A stretch of DNA of 64,000 nucleotides, taken from positions 1-64,000 of the forward strand of contig CANJMI010000023.1 in NCBI GenBank assembly GCA_947475525.1. The letters are read 5' to 3'. Positions 1-64,000 of the stretch are shown piece after piece; position 1 is the first letter of the stretch; each line of letters starts with the position of its first letter. The notes below the pieces were generated by a model. It did not search any database. It had not been told where the DNA came from and saw nothing but the letters and a program-made list of their open reading frames with translations. Made by a program: the position numbers and the translations under genes. Source of the DNA: Polyangiaceae bacterium. GTDB lineage: Bacteria; Myxococcota_A; Polyangia; Polyangiales; Polyangiaceae.

Positions 1-1
1 C

Positions 2-598
2 GGCTACGACCGCATCTTGTGGAACGGTCTGACCGGTGGCGTTCGCGTAGGTTACGCGTTCGGCGGCTCGCCTTCGGCGGGCGATGCGGCGGATCGCTTT
101 TTCGCCTGCACGCAGTCACACCCGGACACGGACACGAGCTCGCCTGACACGTACGAAGGCTCGTGCCGGCAGAATGCGGCGAGCGACTTCATGCCGTTCC
201 ATTTTGAGGTTCAGCTGAAGTACTTCCCGCTCGAATCGCTGATGCCGCCAAAATCGCTATTCATGCCGCGCCCTTATGTCTACACGGGCTTCGGCGTCGC
301 GCAGGTCAACTCCGGCGTAGCGGTCGATGTCTGCGACACGGTCCAGCCGAACGGGGACTTGATCGATCCGAAAACAGTGAGCCCAGACGATGTCGCACGT
401 TGCGGCGTCGGAGCCGTGAAGCGTCCCGGGATCGAGGCAAGTCAGATCACCGGACTGAACTTCATCCCGCTCGGCGTCGGCGCAATCTTCCCGCTGCACA
501 AGAACTTTGGGCTCAACTTCGAGTTGAAGACGATGTTCATGGTGCCCACCGCAGGCGTCGTCTTGGCGCCGTTCATTGGACCCGTCGGGATGTTCTGA
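2..598 (+). CDS. Outer-membrane beta-barrel-like protein, C-terminal part (5' end outside window)
   Basis: The reading frame is open from the first complete codon, so the true start lies upstream; the TTG at 17 is not a convincing start. The visible 198 residues have alternating hydrophobic and polar strands rich in Gly and aromatic residues (VRVGYAFGG, FEVQLKYFPL, PYVYTGFGVAQV, GLNFELKTMF) and end in a C-terminal Phe, typical of outer-membrane beta-barrels. Loop Cys residues (FACTQ, GSCRQ, VDVCDT, ARCGVG) suggest exported disulfides. The stop overlaps the next start (ATGA at 595-600 region), so the two genes are probably co-transcribed. The exact family is not recognised. Confidence 0.6.
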   Translation, partial: GYDRILWNGLTGGVRVGYAFGGSPSAGDAADRFFACTQSHPDTDTSSPDTYEGSCRQNAASDFMPFHFEVQLKYFPLESLMPPKSLFMPRPYVYTGFGVAQVNSGVAVDVCDTVQPNGDLIDPKTVSPDDVARCGVGAVKRPGIEASQITGLNFIPLGVGAIFPLHKNFGLNFELKTMFMVPTAGVVLAPFIGPVGMF

Positions 599-1500
599 TG
601 GCCAACGGTGGATGGGGACCACCGCCAGGTGGGGGCGGGTACAATCAGCCGCCGGGCTTCGGTCAACCTCAAGGCGGGTACAATCAGCCGCCGGGCTTCG
701 GTCAACCTCAAGGCGGGTACAATCAGCCGCCGGGTTTCGGTCCACCTCAAGGCGGGTACAATCAGCCGCCAGGTTTCGGTCCACCTCCTGGAATGCCACC
801 CGGCTGGCAGCCTCAGCAACCGATGTTGGACGGAGGGGTGCCGTGGGAGTCAGCCTCCGGCGGTCTGCTCATGCGCTGGTGGCAAACCATCGGGGCGACG
901 CTTAAAGGGCGCCCTTTTTTCGCCGCGGTGGCCCTGAACGACGACGCGATGAGCGCTGTCACGTTCCACACGATGACCCTGGCGCTGATGGGTTTCGTGT
1001 TCGGCCTGTTCTATTTGAGCGTGCCCGCGGTGCTCGGAACGGTGCTCTTGGGCGCGCTCTCTCGCACGGGATTCGGACTGCCGCTCGCCGGCGGCGCCTA
1101 CGGGATGGGGTTCGGGCTTTGGATCGCAGCTACACTTGGTGGCGCAGTCGTCGGCTTCGTGGGGCCTTGGGTTAGCGGTGGCATCCACCACCTGATCCTT
1201 GCGCTCTTCGGAGGCATTCCGCCCGACCGCTCGTACGCTCACACGGTTCGCGCCCATGCTTACGCCAACGCCGGTGCCACCATCTTTTCGGCACTTCCTT
1301 ACCTCGGCATCGGCACGCTCGTGACCTTCGCGCTCGGCATCAAGAATCACCTCGAGGCCTACGAGGAGATGCACCACTGCGGCGCGGGCAAAGCCCTCGC
1401 CGCGTACTTCGCTCCGTTTGTGTGCAGTTGCTGCGGTTGCTGCGGTTGCGTCGGCATGACCCTGGCTTTGGGGAGCATCGCCCCCATCATCGGGCCGTAG
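598..1500 (+). CDS. Yip1-like multi-pass membrane protein with N-terminal Pro/Gly/Tyr repeats
   Basis: The start ATG at 598 overlaps the TGA of the preceding gene, indicating translational coupling, and gives 300 residues. Residues 1 to about 75 are low complexity and carry four copies of a 13-residue unit (GGYNQPPGFGQPQ and variants), encoded by a 39-bp tandem repeat. The rest holds about four or five hydrophobic segments (around FVFGLFYLSVPAVLGTVLLG, GLWIAATLGGAVVGFVG, ATIFSALPYLGIGTLVTFALG and the C-terminus). The phrase HAYANAGATIFSALPYLG and the overall layout resemble the YIP1 membrane family. A Cys cluster (CSCCGCCGC) lies in the last segment. Such GYxQPPG tails are flexible and cytoplasmic in many bacterial membrane proteins. 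The function is unknown. Confidence 0.75.
   Translation: MANGGWGPPPGGGGYNQPPGFGQPQGGYNQPPGFGQPQGGYNQPPGFGPPQGGYNQPPGFGPPPGMPPGWQPQQPMLDGGVPWESASGGLLMRWWQTIGATLKGRPFFAAVALNDDAMSAVTFHTMTLALMGFVFGLFYLSVPAVLGTVLLGALSRTGFGLPLAGGAYGMGFGLWIAATLGGAVVGFVGPWVSGGIHHLILALFGGIPPDRSYAHTVRAHAYANAGATIFSALPYLGIGTLVTFALGIKNHLEAYEEMHHCGAGKALAAYFAPFVCSCCGCCGCVGMTLALGSIAPIIGP
634..789 (+). repeat. 39-bp in-frame tandem repeat, four copies
   Basis: Four contiguous 39-bp units start at 634, 673, 712 and 751. The first two are identical; the third and fourth differ by a few substitutions (Q to P changes in the peptide). Unit length is a multiple of three, so copy-number change would keep the frame. It encodes the GYNQPPGF repeats of the Yip1-like protein. 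Confidence 0.95.
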
Positions 1501-1507
1501 ATTCGTC

Positions 1508-2998
1508 GTGCTCGACGCGCTCGTGATCGGTTCCGGCCCCAACGGGCTCGTCGCGGCCAACGTCCTCGCGCGGGCGGGCATGTCCGTTCGGGTGCTTGAG
1601 CAAAACACCGCGATAGGGGGAGCCGTTCGTTCGCGCGAACTCACGCTCCCCGGCTTCGTTCACGATGTTGGCGCGGCATTTTTTCCGTTTGCGACTTCGA
1701 GTCCTGCGATGCGAAGCCTCGATCTTGGCGGCGTCGGCCTCGAGTGGTGCAAAGCCGAAGTCGAGAGCGCCCACCCTGCCCTCGACGGCTCCTGCGCGAG
1801 CATCGTACGCAACCTCGACGAGCTCGACCGGTCCTTCGCGGGCGACGGCCCCGAATGGCGAAAGGTCGCCGCGTGGGTGGGCAAAGAGCGCGACAAGTTG
1901 CTTGCGCTGCTGCTGGCTCCACCGGTTCCCCTCGGCGCGGCTTGGCAGTTTGGAGCAATGAATTTGCTGCGCCTCGCTGAAATCGGCCTGTCGAGCGGAC
2001 GCGGCTGGTCGGAGCGTCATTTCAAGAGCGAGGCGGCGCGGCGGGTTGTCCCGGGGCTCGCGCTGCATACGGACATCGGTCCAGACGACGAGCTCGGTGC
2101 CGCTGTCGGTTTCATGTTAGCGGCCCTCGCATCGTGCGATGGTTTCGCAGTCCCACGCGGCGGCACAAGCTCGATCACGAATGCGCTCGTGCGGCGCCTC
2201 GAGCAGCAGGGCGGCACGGTCGTCTCGGGGTGCAGCGTGGACGAGATCCTCGTTCGACGAGGGCGCGCATACGGCGTGCGCACGACCGAAGGGGACATCG
2301 AAGCTGGGGTCGTCGTAGCCGACGTCGCGGCGCCAACGCTTTACTTGAACATGCTGCCGGAGGCCGACTTGCCGAGCAGCGTCATCGCCTCGATGCGGCG
2401 GTTTCACCACGGCTTCGGGACGTTCAAGGTGGACTTTGCACTCGATGGGCCCGTGCCCTGGTCCCATGAGGACTGCGCGCGAGCGGCCGTCGTGCACGCG
2501 GGAGAGAGCAATGCGGACCTCGCGAGGTTCGTCCGCGAGGTGCGGGCGGGCGAGTTGCCGGAGCAGCCGTACCTCGTGCTCGGACAACAGTCGCTCATCG
2601 ACGATTCACGCGCTCCGCCCGGCAAGCACACGCTCTGGTGCTACTCGCGCGTTCCGTCGCAGCGACCGTGGGCAAACGAGCGCGAGCTCTTCGCGGATCG
2701 CATCGAAGCGCGTATCGAGGGGCTCGCTCCCGGGTTCAAGCGACGCGTGCTCGCCCGCCACATAACCGCACCGCCCGACTTGGCGCGAACCAATCCAAAC
2801 CTTATCGGCGGTGATCTTGGTGGCGGCTCCGCGCAAATCGGCCAGCAGCTTTTCTTCCGACCAATGTTCCCCTATTTCCGATACCGCACGCCAATTGCCG
2901 GACTCTACCTCGGCTCGTCCTACAGCCATCCTGGCGCCGGCGTGCACGGCATGTGCGGCTTCAATGCGGCGCACGCGGTCTTGGCGGACCGAAGCTGA
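1508..2998 (+). CDS. FAD-dependent phytoene desaturase/PYROXD2-like oxidoreductase
   Basis: This 496-residue protein begins with a Rossmann FAD-binding motif (VIGSGPNGLVAANVLARAG, residues 6-24), followed by the acidic residue of strand 2 (VLEQNTAIGGAVRS) typical of the phytoene desaturase and NAD(P)/FAD oxidoreductase superfamily. The C-terminus has the second dinucleotide motif of the family (GLYLGSSYSHPGAGVHGMCGFNAA). Its length and the HDVGAAFFP segment fit the PYROXD2-like branch better than true carotenoid desaturases. No other carotenoid gene is nearby, so the substrate is unknown. The GTG start lies 7 nt after the previous stop and has no clear Shine-Dalgarno sequence. It converges on tkt. 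Confidence 0.8.
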   Translation: MLDALVIGSGPNGLVAANVLARAGMSVRVLEQNTAIGGAVRSRELTLPGFVHDVGAAFFPFATSSPAMRSLDLGGVGLEWCKAEVESAHPALDGSCASIVRNLDELDRSFAGDGPEWRKVAAWVGKERDKLLALLLAPPVPLGAAWQFGAMNLLRLAEIGLSSGRGWSERHFKSEAARRVVPGLALHTDIGPDDELGAAVGFMLAALASCDGFAVPRGGTSSITNALVRRLEQQGGTVVSGCSVDEILVRRGRAYGVRTTEGDIEAGVVVADVAAPTLYLNMLPEADLPSSVIASMRRFHHGFGTFKVDFALDGPVPWSHEDCARAAVVHAGESNADLARFVREVRAGELPEQPYLVLGQQSLIDDSRAPPGKHTLWCYSRVPSQRPWANERELFADRIEARIEGLAPGFKRRVLARHITAPPDLARTNPNLIGGDLGGGSAQIGQQLFFRPMFPYFRYRTPIAGLYLGSSYSHPGAGVHGMCGFNAAHAVLADRS

Positions 2999-3013
2999 GG
3001 CGCGCGCGCGGGA

Positions 3014-5008
3014 TTAAAGCCAGCTTGCGAGTCGCGCAGCCACAGCCTCGCCCGTCATCCCGACCTTGTCTCGAATCACCTGCCAGGGCGCGGAGAACCC
3101 GAACCCGTCGTGGCCGAACGTGAGCCCGCCGTCTCCGACGATTCCCTTCCACGGCCCAGTGATGCCGAGCTCGACCGAGGCGCGCTTGACGCCGACCGGG
3201 AGCACCGAGGTGCGGTACGCTTCCTCCTGTTTTTGGAACTGCTCCCAGCAGAGCACGGAGACTACACGCACGTCGCGACCCCGATCACCGAGGGCACGCT
3301 TCGCATCGACGGCGACCGAAACTTCAGATCCGGTCGCGAGCAAAACGGCGCGTGGCGAGCCGACGGCCTCATCGACCACGTACGCCCCGCGAAGCATGTC
3401 GCGCGGGACAAACGCGGCCGGCCGATCGAGGTAAGGGAGATTTTGTCGCGTGAGCGCGAGCACCGTTGGGCCATCCCTTCGCTCGAGCGCGAGCGTCCAC
3501 GCGGCCGCGCATTCGAGCGAGTCCGCAGGGCGTACGACGTGGACATTTGGGATAGCCCGCAGTGCCCACAGATGTTCGACGGGCTGGTGGGTCGGTCCAT
3601 CTTCACCGAGGTAGAGGCTGTCGTGCGTGAACACGAACACCGAGGGAAGGTGAGACAAACCTGCGAGGCGAATCGCGGGTCGCATGTAATCGCTAAAGAC
3701 GAGGAACGTGGCTGTGTACGGGATGAACGAACCGCTGAGCGAGAGCCCGTTGGCGAACGCGCCCATCGCGTGCTCGCGAATTCCGAAGTGAAAGTTTCGA
3801 CCTTCGAAGTGACCGCGTTGAACGACCCCCGCATCCTTGATCCACGTTTTGTTCGACGGCGTCAGATCCGCTGAGCCGCCTACGAGCGACGGGACGAGCG
3901 TTGCGGCAACCTGTTGCACAAGCCCGCTCGCAATCCGCGTCGCCTGCTCGCCTTGCGGCACCACCGCGCACAGTTCTTCCAGCAAATTTGCAGGAAGTTC
4001 GCAACCGACGAGCGTGCGATAGAGCGCGGCCTCTTGCCCGCCCCGAGCGATGAGCGCATCGCGCGTGAGCCGCCACTGCGCGTGACGTTGCGCACCCGCC
4101 GCGGCGACGTTTGCGAACAAGTCGCGCACCTCGCTTGGGATGTGAAAAGGTTCGTGATCCCAACCGATCGCCGCCTTTGTCGCGGCGAGTTCCTTCGCTC
4201 CGAGCGGCTCTCCGTGGGCGCTCGACTTGTCCTGCTTGTTTGGCGAGCCCATCCCGATGTGGGTCTTTGCAACGATGAAGGACGGCCGCGAGGGCTCCGC
4301 GACGGCGCGGTCGAGCGCAGCGCGAAGCTCGGCGTGATTGTGTCCATCGACGCGTTGAACGAACCAGCCGTAAGCCTCGTAGCGCTTGCCGACATCCTCG
4401 GTGAACGCGAGGTCCGTCTTACCGTCGATCGTGATGCCGTTGTCGTCGTAAAAGAAGATCAGGTTGTCGAGCCCAAGGTGCCCGGCGAGGCTCGAAGCTT
4501 CGCCCGAAATCCCCTCCATCATGTCGCCGTCGGAGGCGATGCCGAAGACCCGCCAGTCGAAGAGTTCGGGGCTATCCGGGAAGCGGGCGGCGAGCATTTT
4601 TTGACTCGCCGCCATGCCGACAGCCGTCGCGATACCTTGGCCGAGCGGCCCCGTCGTCGTCTCGACACCCGGGGTCACGTGCACTTCAGGGTGGCCGGGT
4701 GTGCGACTACCCCACTGACGGAAGTTCTTAAGTTCGTCGAGTGACAGGTCGTACCCCGCGAGGTGCAGCAGCGAGTAGAGCAGCATCGACGCGTGACCGC
4801 AGGACAAGACGAAGCGGTCGCGATTAGGCCATGCCGGATCGCGCGGATCGAAGCGCAGCTCGCGCGTGTAGATCTCGAAGGCGATCGACGCGAGCCCCAT
4901 CGGCGCGCCAGGATGACCGGAGTTTGCCTTCTCGACGCCATCGACGGCGAGCATCTGGATGGTCTTGACCGCGGTATCGACGAGCTGCGGGTCGAAGTCG
5001 TTCGGCAT
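3014..5008 (-). CDS. tkt: Transketolase
   Basis: This 664-residue protein is full length for bacterial transketolase, the thiamine-diphosphate enzyme moving two-carbon units in the pentose phosphate pathway. The N-terminal domain has the usual [11 protein letters not shown] segment, the ThDP/metal site region ([13 protein letters not shown]-like, here [15 protein letters not shown]) and the [16 protein letters not shown] loop. The middle domain has the GIREHAMG motif with the catalytic Glu, and the phosphate-binding region [22 protein letters not shown]. It starts at an ATG and is divergent from murJ with about 90 bp between them. Confidence 0.95.
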
Positions 5009-5099
5009 GCCTCCCGGTACGCGAAGTCAGTCCGGAGCGGAAGGGCTTTCAGGCGCCGCATGACTTGTCCCATCGTGACGGTTTGAGCGACAAGGGACC

Positions 5100-6638
5100 G
5101 TGACCGAACAGCGGGAGACAGGCGCGCGTTCGGCGACCGTGGTGACGGTTGCCATCGTTCTGTCGCGCTTGGTCGGCCTCATCCGTCAGCGGGTGGCGGC
5201 GCACTACTTCGGCACCTCGGCGGTCGCCGACGTCATCGCAGCCGCATTCCGCATCGGCAATCTCGCTCAAAATCTCTTGGGCGAAGGCACGCTCAGCGCG
5301 ACCTTTATTCCAGTTTACGCGCGTCTGCGAGCGGCCGGCGACGAAGCGGGGGCGCGCGCCTTCGCACGAAGGGCTCTCGGGGCGTTGATGCTCGCCGTGC
5401 TGGGGCTCACTCTCGCGGGGGTCCTCGGGGCGCCATGGCTCGCGCGCGTCATCGCGGGTGGATTCGAAGGCGAAAAGCTCGCGTTCACGATCGAGCAGGT
5501 GCGAATCCTGTTTCCGATGACGGGCCTGCTCGTCATCAGCGCATGGGCGCTTGGTGTCCTGAACTCGCACCGATCGTTCTTCCTTCCCTACGCGGCCCCG
5601 ATCCTCTGGAGCGTCGCGCAGATCGCTGCGCTTTTCGTAGGCGGCATGTTGCGTTTCGGCGATCGCGCGATGGGACAAGCTCTCGCTGTCGGCGCCCTCA
5701 TCGGAGCCGCCGCCGTCGCCGTGGTGCTTTTCGCGCGCGCCCGTCGCTACACAGGCTCGGTGCGCCCTTCCTTCGACTTCTCGAGCCCGAGCCTACGTGA
5801 GGCCGTGGGGCGCTTTCCCAGTGTCCTGCTTGGGCGCGGAGTCATCCAGATCTCGGGGCTCGTCGATATGCTGCTCGTGAGCTTCCTCGGCGACAGTGCT
5901 GTCTCGACGTTCAACTACGCGCAGACGATTTACCTCTTACCGATGAGCATCCTGGGCACGGGGGAAGCGGCGGCGGCCTTGCCCGAGATGGCCGGCGACA
6001 CGACCGGTACACGCGAGGAACGCAATCGCCGAATTCGGGAGCGCCTTCGTGGAAGCCTCACGCGGGTCATGCTGCTCGCGATTCCCGCCGTCATCGTGAT
6101 GGCCCTCTCAGGGCGCGAGCTGGTCGTCGTGCTGTTCCGGACCGGTCGCTTCGACGACGACTCGACCGCGCGCGTCGCAAGCGCCCTCTCGGTGTATGCG
6201 CTTGCCCTCGTCGGCAACGCCGCGGTGCGCTTGTTCGCGACGGCATTCTTCGCGCTAGGTGACACGCAAACTCCGGCCCGGACGGCGACGGCCCGCGTGC
6301 TCACGAGCACAGCAATTTCGCTCGCACTGATGAAACCGCTCGGCATCGCAGGCGTCGTCGCGGGCGCCACGGTCGCCGCGTGGGTCGAGGCCTGCTTGCT
6401 TGGGATCGCGCTGCGCCGTGAGCTCGATGGCCTCGGGCTCGACGCCCTGCCGTTGCTAAAATTTGCCGTGCTCACACTCGCCTGCGGCGCCGCCGCGATT
6501 GGCGGACGGCTGGTACTCGGCAACGGCTCTTCCACGCCGCTCTTCGCGCTGCTCGGCCTCGCGACGACCGGGCTCACGTTCGTCGTCACCGCTCACGCTC
6601 TCGGCCTTGTGCAGCTACGAACGCTACGGCGCAGCTGA
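5100..6638 (+). CDS. murJ: Lipid II flippase MurJ (MviN family)
   Basis: This 512-residue, highly hydrophobic protein fits the 14-helix MurJ fold of the MOP superfamily, which flips lipid-linked peptidoglycan precursor across the inner membrane. The N-terminus shows the family features: VTVAIVLSRLVGLIRQRV, then VADVIAAAFRIGNLAQNLLGEGTLSATFIPVYARL, with the conserved Arg residues and Asn-Leu pattern; LLPMSILGTGEAAAALPEM in the second half is also characteristic. The GTG start is preceded by AAGGGA at a short spacing. Its last 15 bases overlap convergently with the end of the next gene. Confidence 0.93.
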   Translation: MTEQRETGARSATVVTVAIVLSRLVGLIRQRVAAHYFGTSAVADVIAAAFRIGNLAQNLLGEGTLSATFIPVYARLRAAGDEAGARAFARRALGALMLAVLGLTLAGVLGAPWLARVIAGGFEGEKLAFTIEQVRILFPMTGLLVISAWALGVLNSHRSFFLPYAAPILWSVAQIAALFVGGMLRFGDRAMGQALAVGALIGAAAVAVVLFARARRYTGSVRPSFDFSSPSLREAVGRFPSVLLGRGVIQISGLVDMLLVSFLGDSAVSTFNYAQTIYLLPMSILGTGEAAAALPEMAGDTTGTREERNRRIRERLRGSLTRVMLLAIPAVIVMALSGRELVVVLFRTGRFDDDSTARVASALSVYALALVGNAAVRLFATAFFALGDTQTPARTATARVLTSTAISLALMKPLGIAGVVAGATVAAWVEACLLGIALRRELDGLGLDALPLLKFAVLTLACGAAAIGGRLVLGNGSSTPLFALLGLATTGLTFVVTAHALGLVQLRTLRRS

Positions 6639-9029
6639 CGAACCTTGGGGCGCCGGCTTCGGGCTGCCCTGTCTCAAAAACGAGGAAAAACGCTGGTCGC
6701 CGCCGCACGTGGCGAGCAGCGCACCCACCCCCATCGTGACCGCCGCGCACCACGGGAGGCGCGTGACTCCGGCATAGAGTGCGACCCACTGCGCAAGCGC
6801 CGCTCCCGCGGCCACGGCTGCTCCCGTGACGCCCAGCGTCCATCCGACGGCGGCATCGGACGTGCGCGCAGCGAGACGAACGATGAGGGCCATATGCACA
6901 CCAAACGCGCCGCCGACGAATAAGAGAACACCGAATGCCGTGCCGAGACGGGCGGACAGTGGCCACGCAGAAGCTCCGATGGCACGGGACCCGAGCACGA
7001 CGAGAAGCGCTGCCGCGAGCATTGCCGCCAATGACGCCCACGCGAAGCACCGCCGCAGCGCGCCCTCCCCCATCGTGTCGGCGAAAGCACGCCCCGCACC
7101 GAACGCGACCGTGGCCGTCGGAATCACCACCGACCACGCCCAATCGGTGCCGCCAAGGCATCCGACGATGGCGTCATCGAGCGCGACGATGACGAGACCG
7201 GTCGAGATGCCGATGAACGGGGCGGCTGCCCGAAGCGAAACGGGAAAGTGGGAATTGGTCGTGCTCGAAACCGGCAACAGGAGGCCGAAAAGCAACAGCA
7301 GCATCGAGAACGCGCAGGCGGAAGTCGCCACGCCAAGGGCAGAAAGCTGCGGTCCTTGGGCGAGAAGCGCTTCTTTGTCATCCTTCGGCTTCGCTTTCGC
7401 AAGCTCCTTCGCCGCAAGCGCGCGCAGCGACTCCCGCGCCACTCCGCGAAGTGCGAAAAACGGTAGCCGCGCTTCAAAAAACGGCCGGTTACGATCGAGC
7501 ACATGGCCACTCGCGAGCGCCGCGAGCTTCGCTTCATGCGCCTTCTGCTTGCCTTCGCGATCGCGGTCGCCATTGTGAGACTCTGCGCTGGGAAACTCGA
7601 CAGTGAGCCCCTTGCGCTTGCAGCTTTTCTCGACGTTCTGCAGTTCGGGACCGGAGGGCGCCCCCGCCATCAGCAGCAGCGCCGCCGCACCGTCCGCATT
7701 GCGTTCAGCGCAAACCACGGCTCGCTCCGCTACGGTCTCCGGCGTTGTCGCCGCTGCCATGCTCGCGAGCAGCTCCGAGATCTGCGATTTTGCGACCCGC
7801 ACGACGAGTACGCCGCGAGGGGCCGACAGCCGCGCAACGTAAGCGCGCAACGCCTCGACCGTAAACGGCCGAGCGGCACCTACGATAAGTCGGCTCGATA
7901 CCGGCTGAAGCGTCGGCTCACCGAGCACGACAATCCGGTCGTAGGAATCCCGAAGTCGCGCGAGCGCCGTTTCCGGCTCACCGAAGCGCAGCGTGAGCCG
8001 CTCGCTCTGGTTGAAGAGGTTCCCCGACTCGCGGGCGAAATCGGTCGCGACCAGCCGTGCCATCGCCGAAGTTGACTCGACAGCGTCGACGCGAACATGC
8101 CCGGCATCGAGCGCCTCGCGAAGTTCGCGGCCCCCGCCGGAGCCTACAACGAGCGCCGCGCCTGCCGTGCCATTGAGAAAATAGGCGATATCCGACAGCT
8201 CAAAAGCTTGCCGTCTTTTGCCCTTTTCCTCGAGCGACAACGGCTTCAGCCCACCCCGGTCGACGGTGTAGTTGACGATGCCGGCTTTGCCTTGGTCCAC
8301 TTGAACGAGGCCATCCGTCGTCCAGACAGTCGCGCCAACGCGGCCCTTCCTCGCCACATCGGTGCGTATTTTGAGCCACGGATTGCGTATGTCGCCGAGC
8401 GACAGCGAGAGCAGCGCCAGCGGCACGGTGGCGAGCACCGACCACCTCAATCGCACGCGAGTCGCACGCGCGCAGAGAACCGATACTGCCGCCAGCGCGA
8501 ACCCGGACCATAGCAGCGAACGGGGGCACCCGACGGCAAGCGCAGCAGGCACGAGCAGCGCACCCACGGCCCCACCGCCACCAAACGCGAACAGATGACG
8601 GCCGGTTCGAGACGGCTCCGCGCGGACAATTCCCGCAATGGCGGTCGCGATACCGGCGCAGAGCAGTGCCCAGGCCAGCGCCGGAACGACGAGCGCCGCG
8701 AGGCTGCCATCGAGCTTCGCGAAACGTTGGCTGCCCCAGGTAAGAGCAATTGTCGTGAAGGCAGCGGCGGCCGCCGCGAAGCTCGCCGCATACGCCGCCC
8801 GCCCAACGCTCGCGTCACCGTTGGAGGTCGACGCGGGCCGCGACGCGAACCACGCCGCAAGCACGCCACCGAGCACCGGCGCGAGGGCCGCGACGATGCG
8901 CGCGTACCCCCAACCGTACACGGCCGCATTGAGCCGGTAGGCGACGAACTCGAGAAGGACAGATGCCGTCCCGAGGAGCCCGGCGGCCCAAGGCAAGGCA
9001 CGCCTCGCGCGTGTCTCCAGTGGAGCCAT
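6624..9029 (-). CDS. Multi-pass membrane protein with degenerate spermidine-synthase-like domain
   Basis: About 800 residues: a first block of about six to seven hydrophobic helices (residues 1-220), a soluble middle domain, and a second membrane block (about 540-780). The middle domain has a methyltransferase-like glycine motif (ALVVGSGGGRELREAL) and the segment YDRIVVLGEP where spermidine synthases have YDxIxxD; the acidic residue after strand 2 and the catalytic Asp positions are replaced (VESTS, GEPET). It resembles membrane-fused spermidine-synthase-like proteins but probably lacks aminopropyl-transfer chemistry. The ATG at 9029 is chosen; a GTG at 9050 is possible. It is divergent from the lipoprotein gene at 9085. 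Confidence 0.7.
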   Translation of the reverse strand: MAPLETRARRALPWAAGLLGTASVLLEFVAYRLNAAVYGWGYARIVAALAPVLGGVLAAWFASRPASTSNGDASVGRAAYAASFAAAAAAFTTIALTWGSQRFAKLDGSLAALVVPALAWALLCAGIATAIAGIVRAEPSRTGRHLFAFGGGGAVGALLVPAALAVGCPRSLLWSGFALAAVSVLCARATRVRLRWSVLATVPLALLSLSLGDIRNPWLKIRTDVARKGRVGATVWTTDGLVQVDQGKAGIVNYTVDRGGLKPLSLEEKGKRRQAFELSDIAYFLNGTAGAALVVGSGGGRELREALDAGHVRVDAVESTSAMARLVATDFARESGNLFNQSERLTLRFGEPETALARLRDSYDRIVVLGEPTLQPVSSRLIVGAARPFTVEALRAYVARLSAPRGVLVVRVAKSQISELLASMAAATTPETVAERAVVCAERNADGAAALLLMAGAPSGPELQNVEKSCKRKGLTVEFPSAESHNGDRDREGKQKAHEAKLAALASGHVLDRNRPFFEARLPFFALRGVARESLRALAAKELAKAKPKDDKEALLAQGPQLSALGVATSACAFSMLLLLFGLLLPVSSTTNSHFPVSLRAAAPFIGISTGLVIVALDDAIVGCLGGTDWAWSVVIPTATVAFGAGRAFADTMGEGALRRCFAWASLAAMLAAALLVVLGSRAIGASAWPLSARLGTAFGVLLFVGGAFGVHMALIVRLAARTSDAAVGWTLGVTGAAVAAGAALAQWVALYAGVTRLPWCAAVTMGVGALLATCGGDQRFSSFLRQGSPKPAPQGSSAAP

Positions 9030-9084
9030 AGTGGCCGGGAGGGTTACCACATACTTGGCCTAGGTGCGCCGCTTTCGGCATGGG

Positions 9085-10659
9085 ATGAGCATGCACCGTG
9101 GATTGCAAAGCTTCTCGGCACTCACGATCATCAGCGCCCTGGCGATCGGCTGCAGCGCGAGGGGTTCAGCCGCGACCGACACCGCCGCGCCCGCCGACGA
9201 CGAAGGCATTCCCCAGGTGCCCGTCCCGGGCGCCACGGGCCCGAAGTTCGTCGCCCTTAAACCCGGCGTGATCGTGCGGGACCGTCCGTCACCCAACGGA
9301 AAAACGATCGGCATCTTGCGAGCCGGCGCTCGGGTGTCGCGCGCGAGCGAGCCCTATTCGAAGCGAAATTGCGCCGATGGCTGGTACCCCGTACGGCCGC
9401 GCGGCTTTGTCTGCGCGGGCGATGACACAAGCATCGACGAAGGCCATCCCGTTGCCCGCCTGCTCGGCGAGGGACCGTCGATGGACCGAGCGCTCCCCTA
9501 CCGTTATGGGCGCGTGAAAAAAGGCGAGAGCGTTCTCTACGCGAAACTACCGACGCGCGAAGAACAACTCGCGGCCGAGCCCAAGCTCGGTGATCCCAAT
9601 GACAAGGGAAAAGAGCCCAAGCGCCTCGGCGTCGGCGCGAACGACGTCCCTCTCAGCGAGACGTTCGCACCCGCTAGCGTCGCCGTGATCCAGCCTGACG
9701 CAGAGGGCGTCGGCCCCGACGGCTATCGAACGACCGCGAGTGTCTTTTCGTTTCCTGGACCCCAAGCCCCACCGCTCCCGCTGCTCGTCGGCGCCTCGCT
9801 TGGCGCGACAGACAACCGCATCGTTAAAACGAAAAGTGGCGTTGCGGTCGTCGCATCTTTCCTCGCTGGGGACGGCGCGGACGAACGCCGCTTCGGGCTC
9901 ACCCCCGAGGGCCGCTTCGTGCCAATCGATCGTCTCGGCGAAGCACTCGGTACGACGTGGCACGGCCTCGACTTCACGAAAGGCAACCTGCCCGTCGCGT
10001 TCGCGATTCGCAATCCGCACACGTGGTCTATCGGCAAAGGCGACCATCCCGAGATGCTCGACGACGAATTCGAGTCGAAGGACGCCGTTCGCCTGAGCGG
10101 CCGATTCCGCACGGTCGATGGGACGCTTTTTTACGAGACGGCCGACGACAATCGATGGGTGCGCCACAAGGACTTCGTGATGGTCCTCCCCCGGCACAAG
10201 TTCCCAGACTTTGCGGAGCCCAACCAGAAGTGGATCGACATCTCTCTGGCGAATCAGACTCTGATCGCCTGGGAGGGGCATCGCCCGATCTACGCGACTC
10301 TTATGTCGAGCGGCCAAGACCGTCTCGGTGATCCGTCAACCGGCGCCGCCGCCACGCTCCAGGGTCAATTCCGCATTCGCAGCAAATTCGTCACCCGCGC
10401 GCTCGACGACGCCGAACTCAAAGGCGAGTACTCCGTGTCGGAGGCCCCGTGGGTCCTCGAATTTGCCGACGGCTTTTCGATCACCGGCAGTTATTGGCAC
10501 TCAAATTTCGGCGAGCCGATGAACTTTCACAACGTGACCCTCTCGCCTATCGATGCCCATTGGCTCTGGCACTGGACCGACGTCGAGGTCCCCGAGGGCT
10601 GGCACGGCGTAACGCTGCCCGACGACGCCGCGAGCCCAATCGTTTACATCCACAAGTGA
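9085..10659 (+). CDS. L,D-transpeptidase (YkuD)-like lipoprotein lacking the catalytic motif
   Basis: This 524-residue protein starts with a lipoprotein signal (ALTIISALAIGC, acylated Cys near residue 22). An SH3-like segment follows (PGVIVRDRPSPNGKTIGILRAGARV). The last 150 residues match a YkuD domain: KWIDISLANQTLIAWEGHRPIYATLMSSGQ, then GSYWHSNFGEPM and DAHWLWHWTD. In active homologues the stretch between these reads SHGC followed by a small residue and N; here it reads NFHN and T (bases 10522-10539), so both the His-Gly and the nucleophilic Cys are lost. It is therefore likely a catalytically dead cell-wall-associated protein. ATG 9085 is preferred over upstream GTG 9064. Confidence 0.75.
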   Translation: MSMHRGLQSFSALTIISALAIGCSARGSAATDTAAPADDEGIPQVPVPGATGPKFVALKPGVIVRDRPSPNGKTIGILRAGARVSRASEPYSKRNCADGWYPVRPRGFVCAGDDTSIDEGHPVARLLGEGPSMDRALPYRYGRVKKGESVLYAKLPTREEQLAAEPKLGDPNDKGKEPKRLGVGANDVPLSETFAPASVAVIQPDAEGVGPDGYRTTASVFSFPGPQAPPLPLLVGASLGATDNRIVKTKSGVAVVASFLAGDGADERRFGLTPEGRFVPIDRLGEALGTTWHGLDFTKGNLPVAFAIRNPHTWSIGKGDHPEMLDDEFESKDAVRLSGRFRTVDGTLFYETADDNRWVRHKDFVMVLPRHKFPDFAEPNQKWIDISLANQTLIAWEGHRPIYATLMSSGQDRLGDPSTGAAATLQGQFRIRSKFVTRALDDAELKGEYSVSEAPWVLEFADGFSITGSYWHSNFGEPMNFHNVTLSPIDAHWLWHWTDVEVPEGWHGVTLPDDAASPIVYIHK

Positions 10660-10667
10660 CGTGACGC

Positions 10668-10697
10668 TTGACGCGAGCCCCCTCGATTAGGGATAGT
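10668..10697 (+). promoter_or_regulatory. Putative sigma-70-type promoter of the tRNA-Met gene
   Basis: A TTGACG -35 element (10668-10673) and a GATAGT -10 element (10692-10697) are separated by 18 bp and end 10 bp before the tRNA 5' end, which is the expected geometry for a tRNA promoter. The -35 is a five-of-six match and the -10 a four-of-six match to consensus. Confidence 0.5.
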
Positions 10698-10707
10698 GCT
10701 CCCCCCC

Positions 10708-10781
10708 GCCGAGGTAGCTCAGTCGGCTAGAGCAGGCGTTTCATACGCGCCGGGTCGGGGGTTCGATTCCCTCCCTCGGCA
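10708..10781 (+). tRNA. tRNA-Met (CAT anticodon), elongator type
   Basis: A full cloverleaf can be folded: acceptor GCCGAGG/CCTCGGC, D stem GCTC/GAGC, anticodon stem GGCGT/GCGCC, loop TTCATAC with anticodon CAT at 10742-10744, and T arm GGGGG-TTCGATT-CCCTC. The discriminator is A and no CCA is encoded. It lacks the three G:C pairs in the anticodon stem and the 1-72 mismatch of initiator tRNA. The TTCATAC loop is like that of elongator Met tRNAs of several bacteria. Confidence 0.9.
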
Positions 10782-10806
10782 CAGTTTTTTCGGCCTGTAT
10801 TCTGGC

Positions 10807-10842
10807 GGCTCGTCGAGCATCGCGACGCAGCCACCTTTTTTT
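10807..10842 (+). terminator. Putative intrinsic terminator downstream of tRNA-Met
   Basis: An imperfect hairpin (GGCT/AGCC outer arms at 10807-10810 and 10829-10832, GTCG/CGAC inner arms) is followed after 3 nt by seven Ts (10836-10842). The stem is interrupted by an asymmetric bulge. Confidence 0.45.
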
Positions 10843-10871
10843 CGGAGCGCTACCGGCGCGCGCGGGCATCG

Positions 10872-13199
10872 TCACACGACGATGTCGGCGTAGCGCTCAC
10901 GAACCATCGCACTCGCGGCATCCGCAGCGCTGTCGGCTTCATACCCCGCCTCGACGAGCCGCTCGAACATCTCGCCGACGGCCCGGCTTGCACTCGGCTC
11001 GAGCCCGGCGCCGCCATCGCGAAGGTGAGCGACGAGGTCCCGCAAGAGCCGGGCGAACGGCTGCCGCAGGCGCACGAACGCAGCAATTTGCATGCGCTCC
11101 ACATAACCGACGAAGATCTCCGCTCGCTTTGGCTCCGCACCCGGGTGCTCAATCGCCCACGCCGCAAACATCGAAATCACCGTGTCCCGATGGTCCTTCG
11201 GATTGCCCGTGAAGCCGAGGAGTTGTTCGACCTCACGCATCAAGATCTCATCGGGATCCTCGTCGCGAGCCGTAAGCGCGTTGCGAATCTTTTCCTTCTT
11301 CACGAAAGCGCTGACGTTCAACACGTAACGACGGAAGAGGTCATCGTACTGGGCACGAGCGATAAGGCCGCTCGCATCGCGCAGGTCGCGCTCGAGGCCA
11401 TTGAAGAGGCGCTTGCGCACCTCGGCGACGAACGAACGTGGGTCGTGATAACCGCCCTCGTCCGGCTTGGCCTCGAGCCACTCGTGCTCGTCGGTCCGTT
11501 TGCAGAGCTCCTCGATGCTGTTCAACACCGCGAAGGGCGACACGCATCGGTAAGCTGTCGCTTGAGCCGCATCGAAGAGCAGCGTGCGCATCGTGCGCGG
11601 TGAGACGCCGATACGCCCCTCGTAGTCGACCTCCGCATTCCATTCGTCGTAGAGCCGCCCGATGTTTGCGCGAAGGAGCTTCTTTTTATCATTGTCGAGT
11701 GCGGCCGGAGGCTCACCCTCCGCGTAGAGCACCATCTTATCGACCGCAGTGAGCCCCTTGACGATGTCGCCGAGCGATTGGTCGTACCGCGCCGGGTCGG
11801 GCTTGCGCATGCGCGACAGCACGGCGAACTCCGCCGCGAGACGCGCGGTATAGGGCGCGACGTGACGTCGCAACGTCGGCAAAATCTGCTCGGTATAGAT
11901 ACGCTCCTCATCGAGGTAGCTGCGCAGATACGGGGCGCGCACAAGTTCGATCCGGCCCCTGAAGCTCGCGTATTCGTGGTGCTCTCGAAACGCTGCGAGG
12001 TGCACGTCGTTCGCGCTACCGAGCATAACGACGTTGAGGAACACCGTCTGCTGCGCGAGCGCCACCTGCCCCGTCTCGAGGGTCAACTGCAGGTAGCGGA
12101 ACGCATCGATCGGCCGCTTCAAGAGATCGCTGAACTCGAGCACACCGCCGGCGGCTTCGACGAGCTCGCCCGTGACATCGAACAGTGTCGTCGCCTGAAG
12201 CGAGCTCGGCAGGGATGCAACCGAGCGGTCCGCTGTCACCTGGCGCTCACGCGCATCGACGCTCATCTCGGGGCCGAGCGTCACCGCACCTACGCGGTAG
12301 CGGCGCGAGATGTAGTAACGCTCCACTTGAACGTGGCGGAGCACGGCGCCGAAATCTCCGCGGTAGGAAGCGAGCAGCGCCTCAAATATTTGTTTGTTCT
12401 TGTGTGAAAGTTCGCCGGAGCGCAGCCAATCGGGCGGGCTCCCGGGAGCACCCGCTTCGCGCCACAGGTCGTCCAACATCGCGCGGCGTTCACGAGCCGG
12501 GATGAGGAACAATGGGTGATCGCGCAGCTCAATGACGAGGCGCGCGTCGATGTCCGCGTCTTCGAGATGCGCGAACGAGTCGAGGCTGTCGACCGCCTTG
12601 GTTCCCCCAAACCCGATCGCGCCACGACTCGTGTGACGCGTAGGGAAAATCCAGTGAAACCTATAGAGCGCGCCTTCAGCTTTGCGTGAGTAGTCTTCGA
12701 GCGCACGAAGAATGCACGAGGCCACGGTGCTCTTGGCGGAGCCGTTCGGTCCATGCATCAAGACGAGGCGGTTCGCCCGGCCCTCGCGTGCAAAGTTGGA
12801 CAGCGACCGGAAGAGCTCGCCCTGCAAATCCTCGTGTCCAACGAGCGTAGGCTCACGCCCACGGTCCTGAGCCGTCTCCCATGGACAGTCGAACAACCCG
12901 AAGCGCGTCCGCTTGCCCCAGGGCTTCTTCACCGACTCGGTGCCGTAGTGGAGAAACATATCCCGCACGTAATGCGGCGCCGGCCGACCGTAGCGAACGG
13001 GATGCGAAGCAAAGAGCTGCAAGAACTCTCCGAACGAGAGAACCCGCTTGCTCTCGGAGAACGCGCGCTGGATCTCTTCCGCGATTCGGTCGACGTGTGC
13101 CAGTGCTACCGAAGCGCGCTCGCCACCGCCGACAACGGCCTCGGCTGAGACTGCGTTGCTCGACTCGGGGACGAATTCCTTCAATTCATCGAGCTCCAC
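10872..13199 (-). CDS. prkA: PrkA-family serine protein kinase
   Basis: This 775-residue protein has the PrkA arrangement: an N-terminal AAA-type domain with Walker A GPNGSAKST (residues 150-158), followed by the PrkA C-terminal kinase-like region. The segments preceding Walker A (HYVRDMFLHYGTESVKKPWG, RFGLFDCPWETAQDRG, VGHEDLQGELFRSLSNFA) are typical of this family. The usual length is about 640-690 residues; this copy has an N-terminal extension of about 45 residues and extra C-terminal sequence. PrkA proteins act in stationary-phase and sporulation signalling in other bacteria. GTG 13199 is the only usable start in the frame, with no clear Shine-Dalgarno sequence. The usual YeaH/SpoVR partner genes are not next to it. 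Confidence 0.88.
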   Translation of the reverse strand: MELDELKEFVPESSNAVSAEAVVGGGERASVALAHVDRIAEEIQRAFSESKRVLSFGEFLQLFASHPVRYGRPAPHYVRDMFLHYGTESVKKPWGKRTRFGLFDCPWETAQDRGREPTLVGHEDLQGELFRSLSNFAREGRANRLVLMHGPNGSAKSTVASCILRALEDYSRKAEGALYRFHWIFPTRHTSRGAIGFGGTKAVDSLDSFAHLEDADIDARLVIELRDHPLFLIPARERRAMLDDLWREAGAPGSPPDWLRSGELSHKNKQIFEALLASYRGDFGAVLRHVQVERYYISRRYRVGAVTLGPEMSVDARERQVTADRSVASLPSSLQATTLFDVTGELVEAAGGVLEFSDLLKRPIDAFRYLQLTLETGQVALAQQTVFLNVVMLGSANDVHLAAFREHHEYASFRGRIELVRAPYLRSYLDEERIYTEQILPTLRRHVAPYTARLAAEFAVLSRMRKPDPARYDQSLGDIVKGLTAVDKMVLYAEGEPPAALDNDKKKLLRANIGRLYDEWNAEVDYEGRIGVSPRTMRTLLFDAAQATAYRCVSPFAVLNSIEELCKRTDEHEWLEAKPDEGGYHDPRSFVAEVRKRLFNGLERDLRDASGLIARAQYDDLFRRYVLNVSAFVKKEKIRNALTARDEDPDEILMREVEQLLGFTGNPKDHRDTVISMFAAWAIEHPGAEPKRAEIFVGYVERMQIAAFVRLRQPFARLLRDLVAHLRDGGAGLEPSASRAVGEMFERLVEAGYEADSAADAASAMVRERYADIVV

Positions 13200-13310
13200 G
13201 GAACTTCAGCATAGCGCCGAACGCGGATGCCCGCACACTGCGAAGCGCGACGCCGCACGTTTGCTCCGACGGCGCGCCTTGGAACCACGCGCGTTAAGCG
13301 GCCACGCGAC

Positions 13311-13787
13311 TCACTTTGCGAGGACGTGCAATGTGAGCTTCTCGCTCTTCAAAATGCACTGCTTGTCATCGCAAACGCTCGTCTTCAGAACCGCGTGAAT
13401 CGTGTGCCGCCCGGCTTTCTCGGGGGTCGCCACAAGCTTGAACGTGAGCTGTCGCTCGTCGAGCTCGGCATCCGCCCGCCTCAATTCGGTCTTTTCGACA
13501 CGAACACCAGCAGGCACGTCCTCGAGTTTAAGCTTGTGCGGGTAATCCTGATTCAGGTGAAACCCGCCTTTCGCTTTCACGGAGACGCTCACCGATGCGA
13601 CTTGCCCCACTGCGGCGCTCGACGGTTTCAACTCGATCGAAAACGCCTCATGCTCGATCGAATCGAGCCCCTCGTTGCGATCGTGTTTACCCTCCGCCGA
13701 AGCGGAGACGGCCGACAGCGAGCAAACGAGCGCCACGGCACCGACGGACACACCACGAATCGACCGAGCAACGATTGCGAATGACAT
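13311..13787 (-). CDS. Secreted single-domain protein resembling the DsbD N-terminal (alpha) domain
   Basis: The ATG at 13787 is chosen because GGAG lies 6 nt upstream; two in-frame starts further upstream lack this. The 158-residue product has a signal peptide (SVGAVALVCSLSAVSASA) and an immunoglobulin-like beta fold pattern: VGQVASVSVSVKAKGGFHLNQDYPHKLKL, ending in TIHAVLKTSVCDDKQCILKSEKLTLHV. The paired Cys (CDDKQC) near the C-terminus matches the position of the redox Cys in the DsbD alpha domain, but the rest of DsbD is missing. A periplasmic redox or binding role is inferred. Confidence 0.6.
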   Translation of the reverse strand: MSFAIVARSIRGVSVGAVALVCSLSAVSASAEGKHDRNEGLDSIEHEAFSIELKPSSAAVGQVASVSVSVKAKGGFHLNQDYPHKLKLEDVPAGVRVEKTELRRADAELDERQLTFKLVATPEKAGRHTIHAVLKTSVCDDKQCILKSEKLTLHVLAK

Positions 13788-13949
13788 CAACATCTCCAAT
13801 TCGAAACACGAACGACGCCGCGAATGCGTCGTCGGTAGACGAGCCGGACTTGGACGTCCAGCACCGCCCACCCATTCAACACAATTGGGGCCTCATTCGT
13901 TCCGACCGAGCGCGCGTTCGGACCTAGCGAGGCCAGGCCTCCATGCCTC

Positions 13950-15275
13950 TCAGCGAAACACCATGACGGCGACGCCGGCCAGGACCAAGAGCGCGACGCC
14001 GCCGAGCACGACGTACTTCGTCATCGATGAGCCCCTGTCGGGCAAACCCATCACATAATCGTCGTCGGCAAACGGATCGCGCGATGAGCCTCGGCCCGAG
14101 AACGGCGCGTCACCGCCGCGCGTTGACGGCAATGTGCGCGAGCTCGAAGCCCCGGCAAACGCATCGCCACGGGCCGCGGCCGTACCCAAGCTGCGCGAGC
14201 TGTGTGCCGCAGCGGCCACCTTTGGCGCGGCGGCCGTGACCGCGTTGCCGACCGCAGTCTCGGAGATCGCCGCCCACGTGGAATGATCGCCAACAAGGCC
14301 GTACGCGTGCCCGAGGCGGTCGGCGAGCTCGGCCACGGAGCCGACGCGAATCGCCGGGTTCTTTGATAGCGCATCGGCGATCACGTCGTCGACAGCCTCG
14401 GGGACCTTGACTCCCGCGAATCCCTCGGCATTCGTCACGACGCTCGGAGGCACGGGCTCTTTGCCGAGAATGGCGAGGAGGATCTGCGGCCCGGTCACGC
14501 CGTAAAAAGGCACCTTCCCGGTGAGCGCTTCGTACGCGATCGCCGCAATCGACCAGACATCGGCGCGGTGATCGAGATCCTCGAGTCCTTGCGCCTGCTC
14601 CGGCGACATGTAGAAGGGCGAACCTATGGTGGTGCCGATCACCGTCAGTTTCTTCGCGCCGAGCGAGTTGTCCCGGACACTGCCGAAATCGAGCAATTTC
14701 ACCAACGGACCGTCTTCGGTGCCGCACAGAAAAATGTTGTCTGGCTTGATGTCGCGGTGCACGACCTTCAGAGCGTGAGGCTCGCGGAGGCCGATGGCGA
14801 GCTGCGAAAGGATGCGAATCACGCGCTCGGGGCGGACGAGTTTCTCGCGTTGCATCAAGCTGCGCAGCTCTTCGCCCTCGAGGTACTCCATCACCATCGC
14901 GAAGCTCTCGTCTTCGGTTTCCTCGAAGGCGAGAACTTCAACGATGTGATCGTGGGGAAGTCGAGCGCTGAGCTCAAATTCGCGCTTGAAGCGCTCGAGC
15001 GCGATGTCGTCCATCGCGACCTCGGGATGGAGGACCTTGATCGCGACGCTGCGTTGTTCGTGGCGGTCGAGTGCCTGGTAGACGCGCCCCATCCCGCCGT
15101 CGGCGACCTTGCGGCGGATCTCATAACGATCGCCACACATGTGCGCCCCGACGCGCAGATCCTCGGGGTCACCGTCGATCGGAACGTCAGCCGAGGGGCG
15201 CAGGCCTGTGCCATCAATCGGGCAGAACCTCGCTTCGAGCGGGAAGAGTCGCTGGCACTGCGAGCAAGCTTTCAC
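13950..15275 (-). CDS. Membrane-anchored Ser/Thr protein kinase with N-terminal zinc ribbon
   Basis: This 441-residue protein begins with a short zinc-ribbon-like motif (C4xxC7 ... C18PIDG). The kinase domain (about 50-310) has the Gly loop DGGMGRVY, the VAIK lysine (K80), HRDIKPDN, DFG and SPEQA motifs, so it should be active. A Ser/Ala-rich linker of about 100 residues leads to one C-terminal transmembrane helix (YVVLGGVALLVLAGVAVMVF). It follows the coiled-coil zinc-ribbon gene by 3 nt and is almost certainly in the same operon. Confidence 0.93.
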   Translation of the reverse strand: MKACSQCQRLFPLEARFCPIDGTGLRPSADVPIDGDPEDLRVGAHMCGDRYEIRRKVADGGMGRVYQALDRHEQRSVAIKVLHPEVAMDDIALERFKREFELSARLPHDHIVEVLAFEETEDESFAMVMEYLEGEELRSLMQREKLVRPERVIRILSQLAIGLREPHALKVVHRDIKPDNIFLCGTEDGPLVKLLDFGSVRDNSLGAKKLTVIGTTIGSPFYMSPEQAQGLEDLDHRADVWSIAAIAYEALTGKVPFYGVTGPQILLAILGKEPVPPSVVTNAEGFAGVKVPEAVDDVIADALSKNPAIRVGSVAELADRLGHAYGLVGDHSTWAAISETAVGNAVTAAAPKVAAAAHSSRSLGTAAARGDAFAGASSSRTLPSTRGGDAPFSGRGSSRDPFADDDYVMGLPDRGSSMTKYVVLGGVALLVLAGVAVMVFR

Positions 15276-15278
15276 AGC

Positions 15279-16055
15279 TTAGCTCGATGCTTCGGTCGGA
15301 ATTTCGGTCGTTACCGCAGCGGGGGTGACGGGTGCCGCGGCCGGAACCGGGGGCGTGTACCAAATGATGCGGTGACAGAACGGACATTCGCCGAACTGAG
15401 TGCGCCCAAGAAGGGTGTGGAACAACATCGGCGGCAACTGCACGAAACAGCCGCGGCACGTGCCGTCCGTCGTGTGCGCGACGGGAACCTTGCCCCGACC
15501 GTGCATCGACTCGTAACGACGCCCGGTCAAGCTGGGCAGATTGGCCAGCAACGCCGCGCGACCGCTGCGCTTGCCGGCGATGTCCGCCTCGAGTTGATGA
15601 ATCTGCGCGAGCGTACCCTGCTCCTCGCTCGAGAGCTTTTCCTGGAGCTCCAAGAGCTTGAACTCATTGTCGCCGATCCCGGTGCGCGCCTGATCGCACA
15701 AGACGACCATCTTTCCGAGCTCGTCATCACGGTCGCGCTGCAGGCGCCGCAACTCGTCGAGCTCACGCTCGGCAGCTTGCGATTCCCGTTCGTTGCGTGA
15801 GCGCTGAATTCGATCCCGGGAGCGATCGAGCTGCTGGACGATGTTGCGATGGTCTATCTGGAGTTCGCTGCGAGTCCGCTCCATCTCGGTGAGACTGATT
15901 CGGTCCGCGGCGAGCGCGAGTTCGAGGGCAGACTGGGCCGTCTTAAGTCCGGTGTATTCACCACGTTGGGCCTCGAGTTTTACACTCAAGTCCTTAACTT
16001 CAGCGTCGAGCGCAGCAAGCCGCTCCAAGCTGTCAATCTGTGCGTCAATCCCCAC
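15279..16055 (-). CDS. Coiled-coil protein with C-terminal C4 zinc ribbon (DUF164/CT398-like)
   Basis: The 258-residue product is a long coiled coil (residues 5-165, rich in Glu, Arg and Leu heptads) followed by a four-Cys zinc ribbon, CRGC ... CPFC, and an Ala/Pro tail. This layout matches the CT398/DUF164 family, a conserved bacterial scaffold proposed to interact with RNA polymerase or secretion factors. It is the first gene of a two-gene unit with the Ser/Thr kinase, so it may be a substrate or partner of that kinase (inference). Confidence 0.85.
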   Translation of the reverse strand: MGIDAQIDSLERLAALDAEVKDLSVKLEAQRGEYTGLKTAQSALELALAADRISLTEMERTRSELQIDHRNIVQQLDRSRDRIQRSRNERESQAAERELDELRRLQRDRDDELGKMVVLCDQARTGIGDNEFKLLELQEKLSSEEQGTLAQIHQLEADIAGKRSGRAALLANLPSLTGRRYESMHGRGKVPVAHTTDGTCRGCFVQLPPMLFHTLLGRTQFGECPFCHRIIWYTPPVPAAAPVTPAAVTTEIPTEASS

Positions 16056-16147
16056 CGGCTCGGCCTCCTGTTGAAAACGTCAAGAACGCCCCCCCGAAAA
16101 TCCAAGCCCCATCATTGCGTGAGAGACCCCATCGCATGAGAAAAGGG

Positions 16148-16221
16148 TGGGCCCACCAGGGTTCGAACCTGGAACAACCCGGTTATGAGCCGGGGGCTCT
16201 GACCACTTGAGCTATAGGCCC
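16148..16221 (-). tRNA. tRNA with CAT anticodon, probably tRNA-Ile2 (lysidine-modified)
   Basis: Read on the minus strand it folds as acceptor GGGCCTA/TGGGCCC, D stem GCTC/GAGC, anticodon stem CCCGG/CCGGG, loop CTCATAA with anticodon CAT, T arm CCAGG-TTCGAAC-CCTGG, discriminator A and no encoded CCA. The C4:G69 and C5:G68 acceptor pairs are known TilS identity elements of tRNA-Ile2, and the GGCTCATAACC arm resembles tRNA-Ile2 of Bacillus. An elongator tRNA-Met identity cannot be ruled out from the anticodon alone. Confidence 0.85.
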
Positions 16222-16356
16222 GTGGGCATCCCCGTCCGTGCAGATTCACCCGTATTTTCATAGGGTTAGGCGCGGCACGTGATGACTGTGGTTGAACCAC
16301 CAAGCGAAGGCTACTCTAGCTTTCCGCCAGAGGGAAGGACAACGTGGGTCGAGGGC

Positions 16357-17415
16357 TCAGTGAGGATAGCGCGCGCTGTCGCCGAGCGCCCGGCGCGGAG
16401 CCTCGCCGTCGAGGGCGTTGGCGCAACATCGAAAGCCGGATTGGTAGGTCGCTTCATCGGGCGTTGCACGCGAATCGACGTTACGGCACGTCGCGACCGC
16501 CGGCTCCCAGCCTCCACCGGCGAGTGCGATGTCACTTCGCGGAGCACCTCGCTGTCCGCGCCGATCGTGAACCCATTCCGAGACGTTGCCGATCAAATCG
16601 TGGACCCCGAAGGTGCTCGCGCAGCCAGGGTGCGTGCCCGATGGTGCCCGTTGATCGAGGCGTTCGACCTCGAGCGAGACATCATTCGGTCGCGCGAGTG
16701 CCTCGTGGTTCGGTGCACGTCGAGGCCGGTCGATCGGGCAACGCGCAGGCTCGCGCTCGAGACCGTGGGGATAAGGCCACGTCCGCGGCCCTTCGCAGGC
16801 GAGCGTCCACTCGTCGGCTTCGCAGAGGCGCTTGCCTTCGACGCTGCACGCGTGCGAAGCGTCGCGATAAGTCGTCATGAGTGCCGGTCGCGCACCGACG
16901 AGGTTCGGGTACTCGAAGCGATCGATGCAGACGTGGAGGCGAGCCATCTGCCCTTCGCAGACAAGCTTCTTTTGGTAACGGCGGCACCGCTTCGGTCCGC
17001 GACGCACGGGGCTCGCCGTAGGATCCTCGCCAACCCATTCTGCGCAGAAGTGGGCCACCGCGGGGCAATACGCGCCGTCGACGAGGAGCATCCCCTGAGG
17101 GCACGCCGCATCGCTCCGAGGGTCGATGCGCGCATGCTCCGGCAGCGGAGGGAGCTCCACCGTTGACGACGGCGAGGCCCCACCGACGGGACTCGAAGCC
17201 TCCGTCGCGACGGCGCTCGGGGCCACCGTTGCGAGAGGCGCCATCGACGGGCTTGGCTCGGCTGCATCAGAGGATTCGGCAGCCGCGGCGACCCTCGACG
17301 CACCTCCCTTTGCGCGTGAACCAATGCGCGCTCGCAGAAGCACGCCCGTCCCCGCGACCGCGGCAACCACGACGAGAACGAGGGCTCCGATACCAGAACG
17401 CACGGATGTGATCAT
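16357..17415 (-). CDS. Membrane-anchored SUMF1/formylglycine-generating-enzyme-like protein
   Basis: This 352-residue protein has an N-terminal transmembrane anchor (IGALVLVVVAAVAGTGVLL), a Ser/Ala/Pro linker to about residue 95, and then an FGE-sulfatase fold: CPQGMLLVDGAYCPAV, VCIDRFEYPN, GKRLCEADEWTLACEG, FGVHDLIGNVSEWV and the C-terminal SGFRCC. These are the standard landmarks of the SUMF1/PvdO superfamily. The active-site Cys pair of genuine formylglycine-generating enzymes is not clearly present. In myxobacteria such proteins are often linked with kinases. It is divergent from uvrA. Confidence 0.75.
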   Translation of the reverse strand: MITSVRSGIGALVLVVVAAVAGTGVLLRARIGSRAKGGASRVAAAAESSDAAEPSPSMAPLATVAPSAVATEASSPVGGASPSSTVELPPLPEHARIDPRSDAACPQGMLLVDGAYCPAVAHFCAEWVGEDPTASPVRRGPKRCRRYQKKLVCEGQMARLHVCIDRFEYPNLVGARPALMTTYRDASHACSVEGKRLCEADEWTLACEGPRTWPYPHGLEREPARCPIDRPRRAPNHEALARPNDVSLEVERLDQRAPSGTHPGCASTFGVHDLIGNVSEWVHDRRGQRGAPRSDIALAGGGWEPAVATCRNVDSRATPDEATYQSGFRCCANALDGEAPRRALGDSARYPH

Positions 17416-17525
17416 GCTCGGCAGCGACCGAAACGTGGGAGAGATTCGCGCGGCTTGGCGTCATTTCACGGAGGAAGGCCCCCCGCATTGGAGCGCAGGC
17501 GCGCTGGTGTTAAGGCTTGACGATC

Positions 17526-20480
17526 GTGGACGAACTTCGCGTCGTCGGAGCCCGACAGCACAACCTCAAGGGCGTGACGCTCAGCCTGCCCCGCAACCGC
17601 CTTACGGTGATCACGGGGCCAAGCGGCTCGGGCAAGTCGTCGCTCGCCTTCGACACAATCTACGCGGAGGGCCAACGCCGGTACGTCGAATCGCTCTCGG
17701 CGTACGCACGCCAATTCCTCGAACAGCTGCCCAAACCCGACGTCGACTCGATCGAAGGCCTCTCGCCCGCCATCGCGATCGAACAGCGGCCCCTTGCCAA
17801 GAATCCGCGCTCCACCGTGGGAACGGTGACGGAAATTGCGGACTACCTCCGCCTGCTCTTTGCACGCGCCGGGGTTCCGCATTGCCCGCGGTGCGGAAGC
17901 CGCATCGAAGCGCAGACGCCACAGCAAATCGTCGACCGAATCCTTCAATATGGCGAGGGAACACGCGTGGTCCTGCTCGCCCCGGTGTGCCGCGCGCGAA
18001 AAGGAGAGCTGCGCATCGAGCTCGAGCGACTGCGACGGGAAGGCTTCGTGCGGGTTCGGCTCGACGGCGCGACAGTGGACCTCGGTGACGACATCGTCCT
18101 CGACCGTGCAAAGGCTCATGACCTCGACATCGTCGTCGACCGCGTGACCGTGAAACCCGAAACGCGCCAGCGCCTCACCGACTCGGTGGAGCTCGCCTTA
18201 AAGCTCGGCGAAGGCGTCGTACTCGTCGACACGCCCGCCAGCCCAAACGCGCCGCCGAGCGAGCCTGTGTTGATGAGCGAGCGCTTCGCGTGCGTGCCGT
18301 GCGGGGTATCGCTACCGCCGATCGAACCGCGGATGTTTTCGTTCAATGGGCCTCACGGAGCCTGTCCGACGTGCGACGGCCTCGGCATGCGCGTGCGCAT
18401 CGACCCTTCGCGGGTCGTCCCCGATGAGGCCAAGAGCCTCCGCCAAGGAGCCGTTCTCGCGTGGGGACGCCGTGGCTCCATCGCCCTCGCAACCGAGACC
18501 GCGCGCGCCGTGCGAGTCCTCAGCGTCGATCCTGACGTGGCATTTCGGGACCTACCGGTGCGGATGCGGGAGAGCCTTCTGCACGGCAACGCGCAGAGTA
18601 CCCCCGCGACGAAACCCGCACGTACGCGCGGCGGCGCTCCACCCTCGCGCCGCGAGAATGACTACGAAGGGATAATCCCGCGGCTCGAGAGGCTGCTCGC
18701 GAACGGGGACGACGCCCTCGACACCGACGAGGATGAAAGCGACGGCGGGAGCGACGACACCGAGGTCGGTCGGTTCGTCATTACGCATCGGTGCGATGTC
18801 TGCTCAGGTGAGCGGCTGCGGCCGGAGGCTCTCGCGGTAAAGCTTGGCGGACGAAACATCGCGGAGCTCGGAAGGATGCCCATCGTACGGGTGCGCGACG
18901 AGTTCATCGCGCTCGCCGCAGGAGAGCACGCCGACTTGAGCCCTCGGCAGCGCGCGATCATGGCGCCGCTCTTGCGTGCGATCATCGAGCGGCTTCGATT
19001 TCTGATCGACGTGGGCCTCGACTACCTGTCGCTCGACCGTTCCGCGCAGACGCTCTCCGGCGGCGAGGGGCAGCGAATTCGCCTCGCCACTCAGATAGGT
19101 TCGGCGCTCGTCGGCGTTCTCTACGTGCTCGACGAGCCAAGCGTCGGCCTGCATGCGCGTGACAACGTGAAGCTCCTCGAGGCACTGCGCCGCCTGTCAG
19201 ACCTCGGCAACAGCGTGATTGTCGTGGAGCACGACCGCGATGCGATCCTCAGCGCCGACTGGGTCGTCGATATGGGGCCGGGCGCCGGCACCCATGGAGG
19301 CTCTATCGTTGCGCAAGGCACACCCGCGCAAGTGATGGCGGACCCCGCGTCGGTAACCGGCCCCTACCTTTCGGGAGTGAAGAGCATCACCCTTCCGAGT
19401 CATCGAAAGACGCGCACGAAAAGCGCGCTTCGCATCACCGGCGCGCGCGAGCACAATCTGCGCGGCATCGATGTCGAACTGCCTACCGGCCTGCTCATTG
19501 CGATAACCGGCGTCAGCGGCAGCGGGAAGAGCAGCCTCATCGTGGACACTCTTCTTCAAGCCGCGCGAGCCGCGCTCTACCGAGCCACAAGCCGCGTCGG
19601 CGATTGCAGCGGCGTCGATGGCCTCGAGCTCATCGACAAGGTCGTCGCGATCGATCAGGCCCCGATCGGACGCACGCCGCGTTCGAACCCCGCAACCTAC
19701 ACCGGGCTCTTCGTCACGCTACGCGACCTCTACGCCGGCCTCCCCGAGGCGCGCGCTCGTGGTTACAAAGCGGGGCGATTCTCATTCAACGTGAAGGGCG
19801 GCCGCTGCGAATCCTGCCAAGGCGACGGCCTGCTGCGCGTGCAGATGCATTTTTTGCCCGATATGTTCGTCACGTGCGAAGCGTGCGCGGGCAAACGCTA
19901 CAATCGCGAGACGCTCGAGGTCGAGTACCGAGGCATGTCAATCAGTGCCGCCCTCGAGCTCACAGTCGATGAGGCCCGCGGGCAATTCGAGGCGATTGGA
20001 AAATTGCGCGACCGGCTCGAAGCGCTCTCGCGCGTAGGCCTAGGCTACGTAAAGCTCGGCCAAGCCGCCACCACGCTCTCGGGTGGAGAGGCCCAGCGCG
20101 TCAAGCTCGCGCGTGAACTTGCTAAGCGCGCGACGGGCCGCACCCTCTACGTACTCGACGAGCCCACGACTGGACTTCACTTCGCCGACATCGAGCTCTT
20201 GATGGTGGCGTTGAGCGAACTGCGAGACGCGGGCAACACGGTGATCGTGATCGAGCACAACATCGATGTGATCGCGTGTTGCGATTGGGTCGTCGATCTC
20301 GGACCGGGTGGCGGAGAGCACGGCGGGATGATCGTCGCGGAGGGCCCGCCGGAGGTCGTTGCAAGCGTCGTTGGATCGGCGACGGGTGAGTTCTTGCGCG
20401 CGCGGCTCGGCGTGGATGCGACCGCGGTGTCACCCGAGAAACGAAAATCCGGAAGCAGGCCCAAGAAGACGCGCAGCTAA
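17526..20480 (+). CDS. uvrA: Excinuclease ABC subunit A
   Basis: This protein of about 984 residues is a canonical UvrA, the damage-recognition ATPase of nucleotide excision repair. It has two ABC modules: Walker A GPSGSGKSS and GVSGSGKSS, signatures LSGGEGQRIRLA and LSGGEAQRVKLA, with Asp-Glu Walker B motifs (YVLDEPSVGLH, YVLDEPTTGLH). Zinc sites are visible (CPRCG with CVPCG/CPTCDG, and CESCQGDG with CEACAGKRYN). The start is uncertain: TTG 17517 has AAGG only 1 nt upstream, while GTG 17526 has the same AAGG at 10 nt, so the GTG is preferred. It is slightly longer than the usual 940 residues because of a linker around residue 365-415. Confidence 0.95.
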   Translation: MDELRVVGARQHNLKGVTLSLPRNRLTVITGPSGSGKSSLAFDTIYAEGQRRYVESLSAYARQFLEQLPKPDVDSIEGLSPAIAIEQRPLAKNPRSTVGTVTEIADYLRLLFARAGVPHCPRCGSRIEAQTPQQIVDRILQYGEGTRVVLLAPVCRARKGELRIELERLRREGFVRVRLDGATVDLGDDIVLDRAKAHDLDIVVDRVTVKPETRQRLTDSVELALKLGEGVVLVDTPASPNAPPSEPVLMSERFACVPCGVSLPPIEPRMFSFNGPHGACPTCDGLGMRVRIDPSRVVPDEAKSLRQGAVLAWGRRGSIALATETARAVRVLSVDPDVAFRDLPVRMRESLLHGNAQSTPATKPARTRGGAPPSRRENDYEGIIPRLERLLANGDDALDTDEDESDGGSDDTEVGRFVITHRCDVCSGERLRPEALAVKLGGRNIAELGRMPIVRVRDEFIALAAGEHADLSPRQRAIMAPLLRAIIERLRFLIDVGLDYLSLDRSAQTLSGGEGQRIRLATQIGSALVGVLYVLDEPSVGLHARDNVKLLEALRRLSDLGNSVIVVEHDRDAILSADWVVDMGPGAGTHGGSIVAQGTPAQVMADPASVTGPYLSGVKSITLPSHRKTRTKSALRITGAREHNLRGIDVELPTGLLIAITGVSGSGKSSLIVDTLLQAARAALYRATSRVGDCSGVDGLELIDKVVAIDQAPIGRTPRSNPATYTGLFVTLRDLYAGLPEARARGYKAGRFSFNVKGGRCESCQGDGLLRVQMHFLPDMFVTCEACAGKRYNRETLEVEYRGMSISAALELTVDEARGQFEAIGKLRDRLEALSRVGLGYVKLGQAATTLSGGEAQRVKLARELAKRATGRTLYVLDEPTTGLHFADIELLMVALSELRDAGNTVIVIEHNIDVIACCDWVVDLGPGGGEHGGMIVAEGPPEVVASVVGSATGEFLRARLGVDATAVSPEKRKSGSRPKKTRS

Positions 20481-20520
20481 GGCCGCTGAATGGTGACGCT
20501 TTACGCGCGGTCGCGGACCG

Positions 20521-21168
20521 TCACGCCTCGGCGTCGGGCTGTTGGTCGGGATGCGCCGCAACGAACGCCGGTCGGGTCACAAGCCCCGCCTCAATCGCCA
20601 AAAGGCGCGGGAAACGCTCTATTGAAATGGAGAAACGGCGCGCGTTGTAGAGCTGCGGAACGAGAGCAAGATCCGCAAAACTGAGGAAATCACCTACGCA
20701 ACACGTTCCGCCGGTCTCGCCAACGAGCTCCTCGAGTGCGACGAGACCTCGCTCGATCCAGTAGCGGGACCACGCTTGCTGCGCCTCCCGTGGCGCGCCG
20801 AACTGCAGCCCGAGTTGCTGCATAACGAAGAGATTTTGCAGCGGCTGAATCCCGCTGTTTACGACCTCGGTGAGCTGACGAACCCGCGCGCGCGCCACCG
20901 ACTCACTTGGCAAGAGGGCCGGCTCCGGGTGCCGCTCTTCGAGGTACTCGAGGATAGCCACGCTCTGCGCTATCGCGATGCCATCGACCAGAAGGACGGG
21001 CAGCTGCTCCATTGGATTGAGCTTGTGATGCGCATCACCATGCTGCTCCCCTCCCCCACGCAGCAGATGAACGGGGACCGTCTCGTAGGCGAGCCCCTTG
21101 TGATTCAACGCGATACGAACGCGCCACGACGCCGACGAACGAAAGTAGCTCCGCAGCGCGTAGGTCAC
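20521..21168 (-). CDS. maiA: Maleylacetoacetate isomerase (zeta-class GST)
   Basis: The 215-residue product shows the zeta GST active-site motif SSASWRVRIAL near the N-terminus, the thioredoxin-like fold with NPMEQLPVLLVDG and the SVAILEYLEERHP glutathione-site segment. It isomerises maleylacetoacetate to fumarylacetoacetate with glutathione. It is the last gene of the tyrosine degradation operon; its ATG overlaps the stop of fahA by 4 nt. Confidence 0.93.
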   Translation of the reverse strand: MTYALRSYFRSSASWRVRIALNHKGLAYETVPVHLLRGGGEQHGDAHHKLNPMEQLPVLLVDGIAIAQSVAILEYLEERHPEPALLPSESVARARVRQLTEVVNSGIQPLQNLFVMQQLGLQFGAPREAQQAWSRYWIERGLVALEELVGETGGTCCVGDFLSFADLALVPQLYNARRFSISIERFPRLLAIEAGLVTRPAFVAAHPDQQPDAEA

Positions 21169-22157
21169 GCGGGCCTGTCGTATTTGACGACGCGTTGATC
21201 GATGCTTCCGAAGAGGCTGCGCCCATCCTTCAGCATCTCAATCATCACGTGATCGCCATGCTTCAAGAACGGGGTCGTTGGCTCGCCGCCGTCCAAAATC
21301 TCCAGCATCCTTCGCTCGACGATGCACGATGAACCGCGCAACCGGTCGACGTTGCTCACCGTGCCGCTACCCACGATCGTTCCCGCCCCAAGCGGCCGCG
21401 TGCGCGCGCAGTGCGCGATGAGCTCAAAGAAGCTGAAGTGCATCTCAGGCCCCGCGTGGGGATCACCGAAGAGCTCACCGTTGAGGACGGTCCTCAAGGG
21501 GAGATGGACGCGCCCGTTGCACCACGCGTCGCCCAGTTCATCGGGCGTGACGGCGAACGGAGAAAGAGCCGACTGCGGCTTCGAGACAAAGAAGCCAAAA
21601 CCTTTCGCGAGCTCGGGCGGGATGAGGTTGCGGAGCGAAACATCGTTCAAGAGCATCACGAGACGAACGTGACGCGCCGCCTGTTCGGCGCTCGTTCCTT
21701 GGGGCACGTCGCCCGTGATCACGGCCACCTCCGATTCGAAGTCGCACCCGAAGGCCTCATCTTCCAAGGGGATCGGATCGGTCGGCGCGAGAAATGGATC
21801 GCTCGTTCCTTGGTAGACGAGCGGATCGGTCTCAAGGCCCGGCGGCGGCTCGGCTCCACGCGCCTTGCGAACGAGGACGATGTGGTTGATGTAGGCGCTG
21901 CCGTCCGCGAAGCCGTGCGCACGAGGCAACGGTGCGAGCCATCGCGTGGCAGCGTCGATCACAAAGGCCCCGTCGGCTTGCCCAGCCTCGAGCGCTCGCG
22001 CAACCGCGATGGCTTCGGGCTCGAGACGCTGCCAGTCATCGAGCAACGCTTGCAGCGTTCGCGCGACGTTTGGGATTGCGACCGCGTGACCATGATCGTT
22101 CGAGACGACGACGAGTTCACCGTCGCGGGTTCCATTCGGGCGTGAGGCAAGAATCAT
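21165..22157 (-). CDS. fahA: Fumarylacetoacetate hydrolase family protein (fumarylacetoacetase)
   Basis: About 330 residues with the FAH fold: YINHIVLVRKARG, the metal-binding region GCDFESEVAVITGDVP, LLNDVSLRN, GFGFFVSKPQSALSPFAVTPDEL and GAGTIVGSGTVSN. It hydrolyses fumarylacetoacetate to fumarate and acetoacetate, completing the pathway encoded here. The ATG at 22157 gives a 4-nt ATGA overlap with hmgA like the other junctions in this operon; a GTG 12 nt upstream is an alternative. Confidence 0.92.
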   Translation of the reverse strand: MILASRPNGTRDGELVVVSNDHGHAVAIPNVARTLQALLDDWQRLEPEAIAVARALEAGQADGAFVIDAATRWLAPLPRAHGFADGSAYINHIVLVRKARGAEPPPGLETDPLVYQGTSDPFLAPTDPIPLEDEAFGCDFESEVAVITGDVPQGTSAEQAARHVRLVMLLNDVSLRNLIPPELAKGFGFFVSKPQSALSPFAVTPDELGDAWCNGRVHLPLRTVLNGELFGDPHAGPEMHFSFFELIAHCARTRPLGAGTIVGSGTVSNVDRLRGSSCIVERRMLEILDGGEPTTPFLKHGDHVMIEMLKDGRSLFGSIDQRVVKYDRPA

Positions 22158-23326
22158 CGGGACCACCAACTTTCGTCATAACCAGGAGTGTCGAGGGCAC
22201 GACCGGCCGTCGTGACACGCAGCGGCTCGAACGTATCGAGCATCACGGCGAGCTCGGACACGGCTTTCACGCCAATGCTGCCCTCGTACGCGCCGGGCTG
22301 CGGGCCGTGCGGCACACCCGCAGGATGAAAACTTAGCGAGCCCCCGCTCACGCCACGACGACTCGTAAAGTCACCATCGCAGTAAAAGATCACTTCATCG
22401 ACGTCGACGTTGCTGTGGGGATACGGACACGGAATCGCGCCCTCGCCAAAGTCCACCATGCGCGGAACGAAGCTGCAGACGAGCGATCCTCCGGTCGCGA
22501 AGGTCCCGTGCACCGTGGGTGGCAGATGCACCTGTCCGGCCTTCGCACTGAAGCGCGCGATCGGAAAGACGAAGGGATACACGGTGCCGTCCCAGCCAAC
22601 GGTGTCGAGCACCTCGTGGCGATACAAATGACGCGAGTAGCGATCGCCGCGCTTCGATATCACCGCGCGGGGGCCGTCCGGATCGAGAGTATCGGCGAGC
22701 TCAGGGCCGCGAAAATCGCGATGGGTGTACGGCGCATCCATGCGCAACTGCCCGACCGGATTGCGGTACTGCGTCGGCAGACGAAGGCCGCTGCGGCACT
22801 CGAACCACAACCAGTGTTGCGGCTCCGCATCGAGGACAAAGCGGTGCGCCACCGAGCGCGGCACACAGACGTAATCCCCCGCAGCGAACCGGAGTCGCCC
22901 GAAATTGGAGCGGAGCTCGCCTCCGCCTTCGTGAATGAAGAAGAGGTCGTCACCGTCACCGTTGGCGAAGTAAAACTCGTCGGTAGCGGTTGGGCGCAGC
23001 ACGCCCACGGTGATGTCGGCGTTGAAGAGGAGCGGCGTGCGCCCGGTCGTCGCGCTGCCGCCTACCGCGAGTTCCTGGGAGCGAAGATGCCGACGGCGAA
23101 GCCCATCGTGAGCGGCCTCGTCGGCTTCGCGCCGCTCGGGCCACAAGGCCTCATGAGGCGAGCCGTCCCCGTGATCTTGAGGCGGGTGGCGGTGGTAGAG
23201 GATGGAGAAAGGCCCATCGAACCCGCCGCGCGTGAAGCAATGCTCGTGGTAGAGCGCCGAGGCCTCGTCACGAAATGCCGTATGCGGTTTTACGGGCAGC
23301 TTGCCCGCGCGGCGGTAGTCGATCAC
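22154..23326 (-). CDS. hmgA: Homogentisate 1,2-dioxygenase
   Basis: The true start is the GTG at 23326, which overlaps the stop of hpd (GTGA); sequence further upstream in this frame is a shadow of hpd. The product is 390 residues, a cupin with the expected landmarks: FFIHEGGGELRSNFGRLRFAAGDYVCVPRSVAHRF, the C-terminal iron site SFHPAGVPHGPQPGAYEGS with conserved His and Glu, and PHSNVDVDEVIFYCDGDF. It opens the ring of homogentisate. It is shorter than the 430-445-residue form of many proteobacteria. Confidence 0.93.
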   Translation of the reverse strand: MIDYRRAGKLPVKPHTAFRDEASALYHEHCFTRGGFDGPFSILYHRHPPQDHGDGSPHEALWPERREADEAAHDGLRRRHLRSQELAVGGSATTGRTPLLFNADITVGVLRPTATDEFYFANGDGDDLFFIHEGGGELRSNFGRLRFAAGDYVCVPRSVAHRFVLDAEPQHWLWFECRSGLRLPTQYRNPVGQLRMDAPYTHRDFRGPELADTLDPDGPRAVISKRGDRYSRHLYRHEVLDTVGWDGTVYPFVFPIARFSAKAGQVHLPPTVHGTFATGGSLVCSFVPRMVDFGEGAIPCPYPHSNVDVDEVIFYCDGDFTSRRGVSGGSLSFHPAGVPHGPQPGAYEGSIGVKAVSELAVMLDTFEPLRVTTAGRALDTPGYDESWWSR

Positions 23327-24483
23327 GTCGTCTCCCGATCGCGCTCGATGGCTTCGAAGAGTGCGCGAAAATTCCCCTCGCCGAATCCTGGATCGCCGCA
23401 GCGCTGGATAAGTTCGTAGAAAAACGGACCCGCTCCCGGCTCGGCGTAAAGGGTGGCTGCGTCCTGCAAGAAGATCTGGATGAGGTAGAGATTCTCGGGC
23501 TGCCCATCGATCAAAATGCCGAGGTCGCGGAGTTGCTCCATCTTGTGCGCAAGCTTCGTTGTATCGACGCCTTTCTTCGCGAGGCGTGCGGGAGCAGCCT
23601 CGTAGTACGAGCCCGGCGTCTGAAGAAACGCGACGTCGTGCTCGCGGAGGGTCTTGACCGCAGCGGCGCAATCCTCGACCTCGAGGGCAATGTGCTGAAC
23701 GCCGGCGCCGGCGTTGTCTTCAACGAAGGTGTTGATTTGACCCGCCTTGAAGAACGGTTGCAGGGGCTCGTTGATTGGAAACTTAATGCCCGAGCGCGGG
23801 TCCCACATGACGACCGATTTCAGGCCCGTGCCGCTCGTCCTCTCGCCCTCGTTTAGGTCGTTTGTGTGGAACTGAATCTCCCAGCACTGCTCGAGTCCAA
23901 GCACGTGCTCGAACCACAATTTTACCGGCGCCATCGTCGGGGCATTGCTCGTGATGTGGTCGACCTTCTTGAACCCGAAGGCGGGCGTCGTGTACGCGGG
24001 ATCCGCCTCGACGTTGTCGAATCCAGGCGCAAACGTTGGGTAATCAGTCCGCTCGACGAACCGGAAGGACACGTCCCCGATCGCGGTCGTGATGCTGAAG
24101 TGGCGAAATCGACCACCGCCATCGCGGCTCTCTTGGATCCCGTGGATCGGAGTGCCGCCGCGTTTTGAAATGAAGTTCCACGTGCGATCGAGGTCCTCTA
24201 CCGCGAAGGTGAGCGAGCCAACTCCGGCGGGGTGGCGCTTCAAGTAACGAGCGGCGCGACACGTGTCGTTCTCGGGCGTGCTGACGACGACTCGCACGTC
24301 GCCCGATTGATAGACGGTGCTCGCTTGTCCACTCGCGGCCACGAGTTTTTCGCCCGATCGAGCCACCGGTCGCCAACCGAAGCCGTGCTCGTAAAACACG
24401 CGCGAACGCTCCGGCTTTCGAACGAAATAATGAAAGCTGTCGACGCCGACGATCCCGAGTTCTTCCGACGCTGCCATGTCCAC
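23323..24483 (-). CDS. hpd: 4-hydroxyphenylpyruvate dioxygenase
   Basis: GTG 24483 is chosen over ATG 24477 because GGAG lies 5 nt upstream of the GTG. The protein of about 386 residues contains two VOC domains with the three iron ligands in their usual contexts: His in KKVDHITSN, His in GVQHIALEV and Glu in PFFYELIQR. The GFGEGNFRALFEAIE C-terminal helix is typical. It converts 4-hydroxyphenylpyruvate to homogentisate. First gene of the hpd-hmgA-fahA-maiA operon. Confidence 0.95.
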   Translation of the reverse strand: MDMAASEELGIVGVDSFHYFVRKPERSRVFYEHGFGWRPVARSGEKLVAASGQASTVYQSGDVRVVVSTPENDTCRAARYLKRHPAGVGSLTFAVEDLDRTWNFISKRGGTPIHGIQESRDGGGRFRHFSITTAIGDVSFRFVERTDYPTFAPGFDNVEADPAYTTPAFGFKKVDHITSNAPTMAPVKLWFEHVLGLEQCWEIQFHTNDLNEGERTSGTGLKSVVMWDPRSGIKFPINEPLQPFFKAGQINTFVEDNAGAGVQHIALEVEDCAAAVKTLREHDVAFLQTPGSYYEAAPARLAKKGVDTTKLAHKMEQLRDLGILIDGQPENLYLIQIFLQDAATLYAEPGAGPFFYELIQRCGDPGFGEGNFRALFEAIERDRETT

Positions 24484-24523
24484 ACCCGCTCCTCTGGCCC
24501 GAGACGATCCTCGAGCGCGCATC

Positions 24524-24552
24524 AATGTAGTTGAGCCAAAGGGCGCGGACAA
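24524..24552 (-). promoter_or_regulatory. Putative promoter of the hpd operon
   Basis: On the minus strand TTGTCC (24547-24552) and TACATT (24524-24529) are separated by exactly 17 bp. Each is a four-of-six match to the sigma-70 consensus. The site lies in the 122-bp gap between the metalloprotease stop and hpd, about 40 bp before the hpd start. Direction and position fit, but the match is modest. Confidence 0.4.
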
Positions 24553-24605
24553 TGCCGCACGATGCCCGCGCGCATCTGCAAGCTGGGCGCTCTCGTTGCG
24601 CGACG

Positions 24606-26201
24606 TTAGCGATCCGAGAGCGACCAGGGGGACAAGAGCCGTACCGGGGAAGTCGGGCCGCTCTGACGCCATGCGCGGCGGCACTCGCCAAGCGACAGTC
24701 GCCGCGGGCCAAATGCTGTCGCGTCCGAGGCATCCGCATCCATCAGCGCAGTCGGCGTATCGAGGGCAAAATCATCGGGATGGCCTGGGTCATCCAAGAG
24801 CACGTGCCCAACTTCGTGCGCGAGAGTCAGCGACGCGCGGGAAGGTCGCATTCCGGCGCGGTCGAGGATCACCACGCTTGCGAGACTGCCGTGGTCCGAC
24901 AAGATGAAAGACTCGCCTATCCGTCCGCCGCGCCCAAAACCAGGGACAACGTACACGTCGAGCGTCGTCGGGTCGTGGTCATCGAAGGCTTTCAAGAGCG
25001 TGCGTTCCTCGAGTGTCCCGACCGCCGAGTCCACGTCTCCGAAGTGCTGCAAGCCGTCCTCGAGGTCGACCCCTCCGATGCAGACGCCGAGCGTCGCATC
25101 CGTCGACACGGAACGGTCCGAACCCGCGTCGGCACCTGACCACGCCGACACCTCGAGGCGCTCGCCATTCGCGCGGCGCACGAGGAGGTCCGTCGTCGGC
25201 AACGCCGCCGAAGCGATCCGCGGGTTGTCGCTTATTTCCACCACGAAGCCAGCATCCTCAATCGCACGTGCGAGTCGTCGTGCCGCCTCGCTGGGGGTCG
25301 TTCCGCGTGGCACGTCAACTGCTACGCGCCGGCCTTCGATGGCAACCCGTAGTGCGCCACCGCTTGCCGGAAGACCGTGCGAGCAGCCGACCGCGATGAG
25401 ATGCGCAGGCGGCGGGTCGACCACCTCGATCTGCAGATCGCGGGGATTGCCTAGCGAAAGTCCGCAGCTCGCCCAAAGGCCGCTGCTCTTGGAGAGCGCC
25501 GCGTGCACAAGGCCCCGAGCGGCCCCGCGATCGTGGCCAATCGGCAGCGCCCCGGCCGGCGCAAGCTTGACGAGGATGAACCGCGTGCGTACGCGAACGC
25601 GCTCGCTCCCCTGGGCATCGAGTGAAGGAGCGACAATCGACGCGTGCGTTGGCCCCTCGGCGGCGTACCTGGCCGCGAGCGTACCGCCAAGCTCGGCCAG
25701 GATCGACCGCGCACGCGCGCTTGGGTGGTCTCGATCGACGGCGTCCACGACGAGCCTTACGAGAGGACTCGTTGCGCACGGTGAGGGCACGCCGACAGGA
25801 CACGCGCCTGGTGCGAGTACGACCCTAAGGCGATCGAGTTTGGACTTTTCCGCGGAGAATGTTTCGAGCTCGAGCGCAGGCGCCGCTGCCACCACGCCGG
25901 AGAGGACGAAGCGCACGCCATCACCGAAACTAGGCTGCGGTGGCGTGGCGGCTTGCTGAACCGAAGGGGCGCTTCGGGTCAGACTGAGTCGGGACTCCGA
26001 GAGCCGCGTCGCTCGGCCAGCGTCATCGACGACAAAGACTTCCGAGGAGCGCGCTTGCGCGACGGGCGTCCAGGCGAGAAGCGCGCAGAGCGGCCCGAGC
26101 CACTGAGCCAAAGAGCGCCTCCAGAATGCAGATGCACACGCTCCGAGAAACCGAGTTCCCTCCGCCGAGGCGCGAGAAACCGAACGCGTACCGCTCATCA
26201 T
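24606..26201 (-). CDS. Secreted zinc metalloprotease-like protein (HEVGH motif)
   Basis: The 531-residue product has a signal peptide after a basic N-terminus (WLGPLCALLAWTPVAQA) and, near residue 465, a zinc motif TLAHEVGHVLLDDPGH, followed by ALMDADASDATAFGPRRLSLGE, which resembles the Met-turn region of metzincin-like proteases. The spacing of the third His differs from the strict metzincin HExxHxxGxxH. The central region has no family I recognise. Its ATG overlaps the serA stop by 4 nt, so it is the last gene of the kinase operon. Confidence 0.65.
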   Translation of the reverse strand: MMSGTRSVSRASAEGTRFLGACASAFWRRSLAQWLGPLCALLAWTPVAQARSSEVFVVDDAGRATRLSESRLSLTRSAPSVQQAATPPQPSFGDGVRFVLSGVVAAAPALELETFSAEKSKLDRLRVVLAPGACPVGVPSPCATSPLVRLVVDAVDRDHPSARARSILAELGGTLAARYAAEGPTHASIVAPSLDAQGSERVRVRTRFILVKLAPAGALPIGHDRGAARGLVHAALSKSSGLWASCGLSLGNPRDLQIEVVDPPPAHLIAVGCSHGLPASGGALRVAIEGRRVAVDVPRGTTPSEAARRLARAIEDAGFVVEISDNPRIASAALPTTDLLVRRANGERLEVSAWSGADAGSDRSVSTDATLGVCIGGVDLEDGLQHFGDVDSAVGTLEERTLLKAFDDHDPTTLDVYVVPGFGRGGRIGESFILSDHGSLASVVILDRAGMRPSRASLTLAHEVGHVLLDDPGHPDDFALDTPTALMDADASDATAFGPRRLSLGECRRAWRQSGPTSPVRLLSPWSLSDR

Positions 26202-27406
26202 GCAAGGTTCGGGAGAGGCACCACGTCAACGTGCAGGACCTCCTCGAACGCACGAATTTCCTGCAAGCAATCTTCGGAAGGTCGACCCGATAGACGCAGC
26301 TTCGTGCAGGCGGCGACCGCACCTTGAAAGACCGTGTTGTGCACTTCTTCGATGTTCAAGCCATGGCGCTTGATCACGCTCGCGACGTTGGCAAGAACAC
26401 CGACGCGATCGCGGGCACGCAGCACCAAGCAATACCGCGCCGGGGTGGTCTTGCAGATGTTGACGACGTTCGGGAGCTCTTCCTCGGTCAAGAAGCAACG
26501 CACGATCCGCGCGACCTCGGCCGCGATCGACTCTTGGGATTGCGCGGTCGATGCGCCAATGTGCGGCGTCCCGTACACGAGGCCTGCATCGAGGATGACC
26601 GGCCGGTACGCGGCCTTGCCGCTGGCCGGCTCGTCGTCGAAGACGTCAAGGCCGAGTCGCAAGCCCTTCTGCTTGGCGACGTCCGCGAGCGCGGTGTAGT
26701 CGACCAGCTCGGCGCGCGCGGCGTTGATGAAAATCGCATGGTCGGGAAGCGCCTCGAGGACACGTCGATCGATGGCTCCGCGCGTGGAGGCCGTGATCGG
26801 AAGATGCAGCGAGAGGATATCGCTGCTCTTCGCAAGCTCCACAAGCGAGCTCGCATGCTCGACACCGAGCTCACGCGCCCGGGTTGGGGAAAGCGAGCGC
26901 GACCACGCCGTCACCTTGATGCCGAACGCCTGGGCTCGTTCGGCGACCATCCGACCGATCGAACCGAAGCCCGCGATGCCCATTCGCTGGCCGAAAAGAC
27001 CACGAGCCTCGCTAAACTCGGTCTTCGCCCAGCGCCCATCGCGCAGTGCAACCGTCGCGTCAACGATACGGCGGTCGAGCGAGAGCACGAGGCCCATCAC
27101 CAACTCAGCCACGGCCGCGGAGTTTTTCCCAGGGCAGTTCGAGACGTAGATTCCGCGATCGCTGGCTGCGTCGACGTCGATGGAGTTTACTCCCGCCCCG
27201 GCCCTCACGATGAGATTCAGCGCTGGCGCAGCCTCGATGGCCTGGCGCGTCACCTTCGTCGAGCGAACGACCAGGATGTTCGCATCCACGAGCGCTTTCT
27301 GAAGCGACTCGGCGTCGAGTTCCGGGCGGTAATCGATCTTAAGCCCGAGCACCGAGAGTTGCTCGAGAGGCCTCGTGGAGAGCTTGTCAGCGATCAGAAT
27401 TCGCAT
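26198..27406 (-). CDS. serA: D-3-phosphoglycerate dehydrogenase with C-terminal ACT domain
   Basis: The 402-residue protein has the D-2-hydroxyacid dehydrogenase layout: VRAGAGVNSIDVDAAS, the NAD site GIAGFGSIGRMVAERA, catalytic Arg in NAARAELVD, catalytic His in YGTPHIGAST, and a C-terminal ACT domain (residues about 325-400, CLVLRARDRVGVLANVASVI). It performs the first step of serine synthesis and is probably serine-regulated through the ACT domain. It sits unusually between a signalling kinase operon and a secreted protease, 3 nt after the upstream gene. Confidence 0.9.
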   Translation of the reverse strand: MRILIADKLSTRPLEQLSVLGLKIDYRPELDAESLQKALVDANILVVRSTKVTRQAIEAAPALNLIVRAGAGVNSIDVDAASDRGIYVSNCPGKNSAAVAELVMGLVLSLDRRIVDATVALRDGRWAKTEFSEARGLFGQRMGIAGFGSIGRMVAERAQAFGIKVTAWSRSLSPTRARELGVEHASSLVELAKSSDILSLHLPITASTRGAIDRRVLEALPDHAIFINAARAELVDYTALADVAKQKGLRLGLDVFDDEPASGKAAYRPVILDAGLVYGTPHIGASTAQSQESIAAEVARIVRCFLTEEELPNVVNICKTTPARYCLVLRARDRVGVLANVASVIKRHGLNIEEVHNTVFQGAVAACTKLRLSGRPSEDCLQEIRAFEEVLHVDVVPLPNLA

Positions 27407-27409
27407 GGG

Positions 27410-28066
27410 TCAGAAGGTCTCGCTCGGCGGGTAATTGGCAGTTAGGTTGACGATGTAGCGCGCGTGCTGGTGGGGCACGGAATCCCAGTCGGGCGTAGGA
27501 AGCGCCTTCTCGATGCACGCGAAGAGCTCCTTCGATTGCTCTTTGGACAGCGTCGTCGACTTTCCGCGATTCAACTTACGAAGCTTCTTGCGAAAGTCGA
27601 GATCGAGAACATAGCTCACCACCGCTCCCGTCTTGGAAGGGGGCGCGCACATGCCGTTCTCTTTCACCGCACGCGTGAGAGCATCTTCAAAAAATGTAAT
27701 GTGATCGCAGCGCTCCGGAGGGGTCTTGCCGGGGCCAGGATCGGAACAGCGCAACGTTTTAAACGGCTCAAGTTTCACTTTGGATTCGGTCGCGCGGGGA
27801 TCGGTGAGTGACACATAGGGCGCCCCACTGCCACCCACAGAAGGAGCCCCGCTGGCGCTCTCCCCGGCACTATCGGCCGCGAGCGTGCCGAGCTTCGCTT
27901 GCTCCGGGCGGCGCCAAAGGTAGAGCGGCACCGCAACCAAGACCAAACCAACGACGAGGCCGAGGATCATTTGAACCCGAACGGGCTGTTGACCCCCTGA
28001 GCCGAGTTGCCGATAGGGTGACGGCCGCGAAGGCGGCAACGATGGTAGTCGCGAAGGCGAGCTCAC
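27410..28066 (-). CDS. Single-pass membrane protein of unknown function
   Basis: The GTG at 28066 overlaps the kinase stop as GTGA, which makes it the preferred start; the frame extends 12 codons further back. The 218-residue product has a Pro/Ser-rich cytoplasmic N-terminus, one transmembrane helix (MILGLVVGLVLVAVPLYLW, near residue 33) and an extracytoplasmic domain with Cys pairs (LRCSDPG, ERCDHIT) and a Lys/Arg-rich stretch. No family is recognised. Tight coupling to the kinase-FHA gene suggests a partner or target of that kinase. Confidence 0.7.
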   Translation of the reverse strand: MSSPSRLPSLPPSRPSPYRQLGSGGQQPVRVQMILGLVVGLVLVAVPLYLWRRPEQAKLGTLAADSAGESASGAPSVGGSGAPYVSLTDPRATESKVKLEPFKTLRCSDPGPGKTPPERCDHITFFEDALTRAVKENGMCAPPSKTGAVVSYVLDLDFRKKLRKLNRGKSTTLSKEQSKELFACIEKALPTPDWDSVPHQHARYIVNLTANYPPSETF

Positions 28067-29754
28067 TCGATCAAGCTCTTGGAACTCTTGCCCGGTTCCC
28101 ACTTCACGAGAGTCGCAACGAGCTCGACCGTGTCGGGCAGCAAGCCGCGCACTTGAGCCAGGACCTGCTCAACAATTTGCCGAGCCTCGTCGAGGGACGG
28201 ACCGACCATCGATACGACGAATTTCAACGGCCCGTTGCGACCGGCGACGACAGGCAGAAGCGCGGTCGAAAGCATTTCGGTGAGCTCGATGACCCGCGCC
28301 GCCGCACGACGCATCGCCAGCATCTCGAGGATTGTCGGTCGGTCGCTGACCTGGCGGTTCGGACCGCGCAACTCGTAGCGCGCGACCTGCATCGGCGCCT
28401 CGTACCATTCGGCGAACTCGCACTCGTTGGTCACCGCATGCAGCAGGTGCTCTTTCACGAGCAAGCCGGTGAGCCCGTCGCGCTGCAGCAGAAAGTCGCG
28501 CGCCCGAGCGTGGAGTTTGTTGGTCGGCTGGAAGTTAACGAGCTTGACCCGCGCCTCGCCGACCTGCCCCTCGCCACCTTGAATGATCGTGAGGTGCTTT
28601 TTGCGTTCGTAGTCGTGATCGGCGTAACTGCCGTTGGTGCTGCCGGCGTCGTCGACAATCCAGCTGCCGTTGTGCCATCGCAACGTGGCGTGTTGGCCCG
28701 AAACGGTCGCTTCAGGGATGCAGATATCGGCGGCGGAGTGGCGGCCGATCGACAACTCCAACTTGTTCAACGGGAAGAGCTCACCGACGACATCGGGCGT
28801 GTTCGTCGCGTAGGTCACGAGCAGGCTCTGAGCTTCTGGCGAAAAAGTCTGCGTCTGCGCGCGGCCGAGCGGCGGCCCCGCATTCAAGCGCGGGCGCGGC
28901 ACCTGCTGAGCATTCGACGTGAGCTGAAACGGGTTGAAAAAGCGCATATAACGCGCAAACGGACGGTCCCCGGCTTCGCTTGCGAGCGCGTTGAAGATCT
29001 GCCGCACTTCGTCGACTGCAAGCTTCGACGGCACATCGAACATGATCTGCTGCCGCATGGACTTAGCGCGGGGTTTGTAGCCGGGCTCGGGCACCCGACA
29101 GGTCCACATTTCCAGCAGAGTCAGAGCCAAAGCGTAGACGTCGTCCTGCTCACTCGCGCCGCCGCTGCGAAGCCGCTCGGGAGCCATGTAGTTCGGGGTA
29201 CCGCCGTCCGGTGGCGCCCCCGGCCGTCGCGACGCGCCACGTGCACGCTCCTGCGCGAAACCAAAATCGAGAATGATCGCTCGGTCATCGGTGACCATGA
29301 CGTTACCGGGCTTGAAGTCACCGTGAACGAGGCCAGCCGCATGAATGGCTGCGAGTCCACCGCAAACCTCGGAGGCGATTTTGCGAAATTCGTCGGCGTC
29401 GTAGCCGCCGGAGGCCTTCTTGCGACGGATGTGAGTGTGAAGCGTCTGACCCGGGATGTGCTCCATCACGAGGACGGGCCCCCACGGGCTCGGCGCGAGG
29501 TCGTGCACGCGACACACGTTGGGGTGACCCACGGAACGCGCGAGGATCGCCTCCTGCCGAAGCGCCTCATCGTCGCCCGGCTGTCGCGATTCATCGCGCA
29601 CCACCTTCAGCGCCACGGTCTGCTGAGTTGAGCGGTCGTAGGCAAGGAATACCTCGCCCATGCCTCCTTTGCCGAGGCTCTGTCGGACCTCGTAGCGGTC
29701 GTTGATTAACGTCCGCTTCGTGATCTGTCCTGAGGTTTCCGTGTTGTCTTCCAC
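28063..29754 (-). CDS. Ser/Thr kinase - FHA - degenerate GGDEF fusion
   Basis: 563 residues. The kinase domain (about 21-280) has GKGGMGEVF, the VALK lysine (K50), HGDFKPGN (144-151) where most kinases have HRD, DFGFA (163-167) and the APE motif. An FHA domain follows (about 323-405: SIGRHSAADI, SGQHATL, DDAGSTNGS), a phosphothreonine-binding module. The C-terminal 150 residues start like a diguanylate cyclase (RDGLTGLLVKEHLLHAV) but the signature RYGGDEF is RNGPLKF (506-512), so it cannot make cyclic di-GMP by the normal mechanism. First gene of a four-gene operon. Confidence 0.9.
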   Translation of the reverse strand: MEDNTETSGQITKRTLINDRYEVRQSLGKGGMGEVFLAYDRSTQQTVALKVVRDESRQPGDDEALRQEAILARSVGHPNVCRVHDLAPSPWGPVLVMEHIPGQTLHTHIRRKKASGGYDADEFRKIASEVCGGLAAIHAAGLVHGDFKPGNVMVTDDRAIILDFGFAQERARGASRRPGAPPDGGTPNYMAPERLRSGGASEQDDVYALALTLLEMWTCRVPEPGYKPRAKSMRQQIMFDVPSKLAVDEVRQIFNALASEAGDRPFARYMRFFNPFQLTSNAQQVPRPRLNAGPPLGRAQTQTFSPEAQSLLVTYATNTPDVVGELFPLNKLELSIGRHSAADICIPEATVSGQHATLRWHNGSWIVDDAGSTNGSYADHDYERKKHLTIIQGGEGQVGEARVKLVNFQPTNKLHARARDFLLQRDGLTGLLVKEHLLHAVTNECEFAEWYEAPMQVARYELRGPNRQVSDRPTILEMLAMRRAAARVIELTEMLSTALLPVVAGRNGPLKFVVSMVGPSLDEARQIVEQVLAQVRGLLPDTVELVATLVKWEPGKSSKSLIE

Positions 29755-29880
29755 GCGAGGTCGCCGAGCAACGTAGCAAATCCCGCCTGCGACGGGAAAA
29801 TGAATCCCGGAGGAGCGCTCGACGGCGACGCACGCCTTTTATTTAAGCGGCCCGAGAGCCGTGCTAGCCCCGAAGGCATC

Positions 29881-30564
29881 ATGATGCTGATTCGAGATTT
29901 TGCCGCGCCGCGGTTCGCCGCTCTAACGATTATGGTGCTCGCCCCGTTCGCTTACGGCTGCGCTTCCCGAGTCGTTCCTTTCGATTCGCTCGATAAGGCC
30001 CAAATCACGATTTACAAAATTCAGCCGCCGCAGCCCGTCGCGTTGCCCCCTGCGGTTGGGGCCCTCGGCAACCCACTCGCGCCATTTCTGCAGCAGCTCG
30101 GCCTCCCGCCCGAATTGCAGCAGCAAGCGAACGACGCCGTGAAGCAGTGGACGCAGCTGGGGATCCCGGGCTTGCCGGCGATTCCGGGGCTGACGCCACC
30201 GCAGGCGCAGCCGACCCCCCAAGCGCCGCCGATGCCGATGTTCCGCAACCAGTGGCAAATCGTCGACCAACGCCCGGTGATGGACGACGCGACCCGCGCG
30301 CAACTCCTCGATCTCTTCGGCACCGCCGACAACTTTAACGCGCAGCCGGCACGTTGCTGGACGCCTGGCCTTGCCATATCGTTCGCGGATCCGAGCAAGC
30401 CAGAGCCCGTAGACGTTGTGATTTCGTTGAACTGCGGAGCTGCGAACGGCTTTGGCTTCGCGTGGCCGCATGCGAACAGCTACAGCTTGCAACCCCAAGC
30501 CAGCCAATCGCTGTCGCAGCTCTACCAGAGCTTGTTTGGACCCGTTCCGCCGCAAGGTGTCTGA
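29881..30564 (+). CDS. Lipoprotein of unknown function
   Basis: ATG 29881 is chosen for the AAGG 5 nt upstream; the frame is open further back without a good ribosome site. The 227-residue product has a lipoprotein signal ending FAYGCAS, a Pro/Gln-rich middle (LPAIPGLTPPQAQPTPQAPP) and a C-terminal half with a Cys pair (ARCWTPG, LNCGAAN). No family is recognised. It is followed, with an 8-nt overlap, by the hydrolase gene. Confidence 0.7.
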   Translation: MMLIRDFAAPRFAALTIMVLAPFAYGCASRVVPFDSLDKAQITIYKIQPPQPVALPPAVGALGNPLAPFLQQLGLPPELQQQANDAVKQWTQLGIPGLPAIPGLTPPQAQPTPQAPPMPMFRNQWQIVDQRPVMDDATRAQLLDLFGTADNFNAQPARCWTPGLAISFADPSKPEPVDVVISLNCGAANGFGFAWPHANSYSLQPQASQSLSQLYQSLFGPVPPQGV

Positions 30565-31528
30565 GAGCCTCCGTGCATTGAGCGGCCTCGCCCTCGTCGT
30601 GACGAGCGCGGCGGTGGCCTTAGGTGGGCTCGCGATAACCGGGGAGGCGACGACCGCCCACACGCGTGCCCCAGGCTCGGCGAGCGCGCCTGACCTGACC
30701 GGCGCCGCGGCGTCCGCGCACCCATCGGCGGCTGCGTCGGACGCGCCCCCAGCCGAGGACATGTCGACGAGTGAAGCGCCGGGGTGCACCATCCCGGATC
30801 CGGGCACGGGACCCTACCGTGAGGTGGCGCTCGGCGTCGCGAACGCGCGGCTTCACGTCCCCGCGAAAGTGCCGGAGCACTTCACGCTGCTCGTCCACTT
30901 CCATGGCGGGGAACCGGTTCGCAGGCTCTTGGCGAACCGCGACCTCGGACTCGTGTACGCAACCATCGACGCGGGCGTCGGCTCGCAGCGTTACGCGGCA
31001 ACGGTGGACGTGCACCTACGGGAGCGCTTGTTTCACGCGGTCGAGGAGAGCACGGGCCGCACCATCGGAAAGCTTGTCCTCTCCTCCTGGAGCGCGGGCT
31101 ACGGGGCGATGCGCGCGTGGCTAACGATGGCGCCCGGCTCGGCGCAGGCACTCGTATTTCTCGACTCGATCCACGCTTCCTACGGAGCGGATGGCACGGC
31201 CGACCCGGGTGAACTCCGCCCATTCTTCGAGCTCGCGTCGCACGCCACGAACGGCTCTCCCTTCATGTGGCTAAGCCACTCCGCCATCGTCCCGCCGGGC
31301 TACGCCTCGACCACCGAAGTTGCCGATGCCATCCTCCAGCACGTCCAAGGACAACGCCGCTACGACGGACTGCAGCCCGAGCATGGCGTCCTCACGAAGA
31401 CGCGCGTCGATCGAGGCGCATTCCACGTGCGCGGCACGACGGGCGGAAACGAAGCCGCACACTGCGCGCACCTGAAGATGCTACCCGCGATCCTCGAGCG
31501 CGACGTGTTGCCGTACCTCGCGCGCTGA
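30557..31528 (+). CDS. Secreted alpha/beta hydrolase-like protein
   Basis: GTG 30557 overlaps the preceding stop by 8 nt and begins a signal-like segment (LRALSGLALVVTSAAVALGGL). After an Ala/Ser-rich linker the domain shows LLVHFHGGEP, matching the oxyanion-hole strand, then LVLSSWSAGYGAMRAW with the nucleophile elbow SWSAG, and a late His (GNEAAHCAHLKMLP) that may complete the triad. The substrate is unknown; polymer or ester hydrolysis is a guess. Confidence 0.65.
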   Translation: MSESLRALSGLALVVTSAAVALGGLAITGEATTAHTRAPGSASAPDLTGAAASAHPSAAASDAPPAEDMSTSEAPGCTIPDPGTGPYREVALGVANARLHVPAKVPEHFTLLVHFHGGEPVRRLLANRDLGLVYATIDAGVGSQRYAATVDVHLRERLFHAVEESTGRTIGKLVLSSWSAGYGAMRAWLTMAPGSAQALVFLDSIHASYGADGTADPGELRPFFELASHATNGSPFMWLSHSAIVPPGYASTTEVADAILQHVQGQRRYDGLQPEHGVLTKTRVDRGAFHVRGTTGGNEAAHCAHLKMLPAILERDVLPYLAR

Positions 31529-31614
31529 CCCCTACCCTCGCGCGATGGGCCAATGCCGGACCGGACGTCCCCGTCGAGACGGGCCGCGCTCGTCCTCACA
31601 TCGCGTAAGTTTCG

Positions 31615-33165
31615 CTAATACGCCTTCGCTACCACGACCCGCTGAGGACTCGGCTTGCCCGTGGCGATGCAACTGCCCGTCTCGCCATCGTGCTCGTTCG
31701 GAATGCAGCGGACGGTGAGTTTGTGTTCTTTCAATTTCTCCTCGGCCGCAGGATCACACGCCCAGTGAACAAGTGCGAAGCCGCCAGTCGGCTCGTTCGA
31801 GCCCTCCTTCGGCGCGAAGTAGCTGACGAGCTCATCCCAAGAATCGATGCGGACGGTGTTGTCGGCGCGGTGCTGTTTCGCCCGCGCGAGGAGGGTGTCT
31901 TGAATCGACCCCAAAAGCGCGGTCACGCTCGAGACGAACTCCGTCGCCGTCGACGTGTGCTTGTCCTTCACCGGCTCGTCACGCCGCGCGTACACGACAC
32001 TGCCCGACTCAACGTCGCGCGGGCCGACCTCGACGCGAAGCGGCACGCCCTTTTTCACCCAGCCCCAGTTTTTTTCGCCGCCGCGGAGATCGCGGGTATC
32101 GATCTCAACCTCGAGGTCGCGTCCTCCGTAACGCTTCGAGCGGAGTTCGGCCGCGAGGCTCTCCACGAACGGCATCACTTTGGCACGCGTCTCCTCGTCC
32201 CTGAAAATGGGGAGGATCACGACGTGTGTAGGAGCGAGCTTCGGCGGCAACACCATCCCGTCATCATCGGCGTGAGTCATGATCAGCGCCCCGACGAGAC
32301 GCGTCGACACGCCCCAGGAGGTGGTCCACACGTACTCTTCGCGCTCGTCCTTCGACTGAAACTTGATGCCGCACGCGTGGGCGAAATTCTGTCCGAGGAA
32401 GTGCGAGGTGCCGGCCTGTAGTGCCTTGCGATCCTGCATCATCGCTTCGATGCAGTAGGTTTCCACTGCGCCTGGAAAGCGCTCGCCTTCGGTCTTCCTG
32501 CCCTTGAGCACGGGCACGGCCATCGTGTTCTCGGCGAAGTCCGCGTACACATCGAGCATCTTGAGCGTCTCTTCCACGGCCTCGGCCTCCGTCGCGTGGG
32601 CCGTGTGGCCCTCTTGCCAGAGGAACTCGGTCGTGCGGAGAAAGAGGCGCGTGCGCAGCTCCCAGCGAACCACATTCGCCCACTGATTGATGAGCAGCGG
32701 CAAATCACGGTAGCTTTTCACCCAGCCGGCGAACGCTTCGCCGATGATCGTCTCGGACGTCGGTCGCACGATAAGCGGCTCTTCGAGCTCGGCCTCAGGG
32801 TCCGGGATGAGGCCCCCATCGGGCCCCGCGATCAAGCGATAGTGCGTGACGATTGCGCACTCTTTCGCGAATCCTGCGACGTGCTTCGCTTCGCGCTCGA
32901 GGAACGATTTCGGGATGAAAAGCGGGAAATACGCGTTCTTGTGGCCCGTGGCCTTGAACATCCCGTCGAGCACGCGCTGCATGTTCTCCCACAGCGCGTA
33001 GCCCCACGGCTTGATGATCATGCAACCGCGCACGGCCGAGTTCTCCGCCATGTCCGCGGCGCGCACGACCTGCTGGTACCACTCGGGGTAGTCCTCCGCC
33101 CGGGTCGGAGAAATTCCGGTCTGCGCCTTGCTCTTCTGCTGGTGCTGCTGCTTGCCCTGACTCAC
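31615..33165 (-). CDS. proS: Prolyl-tRNA synthetase, eukaryote/archaea-like type
   Basis: About 516 residues with class II motifs: motif 1 region (RGCMIIKPWGYALWENMQRVLD), motif 2 (RWELRTRLFLRTTEFLWQEGHTAH) and the motif 3 region (YVWTTSWGVSTRLVGALIMTHAD). There is no bacterial INS editing insertion, and the end (QRVVVAKAY) with the preceding C-terminal domain places it in the ProS type 3 (archaeal/eukaryotic-like) group. GTG 33165 is preferred over GTG or other starts in the arginine-rich 5' extension. It lies 51 nt downstream of the DUF4920 lipoprotein on the same strand. Confidence 0.92.
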   Translation of the reverse strand: MSQGKQQHQQKSKAQTGISPTRAEDYPEWYQQVVRAADMAENSAVRGCMIIKPWGYALWENMQRVLDGMFKATGHKNAYFPLFIPKSFLEREAKHVAGFAKECAIVTHYRLIAGPDGGLIPDPEAELEEPLIVRPTSETIIGEAFAGWVKSYRDLPLLINQWANVVRWELRTRLFLRTTEFLWQEGHTAHATEAEAVEETLKMLDVYADFAENTMAVPVLKGRKTEGERFPGAVETYCIEAMMQDRKALQAGTSHFLGQNFAHACGIKFQSKDEREEYVWTTSWGVSTRLVGALIMTHADDDGMVLPPKLAPTHVVILPIFRDEETRAKVMPFVESLAAELRSKRYGGRDLEVEIDTRDLRGGEKNWGWVKKGVPLRVEVGPRDVESGSVVYARRDEPVKDKHTSTATEFVSSVTALLGSIQDTLLARAKQHRADNTVRIDSWDELVSYFAPKEGSNEPTGGFALVHWACDPAAEEKLKEHKLTVRCIPNEHDGETGSCIATGKPSPQRVVVAKAY

Positions 33166-33216
33166 GGTCGACGAATTACGCCGCCGGCGCGCGCGGCGCA
33201 AGACGGGACGCGCGAA

Positions 33217-33894
33217 TCAATCCAGGAGGCGCACGGCCATCGCCGTGACCATGAACTCTTGCTGCGGACCATCGACCTTCGCCGGATCCTTGCCGCCATC
33301 TTCAGCGAGGTGCTTGGCGAAGGCGGCGGAAACGGTCTTCGCGCGGAGCAAGCCTTCGACCTCGGCGTGCTTGCCGGCGATGTCCTTCGGCATAAAGAAC
33401 TGATGCTCTTTGGTGAAGATGCGCGCCTCGGTGGTGCCGTCCTGCAACGTCAACCAGCAACCGGCCTTCTGGCAGACGGCGGAGACGGTACCGCTCACGC
33501 GCACGAGCTTGCCGGAGTCGTCGCTCGTTGCCGCGCCGCATGAAGCGACTTCCTTGCCACTCGCATCCTTCGCGTCTTTGCCCGCCGCACCGTGCGCCGC
33601 ACCGCAGCTGTGCTCGTCGCCAACCTTCGGGGCGCCCGAGCCCGCGGGGGGAGCCGAATCCTTGCCGATTCGGGCGACCGCCAGCGACAGCCCCTCGCTC
33701 GCGGGGAGCGTGAACGCGGCGCCGAACTGCTTCGGCTGCGACACGGGCTTCGCCAACGAGTCAGGCGCGCCCGCGGTGCTCCCAGGCGAGGGCTCTTGCG
33801 CGGGAGGCGGCGACGGTTGCGAATTGCAGGCGACGACAAGGACCAACAGGGCGACGGTTGCGGGCCGGAGCATGGCGCGGAGGATAGCAGACAT
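33217..33894 (-). CDS. DUF4920-like lipoprotein
   Basis: About 225 residues. The N-terminus is a lipoprotein signal (VALLVLVVAC) followed by a Pro/Ser linker. The C-terminal domain carries the DUF4920 landmarks: VSGTVSAVCQKAGCWLTLQDG, RIFTKEHQFFMPKDIAGKHAEVEG. A Cys/His-bearing insert (EHSCGAAHGAAGKD, ASCGAA) precedes it. The CxxxxCW motif hints at metal or redox binding; function is not established. The ATG at 33894 is one of several close in-frame starts. Confidence 0.7.
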   Translation of the reverse strand: MSAILRAMLRPATVALLVLVVACNSQPSPPPAQEPSPGSTAGAPDSLAKPVSQPKQFGAAFTLPASEGLSLAVARIGKDSAPPAGSGAPKVGDEHSCGAAHGAAGKDAKDASGKEVASCGAATSDDSGKLVRVSGTVSAVCQKAGCWLTLQDGTTEARIFTKEHQFFMPKDIAGKHAEVEGLLRAKTVSAAFAKHLAEDGGKDPAKVDGPQQEFMVTAMAVRLLD

Positions 33895-33945
33895 CCGCAC
33901 GTTGTTGGGACCCCAGCGTCGCCGAGGAAGCGCGCGGGCGAGCGG

Positions 33946-34893
33946 TTACTTTCCGCCGCGGCTCGCCGCTATCGCCTTCACGATGGCATCGAGTTCCGTT
34001 GCCGTAGCCTCGTCGACGCTGGCCCTGTGCGCGGTGACGTGACGCGCCGTATCCGCGGATTCGACCATCGTCAGCGCCGTGCGATGCGCCGCTCGAGCGT
34101 CACCGTCGTAGCGACCATAGCTGCGCACGAGCGCGGCCGCGATGACGTCACCCGCTTCAATGCCCTCGGCTTGTCGCGAGGCCCCAAGCGCTTGCCATGC
34201 CCAGCTCGAACCGAGGTTACCGAGCGCCCGTGCGAGGCTTGCGGCGTCGTCCTTCGACGAGGCTGTGGCAAGCTCCGCTGCGAGCGCACGAGCCGCGTCA
34301 ACCGAGCGGCACTCACCGAGGCCGTCGAGCGCCGCGAGTCGTCGAGCCCCGTCGCGCAAAGCGAGCTTCAGGACGTTACGCGAACTCGAGTCACAGAGTC
34401 GCCCGATCGCCCGGCCTGCCGTGCGCACGACCGCCGCGGGCTGCGAGGACGCGAACACGGCTTGTACTGCCGCCGACGCCCGCACGTCGCGCAAGCGACC
34501 TACCTCGGTCAGCATGCCCTCGACGAGCGCCCGTCGCTCCTCATCCGACGCGCGATTGAACGGCGTCGCATCGAACACGAGCGCATCGAGCATCGGGAAG
34601 AGCGCCGCCTTGCCGAGGTGCCGGAGCTCCGGTCCGACCTGCGGGATCGGGTTGCGAAACTGACGGTAGTTTTCTGGGAGAAAACCCTTCAGCTCCCGAA
34701 CGGCCGCAAACGACTTCGGAGCCACGCGCTTCTGCTCCGCGATGGCCGCTTGAAGCTTCGTGCGCTCCGCGATCGGCAGGTCCGCCGCTCGTGCGGCGAG
34801 GCCCTCGGCCGAGGCGACGACGGAGGTGGTACCCAGGAGGGAGAAGGCGGCGCACGCGATCACCGACGACAAATTCTTACGAGCGGTCTTCAC
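33946..34893 (-). CDS. Exported helical-repeat (HEAT-like) protein coupled to the arginine deiminase gene
   Basis: GTG 34893 overlaps the stop of the deiminase gene as GTGA. The 315-residue product has a signal peptide (SVIACAAFSLLGTTSVVASA) and then repeated two-helix units of about 30-35 residues (AALFPMLDALVFD, ASAAVQAVFASSQPAAVVRTAGRAIGRLCD, RRLAALDGLGECRS, AASLARALGNLGSS) that look like HEAT/Armadillo repeats. Such folds bind proteins, so it may present or regulate a substrate of the deiminase (inference). Confidence 0.65.
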   Translation of the reverse strand: MKTARKNLSSVIACAAFSLLGTTSVVASAEGLAARAADLPIAERTKLQAAIAEQKRVAPKSFAAVRELKGFLPENYRQFRNPIPQVGPELRHLGKAALFPMLDALVFDATPFNRASDEERRALVEGMLTEVGRLRDVRASAAVQAVFASSQPAAVVRTAGRAIGRLCDSSSRNVLKLALRDGARRLAALDGLGECRSVDAARALAAELATASSKDDAASLARALGNLGSSWAWQALGASRQAEGIEAGDVIAAALVRSYGRYDGDARAAHRTALTMVESADTARHVTAHRASVDEATATELDAIVKAIAASRGGK

Positions 34894-36731
34894 TTCGACA
34901 CCCCTTCGGTCTTCAGCATCCGGTTCCACCATTGCCACTCGGGCTGTGGCGGGCCTTCCTGATTCGACCCGCAGTGCACCTCACCGTCGAGCACGTGATA
35001 AAAAGACCAGTCGTCGGCGTACGAGACATGGAGGCCTTTGCCGTCAGCGCCGAGTGCGTGTTTGTCCGTGCCGAGGGCCTCGGTAACGAACTTTTTCACG
35101 CCGTCCTCACCGTCGATCATCGGGCCGAATGGGTCGGGAACGATCGCCGTTCCATTGAATATGCGCGAATTCACGACGCCCGGCTGGTACGCGACGTTGT
35201 ACTCGTTGCCGCCGTCGGAGATCGCCTCGAAGAGCGTCGGCAGAAAGACGATGTCGTCGTCGGTGAGACCGACCTCGAGCTTCATCTTGGCCACCACCGG
35301 ATCGATGTTCCCTTGCGCCTTTTGGCTCGCGGCCATCAAATCGGTGTCCGCGAGCGCATCGTCGATCGAGATCGTCGCGGCTTTCCCGTCGGACCATTTC
35401 TTGCCGACGAACATCTCGACGGCTCCGTGGCCCTTCTTCTGCCACTCTTCCAGCATCGAGCGACCGAGCTTCGGCGAAGCGACGAGCAGCTTCCATCCGC
35501 GCGGAGTCGCGGCCGGCGCGTAACTGAAGAACTCATCGACGTGCCCGACGTAGAGCCAATCGGTCTTCACCGTGATCGTCGGTGCCTGGGCCTCCTGCGC
35601 GTTGTAGAAGGCGTCCGTCTCGGGCAGCACGCCGCTGCCGTGAATGATGCGTCCGTACGGGAACGATTGATCGCCATTCGTGTAAGGCGGCAGCAAATCA
35701 TGGTTCCCGTGCGAGTCGAACGACGAGCCGGAGAAGGCCTTCTTGTAGACGACGAAGTAGCCCGAGTCTTGGTAGAGGTGGCTCTTCGCGAGCCAATTGA
35801 CCGGCAACGCCTTGTCACTGTCGCTACGACCCCAAGGCCGCGGCATCGCGATGCGCATACCGGCGACCTGCCCGTCGGACCAAGGCACCGAGGCGACGCC
35901 GGTCTGGAAGAAGTCCTCGACCCATTGGTCGCCTGGCCAATTCTTGATCTGCCAGTAGGAAACCGGACCGTCTTTAGCGTTCGCTTCCGTGATCGCAGCG
36001 TCGAGCCCGGCGACGAACACCTTCGAGTCGGCGGCGGAAAAGACGGTATCGATGCGAGGCGTCGAGTTGCCGAACATCAGCCAGGGCGCGACCCGCACCC
36101 GAGCGAGGTCGTGGCCATCCGGACTCGTCGCCGTGACGATCGGCTTGTCACCGACGCTCACCGTGTAGTCGAGCTGCACGAAGCCGCTCCATGTCCCCGC
36201 CTCGGGAAGACCGACAAGCGTCTTGCCCTCGATGCCGAGCTCGATGCCCTTCTTGACCTGCTCTTCGGTCAAGGTCAGCACCGTGGTGGTCGCGTCGAGG
36301 ACCTTCGTCCACGTCATCCCGTCGTGGCGGAACACGCGAACGTAAGGAGCGGCAGCGGGATCGATCGAAAATACGCCGGTCGCGCCTGCGGGTGCGCCCG
36401 CGAATCCGCGAAGGATGATGCGTCCGAGATCGTAGGCATCCGTCGTGTCGCCGTTGACGACCTCGTCCTCGAAATCACGCTTCTTGTCGAGGTCGTCGTC
36501 ATCGAGGTTGGCGAGGAACGCCGCCCCTTGAACTTTGTCCCACAAGGTTTTGTCGACGTTGTCATCCAGGTCGTTGATGAAGCCGTCGCGGTTCGCGTCG
36601 ACGAGGATGCTGACCGACCGCAACTCGGGCGGCTGTCCGGTGCCCGCCGAGCCGGTTTCGTCACCCGTGCCGCAGCCAACAAGCCCGGCGGAAACACCGC
36701 CAAGGAGCAAAGCCATTCGCGCAATATTCAC
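34890..36731 (-). CDS. Secreted protein-arginine deiminase (PAD) homologue, lipoprotein
   Basis: GTG 36731 is set by AGGAG 5 nt upstream; it gives 613 residues, close to the 663 of animal PADs. The N-terminus is a lipoprotein signal (ALLLGGVSAGLVGCG). A Ca-type middle domain follows (ILVDANRDGFINDLDDNVDK). The catalytic domain carries every active-site landmark of PADs: Asp273 in DQWVEDFF, His397 and Asp399 in VGHVDEFFSY, and Cys587 in GEVHCGSN, plus FPYGRIIHG, FGPMIDGEDG and WQWWNRM near the end. It should convert peptidyl-arginine to citrulline outside the cytoplasm, probably Ca-dependent. Divergent from argH. Confidence 0.88.
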   Translation of the reverse strand: MNIARMALLLGGVSAGLVGCGTGDETGSAGTGQPPELRSVSILVDANRDGFINDLDDNVDKTLWDKVQGAAFLANLDDDDLDKKRDFEDEVVNGDTTDAYDLGRIILRGFAGAPAGATGVFSIDPAAAPYVRVFRHDGMTWTKVLDATTTVLTLTEEQVKKGIELGIEGKTLVGLPEAGTWSGFVQLDYTVSVGDKPIVTATSPDGHDLARVRVAPWLMFGNSTPRIDTVFSAADSKVFVAGLDAAITEANAKDGPVSYWQIKNWPGDQWVEDFFQTGVASVPWSDGQVAGMRIAMPRPWGRSDSDKALPVNWLAKSHLYQDSGYFVVYKKAFSGSSFDSHGNHDLLPPYTNGDQSFPYGRIIHGSGVLPETDAFYNAQEAQAPTITVKTDWLYVGHVDEFFSYAPAATPRGWKLLVASPKLGRSMLEEWQKKGHGAVEMFVGKKWSDGKAATISIDDALADTDLMAASQKAQGNIDPVVAKMKLEVGLTDDDIVFLPTLFEAISDGGNEYNVAYQPGVVNSRIFNGTAIVPDPFGPMIDGEDGVKKFVTEALGTDKHALGADGKGLHVSYADDWSFYHVLDGEVHCGSNQEGPPQPEWQWWNRMLKTEGVSK

Positions 36732-36919
36732 GATTTCTCCTGGGAAAGACCCCGGAACACGCACTCTCGACGAGGCGCGCGGACCCTGAGGCTCAACGCG
36801 AATCGTACCCCAAGTGGCTCGCATCTCCGGGATGTTTCGCTCCCACTGTTTCTTTCGGTTCCCGCCGCACGCGGACTCACCCGGACGGCAATGCGCGCGC
36901 TTGGTGTAGAGTCCCGCGC

Positions 36920-38212
36920 ATGTCGGCAAAACTGTGGGACAAAGGCGGCGTAAGCGACACCGAGATGATGCGCTACACGGCGCGCGACGACTGGCAACTC
37001 GACCAACGCCTCTTGCCTTTCGACCTCCGTGCGACGCGTGCGCACGTGCGTGGACTCGCCCGGATCGGCCTTGTGAACGCGGACGAACTCGCGCGACTCG
37101 AAGCTGGCCTCGACGAGCTGGACGCGCGTTGTGCGGTTGGAGAGTTCCGCGTCACCCCGGCAGACGAGGACTGCCACTCCGCCATCGAGACGGCGCTGGT
37201 GGCGACGCTCGGTGAAGCCGGCAAGAAGGTTCACACAGGGCGCAGTCGCAACGACCAGGTGCTCGTCGCTCTCCGCCTCTACGAGAAGCATGCGCTCGCG
37301 ACGCTCGCCGAGGCGACGACGACCGGGGCTCTCGCTCTTCTCGAGCTTGCCGCGAGCGAAGCTATGACGCCGATGCCGGGCTACACGCACCTGCAGAGGG
37401 CCGTGCCTTCGTCCATCGGACTGTGGGCCGCGGGGATCGCCGAGTCCCTCGCGGATGCGCTCGACGCCATCCATGCCGCGAGCGCGCAATGCGACCGCTG
37501 TCCCCTCGGCACAGCCGCGGGCTATGGCGTGAACATCGCCCTCGACCGCGATGGCGTCGCCGCGGAGCTCGGCTTCGCCAGTATTTGTGTGAACCCCGTC
37601 GCAGCGCAGGCCTCGCGCGGTTCGGTCGAAGTCGCGGTCCTGACGGCAGCCTGGCAAGCGATGACCGCGATCCGCCGGTTCGCGTGGGATCTGTCTCTCT
37701 TTACGACGGCCGAGTTCGCGTTCGTCAAGCTCGACGAGGCGTTGACCACCGGCTCATCGATCATGCCCAACAAGCGAAACCCGGACGTAGTCGAGCTGAT
37801 GCGCGCGGCGTGCGGCGTGCTCCAAGGGGCGATAGCCGAGCTGATGGGAATGCTGTCTTTACCGAGCGGCTACCAGCGTGACCTTCAGCTCACGAAGGCG
37901 CCGCTCTTTCGTGGGCTGGACGAAGCGCTCGCCACGACGCGAATGCTGCCGCGCGTTGTCGCGGGGATGACCTTCGACCGAGAACGCATGCGCCGCGCGC
38001 TGACGCCGGACTGCTTCGCGACCGACCGCGCGGTGGAGCTCGCCCTCGCTGGCGTGCCATTCCGAGACGCCTACCGGCAAGTCGCCAAGGAGATCGCCTC
38101 GCTTGCCGAAGGCGATGCGGATCGAAGCTTGGCGGCGCGCACGAGTCCTGGGGCGTGCGGCGACCTACGCCTCGGCGACATCCGAGCACGCTTTACGGCG
38201 TCCGCCAGCTGA
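36920..38212 (+). CDS. argH: Argininosuccinate lyase
   Basis: The 430-residue protein has the fumarase/ASL superfamily signature GSSIMPNKRNPD, the HTGRSRNDQV loop and GYTHLQRAVP with the catalytic His region. It releases arginine and fumarate from argininosuccinate in arginine synthesis. It is slightly shorter than the usual 455-470 residues, mostly at the C-terminus. ATG 36920 is the start; the upstream region is shared with the divergent deiminase gene. Confidence 0.93.
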   Translation: MSAKLWDKGGVSDTEMMRYTARDDWQLDQRLLPFDLRATRAHVRGLARIGLVNADELARLEAGLDELDARCAVGEFRVTPADEDCHSAIETALVATLGEAGKKVHTGRSRNDQVLVALRLYEKHALATLAEATTTGALALLELAASEAMTPMPGYTHLQRAVPSSIGLWAAGIAESLADALDAIHAASAQCDRCPLGTAAGYGVNIALDRDGVAAELGFASICVNPVAAQASRGSVEVAVLTAAWQAMTAIRRFAWDLSLFTTAEFAFVKLDEALTTGSSIMPNKRNPDVVELMRAACGVLQGAIAELMGMLSLPSGYQRDLQLTKAPLFRGLDEALATTRMLPRVVAGMTFDRERMRRALTPDCFATDRAVELALAGVPFRDAYRQVAKEIASLAEGDADRSLAARTSPGACGDLRLGDIRARFTASAS

Positions 38213-38258
38213 GGCATGCAGGCTCGCCCTGCAAGTGCGGGGGGAAGGACAAATTGCG

Positions 38259-39434
38259 ATGATTCACTGGAAAAAAGCCTCGGCTCCGCTGCTTCTTGTG
38301 GCACTCGTGTCACCGGCGCTACTCAACTGCGACGCTCTCAACAAGGTCGCGAGCGCCGCCGGTGCGGGCTGCCCGGCGCTGACGGCACTCGACACCGGAG
38401 ACTTTTCGAACGTCCACTTGCAGGGCGACGCGAAAGGCGAACTCAAAGGCTTCCTCGAAGCCGTCTACGACGCAAAGCAACTCTCGGTCGAGACCGAGGC
38501 GAGCCTGATCGAGGCGTGCGGCGAACTTGGAAAATCACTCGGTGTCGACGAGACGGCGCTGAAGGCAGTCCCCGCTGACGGTGACGGCGCGAAGAAGGTG
38601 TGCGGCACCGTCTCCGAGAAGATAAAATCGATGATCAATGCCGCGGGCGACGCGAAGCTCGTGGTCACCATCATCGAGCCGAAGTGCAACATCGACATCG
38701 ACCAGATGCTTGGCTGCTACGAGAAGTGTGGCGTGCCTGTCGATCCCGGCGCGCTCGAAGCGAGCTGCGAAGGCGGCGAGATAAGCGGCCAGTGCGAAGC
38801 GGAGTGCAAGGGCACCTGTAGCGTCGAAGCCGCGGCTTCGTGCAGCGGCGAATGCGACGGGAACTGCACTGGCAACTGCGACGGCAAGCCGCTGAAGGAT
38901 GGCGGGATCTGCACGGGCAAGTGCGATGGCAAATGCGATGCGGCGTGCACGGCGACGGCCAAGGGCAAGTGCGCGGGCACCTGCTCGGGCGGCTGCAGCG
39001 CCAAGGTGACGGCGCCGCAATGCAGCGGCACGTTCAAGCCACCGTCCGTCGATCTCAGCTGCCAGATCGGCTGTTCGAGCCAGGCCTACAAGATGCTGAA
39101 GTGCAAGCCGCCGCGCGTGAAGATCACCGCGGAGAGCAAGGTAAAGACCGACCTCGGCAAGCTTGTGAAGGCCCTCGAGGCCTCACTTCCGAAGATCATC
39201 AACATCGAGCTCGGCCTCGGCAAGCGCGCCCTCGAACGTGCGACGGCCCTCGTCGCGTACTCCGCGAAGATGCCAGAACTCGTGACGGCCGGCGGCACCC
39301 AGGGCGCAATGTGCGCGGCGAACGGAGCGGAGGTCAGCAAGAAGGCCCTCGCGGCCATCAAGGCGAGCGTCAGCGTCAGCGTCAGTGTCAAGGTGAGCGC
39401 GAGCGCATCGGGCTCGGCGAAGACCGACGGCTGA
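38259..39434 (+). CDS. Cys-rich lipoprotein with CxGxC repeats
   Basis: About 391 residues: lipoprotein signal (LLLVALVSPALLNC), a helical N-terminal domain (to about residue 150), then a Cys-rich block of about 110 residues with repeated C-x-G/A-x-C units (CSGECDGNCTGNCDG, CTGKCDGKCDAAC, CAGTCSGGCS), a second helical domain, and a Ser/Val/Ala-rich tail (SVSVSVKVSASASGSA). The block probably forms a disulfide ladder or binds metal. AAGGA lies about 10 nt before the start. It follows argH by 46 nt and is closed by a strong terminator. No family is recognised. Confidence 0.75.
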   Translation: MIHWKKASAPLLLVALVSPALLNCDALNKVASAAGAGCPALTALDTGDFSNVHLQGDAKGELKGFLEAVYDAKQLSVETEASLIEACGELGKSLGVDETALKAVPADGDGAKKVCGTVSEKIKSMINAAGDAKLVVTIIEPKCNIDIDQMLGCYEKCGVPVDPGALEASCEGGEISGQCEAECKGTCSVEAAASCSGECDGNCTGNCDGKPLKDGGICTGKCDGKCDAACTATAKGKCAGTCSGGCSAKVTAPQCSGTFKPPSVDLSCQIGCSSQAYKMLKCKPPRVKITAESKVKTDLGKLVKALEASLPKIINIELGLGKRALERATALVAYSAKMPELVTAGGTQGAMCAANGAEVSKKALAAIKASVSVSVSVKVSASASGSAKTDG

Positions 39435-39465
39435 TTCGATCCACTGAGCGCCTCACGGCGAACGA

Positions 39466-39503
39466 ACGGCGGCTTGGAGGCTCTCCTCCTCGCCGCCGTT
39501 TTT
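39466..39503 (+). terminator. Rho-independent terminator
   Basis: A perfect 8-bp outer stem (ACGGCGGC at 39466-39473 with GCCGCCGT at 39492-39499) encloses a 5-bp inner stem (GGAGG/CCTCC) across a small internal loop, with a CTCT tip, and runs directly into five Ts (39499-39503). It sits 32 bp after the Cys-rich lipoprotein stop. Confidence 0.85.
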
Positions 39504-39542
39504 CAATTTCGCGAGCCGGCGAGACGGACCCCGCGCGTCGCC

Positions 39543-39552
39543 ATGCTATAAA
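39543..39552 (+). promoter_or_regulatory. Putative extended -10 promoter of the two-component operon
   Basis: TGC immediately precedes TATAAA (39547-39552), forming an extended -10 element. No good -35 is visible. The -10 ends only 12 nt before the GTG start at 39565 and no Shine-Dalgarno sequence lies between, so the transcript may be nearly leaderless. Confidence 0.4.
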
Positions 39553-39564
39553 CGAGACAGCGGC

Positions 39565-40269
39565 GTGAAAGTCTTGGTGGTGGAAGACGAACCGGCGATT
39601 CGCGAATCGCTCGCGTACTCCCTGAAGCGTGAGGGCTATGCAGTGGAAGTTGCGGCCACCCTCGCTGAAGCCGAAGAGAAACTTACCGACGTCGCGCTCG
39701 TCATCCTCGATCTCATGCTTCCCGATGGCAGTGGTTTCGATCTGCTCGTCGGCCTGCGGCGTCGGCCCCGCGCCCCGGCCGTCATCGTGCTCTCGAGCCG
39801 CGACAGCGAGGCCGACCGCGTCGCCGGCCTCGAGACGGGTGCGGACGACTACATCGTCAAGCCATTCTCCCCCCGTGAAGTGATGGCGCGCGTGCGAGCC
39901 GTCTTGCGCCGCAGCTCCGCTGCCACCGAGGTAGCGACAACCCCGGTGATCCCGCTCACGACCGATCCTGAAACCCGCCGCGCGTCGGTCAGCGGCGTCG
40001 CCCTCGAGCTTACCCGGGTCGAGTTCGACCTGTTGCACTGCATGCTGACCGCGCGCGGCCGGGTATTCACCCGGGCGCAATTGATCGAGCGTTTATGGGG
40101 CGATAACTTCGCCATCACGGATCGCACGGTCGATTCCCACGTAAAAGCCCTGCGGCGCAAAGTCGCGGACGCCGGCGGAGCCCCGGGCCTTATCGAGACC
40201 GTTCGCGGGGTCGGATACCGCGTGAGCGACTCCGAAGGCGTCAGCGTCGAACCGAGCGAAGGGCTCTGA
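39565..40269 (+). CDS. OmpR-family response regulator, CreB-like
   Basis: The 234-residue protein has a receiver domain with the acidic pocket (VEDEP), phospho-acceptor Asp49 (LVILDLMLPDGSG), the Thr/Ser switch (VLSSRD) and Lys (YIVKPFSP), followed by a winged-helix DNA-binding domain (about 135-228: LTRVEFDLLHCML, FTRAQLIERLWGD, TVDSHVKALRRKVAD, ETVRGVGYRV). The layout resembles CreB/PhoB. It is followed 17 nt later by its histidine kinase. Confidence 0.92.
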   Translation: MKVLVVEDEPAIRESLAYSLKREGYAVEVAATLAEAEEKLTDVALVILDLMLPDGSGFDLLVGLRRRPRAPAVIVLSSRDSEADRVAGLETGADDYIVKPFSPREVMARVRAVLRRSSAATEVATTPVIPLTTDPETRRASVSGVALELTRVEFDLLHCMLTARGRVFTRAQLIERLWGDNFAITDRTVDSHVKALRRKVADAGGAPGLIETVRGVGYRVSDSEGVSVEPSEGL

Positions 40270-40286
40270 CGCAAGTCAGACACCAC

Positions 40287-41699
40287 GTGGCCGCTCTCAC
40301 GCCTCCCCTCGTCGTCGCGATCGCCGCACTTGCGCTCGTCGTGCTCGCGCTGTTCGTGTTCGTACGCCTGCTCCGGTCGCGCTCGTCGGGGCTCTCTATC
40401 CGGATGCAGATATTCCTCGCGCTCGCGTCGATCGTGGGAATGTTCGCCTTCGCGCTCGGCGTGCTCGTCCTCGACCGAATCAAGGGCCGCGCCGACCTCG
40501 TCGGACACGAGGCTGCCCTTGGCGAAGCCCGCGCGGCCGCGGCGCTCGTCGGCATCGAGATGGAAACCAGCGGTCGCTCACTCGACGACGTTGCCGAAAA
40601 ACTCGGGCGGTCGCCTAGGCTCGCGCGCCGAGACGACGAGAGCGGCCCGCATCTCGCACTGCTGGACCGCGACGGACGCGTCGTCTTCGAAACAGGGCGT
40701 TCGCCCAACGAGCCTGGCACGGTCAGCGCGAACGCACCGATCGAAGTTTCAGGCGAGGTCGCGGGCCAGGCGCGCGTCGTCAAGCCAACGCTTCTCATTC
40801 GGAAAACGCTCGCCGACCTCGCGCCTACGGTCCTCGTATTGAGCTTGCTGCTTATCCTCGTCGCGGCGCTGTGCGCGGTCGCCATCGGAGGTGCAATTGC
40901 GCGACCCATCGAGGCGCTGACGCAGTTCGCCGAGCGCATCAGCCTGGGCGAGCGAGGGGCCCCTCCCCCACCCGGACACGGTCGCGAAGTGATTCGACTC
41001 GCGCGCTCGCTCGACTCGATGCGGCGCGAGCTTCAGGGCCGCCGTTTCGTAGAGACGTTCGCGGCGGACCTCTCGCACGAGCTAAAGAATCCAGTGGCTG
41101 CCATCCGCGCCAGCGCTGAAGTCCTCGAAGACGGTGCCCTCGAGGAACCCGAAGAGGCCGCACGTTTTTTGGGCCGTATTTTGGAGGCAACGAGCCGCAT
41201 CGAAGCGCTGCTCGGCGACCTGCTCAGCCTCGCGCGACTCGAAGCACGCGGTGTCGTGCAAAAGGAAACCATCGATCTCGATGAGGTCGTTCGGGCATCG
41301 ACCCGGGCCCATCGAGCGGCCGTGAAACACAGCCAAATTCGCATGACCTTCGAGAGCGATGGCCCGCATGTCGTGCACGGCGACCCCGCGTGGCTTGCGC
41401 GCGCGGTGACCAACCTGCTCGACAACACGAGCGTGCACGCGGAAGCGGGCCCGGTCGAGGTCAGCGTTCGTCGGAAAGGCGAATCCGTCGTCTGCCGCGT
41501 CACGAGCCGCGGACACATCGGACGCGCCGTGCAGCCTCGAATTTTTAGCCGCTTCGTGACAACGCGGGCCGACCGAGGGGGGACCGGGCTTGGTCTCGCG
41601 ATCGTCCGCGCGGTCGCCGACGCACATGGCGGAGAGGCGACGTGCGCATCGTTCGGGCCGCCCGAGGTGGCCTTCGAGCTTGCGTTACCAGCGGCGTAA
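40287..41699 (+). CDS. Sensor histidine kinase, CreC-like, with altered G1 box
   Basis: 470 residues with two transmembrane helices (about 5-25/35-60 and 165-195) flanking a periplasmic sensor, a HAMP-like linker (RPIEALTQFAERISLG), H box DLSHELKNPVAAI, N box LARAVTNLLDNTSVHA, and G2 box GGTGLGLAIV. The G1 box that normally reads DxGxGI is TSRGHI (bases 41502-41519), so the adenine-contacting Asp and both Gly are missing while the other boxes are intact. The start is a GTG. Partner of the upstream regulator. Confidence 0.9.
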   Translation: MAALTPPLVVAIAALALVVLALFVFVRLLRSRSSGLSIRMQIFLALASIVGMFAFALGVLVLDRIKGRADLVGHEAALGEARAAAALVGIEMETSGRSLDDVAEKLGRSPRLARRDDESGPHLALLDRDGRVVFETGRSPNEPGTVSANAPIEVSGEVAGQARVVKPTLLIRKTLADLAPTVLVLSLLLILVAALCAVAIGGAIARPIEALTQFAERISLGERGAPPPPGHGREVIRLARSLDSMRRELQGRRFVETFAADLSHELKNPVAAIRASAEVLEDGALEEPEEAARFLGRILEATSRIEALLGDLLSLARLEARGVVQKETIDLDEVVRASTRAHRAAVKHSQIRMTFESDGPHVVHGDPAWLARAVTNLLDNTSVHAEAGPVEVSVRRKGESVVCRVTSRGHIGRAVQPRIFSRFVTTRADRGGTGLGLAIVRAVADAHGGEATCASFGPPEVAFELALPAA

Positions 41700-41804
41700 C
41701 CTACCGCAACAACTGCGAAACCTCAGCCTCCACGAAATCTCCACGAAGGGTTCACCGTCCCGCCGCGGCGCGAGGCTCACGAATCGACTAGGTTTCACCT
41801 CGAC

Positions 41805-42530
41805 ATGGGCAATCGACCTCGCCACATCGGCATCATCATGGACGGCAACGGACGCTGGGCCCATGCCCGCGGACTCGACCGCGCCGCCGGACACGCTCAC
41901 GGCGTGCAAGCCGCGACCGGCGTTTACCGCGCAGCCTGCGAGCGCGGCATCGAACATCTGACCCTCTTCGCGTTCTCCCACTCGAACTGGAAACGCCCGA
42001 AAGACGAAGTCGAGATGCTGATGCGGCTCTCCGGCGAATTTGCCGCGCAGAGCCAAGCCGATTGGAAGGCTCGCGGCATTCGCCTTCAAGTGATCGGCGA
42101 ACTCGACGAGCTTCCCACCACGGTGCGCCGGGCGATCGAGGCGACGGTCGACGCGACCTCGGCTGGAACGGCGATGGTGCTCACGCTCGCGCTCGACTAC
42201 GGCGCGCGGAACGATCTTTTGGGTGCGGTTCGCGCGCTCGCGGCGCGGGCACAGGCGGGGTTGCTCCTCCCGGAAGAGATAGACGAGCCGCTCTTGCGCA
42301 GAGAGTTGACCACAGGGGCGATCCCCGACGTGGACCTCATCATCCGAACGGGCGGCGAGAAGCGCCTCAGCGATTTCTTGATGTTCGAGAGCGCGAACGC
42401 GGAGCTTTTCTTCCTCGAAGCGATGTGGCCAGAATTTAACGAGGCCATGCTCGACGTGGCACTTGAAGCCTTCGCCCGAAGGCAGCGGCGCTTCGGACGC
42501 ACGGCCGAGCAGCTCGCTTACGGCGGGTGA
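41805..42530 (+). CDS. uppS: Isoprenyl (undecaprenyl) diphosphate synthase
   Basis: The 241-residue protein carries the cis-prenyltransferase motifs: HIGIIMDGNGRWA with the catalytic Asp, LFAFSHSNWKRP, and the C-terminal DVDLIIRTGGEKRLSDFLMFESANAELFF. It makes the C55 lipid carrier for peptidoglycan and surface glycans. The usual ...RTSGE... is RTGGE here, and FLLWQ is FLMFES. Its end is convergent with the amidohydrolase gene, 22 nt apart. Confidence 0.93.
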   Translation: MGNRPRHIGIIMDGNGRWAHARGLDRAAGHAHGVQAATGVYRAACERGIEHLTLFAFSHSNWKRPKDEVEMLMRLSGEFAAQSQADWKARGIRLQVIGELDELPTTVRRAIEATVDATSAGTAMVLTLALDYGARNDLLGAVRALAARAQAGLLLPEEIDEPLLRRELTTGAIPDVDLIIRTGGEKRLSDFLMFESANAELFFLEAMWPEFNEAMLDVALEAFARRQRRFGRTAEQLAYGG

Positions 42531-42552
42531 CGGTTTTTCGTACGAGGACGAG

Positions 42553-44088
42553 CTACACGGTCAAGTCGAGCTTCGCCAGGCGGTCGCGCGCTTCGCGGTG
42601 TGCCTCGCGGTACTCGTCCGAGCGCAAAATCGATTCGTGAAACGCTCCCGGGCTCCCGATGGCGCGCCCCGCCACGAACATCGCCCAAATTGCCGGCGCC
42701 GTGTCCGCCATCGCGAGGGCCTGCAGCGGCTCGTGCGCCGGCCACATCGCGGGATGTTCGAGGTCGAGCACGAGCAAATTCGCGAGGGCTCCCGGCGCGA
42801 TGACCCCGGCACGAAACTTCGGGTGCCACTTTCCAGGCTCCGACCAGACGCGCGACAACAATCGCGAGGGCGCCGCATCGTCCTCGTGCTCGGCACAAAG
42901 GCCCACGCGACGCCGCCATGCCGCTTCGGCGGCGGCAGGGTCACCCGCGATGAAACCTTGGTATTCCTGACTCCACGTGGTTCCTAGCGTGCGCTGACCA
43001 GCGACGAAGCGAAGCTCCCTTTGCACGTTCATCGTATCGTTGCTCGAAGCGCAGTCGGTCGCGAGACCCCACGGCACACCGGCGCGCGACCACTCCCCAA
43101 CCAGCGCCGGAAATCCGAACACGAGCTGCGAATAAGGGCAGAAGACACTGGCCGAACGGGACCTCGCGAGGCGCCCGAGATCGTCGCGGTCGACGTAGAT
43201 GCAATGCGCGAACACGTTCGACGGCGAACGCTCGAGCACACCGATTCGCTCGAGCCACGCGGTCGGTGTTGCCCCATGCCGCGCCTTCGCTCGGCGGTAC
43301 TCCTCAACCGACTGAGCGAGGTGCGCGTGAACCGGAAGCCTTCGTGCCTCTGCGAGGTCGAGAGCCTTACCGAAGAGCTCGGCGCTGACGGTGTCGGTGG
43401 CGTGCGGACCGAGCGCCGCGAACACGCCTCGCCCGCCAAACCGCGACGAATCATCGATGGCCGCGGTGGCTTCTAGCTGCGCTTCCCAGGCCTCCATGCC
43501 CGGCCCGGACAGGTCCTGGAGCGTCGGGGCGACGACGCCGGAGAGCCCCACGTCAGCGAGGCCCTCCGCGACCTCTTGGCCCGCGTAATAGTGCTCCCAC
43601 ACGAGGCCGACGCCCGCGAGCAAGCTGTCGTAGGCGCCGATCCGTGTGAAGGCGCGGACGTCCTCGGGCGCAACGCGGCGCTCGACCTTGAAGTAGAACT
43701 CTTCGACCATGTTGCCGCGCGTGACGCCGCGCATGTCGAGCCCGCGCAAGAACCCGAGCGCGAGGTGCGTGTGAGCGTTGATGAACGCAGGTGCGAGCAA
43801 TTTATCGCCAAAATCGACGACATCATCCCCGGCTTCCGGCACGAAGGGCGCGCCCGCGGCAAGCTCGTGTACACGCGCGATGGTGCTGCCGTCGAGCCTG
43901 ACCGCGGCGGGAACGACACGCAGCGCCGCGTCTCCAACGGAGGAAGCTTCGGGTCCGAGGACGACCCGCCGCGAGAGCAACACCGTCGGCATGTGCGACG
44001 GGACCACGGTTTTCCGAAGAGGTAAAGGAGCGCGCGTTATGGCGAGGGCGGGCAATCCAACGAAGCGGATGGCACCCGCGTCGCTCAC
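42553..44088 (-). CDS. Metal-dependent amidohydrolase (SAH/guanine deaminase-like)
   Basis: Up to 511 residues with the amidohydrolase-fold metal ligands: HxH in FINAHTHLALG, His in LPVHAHLAQSVEEY, His in VFAHCIYVDRDD and Asp in GLATDCASSNDTMN. These place it in the chlorohydrolase/S-adenosylhomocysteine-deaminase branch that deaminates heterocycles. The GTG at 44088 overlaps the kinase stop as GTGA; an internal ATG at 43992 would begin closer to the domain. Last gene of a three-gene operon, so its substrate may relate to the sugar-alcohol metabolism upstream. Confidence 0.8.
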   Translation of the reverse strand: MSDAGAIRFVGLPALAITRAPLPLRKTVVPSHMPTVLLSRRVVLGPEASSVGDAALRVVPAAVRLDGSTIARVHELAAGAPFVPEAGDDVVDFGDKLLAPAFINAHTHLALGFLRGLDMRGVTRGNMVEEFYFKVERRVAPEDVRAFTRIGAYDSLLAGVGLVWEHYYAGQEVAEGLADVGLSGVVAPTLQDLSGPGMEAWEAQLEATAAIDDSSRFGGRGVFAALGPHATDTVSAELFGKALDLAEARRLPVHAHLAQSVEEYRRAKARHGATPTAWLERIGVLERSPSNVFAHCIYVDRDDLGRLARSRSASVFCPYSQLVFGFPALVGEWSRAGVPWGLATDCASSNDTMNVQRELRFVAGQRTLGTTWSQEYQGFIAGDPAAAEAAWRRRVGLCAEHEDDAAPSRLLSRVWSEPGKWHPKFRAGVIAPGALANLLVLDLEHPAMWPAHEPLQALAMADTAPAIWAMFVAGRAIGSPGAFHESILRSDEYREAHREARDRLAKLDLTV

Positions 44089-45575
44089 TTCGCGAGGAGA
44101 ACATCGCGGAGCGCCGGGTAGAGCCGACGGTACTTCGACTCGTAGAGCCGCTCGTACGTCAGCGCCATCGGCCCGGGTTCGAATCGCTCACCGCGGCGGG
44201 ACATCGCCTGCGCCGCGGCCTCGAACGAAGGCGCGAGCCCCGTCGACACCGCTGCGATCATCGCCGCTCCAAGCGACGTCGCTTCGTGGGACGCCGCCCG
44301 AACCACCACCTTACCGAGCACGTCCGCCAGGATCTGGCACCACAAGTCACTACGACTGCCGCCGCCCATGACGACGATTTCACGGACCTGTCCCGCGAGC
44401 GCTTCGACGCCGCTCGTGTGCAAACGCTGCTCGAACGCGATTCCCTCGAGCAGCGCGCGATAAAGGTGAGCTTGGCCGTGCTCGCCTCGCAGGCCGACGA
44501 CAATGCCGCTCGCCCCCTCGTCCCAGTACGGATTCATCACGCCATTCCAGTAAGGCACGAGCATGACGCCATCGCTCCCTGCAGCAATCCCGCAAGCGCC
44601 GCGCTCGAGTTCGTCCAAAGCGGCGAGCGAGCGGCCGAGAAGCTTCTCGCAGAGCCACGTCACAGTGAACGTGCCGCCTTGCAGATCCGTCTCGAGGAAA
44701 TAGCTTCCAGGGATCGCGCCGAACAAAGTGCGGCAGACGCGATCGCGCACGTACACAGGTGAGAGCACACCGGAGACGACCGCCGTGCCGAGGTTCAAAT
44801 ACGCAATGCCCGGAGCCGTGATCCCCGCGCCTAGACCGGCAGCCTGGCCGTCCCCTGCTCCGGCAACCACCGCGAGCCCCTCGGGCAATCCGCTTTGTGC
44901 GGCGGCCATCGCCGACACGGTTCCCATGCTCGAGCCGACCTCGACGAGCTCGGGCAATTGCTCGCGTGAAAGCCCGGCGAGGCGCACGACGTCATCGGCC
45001 CAGGTGCGTTGGCGCATGTCCACGAGGCCCATCGGATCGGCCGCGGCGAGCGAGGTTACCGCCCTGCCCGTCAGTCGCCACGTCAGAAACGCGTGCACGT
45101 CGAGGACCTTGCGAACGCGGGACGCGAGCTCTGGCGCGCGGGCTCGCTGACCGAGCCATTTGTAGACCGAGGGCGTCGTGCACGGCGGCTTGCCAGTGAG
45201 GTCATGGAGACGGTCGTCGCCGAGCACGGAGGCGGCATGCGCAACCTCGGCACCGCAACGATGGTCCATCCACACGAGAGCCGGCGCGAGCGGAGTTCCC
45301 GCTTCGTCCGTCACGACGAACGTCTCGCGTTGGTTGGCTATCGCAAGACCACGCAGCCGCGCTGGATCGACAAGGGCTACGCAGGCGCGGGATGCTTCGC
45401 AAAACGCTCGCCACCAGCTCTCGGCATCTTGTTGCCACGCTCCGCTCGACGGGTTGTCGAGAGGGATCGGCGCTCGGCCTTCGGCATGCACGTTCCCGCC
45501 CGCGTCGTAGGCGAACACCTTGCAGGCCGTGGTGCTCGAGTCGACGCCGAGCACGAGATCCCCCTCAACGCTCAT
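44085..45575 (-). CDS. FGGY-family carbohydrate kinase
   Basis: 496 residues with the FGGY fold: LGVDSSTTACKV (phosphate 1), IANQRETFVVTDEAGTPLAPALVWMDHR, and the C-terminal adenosine region EIVVMGGGSRSDLWCQILADVLGKVV with HEATSLGAAMIAA. Family members phosphorylate glycerol, xylulose, ribulose or erythritol. The QRET and DHR motifs resemble glycerol and xylulose kinases. Coupling to a GpsA-like dehydrogenase favours a polyol-phosphate pathway (inference). Its start overlaps the dehydrogenase stop by 4 nt. Confidence 0.88.
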   Translation of the reverse strand: MSVEGDLVLGVDSSTTACKVFAYDAGGNVHAEGRAPIPLDNPSSGAWQQDAESWWRAFCEASRACVALVDPARLRGLAIANQRETFVVTDEAGTPLAPALVWMDHRCGAEVAHAASVLGDDRLHDLTGKPPCTTPSVYKWLGQRARAPELASRVRKVLDVHAFLTWRLTGRAVTSLAAADPMGLVDMRQRTWADDVVRLAGLSREQLPELVEVGSSMGTVSAMAAAQSGLPEGLAVVAGAGDGQAAGLGAGITAPGIAYLNLGTAVVSGVLSPVYVRDRVCRTLFGAIPGSYFLETDLQGGTFTVTWLCEKLLGRSLAALDELERGACGIAAGSDGVMLVPYWNGVMNPYWDEGASGIVVGLRGEHGQAHLYRALLEGIAFEQRLHTSGVEALAGQVREIVVMGGGSRSDLWCQILADVLGKVVVRAASHEATSLGAAMIAAVSTGLAPSFEAAAQAMSRRGERFEPGPMALTYERLYESKYRRLYPALRDVLLAK

Positions 45576-46630
45576 CCCTGCTCGCCGCCGAAAAACGCAT
45601 CGAAGGGCATCTCAAGCGACGCACCATCGAGCGCGACGCGCGTCATTTCATGCAAGAGCGGAAGCTCCTTCGCTCCGAGCACACCGCGCTCCTTCAGTGC
45701 CGTCATCGCCGTTCGCATGACGGCGAGGATCTCGAGACACTCGAGCGTCGCGCCATCCATGCGGGCGACAGCGTCGGGCAACGATAGCCCGAGACCCAGC
45801 CATTTTCCGAAGCGCCCGGTTCGACCGCCATTGTTCGTGACGTCGAGATCGCCCACCCCCGCAAGCCCGGCCGCCGTCGAAGGGCGGCCACCTGTAACTT
45901 CGATGACGCGCATCATCTCGCCTATCGCCTGCGCCATTACTGCCGACTCGTAGTTGTGCATCGCGATGCTCCCGGGCACGCCACCGTGTCGCTCGTGAAG
46001 ACCGGCGCCGAACGCGACACCCATCGCGAACGCGTTCTTCAAGGCCGCGCAGATCTCGACCCCCTCGACGTCGTCACTCAGGAACACACGATAATAACTC
46101 GTACGCACGAGCCCGGCGATGGTCTCAAGGGACGCACGATTGCGTCCCGTCAGCACGACGCACGTCGGCACTCGTCGCGCGAGCTCACCCGCGATGCACG
46201 GCCCCGCGATCGCCGCCGGAGCCACCGTCTCCCGTAGCGATGCGGGCAGCTCGGCCGCGAGCACATCAGGCAACACGCGAAGGCGCTCGCCGTCCCACTC
46301 GAGGCCCTTCGTGATGCTGAAGAGCGGCATCCCGGGACGCAGCAGCGGACCGACGGCCTGCCCTGCCCACCGCACGCCCGCCGAGCTTACGCCCAGGGCA
46401 ACCGCATCCGCCCCGTCGAGCGCAGTCGCCAGCTCGTCGACTTGAAACGCGCGAAGTTCTCGCGGCAGCGCTTGGCGCAAGCCCAGGTGGTGACCATCCT
46501 CGAGGATGCGCGCGATGAGGTGCCGGTCGAACGGGGTGCCGACCAGCCGAACCTCGTGACCGCGATCCGCGAGCGGGACGCAGAGCGCGCTACCCATCAT
46601 GCCGGCTCCAACGACGGTGATGACGGCCAT
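45572..46630 (-). CDS. GpsA-like NAD(P)-dependent glycerol-3-phosphate dehydrogenase family protein
   Basis: 352 residues with an N-terminal Rossmann motif (VVGAGMMGSALCVPLADRGHEV), the ITKGLEWD segment, AAIAGPCIAGELARR and the catalytic-lysine region EICAALKNAFAMGVAFGAGL characteristic of GpsA relatives, plus GVGDLDVTNN. It differs from housekeeping GpsA in several positions (for example GPCIAGE for GPSFAKE) and sits with an FGGY kinase, so it may act on another polyol phosphate. ATG 46630 is preceded by AGGGA; it is divergent from cysS. Confidence 0.85.
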   Translation of the reverse strand: MAVITVVGAGMMGSALCVPLADRGHEVRLVGTPFDRHLIARILEDGHHLGLRQALPRELRAFQVDELATALDGADAVALGVSSAGVRWAGQAVGPLLRPGMPLFSITKGLEWDGERLRVLPDVLAAELPASLRETVAPAAIAGPCIAGELARRVPTCVVLTGRNRASLETIAGLVRTSYYRVFLSDDVEGVEICAALKNAFAMGVAFGAGLHERHGGVPGSIAMHNYESAVMAQAIGEMMRVIEVTGGRPSTAAGLAGVGDLDVTNNGGRTGRFGKWLGLGLSLPDAVARMDGATLECLEILAVMRTAMTALKERGVLGAKELPLLHEMTRVALDGASLEMPFDAFFGGEQG

Positions 46631-46704
46631 AGGTCCCTACTCTAGTGCCAAAGTGCCTTCACGATTTCAAATTGGCGGACCATCGACCATATTCTGGCCC
46701 CCTC

Positions 46705-48180
46705 ATGCCGCACCCGTTTCGCATCTACAACACGCTCGCACGCAAGGTTGAAGACTTCGTGCCGATCGAGGCCGGCAAGGTCGGCCTCTACGTTTGCGGT
46801 ATGACCGTGTACGACCACTGCCACGTCGGCCACGCCCGCGCGATGGTGGTGTTCGACGCCTTCACCCGGTACCTGCGCCACCGCGGCTGGGACGTAAATT
46901 TCGTTCGCAACTTCACCGACGTCGACGACAAAATTATCGCGCGAGCGAACGAAAAGGGCCAGGATCCGCTCGCATTCGCGAATCACTTCATCGATGAGTT
47001 CCACATCGAGATGAAGGCGCTCGGCCTCGACCTACCGACGCACGAACCGCGGGTGTCGGAGTCGATGGACGCGATCCTCCAGCTCATCCAAACGCTGGTC
47101 GATCGCGGGCACGCCTACGAAGCCGAAGGCAGCGTGTGGTTCAGCGTCACTACGTGCGCCGAGTACGGCAAGCTCTCAAACCAGCGCATCGACGAACTGA
47201 GGAGCGCCGACGACGTCGCCGGCAAATCGCACAGCGCGGATTTCGCCCTCTGGAAGGCCGCGAAGCCCGGGGACCCCTCATGGCCGAGCCCCTGGGGACC
47301 GGGGCGGCCCGGGTGGCACATCGAGTGCTCCGCCATGGTCGCCAAACACCTCGGCGAGACGGTCGACATCCACGGGGGCGGGCTCGATCTCGTCTTTCCG
47401 CACCACGAAAACGAAGTCGCGCAAAGTGAGTGCGGCGTGGCAAAACCCTACGCGCGCTACTGGATGCACAACGGCCTTCTGACGATGGCCGGCGGCCAGA
47501 AGATGGGCAAGAGCCTCGGCAACGTCATCAACATTCACACCGCGCTCGCCGAGTTCCCCGCCGAAGCGATCCGAATCTATTACCTACACAACCAGTACCG
47601 CTCGCCGCTCCCTTGGAGCTCGGAGGCGTTACCGGAGGCCCTCGGCATGTTGAGTCGCCTCTACGACGCCTTTGAAAAGGCCTCGGCGATGGAGGGTAAC
47701 GAGGACGCGGACAAGGTCGCCAAAGACCTCGGCGAAGACGCGCTTACGGTGCTCACGCTCGGCCGCAGCTTTGCCGAAAAATTCTATGCGGCCGCGGACC
47801 AGGACTTCAACACGGCGCAGGCTCTCGCGCACGTCTTCGAACTCGCGCGCGCGCTGAACCGTTTCGCCGCTCACAAAAAAGCGAAGAAACGCGGCATGCC
47901 CGTGGTCGCGCCGGCGCTCGCCGCATTTGCACTCGTGCGTGAGGCCTTTGGACTCTTCACGATGACGCCGCACGAGCTCCACGCCGAGGTAAAATCCAAG
48001 CGCCTTGCGGCCCTCGGACTCGACCGTGCCGACATCGAGACCAAACTCGCTCTTCGCAAGGCCGCACGCGACTCGAAAGATTGGGCACGCTCGGACAGCC
48101 TTCGCGATGAACTCGCCGCGCAGAAGATCGAGGTGCTCGACCTCGCCGAAGGCGTCGAATGGCGGGTCAAACTCGACTGA
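46705..48180 (+). CDS. cysS: Cysteinyl-tRNA synthetase
   Basis: About 491 residues, class I synthetase. Zinc ligand and HIGH region: LYVCGMTVYDHCHVGHARAMV (the HIGH motif appears as HVGH); further zinc ligands in GWHIECSAM and VFPHHENE; the KMSKS loop reads KMGKS. The C-terminal DALR-like domain is intact. ATG 46705 is preferred because the family starts just before the FRIYNTL segment; the frame extends 20 codons upstream without homology. Confidence 0.95.
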   Translation: MPHPFRIYNTLARKVEDFVPIEAGKVGLYVCGMTVYDHCHVGHARAMVVFDAFTRYLRHRGWDVNFVRNFTDVDDKIIARANEKGQDPLAFANHFIDEFHIEMKALGLDLPTHEPRVSESMDAILQLIQTLVDRGHAYEAEGSVWFSVTTCAEYGKLSNQRIDELRSADDVAGKSHSADFALWKAAKPGDPSWPSPWGPGRPGWHIECSAMVAKHLGETVDIHGGGLDLVFPHHENEVAQSECGVAKPYARYWMHNGLLTMAGGQKMGKSLGNVINIHTALAEFPAEAIRIYYLHNQYRSPLPWSSEALPEALGMLSRLYDAFEKASAMEGNEDADKVAKDLGEDALTVLTLGRSFAEKFYAAADQDFNTAQALAHVFELARALNRFAAHKKAKKRGMPVVAPALAAFALVREAFGLFTMTPHELHAEVKSKRLAALGLDRADIETKLALRKAARDSKDWARSDSLRDELAAQKIEVLDLAEGVEWRVKLD

Positions 48181-48240
48181 GTACGGTGCCCTTAAACACG
48201 CGCACGCGGCGGCTCGAGCCTCGCGGGTCCGAGGTCCCCA

Positions 48241-48816
48241 CTATTTTCGCAGCAGCGGCAGCGGCACGAGCGGCAGCGGCGTAAGCGGCGTCGCCGGAGG
48301 AGCCGCAATCATCGGCGGCAAGACCGGCGGCAAAACGATTGGACGCAGCGGGGCGGCAAGCGGCGGCGGCGCCTCGGGCTCGATTGGAGCCGTCGGATCG
48401 GGCCGAGCTGGCGGCAGCGCGGGAGGAGGCGGCTGCTTTGCGATGCCGTTAGGCTCGGTCCACCACCACGTTCCTTCGGGCTTCGGCGGCACGCGTTGAG
48501 GAGCCACGAACCAAGCCGGAGCGTTCAACACCCAGGTGCAATGCCAGCCATCGGGGCGGTTGTCACATACCTCGACGTAGGTCATCTGCTTGCCGCAACC
48601 GCGCACACCCCTCGTGCGCTCATCGAGCTCGATGACTTCGGTCTGCGGGCCCGGGCACTGCAGGTCGAAGGTCGCGCGCGCCCGCAGTTGCTGAACGCTC
48701 GCTCCCGATGTGCCTACGCACCCGACGAGCGCGAAGGCAGCCCCACCGAGCAGCGCCAAGCCCGCTCGACTCCGCTTCAACCCGGCAGCCCGAGCACGCA
48801 CAACCCGCACGCGCAC
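48241..48816 (-). CDS. Pro-rich lipoprotein
   Basis: The GTG at 48816 overlaps the porin stop by one base (TAGTG). The 191-residue product has a lipoprotein signal (ALLGGAAFALVGC), a small Cys-containing domain (FDLQCPGPQ, VRGCGKQMTYVEVCDNRPDGWHCTWV) and a C-terminal tail of about 75 residues that is over one-third Pro. The tail could span or rest on the cell wall. No family recognised. Last gene of the MopE-repeat operon. Confidence 0.65.
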   Translation of the reverse strand: MRVRVVRARAAGLKRSRAGLALLGGAAFALVGCVGTSGASVQQLRARATFDLQCPGPQTEVIELDERTRGVRGCGKQMTYVEVCDNRPDGWHCTWVLNAPAWFVAPQRVPPKPEGTWWWTEPNGIAKQPPPPALPPARPDPTAPIEPEAPPPLAAPLRPIVLPPVLPPMIAAPPATPLTPLPLVPLPLLRK

Positions 48817-50531
48817 TAGAACCGGTAGGTCCCCGTGAGGCTCAGCTCTTGGTTCTTGAAGCCATCGGCGGCGAAGCGCCCGTTCTTCACGTCATCGTAC
48901 TTGTAGCGGAGCGCGAGGAGGCCGGTCTGCTCGTAAACGAACCAGTGCAACGCCGCGCGGAATTGGCGCTCATCGCGCTCTTTCTTCAGTGCCGCGCCAA
49001 CGTCGGTGTTGATGTCCGAAGGCAGCACGTCGAGGTCACCGGCGATGTACTCACCGAAGTCCGCCGCGAGGAAAAGATGCCGCGGCCACAAGAGCGCGCC
49101 GACGGTCGCAAGGTAGCTGTACTGCCACGACCCGAACTCGAGCTCGCGCTTCCAATAGGTCTCGGCTTGCGCGTAGAAGTGCCACCACTTCACGACCGCG
49201 ATGCCGTTCCACGCCGGGTAACGCTCTTGCGCGCGCTGGTCGTACTTCACCCCGACGAGCGCCGCGGCCATGAGCGGCACGGCATTGTAGATGAACGGCG
49301 AGTCGTAGCGGCTGTAGTAGCCGACAAGGTTTACGTGGACCTGCGTGCCGACCGTCCACGTGTAGTTGGTGTTGTTGTCGGCGTAGAAGCGACCACCGAC
49401 GTTGCCGTTCGAGTTGCCAGAGCCGCCGCCCGCGAACACGCGGAAGTTAACGCGACCGCGCGCGTCGATCGGACCGCCGAACTCGGTTGCGGCGCCATTG
49501 CCCTGCTCGAAAGCGGAGAAGACGAAGAACGCGGGTTCGAGAAGTGGGTGCTTCGAGGCCGACAGAATCGTCTGCGCGGTGAGACCGCCGCCGCCCGAGT
49601 TGATGTTGAAATAGTGGCCGCGTTTACCCACCGGCAACTGGAACATCGCGAAGGTCAAACGTGGCGTCTTTTCGGCGCGCAGGTTCAAGAGAAAGAACGA
49701 GTTCTCGATGTTACCGATCGGCCCGAGGAACCGCATCTGCAGCGCCGTGAACGCCGTGTCCCACGCATTGAGCGTCTGATCGCCGGGCTTGGTGTCCTCG
49801 ATGCGGTAGAGCTGGCGCACTTGCGCGACGACCGACAGACGGAGGCCGGCCTGCGGATTGCAAATCGTCACCTGCGGATCGAAACGGCAGCCAAAATCGG
49901 CGCAGTCGGTCTTGCCGTCGCCGTCGTTGTCGTAGCCGTCGGAGCACGCGTAGTCGTTGCGCTCGCCGTCGACGTCGCCAAACTTGCCGATCAACTGGTC
50001 AACCGCGACGCCCTCGTCGAGTGGGGGTAGCGCGAAGGTGTTGCCAACGCTCCCTTTGACGCCGGGCACTTCGCCCTTCCACTGGCCCCGGCACGCGGCG
50101 AGTCCGACGCCATGGCAATCGCGATCATCGCAATCGATCGTGCCGTCGGCGTCGTTGTCAATGAAATCGCTGCAGAGCGCGTCGGTCTGCTCGTGGACGC
50201 CCGTCGTCTTGCATGCGGGAGAATCGATGCAGTCCGAATCCGCGCAGTCGGTGACCGAGTCGCCGTCTTCGTCGATGCGATCGGAACAGTTGGTCTCCGT
50301 GGCGTCCGACGGATTGTTCGCCGCCACAGCCTCGGCTGGAGCCTTGCGTACGCGAGGGTCCGCGTGGGCTTCGCCCTTCGGCGCGGCAGGTCCTTTCCCG
50401 CGCTTGGCGTCGCGCTCGCTGTCGCCCGCCTCATCGTGATGCTGTTCGCCCTCAGCCTCCTGCGCGTACGCAGCGCCGTGTGCCGCGACCGAGAGACCCA
50501 TCGCCCAAAGAGCCAACCACGTATGTCGCAT
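48816..50531 (-). CDS. Porin-like outer-membrane protein with N-terminal MopE-like Asp/Cys repeats
   Basis: About 571 residues from ATG 50531 (a GTG at 50540 overlaps the previous stop and is an alternative). It has a signal peptide (WLALWAMGLSVAAHGAAYA), a charged linker, three repeats of the form CSDxxDxDxDGxxDCxDxDC (near residues 82, 115 and 200), and then a beta-barrel of about 350 residues with alternating amphipathic strands ending in LTGTYRF, the C-terminal Phe used for barrel assembly. The barrel resembles phosphate-selective porin (OprO/OprP-like) proteins. The repeats look like Ca or metal-binding loops facing outward or into the periplasm. Confidence 0.75.
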   Translation of the reverse strand: MRHTWLALWAMGLSVAAHGAAYAQEAEGEQHHDEAGDSERDAKRGKGPAAPKGEAHADPRVRKAPAEAVAANNPSDATETNCSDRIDEDGDSVTDCADSDCIDSPACKTTGVHEQTDALCSDFIDNDADGTIDCDDRDCHGVGLAACRGQWKGEVPGVKGSVGNTFALPPLDEGVAVDQLIGKFGDVDGERNDYACSDGYDNDGDGKTDCADFGCRFDPQVTICNPQAGLRLSVVAQVRQLYRIEDTKPGDQTLNAWDTAFTALQMRFLGPIGNIENSFFLLNLRAEKTPRLTFAMFQLPVGKRGHYFNINSGGGGLTAQTILSASKHPLLEPAFFVFSAFEQGNGAATEFGGPIDARGRVNFRVFAGGGSGNSNGNVGGRFYADNNTNYTWTVGTQVHVNLVGYYSRYDSPFIYNAVPLMAAALVGVKYDQRAQERYPAWNGIAVVKWWHFYAQAETYWKRELEFGSWQYSYLATVGALLWPRHLFLAADFGEYIAGDLDVLPSDINTDVGAALKKERDERQFRAALHWFVYEQTGLLALRYKYDDVKNGRFAADGFKNQELSLTGTYRF

Positions 50532-50536
50532 CGCCG

Positions 50537-51778
50537 TCACTCGCACACCCGCTTTTGCTGTTTGCAAACCGTTCCGAGGGGATTCCAGCTGCAGTCCCAA
50601 TCCTTGCAATCGATGAATCCGTCGCCGTCGTTGTCGAGGCCATCGGAGCACCGCGCATCGACCTCCGCGGCGGTCAGCCCGAGGCTCTCTTGACACACGG
50701 CCTGTACGGCCGGGTCCTTCGATTTCTTGCACGAGTAATCCGCGCAATCCACGAAGCCATTGCCGTCGTTGTCGACGCGGTCGGAGCACTTGTCTGCGGT
50801 CGATTCGAGGATCGTGTCGCAGTGCGCCTTCACGGCTGGGTCCTCCGACTGCGAGCAGCTGTAGTCGCCGCAGTCCGCGAAGCCGTTGTCGTCGTTGTCG
50901 ATGCCATCCGAGCAGCGTTCGAGGGACAGCTCGAGAACCGAGTTGCAGTACGCAAGCACGGCGGGATCCATCGACTGCGAGCAGCTGTAGTCACCGCAGT
51001 CCGCGTAGCCGTTGTTGTCGTTGTCGATGCCATCCGAGCAACGCTCGAGGGACAGCTCGAGAACCGAGTTGCAGTACGCAAGCACCGCAGAATCACTCGA
51101 TTTCTTGCAGTTGTTGTCGTTGCAATCGATGTAGCCGTTGCCGTCGTTGTCTTTGCCGTCCTTGCAGAACGCGACCGTCACCTCGTCGCCGAAGCAAGCA
51201 TCGCCCTGCGAACACGAGAGCACCGCTTGGCACGTCGCGGTCTTGCTGCAGCCCGTGTCGCTGCAGTCGATGGCGCCGTCCGAATCGTTGTCCTTGCCAT
51301 CGGAACACGTCGTGTCGAGGTTCTCGCTGCAGACCGTGACGAAGACGCCGTTGCGGCACCCGTTGTCCTGGCAGTCGATGAAGTTGTTGCCGTCGTTGTC
51401 GATGCCGTCCGAGCAGAGCTCATCGGAGAACTCACGGGTGCAGCAGACCTCGGCGATGCTCTGGCACTTCGAGTCACCGCAATCGAACTTGCCGTTGCTG
51501 TCGTTGTCGATCTGGTCGATGCAGAGATGGAACTCGTTCTCGATCTCATCTTGCGGGTAAACAGGGACGACTTCCCCGCACTGCCCCGACGAGAAAACGC
51601 AGTCCGGATCCTCGCAATCGATCAGGTTGTCGAGGTCATCATCGAGGCCGTTCGAGCACTTGTCGTCTTCGACTTCGTAGCCGAGCTTGGTGCTCGTCGG
51701 CGTGACGAACTCGCAGGCAGCGGCGAGTAGCGTGAGCCCGCCGAGCAGGACGGCTCCGCGCATGCGGAAGGAACTCAT
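50537..51778 (-). CDS. Lipoprotein with nine MopE-like Asp/Cys repeats
   Basis: ATG 51778 overlaps the nuclease-fold gene stop as ATGA. The 413-residue product has a lipoprotein signal (LLGGLTLLAAAC) and then nearly its whole length is nine copies of C-S-D-G-x-D-N-D-x-N-G-x-x-D-C-x-D-x-x-C. The DNDxNG pattern resembles EF-hand-type Ca loops and the putative metal-binding repeats of MopE. Two adjacent units are near-identical 42-residue duplications. Probably a surface-exposed, disulfide-stapled metal-binding rod (inference). Confidence 0.8.
   Translation of the reverse strand: MSSFRMRGAVLLGGLTLLAAACEFVTPTSTKLGYEVEDDKCSNGLDDDLDNLIDCEDPDCVFSSGQCGEVVPVYPQDEIENEFHLCIDQIDNDSNGKFDCGDSKCQSIAEVCCTREFSDELCSDGIDNDGNNFIDCQDNGCRNGVFVTVCSENLDTTCSDGKDNDSDGAIDCSDTGCSKTATCQAVLSCSQGDACFGDEVTVAFCKDGKDNDGNGYIDCNDNNCKKSSDSAVLAYCNSVLELSLERCSDGIDNDNNGYADCGDYSCSQSMDPAVLAYCNSVLELSLERCSDGIDNDDNGFADCGDYSCSQSEDPAVKAHCDTILESTADKCSDRVDNDGNGFVDCADYSCKKSKDPAVQAVCQESLGLTAAEVDARCSDGLDNDGDGFIDCKDWDCSWNPLGTVCKQQKRVCE
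50846..51097 (-). repeat. 126-bp in-frame tandem duplication inside the nine-repeat lipoprotein gene
   Basis: Two adjacent 126-bp blocks (50846-50971 and 50972-51097) encode near-identical 42-residue segments that include AVLAYCNSVLELSLERCSDG. They are much more alike than the other repeat units, so this duplication is recent. Confidence 0.9.
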
Positions 51779-52725
51779 TTCAGGCACCTCGGCTTCGGCG
51801 CAATGCGGTAGCGCCGGTCGAACCCGACGTAGATCATGCACGACGCGGGCGTCTCTTTCAGCGCGCCGAAAGCTCCCGCTTTGAGCAGCTCGTCGAGCTT
51901 GGCCTTGACGGGAACGTCGCCCTTCTCGAGAAAAATATGAGCCACCCGGTCGGTCGCCACGTACTCCGCGAGCAGCGCCAGCAAGTACGGATCTTCGTAG
52001 CCGTGCACGATCGGCCGCGTGCGCTCATCGTGGCGCAATGCGCCGATCACCTCGATGAGCTTGCTGCGTTCGGCGGTCTTCGCCTTCCAGCAGACGTTCT
52101 CGCACTCGTCGTAGTCGTCCTGGTGCTTCCACTTGAGGGACGTACCGTCGAGCGGGGACACGAGCCGGTTGTAGTTGTCCTTGGTGTCGAACCGTTCGCT
52201 CGCTGCGTGCGTGCTGGTGATCACCATCGCCGGAACACCCTTCGCCCAAATCCCCCGGCGGTGAGCGATCGCGTCGCGCTGGGCCACCAGGAGCCGCATC
52301 GGAGCATCGCCGTCGACGCTCAGGACGTGGGCAAAGCCGTTCTTGATCTGGTCGTATTGGAGGTCCGGGCATATCGCGAGGAAGCGCCCGTAGCCGTCCT
52401 TTTCACTCGGATCCAGCGAGCAATTCCACAGGCCACGACGCGCGTTCAACGTCGCCTGTTTCGCCAGGGAATACATCTCGCGCACCGTCCAGCCGCCCCA
52501 TTGGTGCGCGGACCCGTACGACTCGAGCGTGTTGTAGCCAGCGAGTCGAGCCGCGCGGTTGCGATACGGGCCGGCGAGGGAGCGGAACGTGTCACCGTCG
52601 TTGAAATAAACGGGGGTGGCGACGCCGTTAATTTTGACCGTTCCGGTCTGCGCACGCCCGGGCGCGGCCCAAGCGACGACCGCGAGCCCAAGCAAACCGG
52701 CGAGAACGGATGCGCTTCGCTTCAC
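51775..52725 (-). CDS. Secreted staphylococcal-nuclease-like (SNase) domain protein
   Basis: GTG 52725 begins a signal peptide (VLAGLLGLAVVAWAAPGRA). The first domain shows SNase landmarks: FNDGDTFR, ARLAGYNTLES and YGRFLAICPD. In nuclease the second would be RLxxxDTPE, so Arg and Glu are kept but the Ca-ligand Asp is Asn. A C-terminal region of about 150 residues (DNYNRLVSPLDGTSLKW onward) is not recognised. First gene of the four-gene unit with the repeat lipoprotein and porin. Activity is uncertain. Confidence 0.65.
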   Translation of the reverse strand: MKRSASVLAGLLGLAVVAWAAPGRAQTGTVKINGVATPVYFNDGDTFRSLAGPYRNRAARLAGYNTLESYGSAHQWGGWTVREMYSLAKQATLNARRGLWNCSLDPSEKDGYGRFLAICPDLQYDQIKNGFAHVLSVDGDAPMRLLVAQRDAIAHRRGIWAKGVPAMVITSTHAASERFDTKDNYNRLVSPLDGTSLKWKHQDDYDECENVCWKAKTAERSKLIEVIGALRHDERTRPIVHGYEDPYLLALLAEYVATDRVAHIFLEKGDVPVKAKLDELLKAGAFGALKETPASCMIYVGFDRRYRIAPKPRCLK

Positions 52726-52814
52726 GACGCGTCGATAGCTACAGGCGGGGGCTCGATACGTCAACGAGCATGACACGGCTTTCGTCGATTCAAGATTCGT
52801 TCTAAACAGGGTGG

Positions 52815-53330
52815 ATGAGAACGTCCGCGCTGCTCGTTTCGACCACCCTTGTATTCGCTTGCGCGATAGACCGTTTTCCGGCGCCCGGGAGCGACTTGGC
52901 GACGACCGCGACGAGCACGAGCACCACCACCAGCACCACCAGCACCGCGAGTGGGGGGGGCGAGCTCGAAGACGACGACGCGCTCTGCGCCGATGGAAAG
53001 GACAACGACGGCAACGGCATGACCGATTGTTGCGACCCGAGTTGCCAACCGGACAACGCCCCGGGCGTCACGGTTTGCGTCGGCGACGGCTCCGCGGAGT
53101 TGGGCGACGCGCTCTGCGACGATTGCATCGACAACGACAAAAACGGCTACGTCGACTGCAAGGACTTCGGCTGCTCGAAAGACATGACCGTCACGGTGTG
53201 CGGCCACGAAGACACCGATGCGCTCTGCTCGGACGGCACCGACAACGACGGCAACAACTTCATCGATTGCAAAGACTTCAACTGCTGCAAAAATTCGCAA
53301 GTCACCGTCTGCGCGAACGGATGCATGTAA
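52815..53330 (+). CDS. Lipoprotein with three MopE-like Asp/Cys repeats
   Basis: The 171-residue product has a lipoprotein signal (ALLVSTTLVFAC), a Thr/Ser-rich linker (TATSTSTTTSTTSTASGGG) and three repeats (CADGKDNDGNGMTDCCDPSC, CDDCIDNDKNGYVDC, CSDGTDNDGNNFIDCKDFNC). It is divergent from the four-gene unit carrying the other 12 repeats, 89 bp away, and likely belongs to the same system. Confidence 0.8.
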   Translation: MRTSALLVSTTLVFACAIDRFPAPGSDLATTATSTSTTTSTTSTASGGGELEDDDALCADGKDNDGNGMTDCCDPSCQPDNAPGVTVCVGDGSAELGDALCDDCIDNDKNGYVDCKDFGCSKDMTVTVCGHEDTDALCSDGTDNDGNNFIDCKDFNCCKNSQVTVCANGCM

Positions 53331-53388
53331 ACTTTCTGCGTGAACGCGCGATGCTCTGGCCCAAGCGGGGCCTCACCCCGCCGGCTGC

Positions 53389-53462
53389 GCGCCCGTAGCT
53401 CAACTGGATAGAGCAGCGGCCTTCTAAGCCGCCGGTCGGTGGTTCGAATCCACCCGGGCGTA
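53389..53462 (+). tRNA. tRNA-Arg (TCT anticodon)
   Basis: Cloverleaf: acceptor GCGCCCG/CGGGCGT with a G-T pair at the end, D stem GCTC/GAGC, anticodon stem GCGGC/GCCGC, loop CTTCTAA with anticodon TCT, T arm GGTGG-TTCGAAT-CCACC, discriminator A and no full encoded CCA. Confidence 0.93.
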
Positions 53463-53501
53463 CCGAATCTGACCCCCCACCACGCACCGCGCGAGGAACC
53501 G

Positions 53502-54704
53502 ATGCCTGCAAGCGACGACCTCTTCAACCTGATCCCCGAGCCAATTCATTACGAGGACGCGCGAGGGAGAATTCTTGCCGCGAACCCCGCATGGCTCGAA
53601 GCTTTCGGCTACGAGGCCGCGGACGTCGTTGGGCAGCCCGCAACGAAATACCTGCTCGTCTCGTCCGGGACCTCCGTCTCTGCCGCCGTCTTGCTCGAAG
53701 CCCCTCAGTCCTTGATTCCAAGTGACGAGGAAGGCGAGCGTTTCACCGTGCTTTGTCACGGCGGAAACCACAAGCCGGTGCTGCGGCGCTGCATCATCGA
53801 AGGGGACCGTCGCCTCGTCATTCTCCGCGACCTGATGGCCGAGATCCACCGCTCGCGCCTCACCGCTCAGCAGGAGCGCCTCGCGTCCGTGGGCATGCTC
53901 GCCGCAGGGATCGCCCACGAAATCAACAATCCCATCGGCTTCATAAGCTCGATGCTCAATACGATCGAGCGCTACTCGAAACGCATCGGAGAGATGCTCA
54001 GCGGATACCGCGCCCTCGACAGCGTCGAGAGCATCGATGACCTCGGTGCGAAGCTCGACAAACTCGACGGCCAGTGGCAGGCGCAGAACATCGAGTTTGC
54101 GATCTCGAGCATTCCGGACTTGCTCTCGCGGTGCAAAGAGGGAGCGAGCCGCGTCAAGCACATCGTCGACGACCTTCGCTCGTTCGCGCGCAACGACGAC
54201 GACATCGACGCGCTGATTAGCGTGAACGACGTCATCGAGTCGTCGCTCAACATCGGCTGGAACGAGATCAAGTACAAAGCCGAGGTCGAAAAAGAGCTTG
54301 GTGTGACGCCCGAGATCCACGGCAACAAAGGTCGACTCGTGAGTGTTTTCGTCAATCTCTTCGTCAACGCGGCGCAGGCGATCCCCGAAAAAGGAACGAT
54401 CACGATTCGCACCGAAACCTCGGGCCGATGGGTCAAGACGACGGTAACCGACACGGGCTGCGGCATCGCTCCCGAGCACCGCGCCAAGATCTTCGACCCG
54501 TTCTTCACGACGAAGCCGGTCGGCATCGGCACGGGTCTCGGGTTGAATCTCGTCTACAACATCCTGCAACAGCACGGCGGCGAGATCACGGTTGAGAGCG
54601 AGGTCGGCAAAGGCACGACCTTCGTGATCAAGCTTCCGATTCGCGGCGCCACCACAGTGCACGCGCCGGAATCGCTCGCCCCTTCGCCGGAGCTGCTCGA
54701 ATGA
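53502..54704 (+). CDS. Cytoplasmic PAS-domain sensor histidine kinase
   Basis: ATG 53502 has GAGGA just upstream; the frame runs back into the tRNA and is not coding there. About 400 residues: a PAS domain (about 5-110: EPIHYEDARGRILAANPAWLEAFGYEAADVVGQ), H box LAAGIAHEINNPIGF, a long helical dimerisation region, N box VFVNLFVNAAQAI, G1 DTGCGIAPEHRAKIFDPFFTTK and G2 GTGLGLNLV, all intact. No membrane segment. It overlaps the receiver gene by 4 nt, so the two form a phosphorelay. Confidence 0.93.
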   Translation: MPASDDLFNLIPEPIHYEDARGRILAANPAWLEAFGYEAADVVGQPATKYLLVSSGTSVSAAVLLEAPQSLIPSDEEGERFTVLCHGGNHKPVLRRCIIEGDRRLVILRDLMAEIHRSRLTAQQERLASVGMLAAGIAHEINNPIGFISSMLNTIERYSKRIGEMLSGYRALDSVESIDDLGAKLDKLDGQWQAQNIEFAISSIPDLLSRCKEGASRVKHIVDDLRSFARNDDDIDALISVNDVIESSLNIGWNEIKYKAEVEKELGVTPEIHGNKGRLVSVFVNLFVNAAQAIPEKGTITIRTETSGRWVKTTVTDTGCGIAPEHRAKIFDPFFTTKPVGIGTGLGLNLVYNILQQHGGEITVESEVGKGTTFVIKLPIRGATTVHAPESLAPSPELLE

Positions 54705-55540
54705 CCGTGATCCCACGACGTCGCCAGACCCAGGTCACACGCTCCGACAACCGCGTCCTCTTCGTAGACGACGAGGAAGGCGTGCTCGTGGCACTGCAGC
54801 ACATGGTGGCCGAAACCGACCTCGCGCCAATGGTTGCGTCCAGCGGGGCGGCAGCGCTCGAGATGCTCGCGACGCACGGTCCGGTGGCCCTCGTTCTGTC
54901 GGATTACCGCATGCCCGGCATGACGGGCGTCGACTTGTTGCGCGAGGTCCACCTTCTCTACCCGAAGACCCGTCGTCTCATTCTGAGCGGCTACGCCGAG
55001 ACGCACGCTGTGATGGAGGCCATCAACGAGGGCCACGTCGATAGGTTCCTCGCGAAGCCCTGGAACGACCAGAAGCTCGTCTTGGCGTTGGTCGAGGCCG
55101 TGAACCAGTACCGCAAAGAAATCGAGAACGAGCGGATGGTCCAGAAGCTCGAAGAGCGCAACCTCGAGCTCGAGCGCGTGAACGAGGAACTCGAGGAAAA
55201 AGTCCGCACGAGCATCGTTGATCTCGAGTCGACCGCGTTGTTCACGGCACACGAGTTTTTGGAGCGTTTGCCCTATGCGCTCTACGGCTTCGACTCGAAC
55301 CGCCGCCTCGTCGCGGTGAACGAACTCGGGCGTGCGTTCGCGAACACGGCGACGCCGCCTTCCGTCGGAGATTCGCTCGCGTCCGTGCTTCCACCGGCGA
55401 TGGTGCCCATCGTCGACGAGGCGATAAGTTTCGGTCAGCCGAAGAGCGGAACTGTGCCGGCGAGCGGCCTAAGTTACGATCTCGAGTTCGTTGCGCTCGG
55501 TGCAAAGCGCTGCGTCATGGTGCTGCTGAGGCGACTGTGA
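54701..55540 (+). CDS. Response regulator with coiled coil and C-terminal PAS-like domain
   Basis: 279 residues: receiver domain (about 17-135) with FVDDEEG, phospho-acceptor Asp68 (LVLSDYRMPGMTG) and LAKPWND; a coiled coil (KEIENERMVQKLEERNLELE, about 140-175); and a PAS-like domain (FLERLPYALYGFDSNRRLVAVNELG to the end). There is no DNA-binding or enzymatic output, so it likely signals through protein contacts. The start overlaps the kinase stop (ATGA). Confidence 0.88.
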   Translation: MTVIPRRRQTQVTRSDNRVLFVDDEEGVLVALQHMVAETDLAPMVASSGAAALEMLATHGPVALVLSDYRMPGMTGVDLLREVHLLYPKTRRLILSGYAETHAVMEAINEGHVDRFLAKPWNDQKLVLALVEAVNQYRKEIENERMVQKLEERNLELERVNEELEEKVRTSIVDLESTALFTAHEFLERLPYALYGFDSNRRLVAVNELGRAFANTATPPSVGDSLASVLPPAMVPIVDEAISFGQPKSGTVPASGLSYDLEFVALGAKRCVMVLLRRL

Positions 55541-55643
55541 TGCGGCACGTCTCCCGAAGTCCTTACCTTGAAACTAGCCAAGTTCGCGAATCGGCGCGAG
55601 TATGCGCGATGCTGAGATCGGGGGAGCGACTCTTGGAGGCCAC

Positions 55644-56186
55644 GTGCTAGCGGTACTTTTCGTAGATGACGAGGCGGGCGTCCGTGAGGCGGTGCGTCAC
55701 TTGATGATGGAAGAGCCCGACATCGAGCTCATTCTCGCGGAGAGTGCGGACGCGGCGTTGGCCGTCCTCGCCGACCGTGCCATCGACGTCCTCGTCAGCG
55801 ACCAGCAAATGCCAGGCATGAAAGGCCTCGAGCTCATGCGCGCGGCGCGCCAAGTTGCACCCGACACCGTGCGCATCTTGCTCTCGGGGCAGGTCGACCT
55901 CTCCCAAGTGACCGCGGCGTTCAACGACGGCCTGCTCGCCCGATTCATGGTCAAGCCGTGGAAAGATGAAGAGCTCGTCGGCGCCGTCCGCCAAGGGCTG
56001 CGTCAACGGCGCGCGCTCACCGAGAGCCGTGACCTTCTGGCGCAATACGAGCGTCTCAGGCAACAGATGGATGAACTCGGTCGTGCTGTCCGCGCGACCT
56101 GCCTCTCGCTCCGAGCCGATGCCGGCGCCGAGAAAGACGGCGAGTTTCTCCGCAACCAGCTCGCTCGTGGAGGCAAGCATGATTGA
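55644..56186 (+). CDS. Stand-alone response regulator (receiver domain plus helical tail)
   Basis: GTG 55644 is chosen because GGAGG lies 4 nt upstream; an in-frame ATG at 55602 has no ribosome site. The 180-residue product has a receiver (VLFVDDEAG, Asp53 in VLVSDQQMPGMKG, MVKPWKDEE) like that of the preceding regulator, and a C-terminal helix or coiled coil. Its stop overlaps the start of the CBS protein by 8 nt. Confidence 0.85.
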   Translation: MLAVLFVDDEAGVREAVRHLMMEEPDIELILAESADAALAVLADRAIDVLVSDQQMPGMKGLELMRAARQVAPDTVRILLSGQVDLSQVTAAFNDGLLARFMVKPWKDEELVGAVRQGLRQRRALTESRDLLAQYERLRQQMDELGRAVRATCLSLRADAGAEKDGEFLRNQLARGGKHD

Positions 56187-57294
56187 CTCAATGGGCAGCG
56201 TGCTAATCGACATTCTCGATCGGCTCTCGAGCGGAAAGGAGATCTTTTACCGCTACGTAAAGACCGCGGGCGATCTCATGGACAAGAACTTCGAGCCAGT
56301 CCGGTTCGAAGACAAGGTCGGGGCCGTTTGGACTCGAATGGCCGACGAAGGTCTCGATGATTTTCCCGTCGTCGTCGAAGAAGAAGACAAAAAGGGCGTC
56401 GCGCGGAGCGTCGTCGTCGGCTCGGCTCGACGCAAGGACATCGCGATCGCGCTTTCGAGTTTCGCTGCGTCCGCGAGCCAGCTTCCATCGGACGACAAGC
56501 TCCTAAAGAGTCCCATCAGCCGCGTCATCACCCGCGGCGTCACGACCCTGCGGGCGGAGACCCCACTCTTCGAAGCCGTCAACCGACTGCTACGCGACGG
56601 ACTCGAGACCGTGGCGATCGTCACGGCCGGAGAGGAATACCTCGGCGTCCTCAGCATCCTCGACGTCATCCGCAGCTTCCTGCGACTCGATACGCTGCGG
56701 CGCGCGCGAGAAGTCGGCACCGAGGACAAAGAACCGACCCGCCTCGTCGACCTCATCGGCAGCGCGACCGAAGCGCAGCCGACAGACGTTCTCGTCGGAA
56801 CCTTCCTCGCGCGGGTGAAGGACGTCATGAACAAGAACGTCGGCACATTGCGCAATGAAGATCGCCTCGTCGACGCGATCCGCATCATGGACCGCAAGAA
56901 GCTCGAATACGTCTTCATCCTGAACGAGCGTGACAAAGTCCGCGGCGTGCTCCTCGAGACGTCGATCCAAATGGCGCTCCCGCCCGCCGACGTTCGGGAC
57001 GCGAGCGGCTCGAAAAGTGGGCTTCGCTACGACACCGAAGACAAAGCGGTGCAAGAGATCCTTGCGCTGCCGGTGGCAAACGCGATGGTCAGAGCGGCGA
57101 CCGCCGTGCAGCTCGACGACACGCTCCTCAAGGCTTGCGAGCGACTCTGCCGTCCCGGCGTTCAGGTGCTTCCCGTCTTCGACGCGACGGGCGTAAAACT
57201 CGTCGGCGCGGTGAGTCGGCGGGATCTGTTACGCGTCATGATCGCGGTCGGCGAATTGGCGGCGAAACGTGGCCTCCTCGCCGACAACGCGTAG
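56179..57294 (+). CDS. Protein with four CBS motifs (two Bateman modules)
   Basis: ATG 56179 has GGAGG 5 nt upstream. The product of about 371 residues consists almost only of four CBS repeats: around residues 30-95 (VGAVWTRMADEGLDDFPVVV), 113-170 (ISRVITRGVTTLRAETPLFEAV), 214-270 (VKDVMNKNVGTLRNEDRLVDAI) and 300-360 (VANAMVRAATAVQLDDTLLKAC). CBS pairs bind adenine nucleotides and sense energy state. It is translationally coupled to the receiver gene, linking nucleotide sensing to the phosphorelay (inference). Confidence 0.88.
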   Translation: MIDSMGSVLIDILDRLSSGKEIFYRYVKTAGDLMDKNFEPVRFEDKVGAVWTRMADEGLDDFPVVVEEEDKKGVARSVVVGSARRKDIAIALSSFAASASQLPSDDKLLKSPISRVITRGVTTLRAETPLFEAVNRLLRDGLETVAIVTAGEEYLGVLSILDVIRSFLRLDTLRRAREVGTEDKEPTRLVDLIGSATEAQPTDVLVGTFLARVKDVMNKNVGTLRNEDRLVDAIRIMDRKKLEYVFILNERDKVRGVLLETSIQMALPPADVRDASGSKSGLRYDTEDKAVQEILALPVANAMVRAATAVQLDDTLLKACERLCRPGVQVLPVFDATGVKLVGAVSRRDLLRVMIAVGELAAKRGLLADNA

Positions 57295-57354
57295 CCCGCG
57301 AGCCTTCGAACACGGGGCGGGCGCGCGCCCCCGCGAGCTGATACCATTCGACGG

Positions 57355-59154
57355 ATGAATCGTTGGCTTCGCCTTGCCTCGGTCGCACTCGTTGGAATCA
57401 TCGTCGCGGCAAGCTGTTCGGCATCCAAGACGAACACCTTCTCGAAGACGGGAGCATCGAGCGCGGCTGTCGGCGGCGCCGGCGGAGTGGGCGGCGATTC
57501 GAGCCTGACCGGCTTGAACATCGGAGGCTCGAGCGGAACCGGCGCGCCATGCGAACAGCCTTGCTCGAGCGATTACCACTCGGTCATCGACTGCGACGGC
57601 AACCTCGTCGAGCAGTGCTCCGGCACCAATGGCTGCGACCCGAAAGAGGGCACCTGCGCCGACGCCTGCCAAGTGGCCGTCAAAAATAAGCTCTCGGTCG
57701 GCTGCGACTACTACGCCACCTACATGGACGCGTACGGCGGCAATTGCTTTGCCGCGTTCGTCGCCAACACGTGGAACACCCCGGCTCACATCAAAGTCGA
57801 GTTCAACGGGCAGCAGATGAATCTCGCGCAATTTGCCTACACGGCGAGCGGCTCCGGCCCAAATCTCACCTACAAACCCTTCGATCCTGTGGCAGGCCTC
57901 GCGTCCGGTGAGGTGGTCATCCTGTTCCTCGCAGGCGAACTTGGGGTGCCCGGGCCAGGCTCCGCGTTTTGCCCGGTTTCGCCGGCGGTCCCGACCCTCA
58001 CCGCGCGGCTCAGCGGCACCGCGATTGGAAAGTCGTTCCACATCACCGCGGACGTCCCGGTCGTCACCTACCAGATCAATCCTTACGGGGGCGGAAGCGC
58101 CGCGGTCACCGGGGCGTCGCTGCTACTCCCAACGAGCGTGTGGGGGACAAACTACATCGCCGTCAACGCCTATGAAGCGAACGACGTCGCGAACCCATCG
58201 ATGAACATCGTGGCGGCGGAGGACAACACCAAAGTGACGCTCTTGCCGATCAATCCGGTGCAAGGCGGCAATGGCGTCCCAGCGGGCCCAGCGAACTTGC
58301 CGCTCGTGTTCACCCTCAACAAGGGGCAACAAGCGCAGATTTCACAGAGCCTGTTTCTCACCGGCAGTGTCCTTCAATCCGACAAGCCGGTGGGCTTCAT
58401 GGCCGGGCACGTCTGTTCGTTCATCCCGAAAGGCGTCGCCTACTGCGACCACGACGAGCAGATGATCCCACCGGTTCCGGCCCTCGGTAGCGAGTACGCG
58501 GGCGTGATGTACCGCCCTCGGAAGGGCGAACAGGCCATTTGGCGCATCATTGGGGCAGTCGATGAAACCTCGCTCAGCTGGTCGCAAGCTGTCGGCGGTC
58601 CCACGACACTCTATCGCGGGCAGGTCGTCGAGTTCATCACGGGGACGCCGTTCGTCGTAGCGAGCCAAGACAAGGAGCACCCGTTCATCCTCTTCGAGCA
58701 CATGAGCGGCTCGCAGTGGATGAGCGGCACACTCGACGGCTACGGCGATGCCGATGCCGTGCTCAGCGTGCCCACCCAACAATACCTGCGCGAGTACGTC
58801 TTTTTCGCCGATCCGAGCTACCCCGAAACGAACCTCGTCATCGTCCGCGTTCCCGACAAAAACGGGAAGTTTGCGGACGTCGAGCTCGACTGCGCAGGAA
58901 AGCTCACGAACTGGCAGAAGGTCGGCGACTACGAGTGGACGCGGACCGATCTCATCACCGGCGACTTCAAGCCCGTCGGCAACTGCACCACAGGTCGCCG
59001 CCAGATGAAGAGCGCAAACCCGTTCGGCCTCTGGGTTTGGGGCTGGGGCACACCGGAGACCAGCTTTTTCACGGAGAACGTGTCGTACGGCTACCCCGGC
59101 GGAATGAATGTGACGCCGATAAACAACGTCGTCATCGTCCCCGATCCGAAGTAG
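57355..59154 (+). CDS. IgGFc-binding-domain lipoprotein
   Basis: 599 residues: lipoprotein signal (LVGIIVAASC), a Gly/Ser linker, a short Cys-rich segment (CEQPCSSDYHSVIDCDGNLV to CADAC), then a large domain with the phrases PVVTYQINPYGGG, LLLPTSVWGTNYIAVNAYE, VAAEDNTKVTLLP and PVGFMAGHVCSFIPKGVAYCDHDEQMIPPV that match the IgGFc-binding family common in myxobacteria. A surface adhesive role is assumed for the family but not shown. Confidence 0.85.
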   Translation: MNRWLRLASVALVGIIVAASCSASKTNTFSKTGASSAAVGGAGGVGGDSSLTGLNIGGSSGTGAPCEQPCSSDYHSVIDCDGNLVEQCSGTNGCDPKEGTCADACQVAVKNKLSVGCDYYATYMDAYGGNCFAAFVANTWNTPAHIKVEFNGQQMNLAQFAYTASGSGPNLTYKPFDPVAGLASGEVVILFLAGELGVPGPGSAFCPVSPAVPTLTARLSGTAIGKSFHITADVPVVTYQINPYGGGSAAVTGASLLLPTSVWGTNYIAVNAYEANDVANPSMNIVAAEDNTKVTLLPINPVQGGNGVPAGPANLPLVFTLNKGQQAQISQSLFLTGSVLQSDKPVGFMAGHVCSFIPKGVAYCDHDEQMIPPVPALGSEYAGVMYRPRKGEQAIWRIIGAVDETSLSWSQAVGGPTTLYRGQVVEFITGTPFVVASQDKEHPFILFEHMSGSQWMSGTLDGYGDADAVLSVPTQQYLREYVFFADPSYPETNLVIVRVPDKNGKFADVELDCAGKLTNWQKVGDYEWTRTDLITGDFKPVGNCTTGRRQMKSANPFGLWVWGWGTPETSFFTENVSYGYPGGMNVTPINNVVIVPDPK

Positions 59155-59220
59155 CCCGAGCGGTAGCCCGAGCGCACCGACCGACTGGAAACGAGGCGGC
59201 CATATGCTAGCGTCCGAGGC

Positions 59221-60894
59221 ATGGCGTTCTCGCACCTCCGTGTCGTTTTTCGGTCCGCGCTCGCATGGCTCGGGGCGGGCGCTCTCGTCGTAGCCGCGTG
59301 CGAGACGAGCGAGCCGGATGACGTGCGGATCCCCGAAGGCGCGGTGCAGTACCACGCTCACGTTCGACCGATCTTCGAAGCGCGCTGCGTGGGGTGTCAT
59401 CAAGCGGGGGGCATCGCTCCATTCTCGATGCAGTATGACCCCGCGCAATGGGCTGCGGGCGCGCCCTCGTGGGTGCAAAGTGCCCTCGACTCCATCGACC
59501 ACGGCACGATGCCGCCATGGTTGCCCGCCGACGGCTGCCGCGATCTCGCATACGAGCGAAGACTCACCGCGGATGAACACGCCCTCCTCGCCGAGTGGGC
59601 GAAACAAGGTTTCGTGCAAGGTTCCTCGGTCACCTACCCCGGGCCGCGCGCCGTCGACGCCCCGCCAGACCTCGGCCCAGCGACCATCGAAGTCCAACCG
59701 GCGAGCGGCTACGCGCCGCGCGAGGACCGCACCGACGATTACCGCTGTTTCGTGCTACCCCACGACTTCGCCGAAGACACGTACCTCACGGCGTCCGCCG
59801 TCGTGCCCGGCAACACGGCCATCGTGCATCATGCGCTCCTCTTCTTGATCGAGCCCGCCACCCTGCCCGCCATCGCGAAGCTCGAAGCGAAGGACCCGGA
59901 GCCCGGCTACGCCTGTTACGGCGGCCCCGGCGGCGGCGCGTTGACCACGCTCGGCGCGTGGGTTCCAGGCTCGGTCACAATTCCAAGGGATCCTGGCTCC
60001 GCACTCGTCATCCCGAAGGGCTCGAAGGTCGTCCTTCAAATGCACTACAACACGCTCTCCATCGTCGGCACCAAGCCCCCCGAAGAGCGCTCCACCGTTC
60101 AGCTCTGGACCTCGACGACGAAGCCAGCCTACCGCGTCGAGCTGCTGCCGCTCGCCCACCTCGACCTCGCGATCAAGCCGGGCGACGCAAAGAGTCTCCA
60201 AGAGCGCGTCTTCCACATGCCCGTCGACGGCACACTCGTGATGCTCGCGCCGCACATGCACGTGCTCGGTCAGCACATCCGAGGGACGCTCGAAGGCAGC
60301 GGCTCGGGCATGGCACCGAGCGACCAGAACGCGTGTTTGATCGACATCCCTCAGTGGGATTTCCACTGGCAACAAATGTACGCCTTGCCCACCACGACCG
60401 AAGTGGCCGTCAAAAAAGGTGACCGGCTGAAGCTCAGCTGCACCTACGACAACTCGGCCGAAAATCAGCCGTTTATCGACGGGAAAAAGAAGCTCTCCGA
60501 GGAGGTTTGGTGGGGCGAAGGCACCCTCGACGAGATGTGCCTGATGTTCGTCGGCGTGAAGGTCCCATTCGCAACGCCCGACTTTCGTTGCGGGGCCTTC
60601 GCGAGCTGCTTCGAGACCTGCAAGCCGGGCGACGCGACCTGCTTTTTTGACTGCGCAACCGTCGGCGGGGGGCAATGCCCCAATTGCATGGTCCGCGCCG
60701 TCGCCCAGTGCTCGCTCGCCTCGTGCGGAACCGAGGCGGCTGCGCTGCAGAAATGCACCGCCGCATGCGCGGCGAACGGCCCGGGTTGTTTGACCCGCAC
60801 CTGCAGCACCGAGTTCGCGACCTTCTACGGCTGCGCCGATCCCCACGTACGCAACGGCGACTGCAAGACGGCGCTCGCCAGCTGCGGCGAATAG
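59221..60894 (+). CDS. PHM-like copper type II monooxygenase-fold lipoprotein with heme motif
   Basis: 557 residues: lipoprotein signal (LGAGALVVAAC); a cytochrome-c-like segment with CVGCH (residues 56-60) and a candidate Met ligand in GTMPPWLP; then a region with PHM/DBH-type copper motifs, VHHALLFLIEP, LQMHYN and APHMHVLGQHIRG; then a C-terminal Cys-rich domain of about 110 residues (FRCGAFASCFETC, CFFDCATVGGGQCPNC and so on). Heme plus copper suggests electron delivery to an oxidative reaction on the cell surface. Confidence 0.8.
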   Translation: MAFSHLRVVFRSALAWLGAGALVVAACETSEPDDVRIPEGAVQYHAHVRPIFEARCVGCHQAGGIAPFSMQYDPAQWAAGAPSWVQSALDSIDHGTMPPWLPADGCRDLAYERRLTADEHALLAEWAKQGFVQGSSVTYPGPRAVDAPPDLGPATIEVQPASGYAPREDRTDDYRCFVLPHDFAEDTYLTASAVVPGNTAIVHHALLFLIEPATLPAIAKLEAKDPEPGYACYGGPGGGALTTLGAWVPGSVTIPRDPGSALVIPKGSKVVLQMHYNTLSIVGTKPPEERSTVQLWTSTTKPAYRVELLPLAHLDLAIKPGDAKSLQERVFHMPVDGTLVMLAPHMHVLGQHIRGTLEGSGSGMAPSDQNACLIDIPQWDFHWQQMYALPTTTEVAVKKGDRLKLSCTYDNSAENQPFIDGKKKLSEEVWWGEGTLDEMCLMFVGVKVPFATPDFRCGAFASCFETCKPGDATCFFDCATVGGGQCPNCMVRAVAQCSLASCGTEAAALQKCTAACAANGPGCLTRTCSTEFATFYGCADPHVRNGDCKTALASCGE

Positions 60895-60930
60895 CTCAAG
60901 GACCGCGCCGACCGGCCGTTCTCCCGAGCG

Positions 60931-61257
60931 ATGGTCGGGGCGACGTTCGACGAGATTCTCCAGCACGCGCTTCGCGATGAAGCCGAGCGCGTCCGTTGCG
61001 CCGAGGCCGCCGAATACGAGCGATTTCAAACGAGGTTTGCGACGTCCGCCTACTCGCCGAGGCCGTCCGCTCCGGCCCTGCCCCCATGTTTTCGCACGCT
61101 CGGCCTCGATGCGGGCGCCAGCACCGACGATGTGCGCAAGGCCTTCCGACGCCTGGCGTTCGCGGCGCACCCCGACCGCGGGGGCCCACCCGATACGTTC
61201 CTCAACCTCGAGACGGCCTACCGAGCCGCGCTGCGCGTCGTCGCGCACGCCGCGTGA
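60931..61257 (+). CDS. Small J-domain protein
   Basis: The 108-residue product ends in a J domain of about 55 residues with TLGLDAGASTDDVRKAFRRLAFAAHPDRGG; the HPD motif is intact. There is no Gly/Phe or zinc-finger region, so it is not a full DnaJ. It probably recruits a DnaK to a special client. No Shine-Dalgarno sequence is visible. Confidence 0.75.
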   Translation: MVGATFDEILQHALRDEAERVRCAEAAEYERFQTRFATSAYSPRPSAPALPPCFRTLGLDAGASTDDVRKAFRRLAFAAHPDRGGPPDTFLNLETAYRAALRVVAHAA

Positions 61258-61295
61258 CTTGACGGGCGGTACCCCCCGAGCGAGAAATACCCGCC

Positions 61296-62447
61296 ATGGG
61301 AAAGACCCACTCGGTCGTGTTGCTACCCGGTGATGGCGCGGGCGCGGAGGTCGCGACCCAGGCCCGCCGCGTGCTTGACCTCGTTGCGGAAAAAACCGGC
61401 ACGACCTTCGCTGTCGAGGAGATTCCTTGCGGCGGTCGTTACTATCTCGAGCACGGACGGGATTGGCCCGCAGGCTCCGAAGACGCGTGCCGCGCGGCCG
61501 ACGTCGTGCTGCTCGGCGCGGTGGGCTGGCCGTCCCCAACGGGCGGCGGCCCCGTCACCATGGCCAACGGCAAAATGGCGGGCTGGTCGGCGGTGATCGG
61601 CAACCGCGTCAATCTCGACCTCTACGCGAACATTCGCCCAGTGAAGCTCTACCCGGGCGTCAAGACCCGCATCAGCGGCGTTCCGACCCAAGTGTGGCAG
61701 CCGAAAAATGTCGACATGGTGTTCATCCGCGAAAACACCGAGGGCCTCTACGCGGGCATGGGCGGCGTGCTCGCTCGCGGCGGCCACGAAGTCCTCGCGA
61801 CCGACACGCGCGTCATCACCCGCACGGCCTCCGAGCGCGTGATTCGACTCGCCTTCGAGCTCGCGCGGAAGCGCAGCGGTGCGCCAAAAGACGGCAAAAA
61901 GCGCGTAACCGTGATCGTGAAGAACAACGTCCTCGAAGGATGCAAACTGTTCACCCGAATCTTCGAGGAGGTCGGAGCCGAGTACCCCGACGTCGAGAAA
62001 GACGTGGCGATCGTGGACGCCCTGACCCAGTGGCTGATTACCCAGCCGGAGCACTATGACGTGCTGGTGACGACCAACATGTTCGGGGACATCGTCACCG
62101 ATCTGGCCAGCGTCCTTCAGGGCGGCATGGGCATGGCGGTCGGGTGCAACGTCGGCGATGCCCACGCCATGTTCGAGCCCATCCACGGCTCGGCTCCCAA
62201 AGAAGCGGGTCAGGACAAGCTGAACCCCATGGCGATGATCCTCGCGACCGGCGAAGCGCTGCGGTGGCTCGCGCCGCGAAAAGACGCGCCCGAACTCGCG
62301 CGCGCAGCGGACGCCATCGAGGAGGCGGTAAAACGCGTCTGCGCGAAAGGAAGTCCCCTCACGTTCGACCTCGTCGGGACCGAAGCCGCCGCCCGAACGA
62401 GCGAGGTGACCTCGGCGATTTTGGCGGAGCTAAGCGAGCTGCTGTGA
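61296..62447 (+). CDS. Isocitrate/3-isopropylmalate dehydrogenase family protein
   Basis: 383 residues of the beta-decarboxylating dehydrogenase family: LLPGDGAGAEV, LDLYANIRPVKLYPGV, FIRENTEGLYAG, the Lys/Asp metal region (VIVKNNVLEGCKLF, DALTQWLI, TTNMFGDIVTDLASVLQGGMGM) and FEPIHGSAP. The substrate loop lacks the usual LLxLRK of LeuB, and REnTEGLYAG also occurs in isocitrate and tartrate dehydrogenases, so 3-isopropylmalate is likely but not certain. Confidence 0.82.
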   Translation: MGKTHSVVLLPGDGAGAEVATQARRVLDLVAEKTGTTFAVEEIPCGGRYYLEHGRDWPAGSEDACRAADVVLLGAVGWPSPTGGGPVTMANGKMAGWSAVIGNRVNLDLYANIRPVKLYPGVKTRISGVPTQVWQPKNVDMVFIRENTEGLYAGMGGVLARGGHEVLATDTRVITRTASERVIRLAFELARKRSGAPKDGKKRVTVIVKNNVLEGCKLFTRIFEEVGAEYPDVEKDVAIVDALTQWLITQPEHYDVLVTTNMFGDIVTDLASVLQGGMGMAVGCNVGDAHAMFEPIHGSAPKEAGQDKLNPMAMILATGEALRWLAPRKDAPELARAADAIEEAVKRVCAKGSPLTFDLVGTEAAARTSEVTSAILAELSELL

Positions 62448-62531
62448 GACCGAACGAGCCCGAGCCAAAAGCTCTACCGTTAGCCGCTTCGCCGTATTAG
62501 CGTGAGGCTCCCGTCTTCGAGAGGAACAGCC

Positions 62532-63164
62532 ATGGCCGAGATCGGTTTCCAGCTCCGCGCGTACGTGTTCATCGACTCCCTGCAACAGCAGCTCGCCCAG
62601 TACATGGCGAAGACGAACCGCGTGTACGACCCTCGTGAATACGATGCGGCGCTCTTCGTCGAGATCGCGCCCGCGATGGAAATCCACGCGAAGATCGACC
62701 AGGCGCTCAAGGCGACCCGGGTCCATCTAGGGGCGATGATCACGGAGCGCGTTTTCGGCATGATGCAGCTGCACCACCAGGACCAAGGTGAGGTGCAAGC
62801 CGCGGGCGAAGCCGTTCTTGCGGCGTCGGGCCTCAAGGTGACCGACCGCGCCCGGTGCAAGATCCTCCAGAACAAGATCATCCGCTCGATCGAGCAGGAC
62901 CACGCGATCGCCTTCACGGGCAACGCGGCGGGCAACATGGTCCTCGCCGGCGACTCCGTCCTCATCATGGAGGCCGAGCCGGCGGCGTACCTCTCGATCG
63001 CCTGCAACGAGGCCCTCAAAGCCGCCAACGTGAAGCTCGTCGACGTGATCGTTTGGGGCGCCACGGGCCGCCTGATCATGGCGGGCACCGAAGCGCAGAT
63101 CGACTACGCCGCAGCGGCCGCAACGGCAGCGCTCGAGAACCTCAATCGGGGCCTCGCCGGCTGA
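62532..63164 (+). CDS. Tandem BMC-domain (BMC-T) shell-like protein
   Basis: ATG 62532 has AGAGGA about 7 nt upstream. The 210-residue product contains two units that read like bacterial microcompartment domains: residues about 38-98 (ALFVEIAPAMEIHAKIDQALKATRV with GEVQAAGEAVLAA) and about 141-203 (VLIMEAEPAAYLSIACNEALKAANVKLVDV with GTEAQIDYAAAAATAAL). The DxALKAANVxLV helix-strand is the hallmark. The N-terminal 35 residues are extra. It would form trimeric shell tiles. No other shell or cargo gene is in the window. Confidence 0.7.
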   Translation: MAEIGFQLRAYVFIDSLQQQLAQYMAKTNRVYDPREYDAALFVEIAPAMEIHAKIDQALKATRVHLGAMITERVFGMMQLHHQDQGEVQAAGEAVLAASGLKVTDRARCKILQNKIIRSIEQDHAIAFTGNAAGNMVLAGDSVLIMEAEPAAYLSIACNEALKAANVKLVDVIVWGATGRLIMAGTEAQIDYAAAAATAALENLNRGLAG

Positions 63165-63186
63165 GTTTTCCAGCCGCGGTGCTTGC

Positions 63187-63500
63187 TGGCTCTTCGGCTG
63201 TGCTCTCTGGCTCTTCGGGCTGTGCTCTTTGGCTCTTCGGCTGACGCCTCATCGCGATGGCGTTGAATGTTGGCTCTCCGGCTGACGCCCGCGGTGCTTT
63301 TTGGCTCTTCGGCTGACGCCTCATCGCGGGGGGCTCTTCGGCTGATGCCTGCGATGTTTGTTGGCTCTTCGGCTGACGCCTCATCGCGGGGGGCTCTTCG
63401 GCTGACGCCTCGTCGCGATCGCGATGGCGTTGATTGTTGGCTCTTCGGCTGACGCCTCGTCGCGATCGCGATGGCGTTGATTGTTGCCTCTTCGGCTTGT
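63187..63500. repeat. Degenerate tandem repeat array in a gene-free stretch
   Basis: About ten copies of a GGCTCTTCGGCTG core occur at uneven spacing, linked by variable GACGCCTCATCGCG-type segments. The last two full units (63394-63440 and 63441-63487) are 47 bp and 46/47 identical. The stretch 63165-63765 holds no gene I can support; short ORFs across the array on both strands just translate the repeat. No fixed-length unique spacers, so it is not a CRISPR. Confidence 0.85.
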
Positions 63501-63515
63501 GGGCAGGCTGAAGTG

Positions 63516-63578
63516 ATTGAATAGAGGCTTTTTAAAAGCGGCTATCCAATATGTTCTACTTAGACGATTCTATTCAAT
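63516..63578. other. AT-rich pocket with a 10-bp inverted repeat
   Basis: ATTGAATAGA (63516-63525) and its perfect reverse complement TCTATTCAAT (63569-63578) flank 43 bp of AT-rich DNA that contains TTTTTAAAAG. This is strikingly AT-rich for the window. It may be a binding site or promoter region for the downstream PilZ gene, or a remnant of inserted DNA. Confidence 0.5.
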
Positions 63579-63765
63579 AGAAGATACTCGGGATTGACGC
63601 GGCTGCTTGGCGTGCACCTTTTTTCGCGCAGCACGTTGGGGTGAATACGCGAATGCATGGAATCGAACGGGTGGCTGTCGCGTTCCTGCTGTAAGCAAAT
63701 AGTCGAAAGCACCCCCTGGCAGGAGGTCCAATTCGGCATTATAGATGCCGGGCGAAGGCCAACTA

Positions 63766-64000
63766 ATGCAACGCGTCATGATCCATTCTCCCAACGCCGC
63801 GAGCGGCCTCCACCACCGCCGCACCGCACGACGAATCCCGAGCACCGTGGCGGTCGAAATTCTCGCACCTCGCAAGGGGAGCGGCGTGCTCTTGAACGCG
63901 AGCACAGGTGGCGCCCGGGTCGCGGTGGATTGCGAGCTTGTGCGCGGTGAGCTGTGCCACGTGCGGCTCGTCGGTCGGAGCGGCATCGCCTTGGTCGACT
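63766..64000 (+). CDS. PilZ-domain protein, N-terminal part (3' end outside window)
   Basis: ATG 63766 has GAAGG 7 nt upstream; an in-frame ATG at 63745 lies directly after a stop. The 78 visible residues read like the start of a PilZ domain, a cyclic di-GMP receptor: basic motif HHRRTARRIPSTVAVEI (RxxxR) and, 25 residues later, LLNASTGGARVAVD (N-x-S-x-x-G). Both c-di-GMP-contact motifs are present. The frame is still open at the window edge. Confidence 0.7.
   Translation, partial: MQRVMIHSPNAASGLHHRRTARRIPSTVAVEILAPRKGSGVLLNASTGGARVAVDCELVRGELCHVRLVGRSGIALVD

Follow-up and report, generated by a model that had tools for sequence, protein, structure and literature searches.

To our knowledge, citrullination has been studied almost only in animals and Porphyromonas. 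The locus described here lies in a stretch of 64,000 nucleotides, hereafter the window, from a Polyangiaceae bacterium (assembly GCA_947475525.1, contig CANJMI010000023.1). It raises the question of what an apparently animal-type protein-arginine deiminase (PAD) does in a soil-type bacterium, where it would act and with which other protein. Both the PAD family and its occurrence in bacteria are already known (Cummings et al., 2021, PMC8826395, main text).

The PAD gene and its product

A first-pass annotation of the window had assigned to this locus a bacterial PAD with a complete catalytic set, exported as a lipoprotein. The open reading frame is present as described, on the minus strand from a GTG at 36731 to a TGA at 34892-34890, and is the one PAD copy in its genome. 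The features are as follows.

34890..36731, minus strand: PAD gene, 613 amino acids, GTG start, TGA stop included (open reading frame and Pfam)
36736..36741, minus strand: AGGAGA, Shine-Dalgarno-like stretch preceding the PAD GTG (read from the sequence)
36672..36731, minus strand: putative signal sequence, ending at the lipobox LVGC with Cys20 (home-made lipobox test)
36222..36614, minus strand: PAD_M domain (residues 40-170), Ca3-5 ligands conserved (Pfam and alignment)
34923..36110, minus strand: PAD catalytic domain, residues 208-603 (Pfam)
35913..35915, minus strand: catalytic Asp273, aligned with PAD2 D351
35541..35543, minus strand: catalytic His397, aligned with PAD2 H471
35535..35537, minus strand: catalytic Asp399, aligned with PAD2 D473
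34971..34973, minus strand: catalytic Cys587, aligned with PAD2 C647

A plus-strand open frame across 34890-36731 is unsupported, the PAD being encoded on the minus strand.

By sequence and predicted fold the protein is a member of the PAD family. The profile check proposed in the annotation gives PAD (PF03068) at 244.7 bits (E 2.2e-72, cut-off 25), and PAD_M (PF08527) follows at 28.2 bits (E 1.7e-6, cut-off 24.8). No other Pfam family matches at E ≤ 1, and a better match to another guanidino-modifying family, an alternative raised by the annotation, does not appear at that threshold. PAD_N likewise has no Pfam match at E ≤ 1, so that the domain make-up is PAD_M plus PAD_C alone. The best match among PDB sequences is human PAD2 (HMMER, E about 1e-44). 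A search of NCBIfam yields a chance match alone (E 0.059), and PHROGs contains no match for the PAD or for the partner protein described below.

The four residues named in the annotation are all in place in the HMMER alignment with human PAD2, and the tetrad is complete in 16 of 16 rows of the phylogenetic group to which the protein belongs (group I, below). An AlphaFold2 model built on 71 aligned sequences (pLDDT 90.5, pTM 0.88) has human PAD4 as its top Foldseek match (8r8u, E 8e-49). With VIA-align, model residues 37-606 superpose on residues 112-663 of inhibitor-bound PAD4 (2dw5; Z 49.3, 1.8 Å, 510 residues), which bears out the true PAD fold that had been claimed. Substrate-bound PAD4 is overlaid over these model residues as well, and a model in which the four residues fail to cluster, the other alternative raised by the annotation, did not emerge from this comparison. 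The superposition begins at PAD4 residue 112, in keeping with the missing PAD_N. Among PAD3 entries, the calcium-bound 7dan_C fits better (Z 47.4, 1.9 Å) than the inactive 7d8n_A (Z 42.5, 5.2 Å). From alignment and model together, the protein is predicted to have citrullinating activity.

Distribution and phylogeny of bacterial PADs

Of 377 genomes sampled from the phylum, which named relatives identify as Myxococcota, 94 carry PF03068 (65 of the 235 good ones), with up to four matches per genome; it is absent from 14 control genomes. From 125 PF03068 match rows, 95 loci were taken, which gave 98 PAD open reading frames, the window included. PADs are counted in 295 bacterial species, and in 69 of 16,196 proteobacterial species, by Cummings et al. 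(2021, PMC8826395), who also show a cyanobacterial enzyme to be active. The annotation's view that bacterial examples of the true fold are few is contradicted by these counts.

A scan of GTDB contigs detects at least 522 relatives. The best 80 of these are nearly all from Myxococcales, Polyangiaceae, Myxococcaceae, Deltaproteobacteria and the like, with one from Planctomycetota. Among the matches listed, the closest named relative is in L128, a Polyangiaceae metagenome-assembled genome, whose PAD is 81% identical over residues 320-613. Cultured carriers include Minicystis rosea, Myxococcus dinghuensis, M. qinghaiensis and Polyangium fumosum. Among viral contigs, 19 pattern matches came up in a scan, none of them a relative.

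In a quick tree of 101 PAD rows, with SH-aLRT support only and L207 left out, the window protein is placed in group I (16 rows, support 100) beside L066. Two Streptomyces/Embleya rows are placed near group II, and L118 and L124 are on long branches. Several variants of the family were encountered. Group II PADs in L070, L074, L100, L113 and L121 have an insert in the catalytic domain, which accounts for their split PAD profile matches. L117 and L118 encode PAD-family proteins with changed catalytic residues and have no partner gene. In L124 (5174-8725, minus strand) the PAD is fused to a C-terminal ubiquitin carboxyl-terminal hydrolase domain (PF00443, E 3e-19), an arrangement unusual in bacteria.

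Calcium sites

The ligand lists used here are those of the PAD2/PAD4 literature; they are partly backed by Cummings et al. and by PDB titles of PAD2 mutants (D123N, D169A, D177A, Q350A, E354A). With these lists, all Ca3-5 ligand positions are retained in the middle domain: N75, D77, D79, D86, D89, D98, D101 and E168 of the window protein align with N154, D156, E158, D166, D169, D177, D180 and E253. Together with the PAD_M match, this agrees with the calcium-type middle domain that the annotation had proposed.

The C-terminal domain is different. The Ca1 positions read E272, Q276, H341, H344 and D345 in place of the Q, E, F, L and E of PAD2; within group I, Q276 and H344 are found in 16/16 rows, H341 and D345 in 14/16 each and E272 in 8/16. 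The Ca2 positions read F274, P297, R298 and S303, so that this site is absent, as it is throughout groups I and II, whereas group III retains the Ca2 ligands (E352 in 39/41, D370 in 37/41, S371 in 36/41). Since Ca1 is rewritten and Ca2 absent in group I, calcium control of the C-terminal domain, as judged from the alignment, probably differs there. The switch residue D389 is replaced by Gly in two-domain actinobacterial and fungal PADIs, according to the main text of Cummings et al. (2021, PMC8826395). In contrast to this type, the window protein has Asp322 at the position, as Asp is found in 16/16 group I rows, in a column that is perhaps misaligned because both Streptomyces/Embleya (actinobacterial) rows also show Asp there.

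Predicted export and lipid anchor

The amino-terminal segment of the PAD ends in GLVGC, with the lipobox cysteine at position 20. By a simple home-made lipobox test, with neighbouring open reading frames of at least 250 amino acids as controls, 84 of the 98 PADs of the phylum pass, compared with 119 of 660 neighbours. In a named set, which overlaps the first in some contigs, 71 of 80 PADs pass. These lipobox-like termini favour the lipoprotein assignment of the annotation and suggest that the window PAD may be lipid-anchored and located at the outer membrane. From there it might modify proteins of the surface, the matrix or prey, as the annotation proposed. The PADs of two Streptomycetaceae plasmids (L208, L209) also start with signal-like segments, as judged by eye.

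An overlapping gene for a HEAT-repeat protein

Directly downstream of the PAD gene is a second minus-strand gene, which the annotation did not mention.

33946..34893, minus strand: partner gene, encoding a putative exported HEAT-solenoid protein of 315 amino acids (partner profile, 304 bits)
34890..34893, minus strand: GTGA, where the partner start overlaps the PAD stop by 4 nt (read from the sequence)
34654..34656, minus strand: near-invariant Arg80 of the partner, within the loop 77-86 (alignment and DSSP)

The gene begins with a GTG at 34893, and the product has a hydrophobic N-terminus, as do all 77 partner proteins inspected by eye. A plus-strand open reading frame at 33592-34962 outscored the partner on codon bias; it was rejected, as the match of the partner profile, with about 300 bits, is on the minus strand.

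Two profiles, A2 and A3, were built from genes downstream of PADs. They are related (hhalign 96.7%, E 3e-10), and Pfam HEAT_2 matches 38/40 of the A2 members and 32/32 of the A3 members; the window's own partner has no HEAT_2 match at E ≤ 0.01. Its AlphaFold2 model (pLDDT 93.7) is an alpha solenoid, with alphaRep HEAT designs as the closest structures (VIA-align, 7z0g_C, Z 15.8, 5.2 Å, 212 residues). HEAT_2/alphaRep-type solenoids thus represent the partner's fold, a generic repeat match that says nothing on function.

The most conserved partner position after the start is Arg80, found in 38/40 sequences of A2 and 71/72 of A5. DSSP places it in a loop of the model. It is aligned by hhalign with Arg82 of A3, which is present in 32/32, and the sequence at the arginine is often R-G or R-A-G. 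In Minicystis rosea the partner beside an intact PAD has Gln at this site.

Association of the two genes

The PAD-partner gene pair is conserved far beyond chance. A member of the partner family is directly downstream of 88 of the 98 PAD open reading frames, the window included, and in 63 of these 88 pairs the overlap of start with stop measures exactly 4 nt. Among the ten others, L038, L065 and L075 are placed at the ends of contigs, the partner is directly upstream in L044 and L045, and the frame at 8077-9666 of L099 is the leading member of a tandem PAD pair, with the partner behind the second. In L117, L118, L122 and L124 the partner is absent; L122 and L124 keep the catalytic tetrad. A second, overlapping PAD set gives a similar count: the partner is downstream in 75 of 81 cases, upstream in three, cut off by contig ends in two and lacking in L164. 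The tandem pair of PAD genes in L099 (6306-9666, minus strand) is followed by a single HEAT partner gene. Two candidates for a natural fusion of PAD and partner were discarded, as L124 represents the hydrolase fusion described above and L063 merely has an open frame upstream of its start.

The association was also examined from the side of the partner. With A2, five candidates were scored in each of the 377 genomes, and E ≤ 1e-10 left 90 places. At 84 bits or more there are 66 matches: 62 right behind a PAD, two right before one, and two fragments from genomes in which contig ends truncate the PAD as well. The remaining 24 matches score low (41.6 to 56.2 bits) and are pieces of larger HEAT proteins, found also in PAD-less genomes. 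A3 at E ≤ 1e-25 gives 52 places, 37 of them behind a PAD, two at contig ends, three elsewhere in PAD-bearing genomes and ten in one genus in which neither PF03068 nor profile A1 detects a PAD. As 64 of the 66 strong A2 matches adjoin a PAD, the window's partner subfamily is PAD-bound in this sample, and A3 is mostly so. Subfamilies also follow the PAD groups: groups I and II are paired with A2 (16 and 35 cases) and group III with A3 (37), with ten unpaired and no cross-match.

The A3-type HEAT genes of the PAD-less genus include L210-L216 and L222, several of which are near efflux-pump-like genes. The Arg80-type arginine is kept in all eight of these PAD-less orphans that were read, out of ten. 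Of other orphans, L217 keeps the arginine and L218 and L219 do not. As PAD-less orphans retain it, the arginine is not tied to PAD. Conversely, no partner is found within about 5 kb of the Streptomyces/Embleya PADs on three plasmids, and therefore a PAD can do without one.

Divergently oriented from the PAD gene is a further neighbour.

36920..38212, plus strand: Lyase_1 family gene, argininosuccinate-lyase-like (argH), divergent neighbour of PAD (association tentative)

A similar gene, 66-71% identical, adjoins the PAD in divergent orientation in L066/L127, L102/L137 and L138, and one of 34% identity in L093, of another PAD group. Beside argH in the window (38103-39434, plus strand) is a gene for a protein with a dense Cys-rich stretch of CxGxC repeats.

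Proposed function and alternatives

As an overall interpretation, the annotation stands with respect to the true-fold PAD, the tetrad, the calcium-type middle domain and the lipoprotein signal, but not with respect to rarity; it was incomplete on the C-domain calcium sites, the absence of PAD_N and the overlapping partner gene.

The reading that we consider likely is an exported, lipid-anchored PAD of the calcium type whose co-translated, exported HEAT partner binds it and controls or directs it. The two-domain enzyme (PAD_M plus PAD_C) would be exported via Sec and anchored at Cys20, and would form one functional unit with the solenoid, translated from the adjoining gene. Outside the cytoplasm, the solenoid may bind the deiminase physically and may act on it either as a regulator or by directing it. 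In the most speculative step, the conserved loop arginine might enter the PAD active site as a brake or as a first substrate; the near-invariance of the arginine speaks for such docking, and its retention in PAD-less relatives speaks against it. The full version, an extracytoplasmic citrullination system in which a co-evolving solenoid offers this arginine to the active site of a lipid-anchored PAD as a built-in brake or first substrate, is tentative and, taken as a whole, rather doubtful. In favour of a PAD-HEAT unit, both tetrad-altered PADs, L117 and L118, are without a partner. Against it are, among the 52 A3-type matches, the ten in the genus without a detected PAD and the three away from the PAD in PAD-bearing genomes, the intact tetrads of the partnerless L122 and L124, and the Gln of M. 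rosea.

Lipoprotein toxins with immunity proteins occur in myxobacteria (SitA/SitI), and on this precedent the PAD could serve to attack competitors or prey, with the HEAT protein as its periplasmic immunity protein. The order of an enzyme gene followed by an overlapping gene for a small exported protein suits such a system, and orphan A3-type genes in PAD-less genomes would fit orphan immunity. Both proteins, however, are conserved over many families rather than hypervariable (relative to the window, L128 shows 81% identity in the PAD stretch and 65% in the partner), and we regard this explanation as unlikely. We hold much the same opinion of the HEAT protein as a dedicated substrate, whose loop arginine is citrullinated by the PAD with a change in what the solenoid binds. 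PADs tend to prefer glycine after arginine, and the nearly invariant Arg80/Arg82 has a loop position and, often, an R-G or R-A-G context, but the arginine persists where there is no PAD and is Gln in Minicystis rosea.

The remaining two alternatives appear highly improbable. Arginine scavenging, in which the PAD acts on peptides and the citrulline is recycled via the adjoining argininosuccinate lyase, is suggested by the divergent argH-like genes. That neighbour, however, turns up at only a few of the loci in a search of 175, many of which end within 5-10 kb; its adjacency in the window's subclade may reflect simple inheritance of gene order, and scavenging leaves the HEAT partner unexplained. 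A non-enzymatic scaffold comparable to the inactive animal PAD6 would accord with the rewritten Ca1 and absent Ca2 of group I, but is opposed by the complete tetrad in every row of that group and by the better fit of the model to ligand-bound PAD4 than to PAD6 (Z 49.3 versus 42.5).

Relation to known systems and significance

With the animal PADs (PADI; human PAD2 and PAD4) the window protein shares the PAD_M plus PAD_C fold, the tetrad, the Ca3-5 ligands and the switch Asp. It differs in having no PAD_N, a lipobox-bearing, putatively exported form, a rewritten Ca1, no Ca2 and a HEAT partner gene. Porphyromonas PPAD is an exported bacterial citrullinating enzyme of a different family, and no such Pfam match is found in the window PAD at E ≤ 1. 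Actinobacterial and fungal PADIs have two domains, as in the window, but the window protein is without the histidine linker motif, and its HEAT partner has no equivalent near the three plasmid genes. The three-domain PADIs of cyanobacteria are likewise bacterial and of the true PAD fold; compared by description, they have a degenerate PAD_N and Ca2 site, and the window protein has neither (Cummings et al., 2021, PMC8826395, main text). Neither "myxococc" nor "signal peptide" is found as a string in that main text, and a search of open-licence papers found none on myxobacterial PADs or on a PAD-HEAT pair.

The findings point to the exported PAD-HEAT pair as a little-studied two-part system that modifies proteins outside the cell. 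Within one bacterial phylum, an animal-type PAD is encoded by a quarter of the genomes sampled; it is apparently exported, and the same partner family adjoins it in nearly all cases. The HEAT partner gives direct access to the question of how PADs are regulated or directed, and a naturally occurring protein that regulates a PAD, if real, would presumably interest researchers on PAD inhibitors. Animal PADs require more calcium than cells normally offer. If export were the ancestral state of bacterial PADs and they worked where calcium is plentiful, this would help to explain why the animal enzymes need calcium above usual cell levels.
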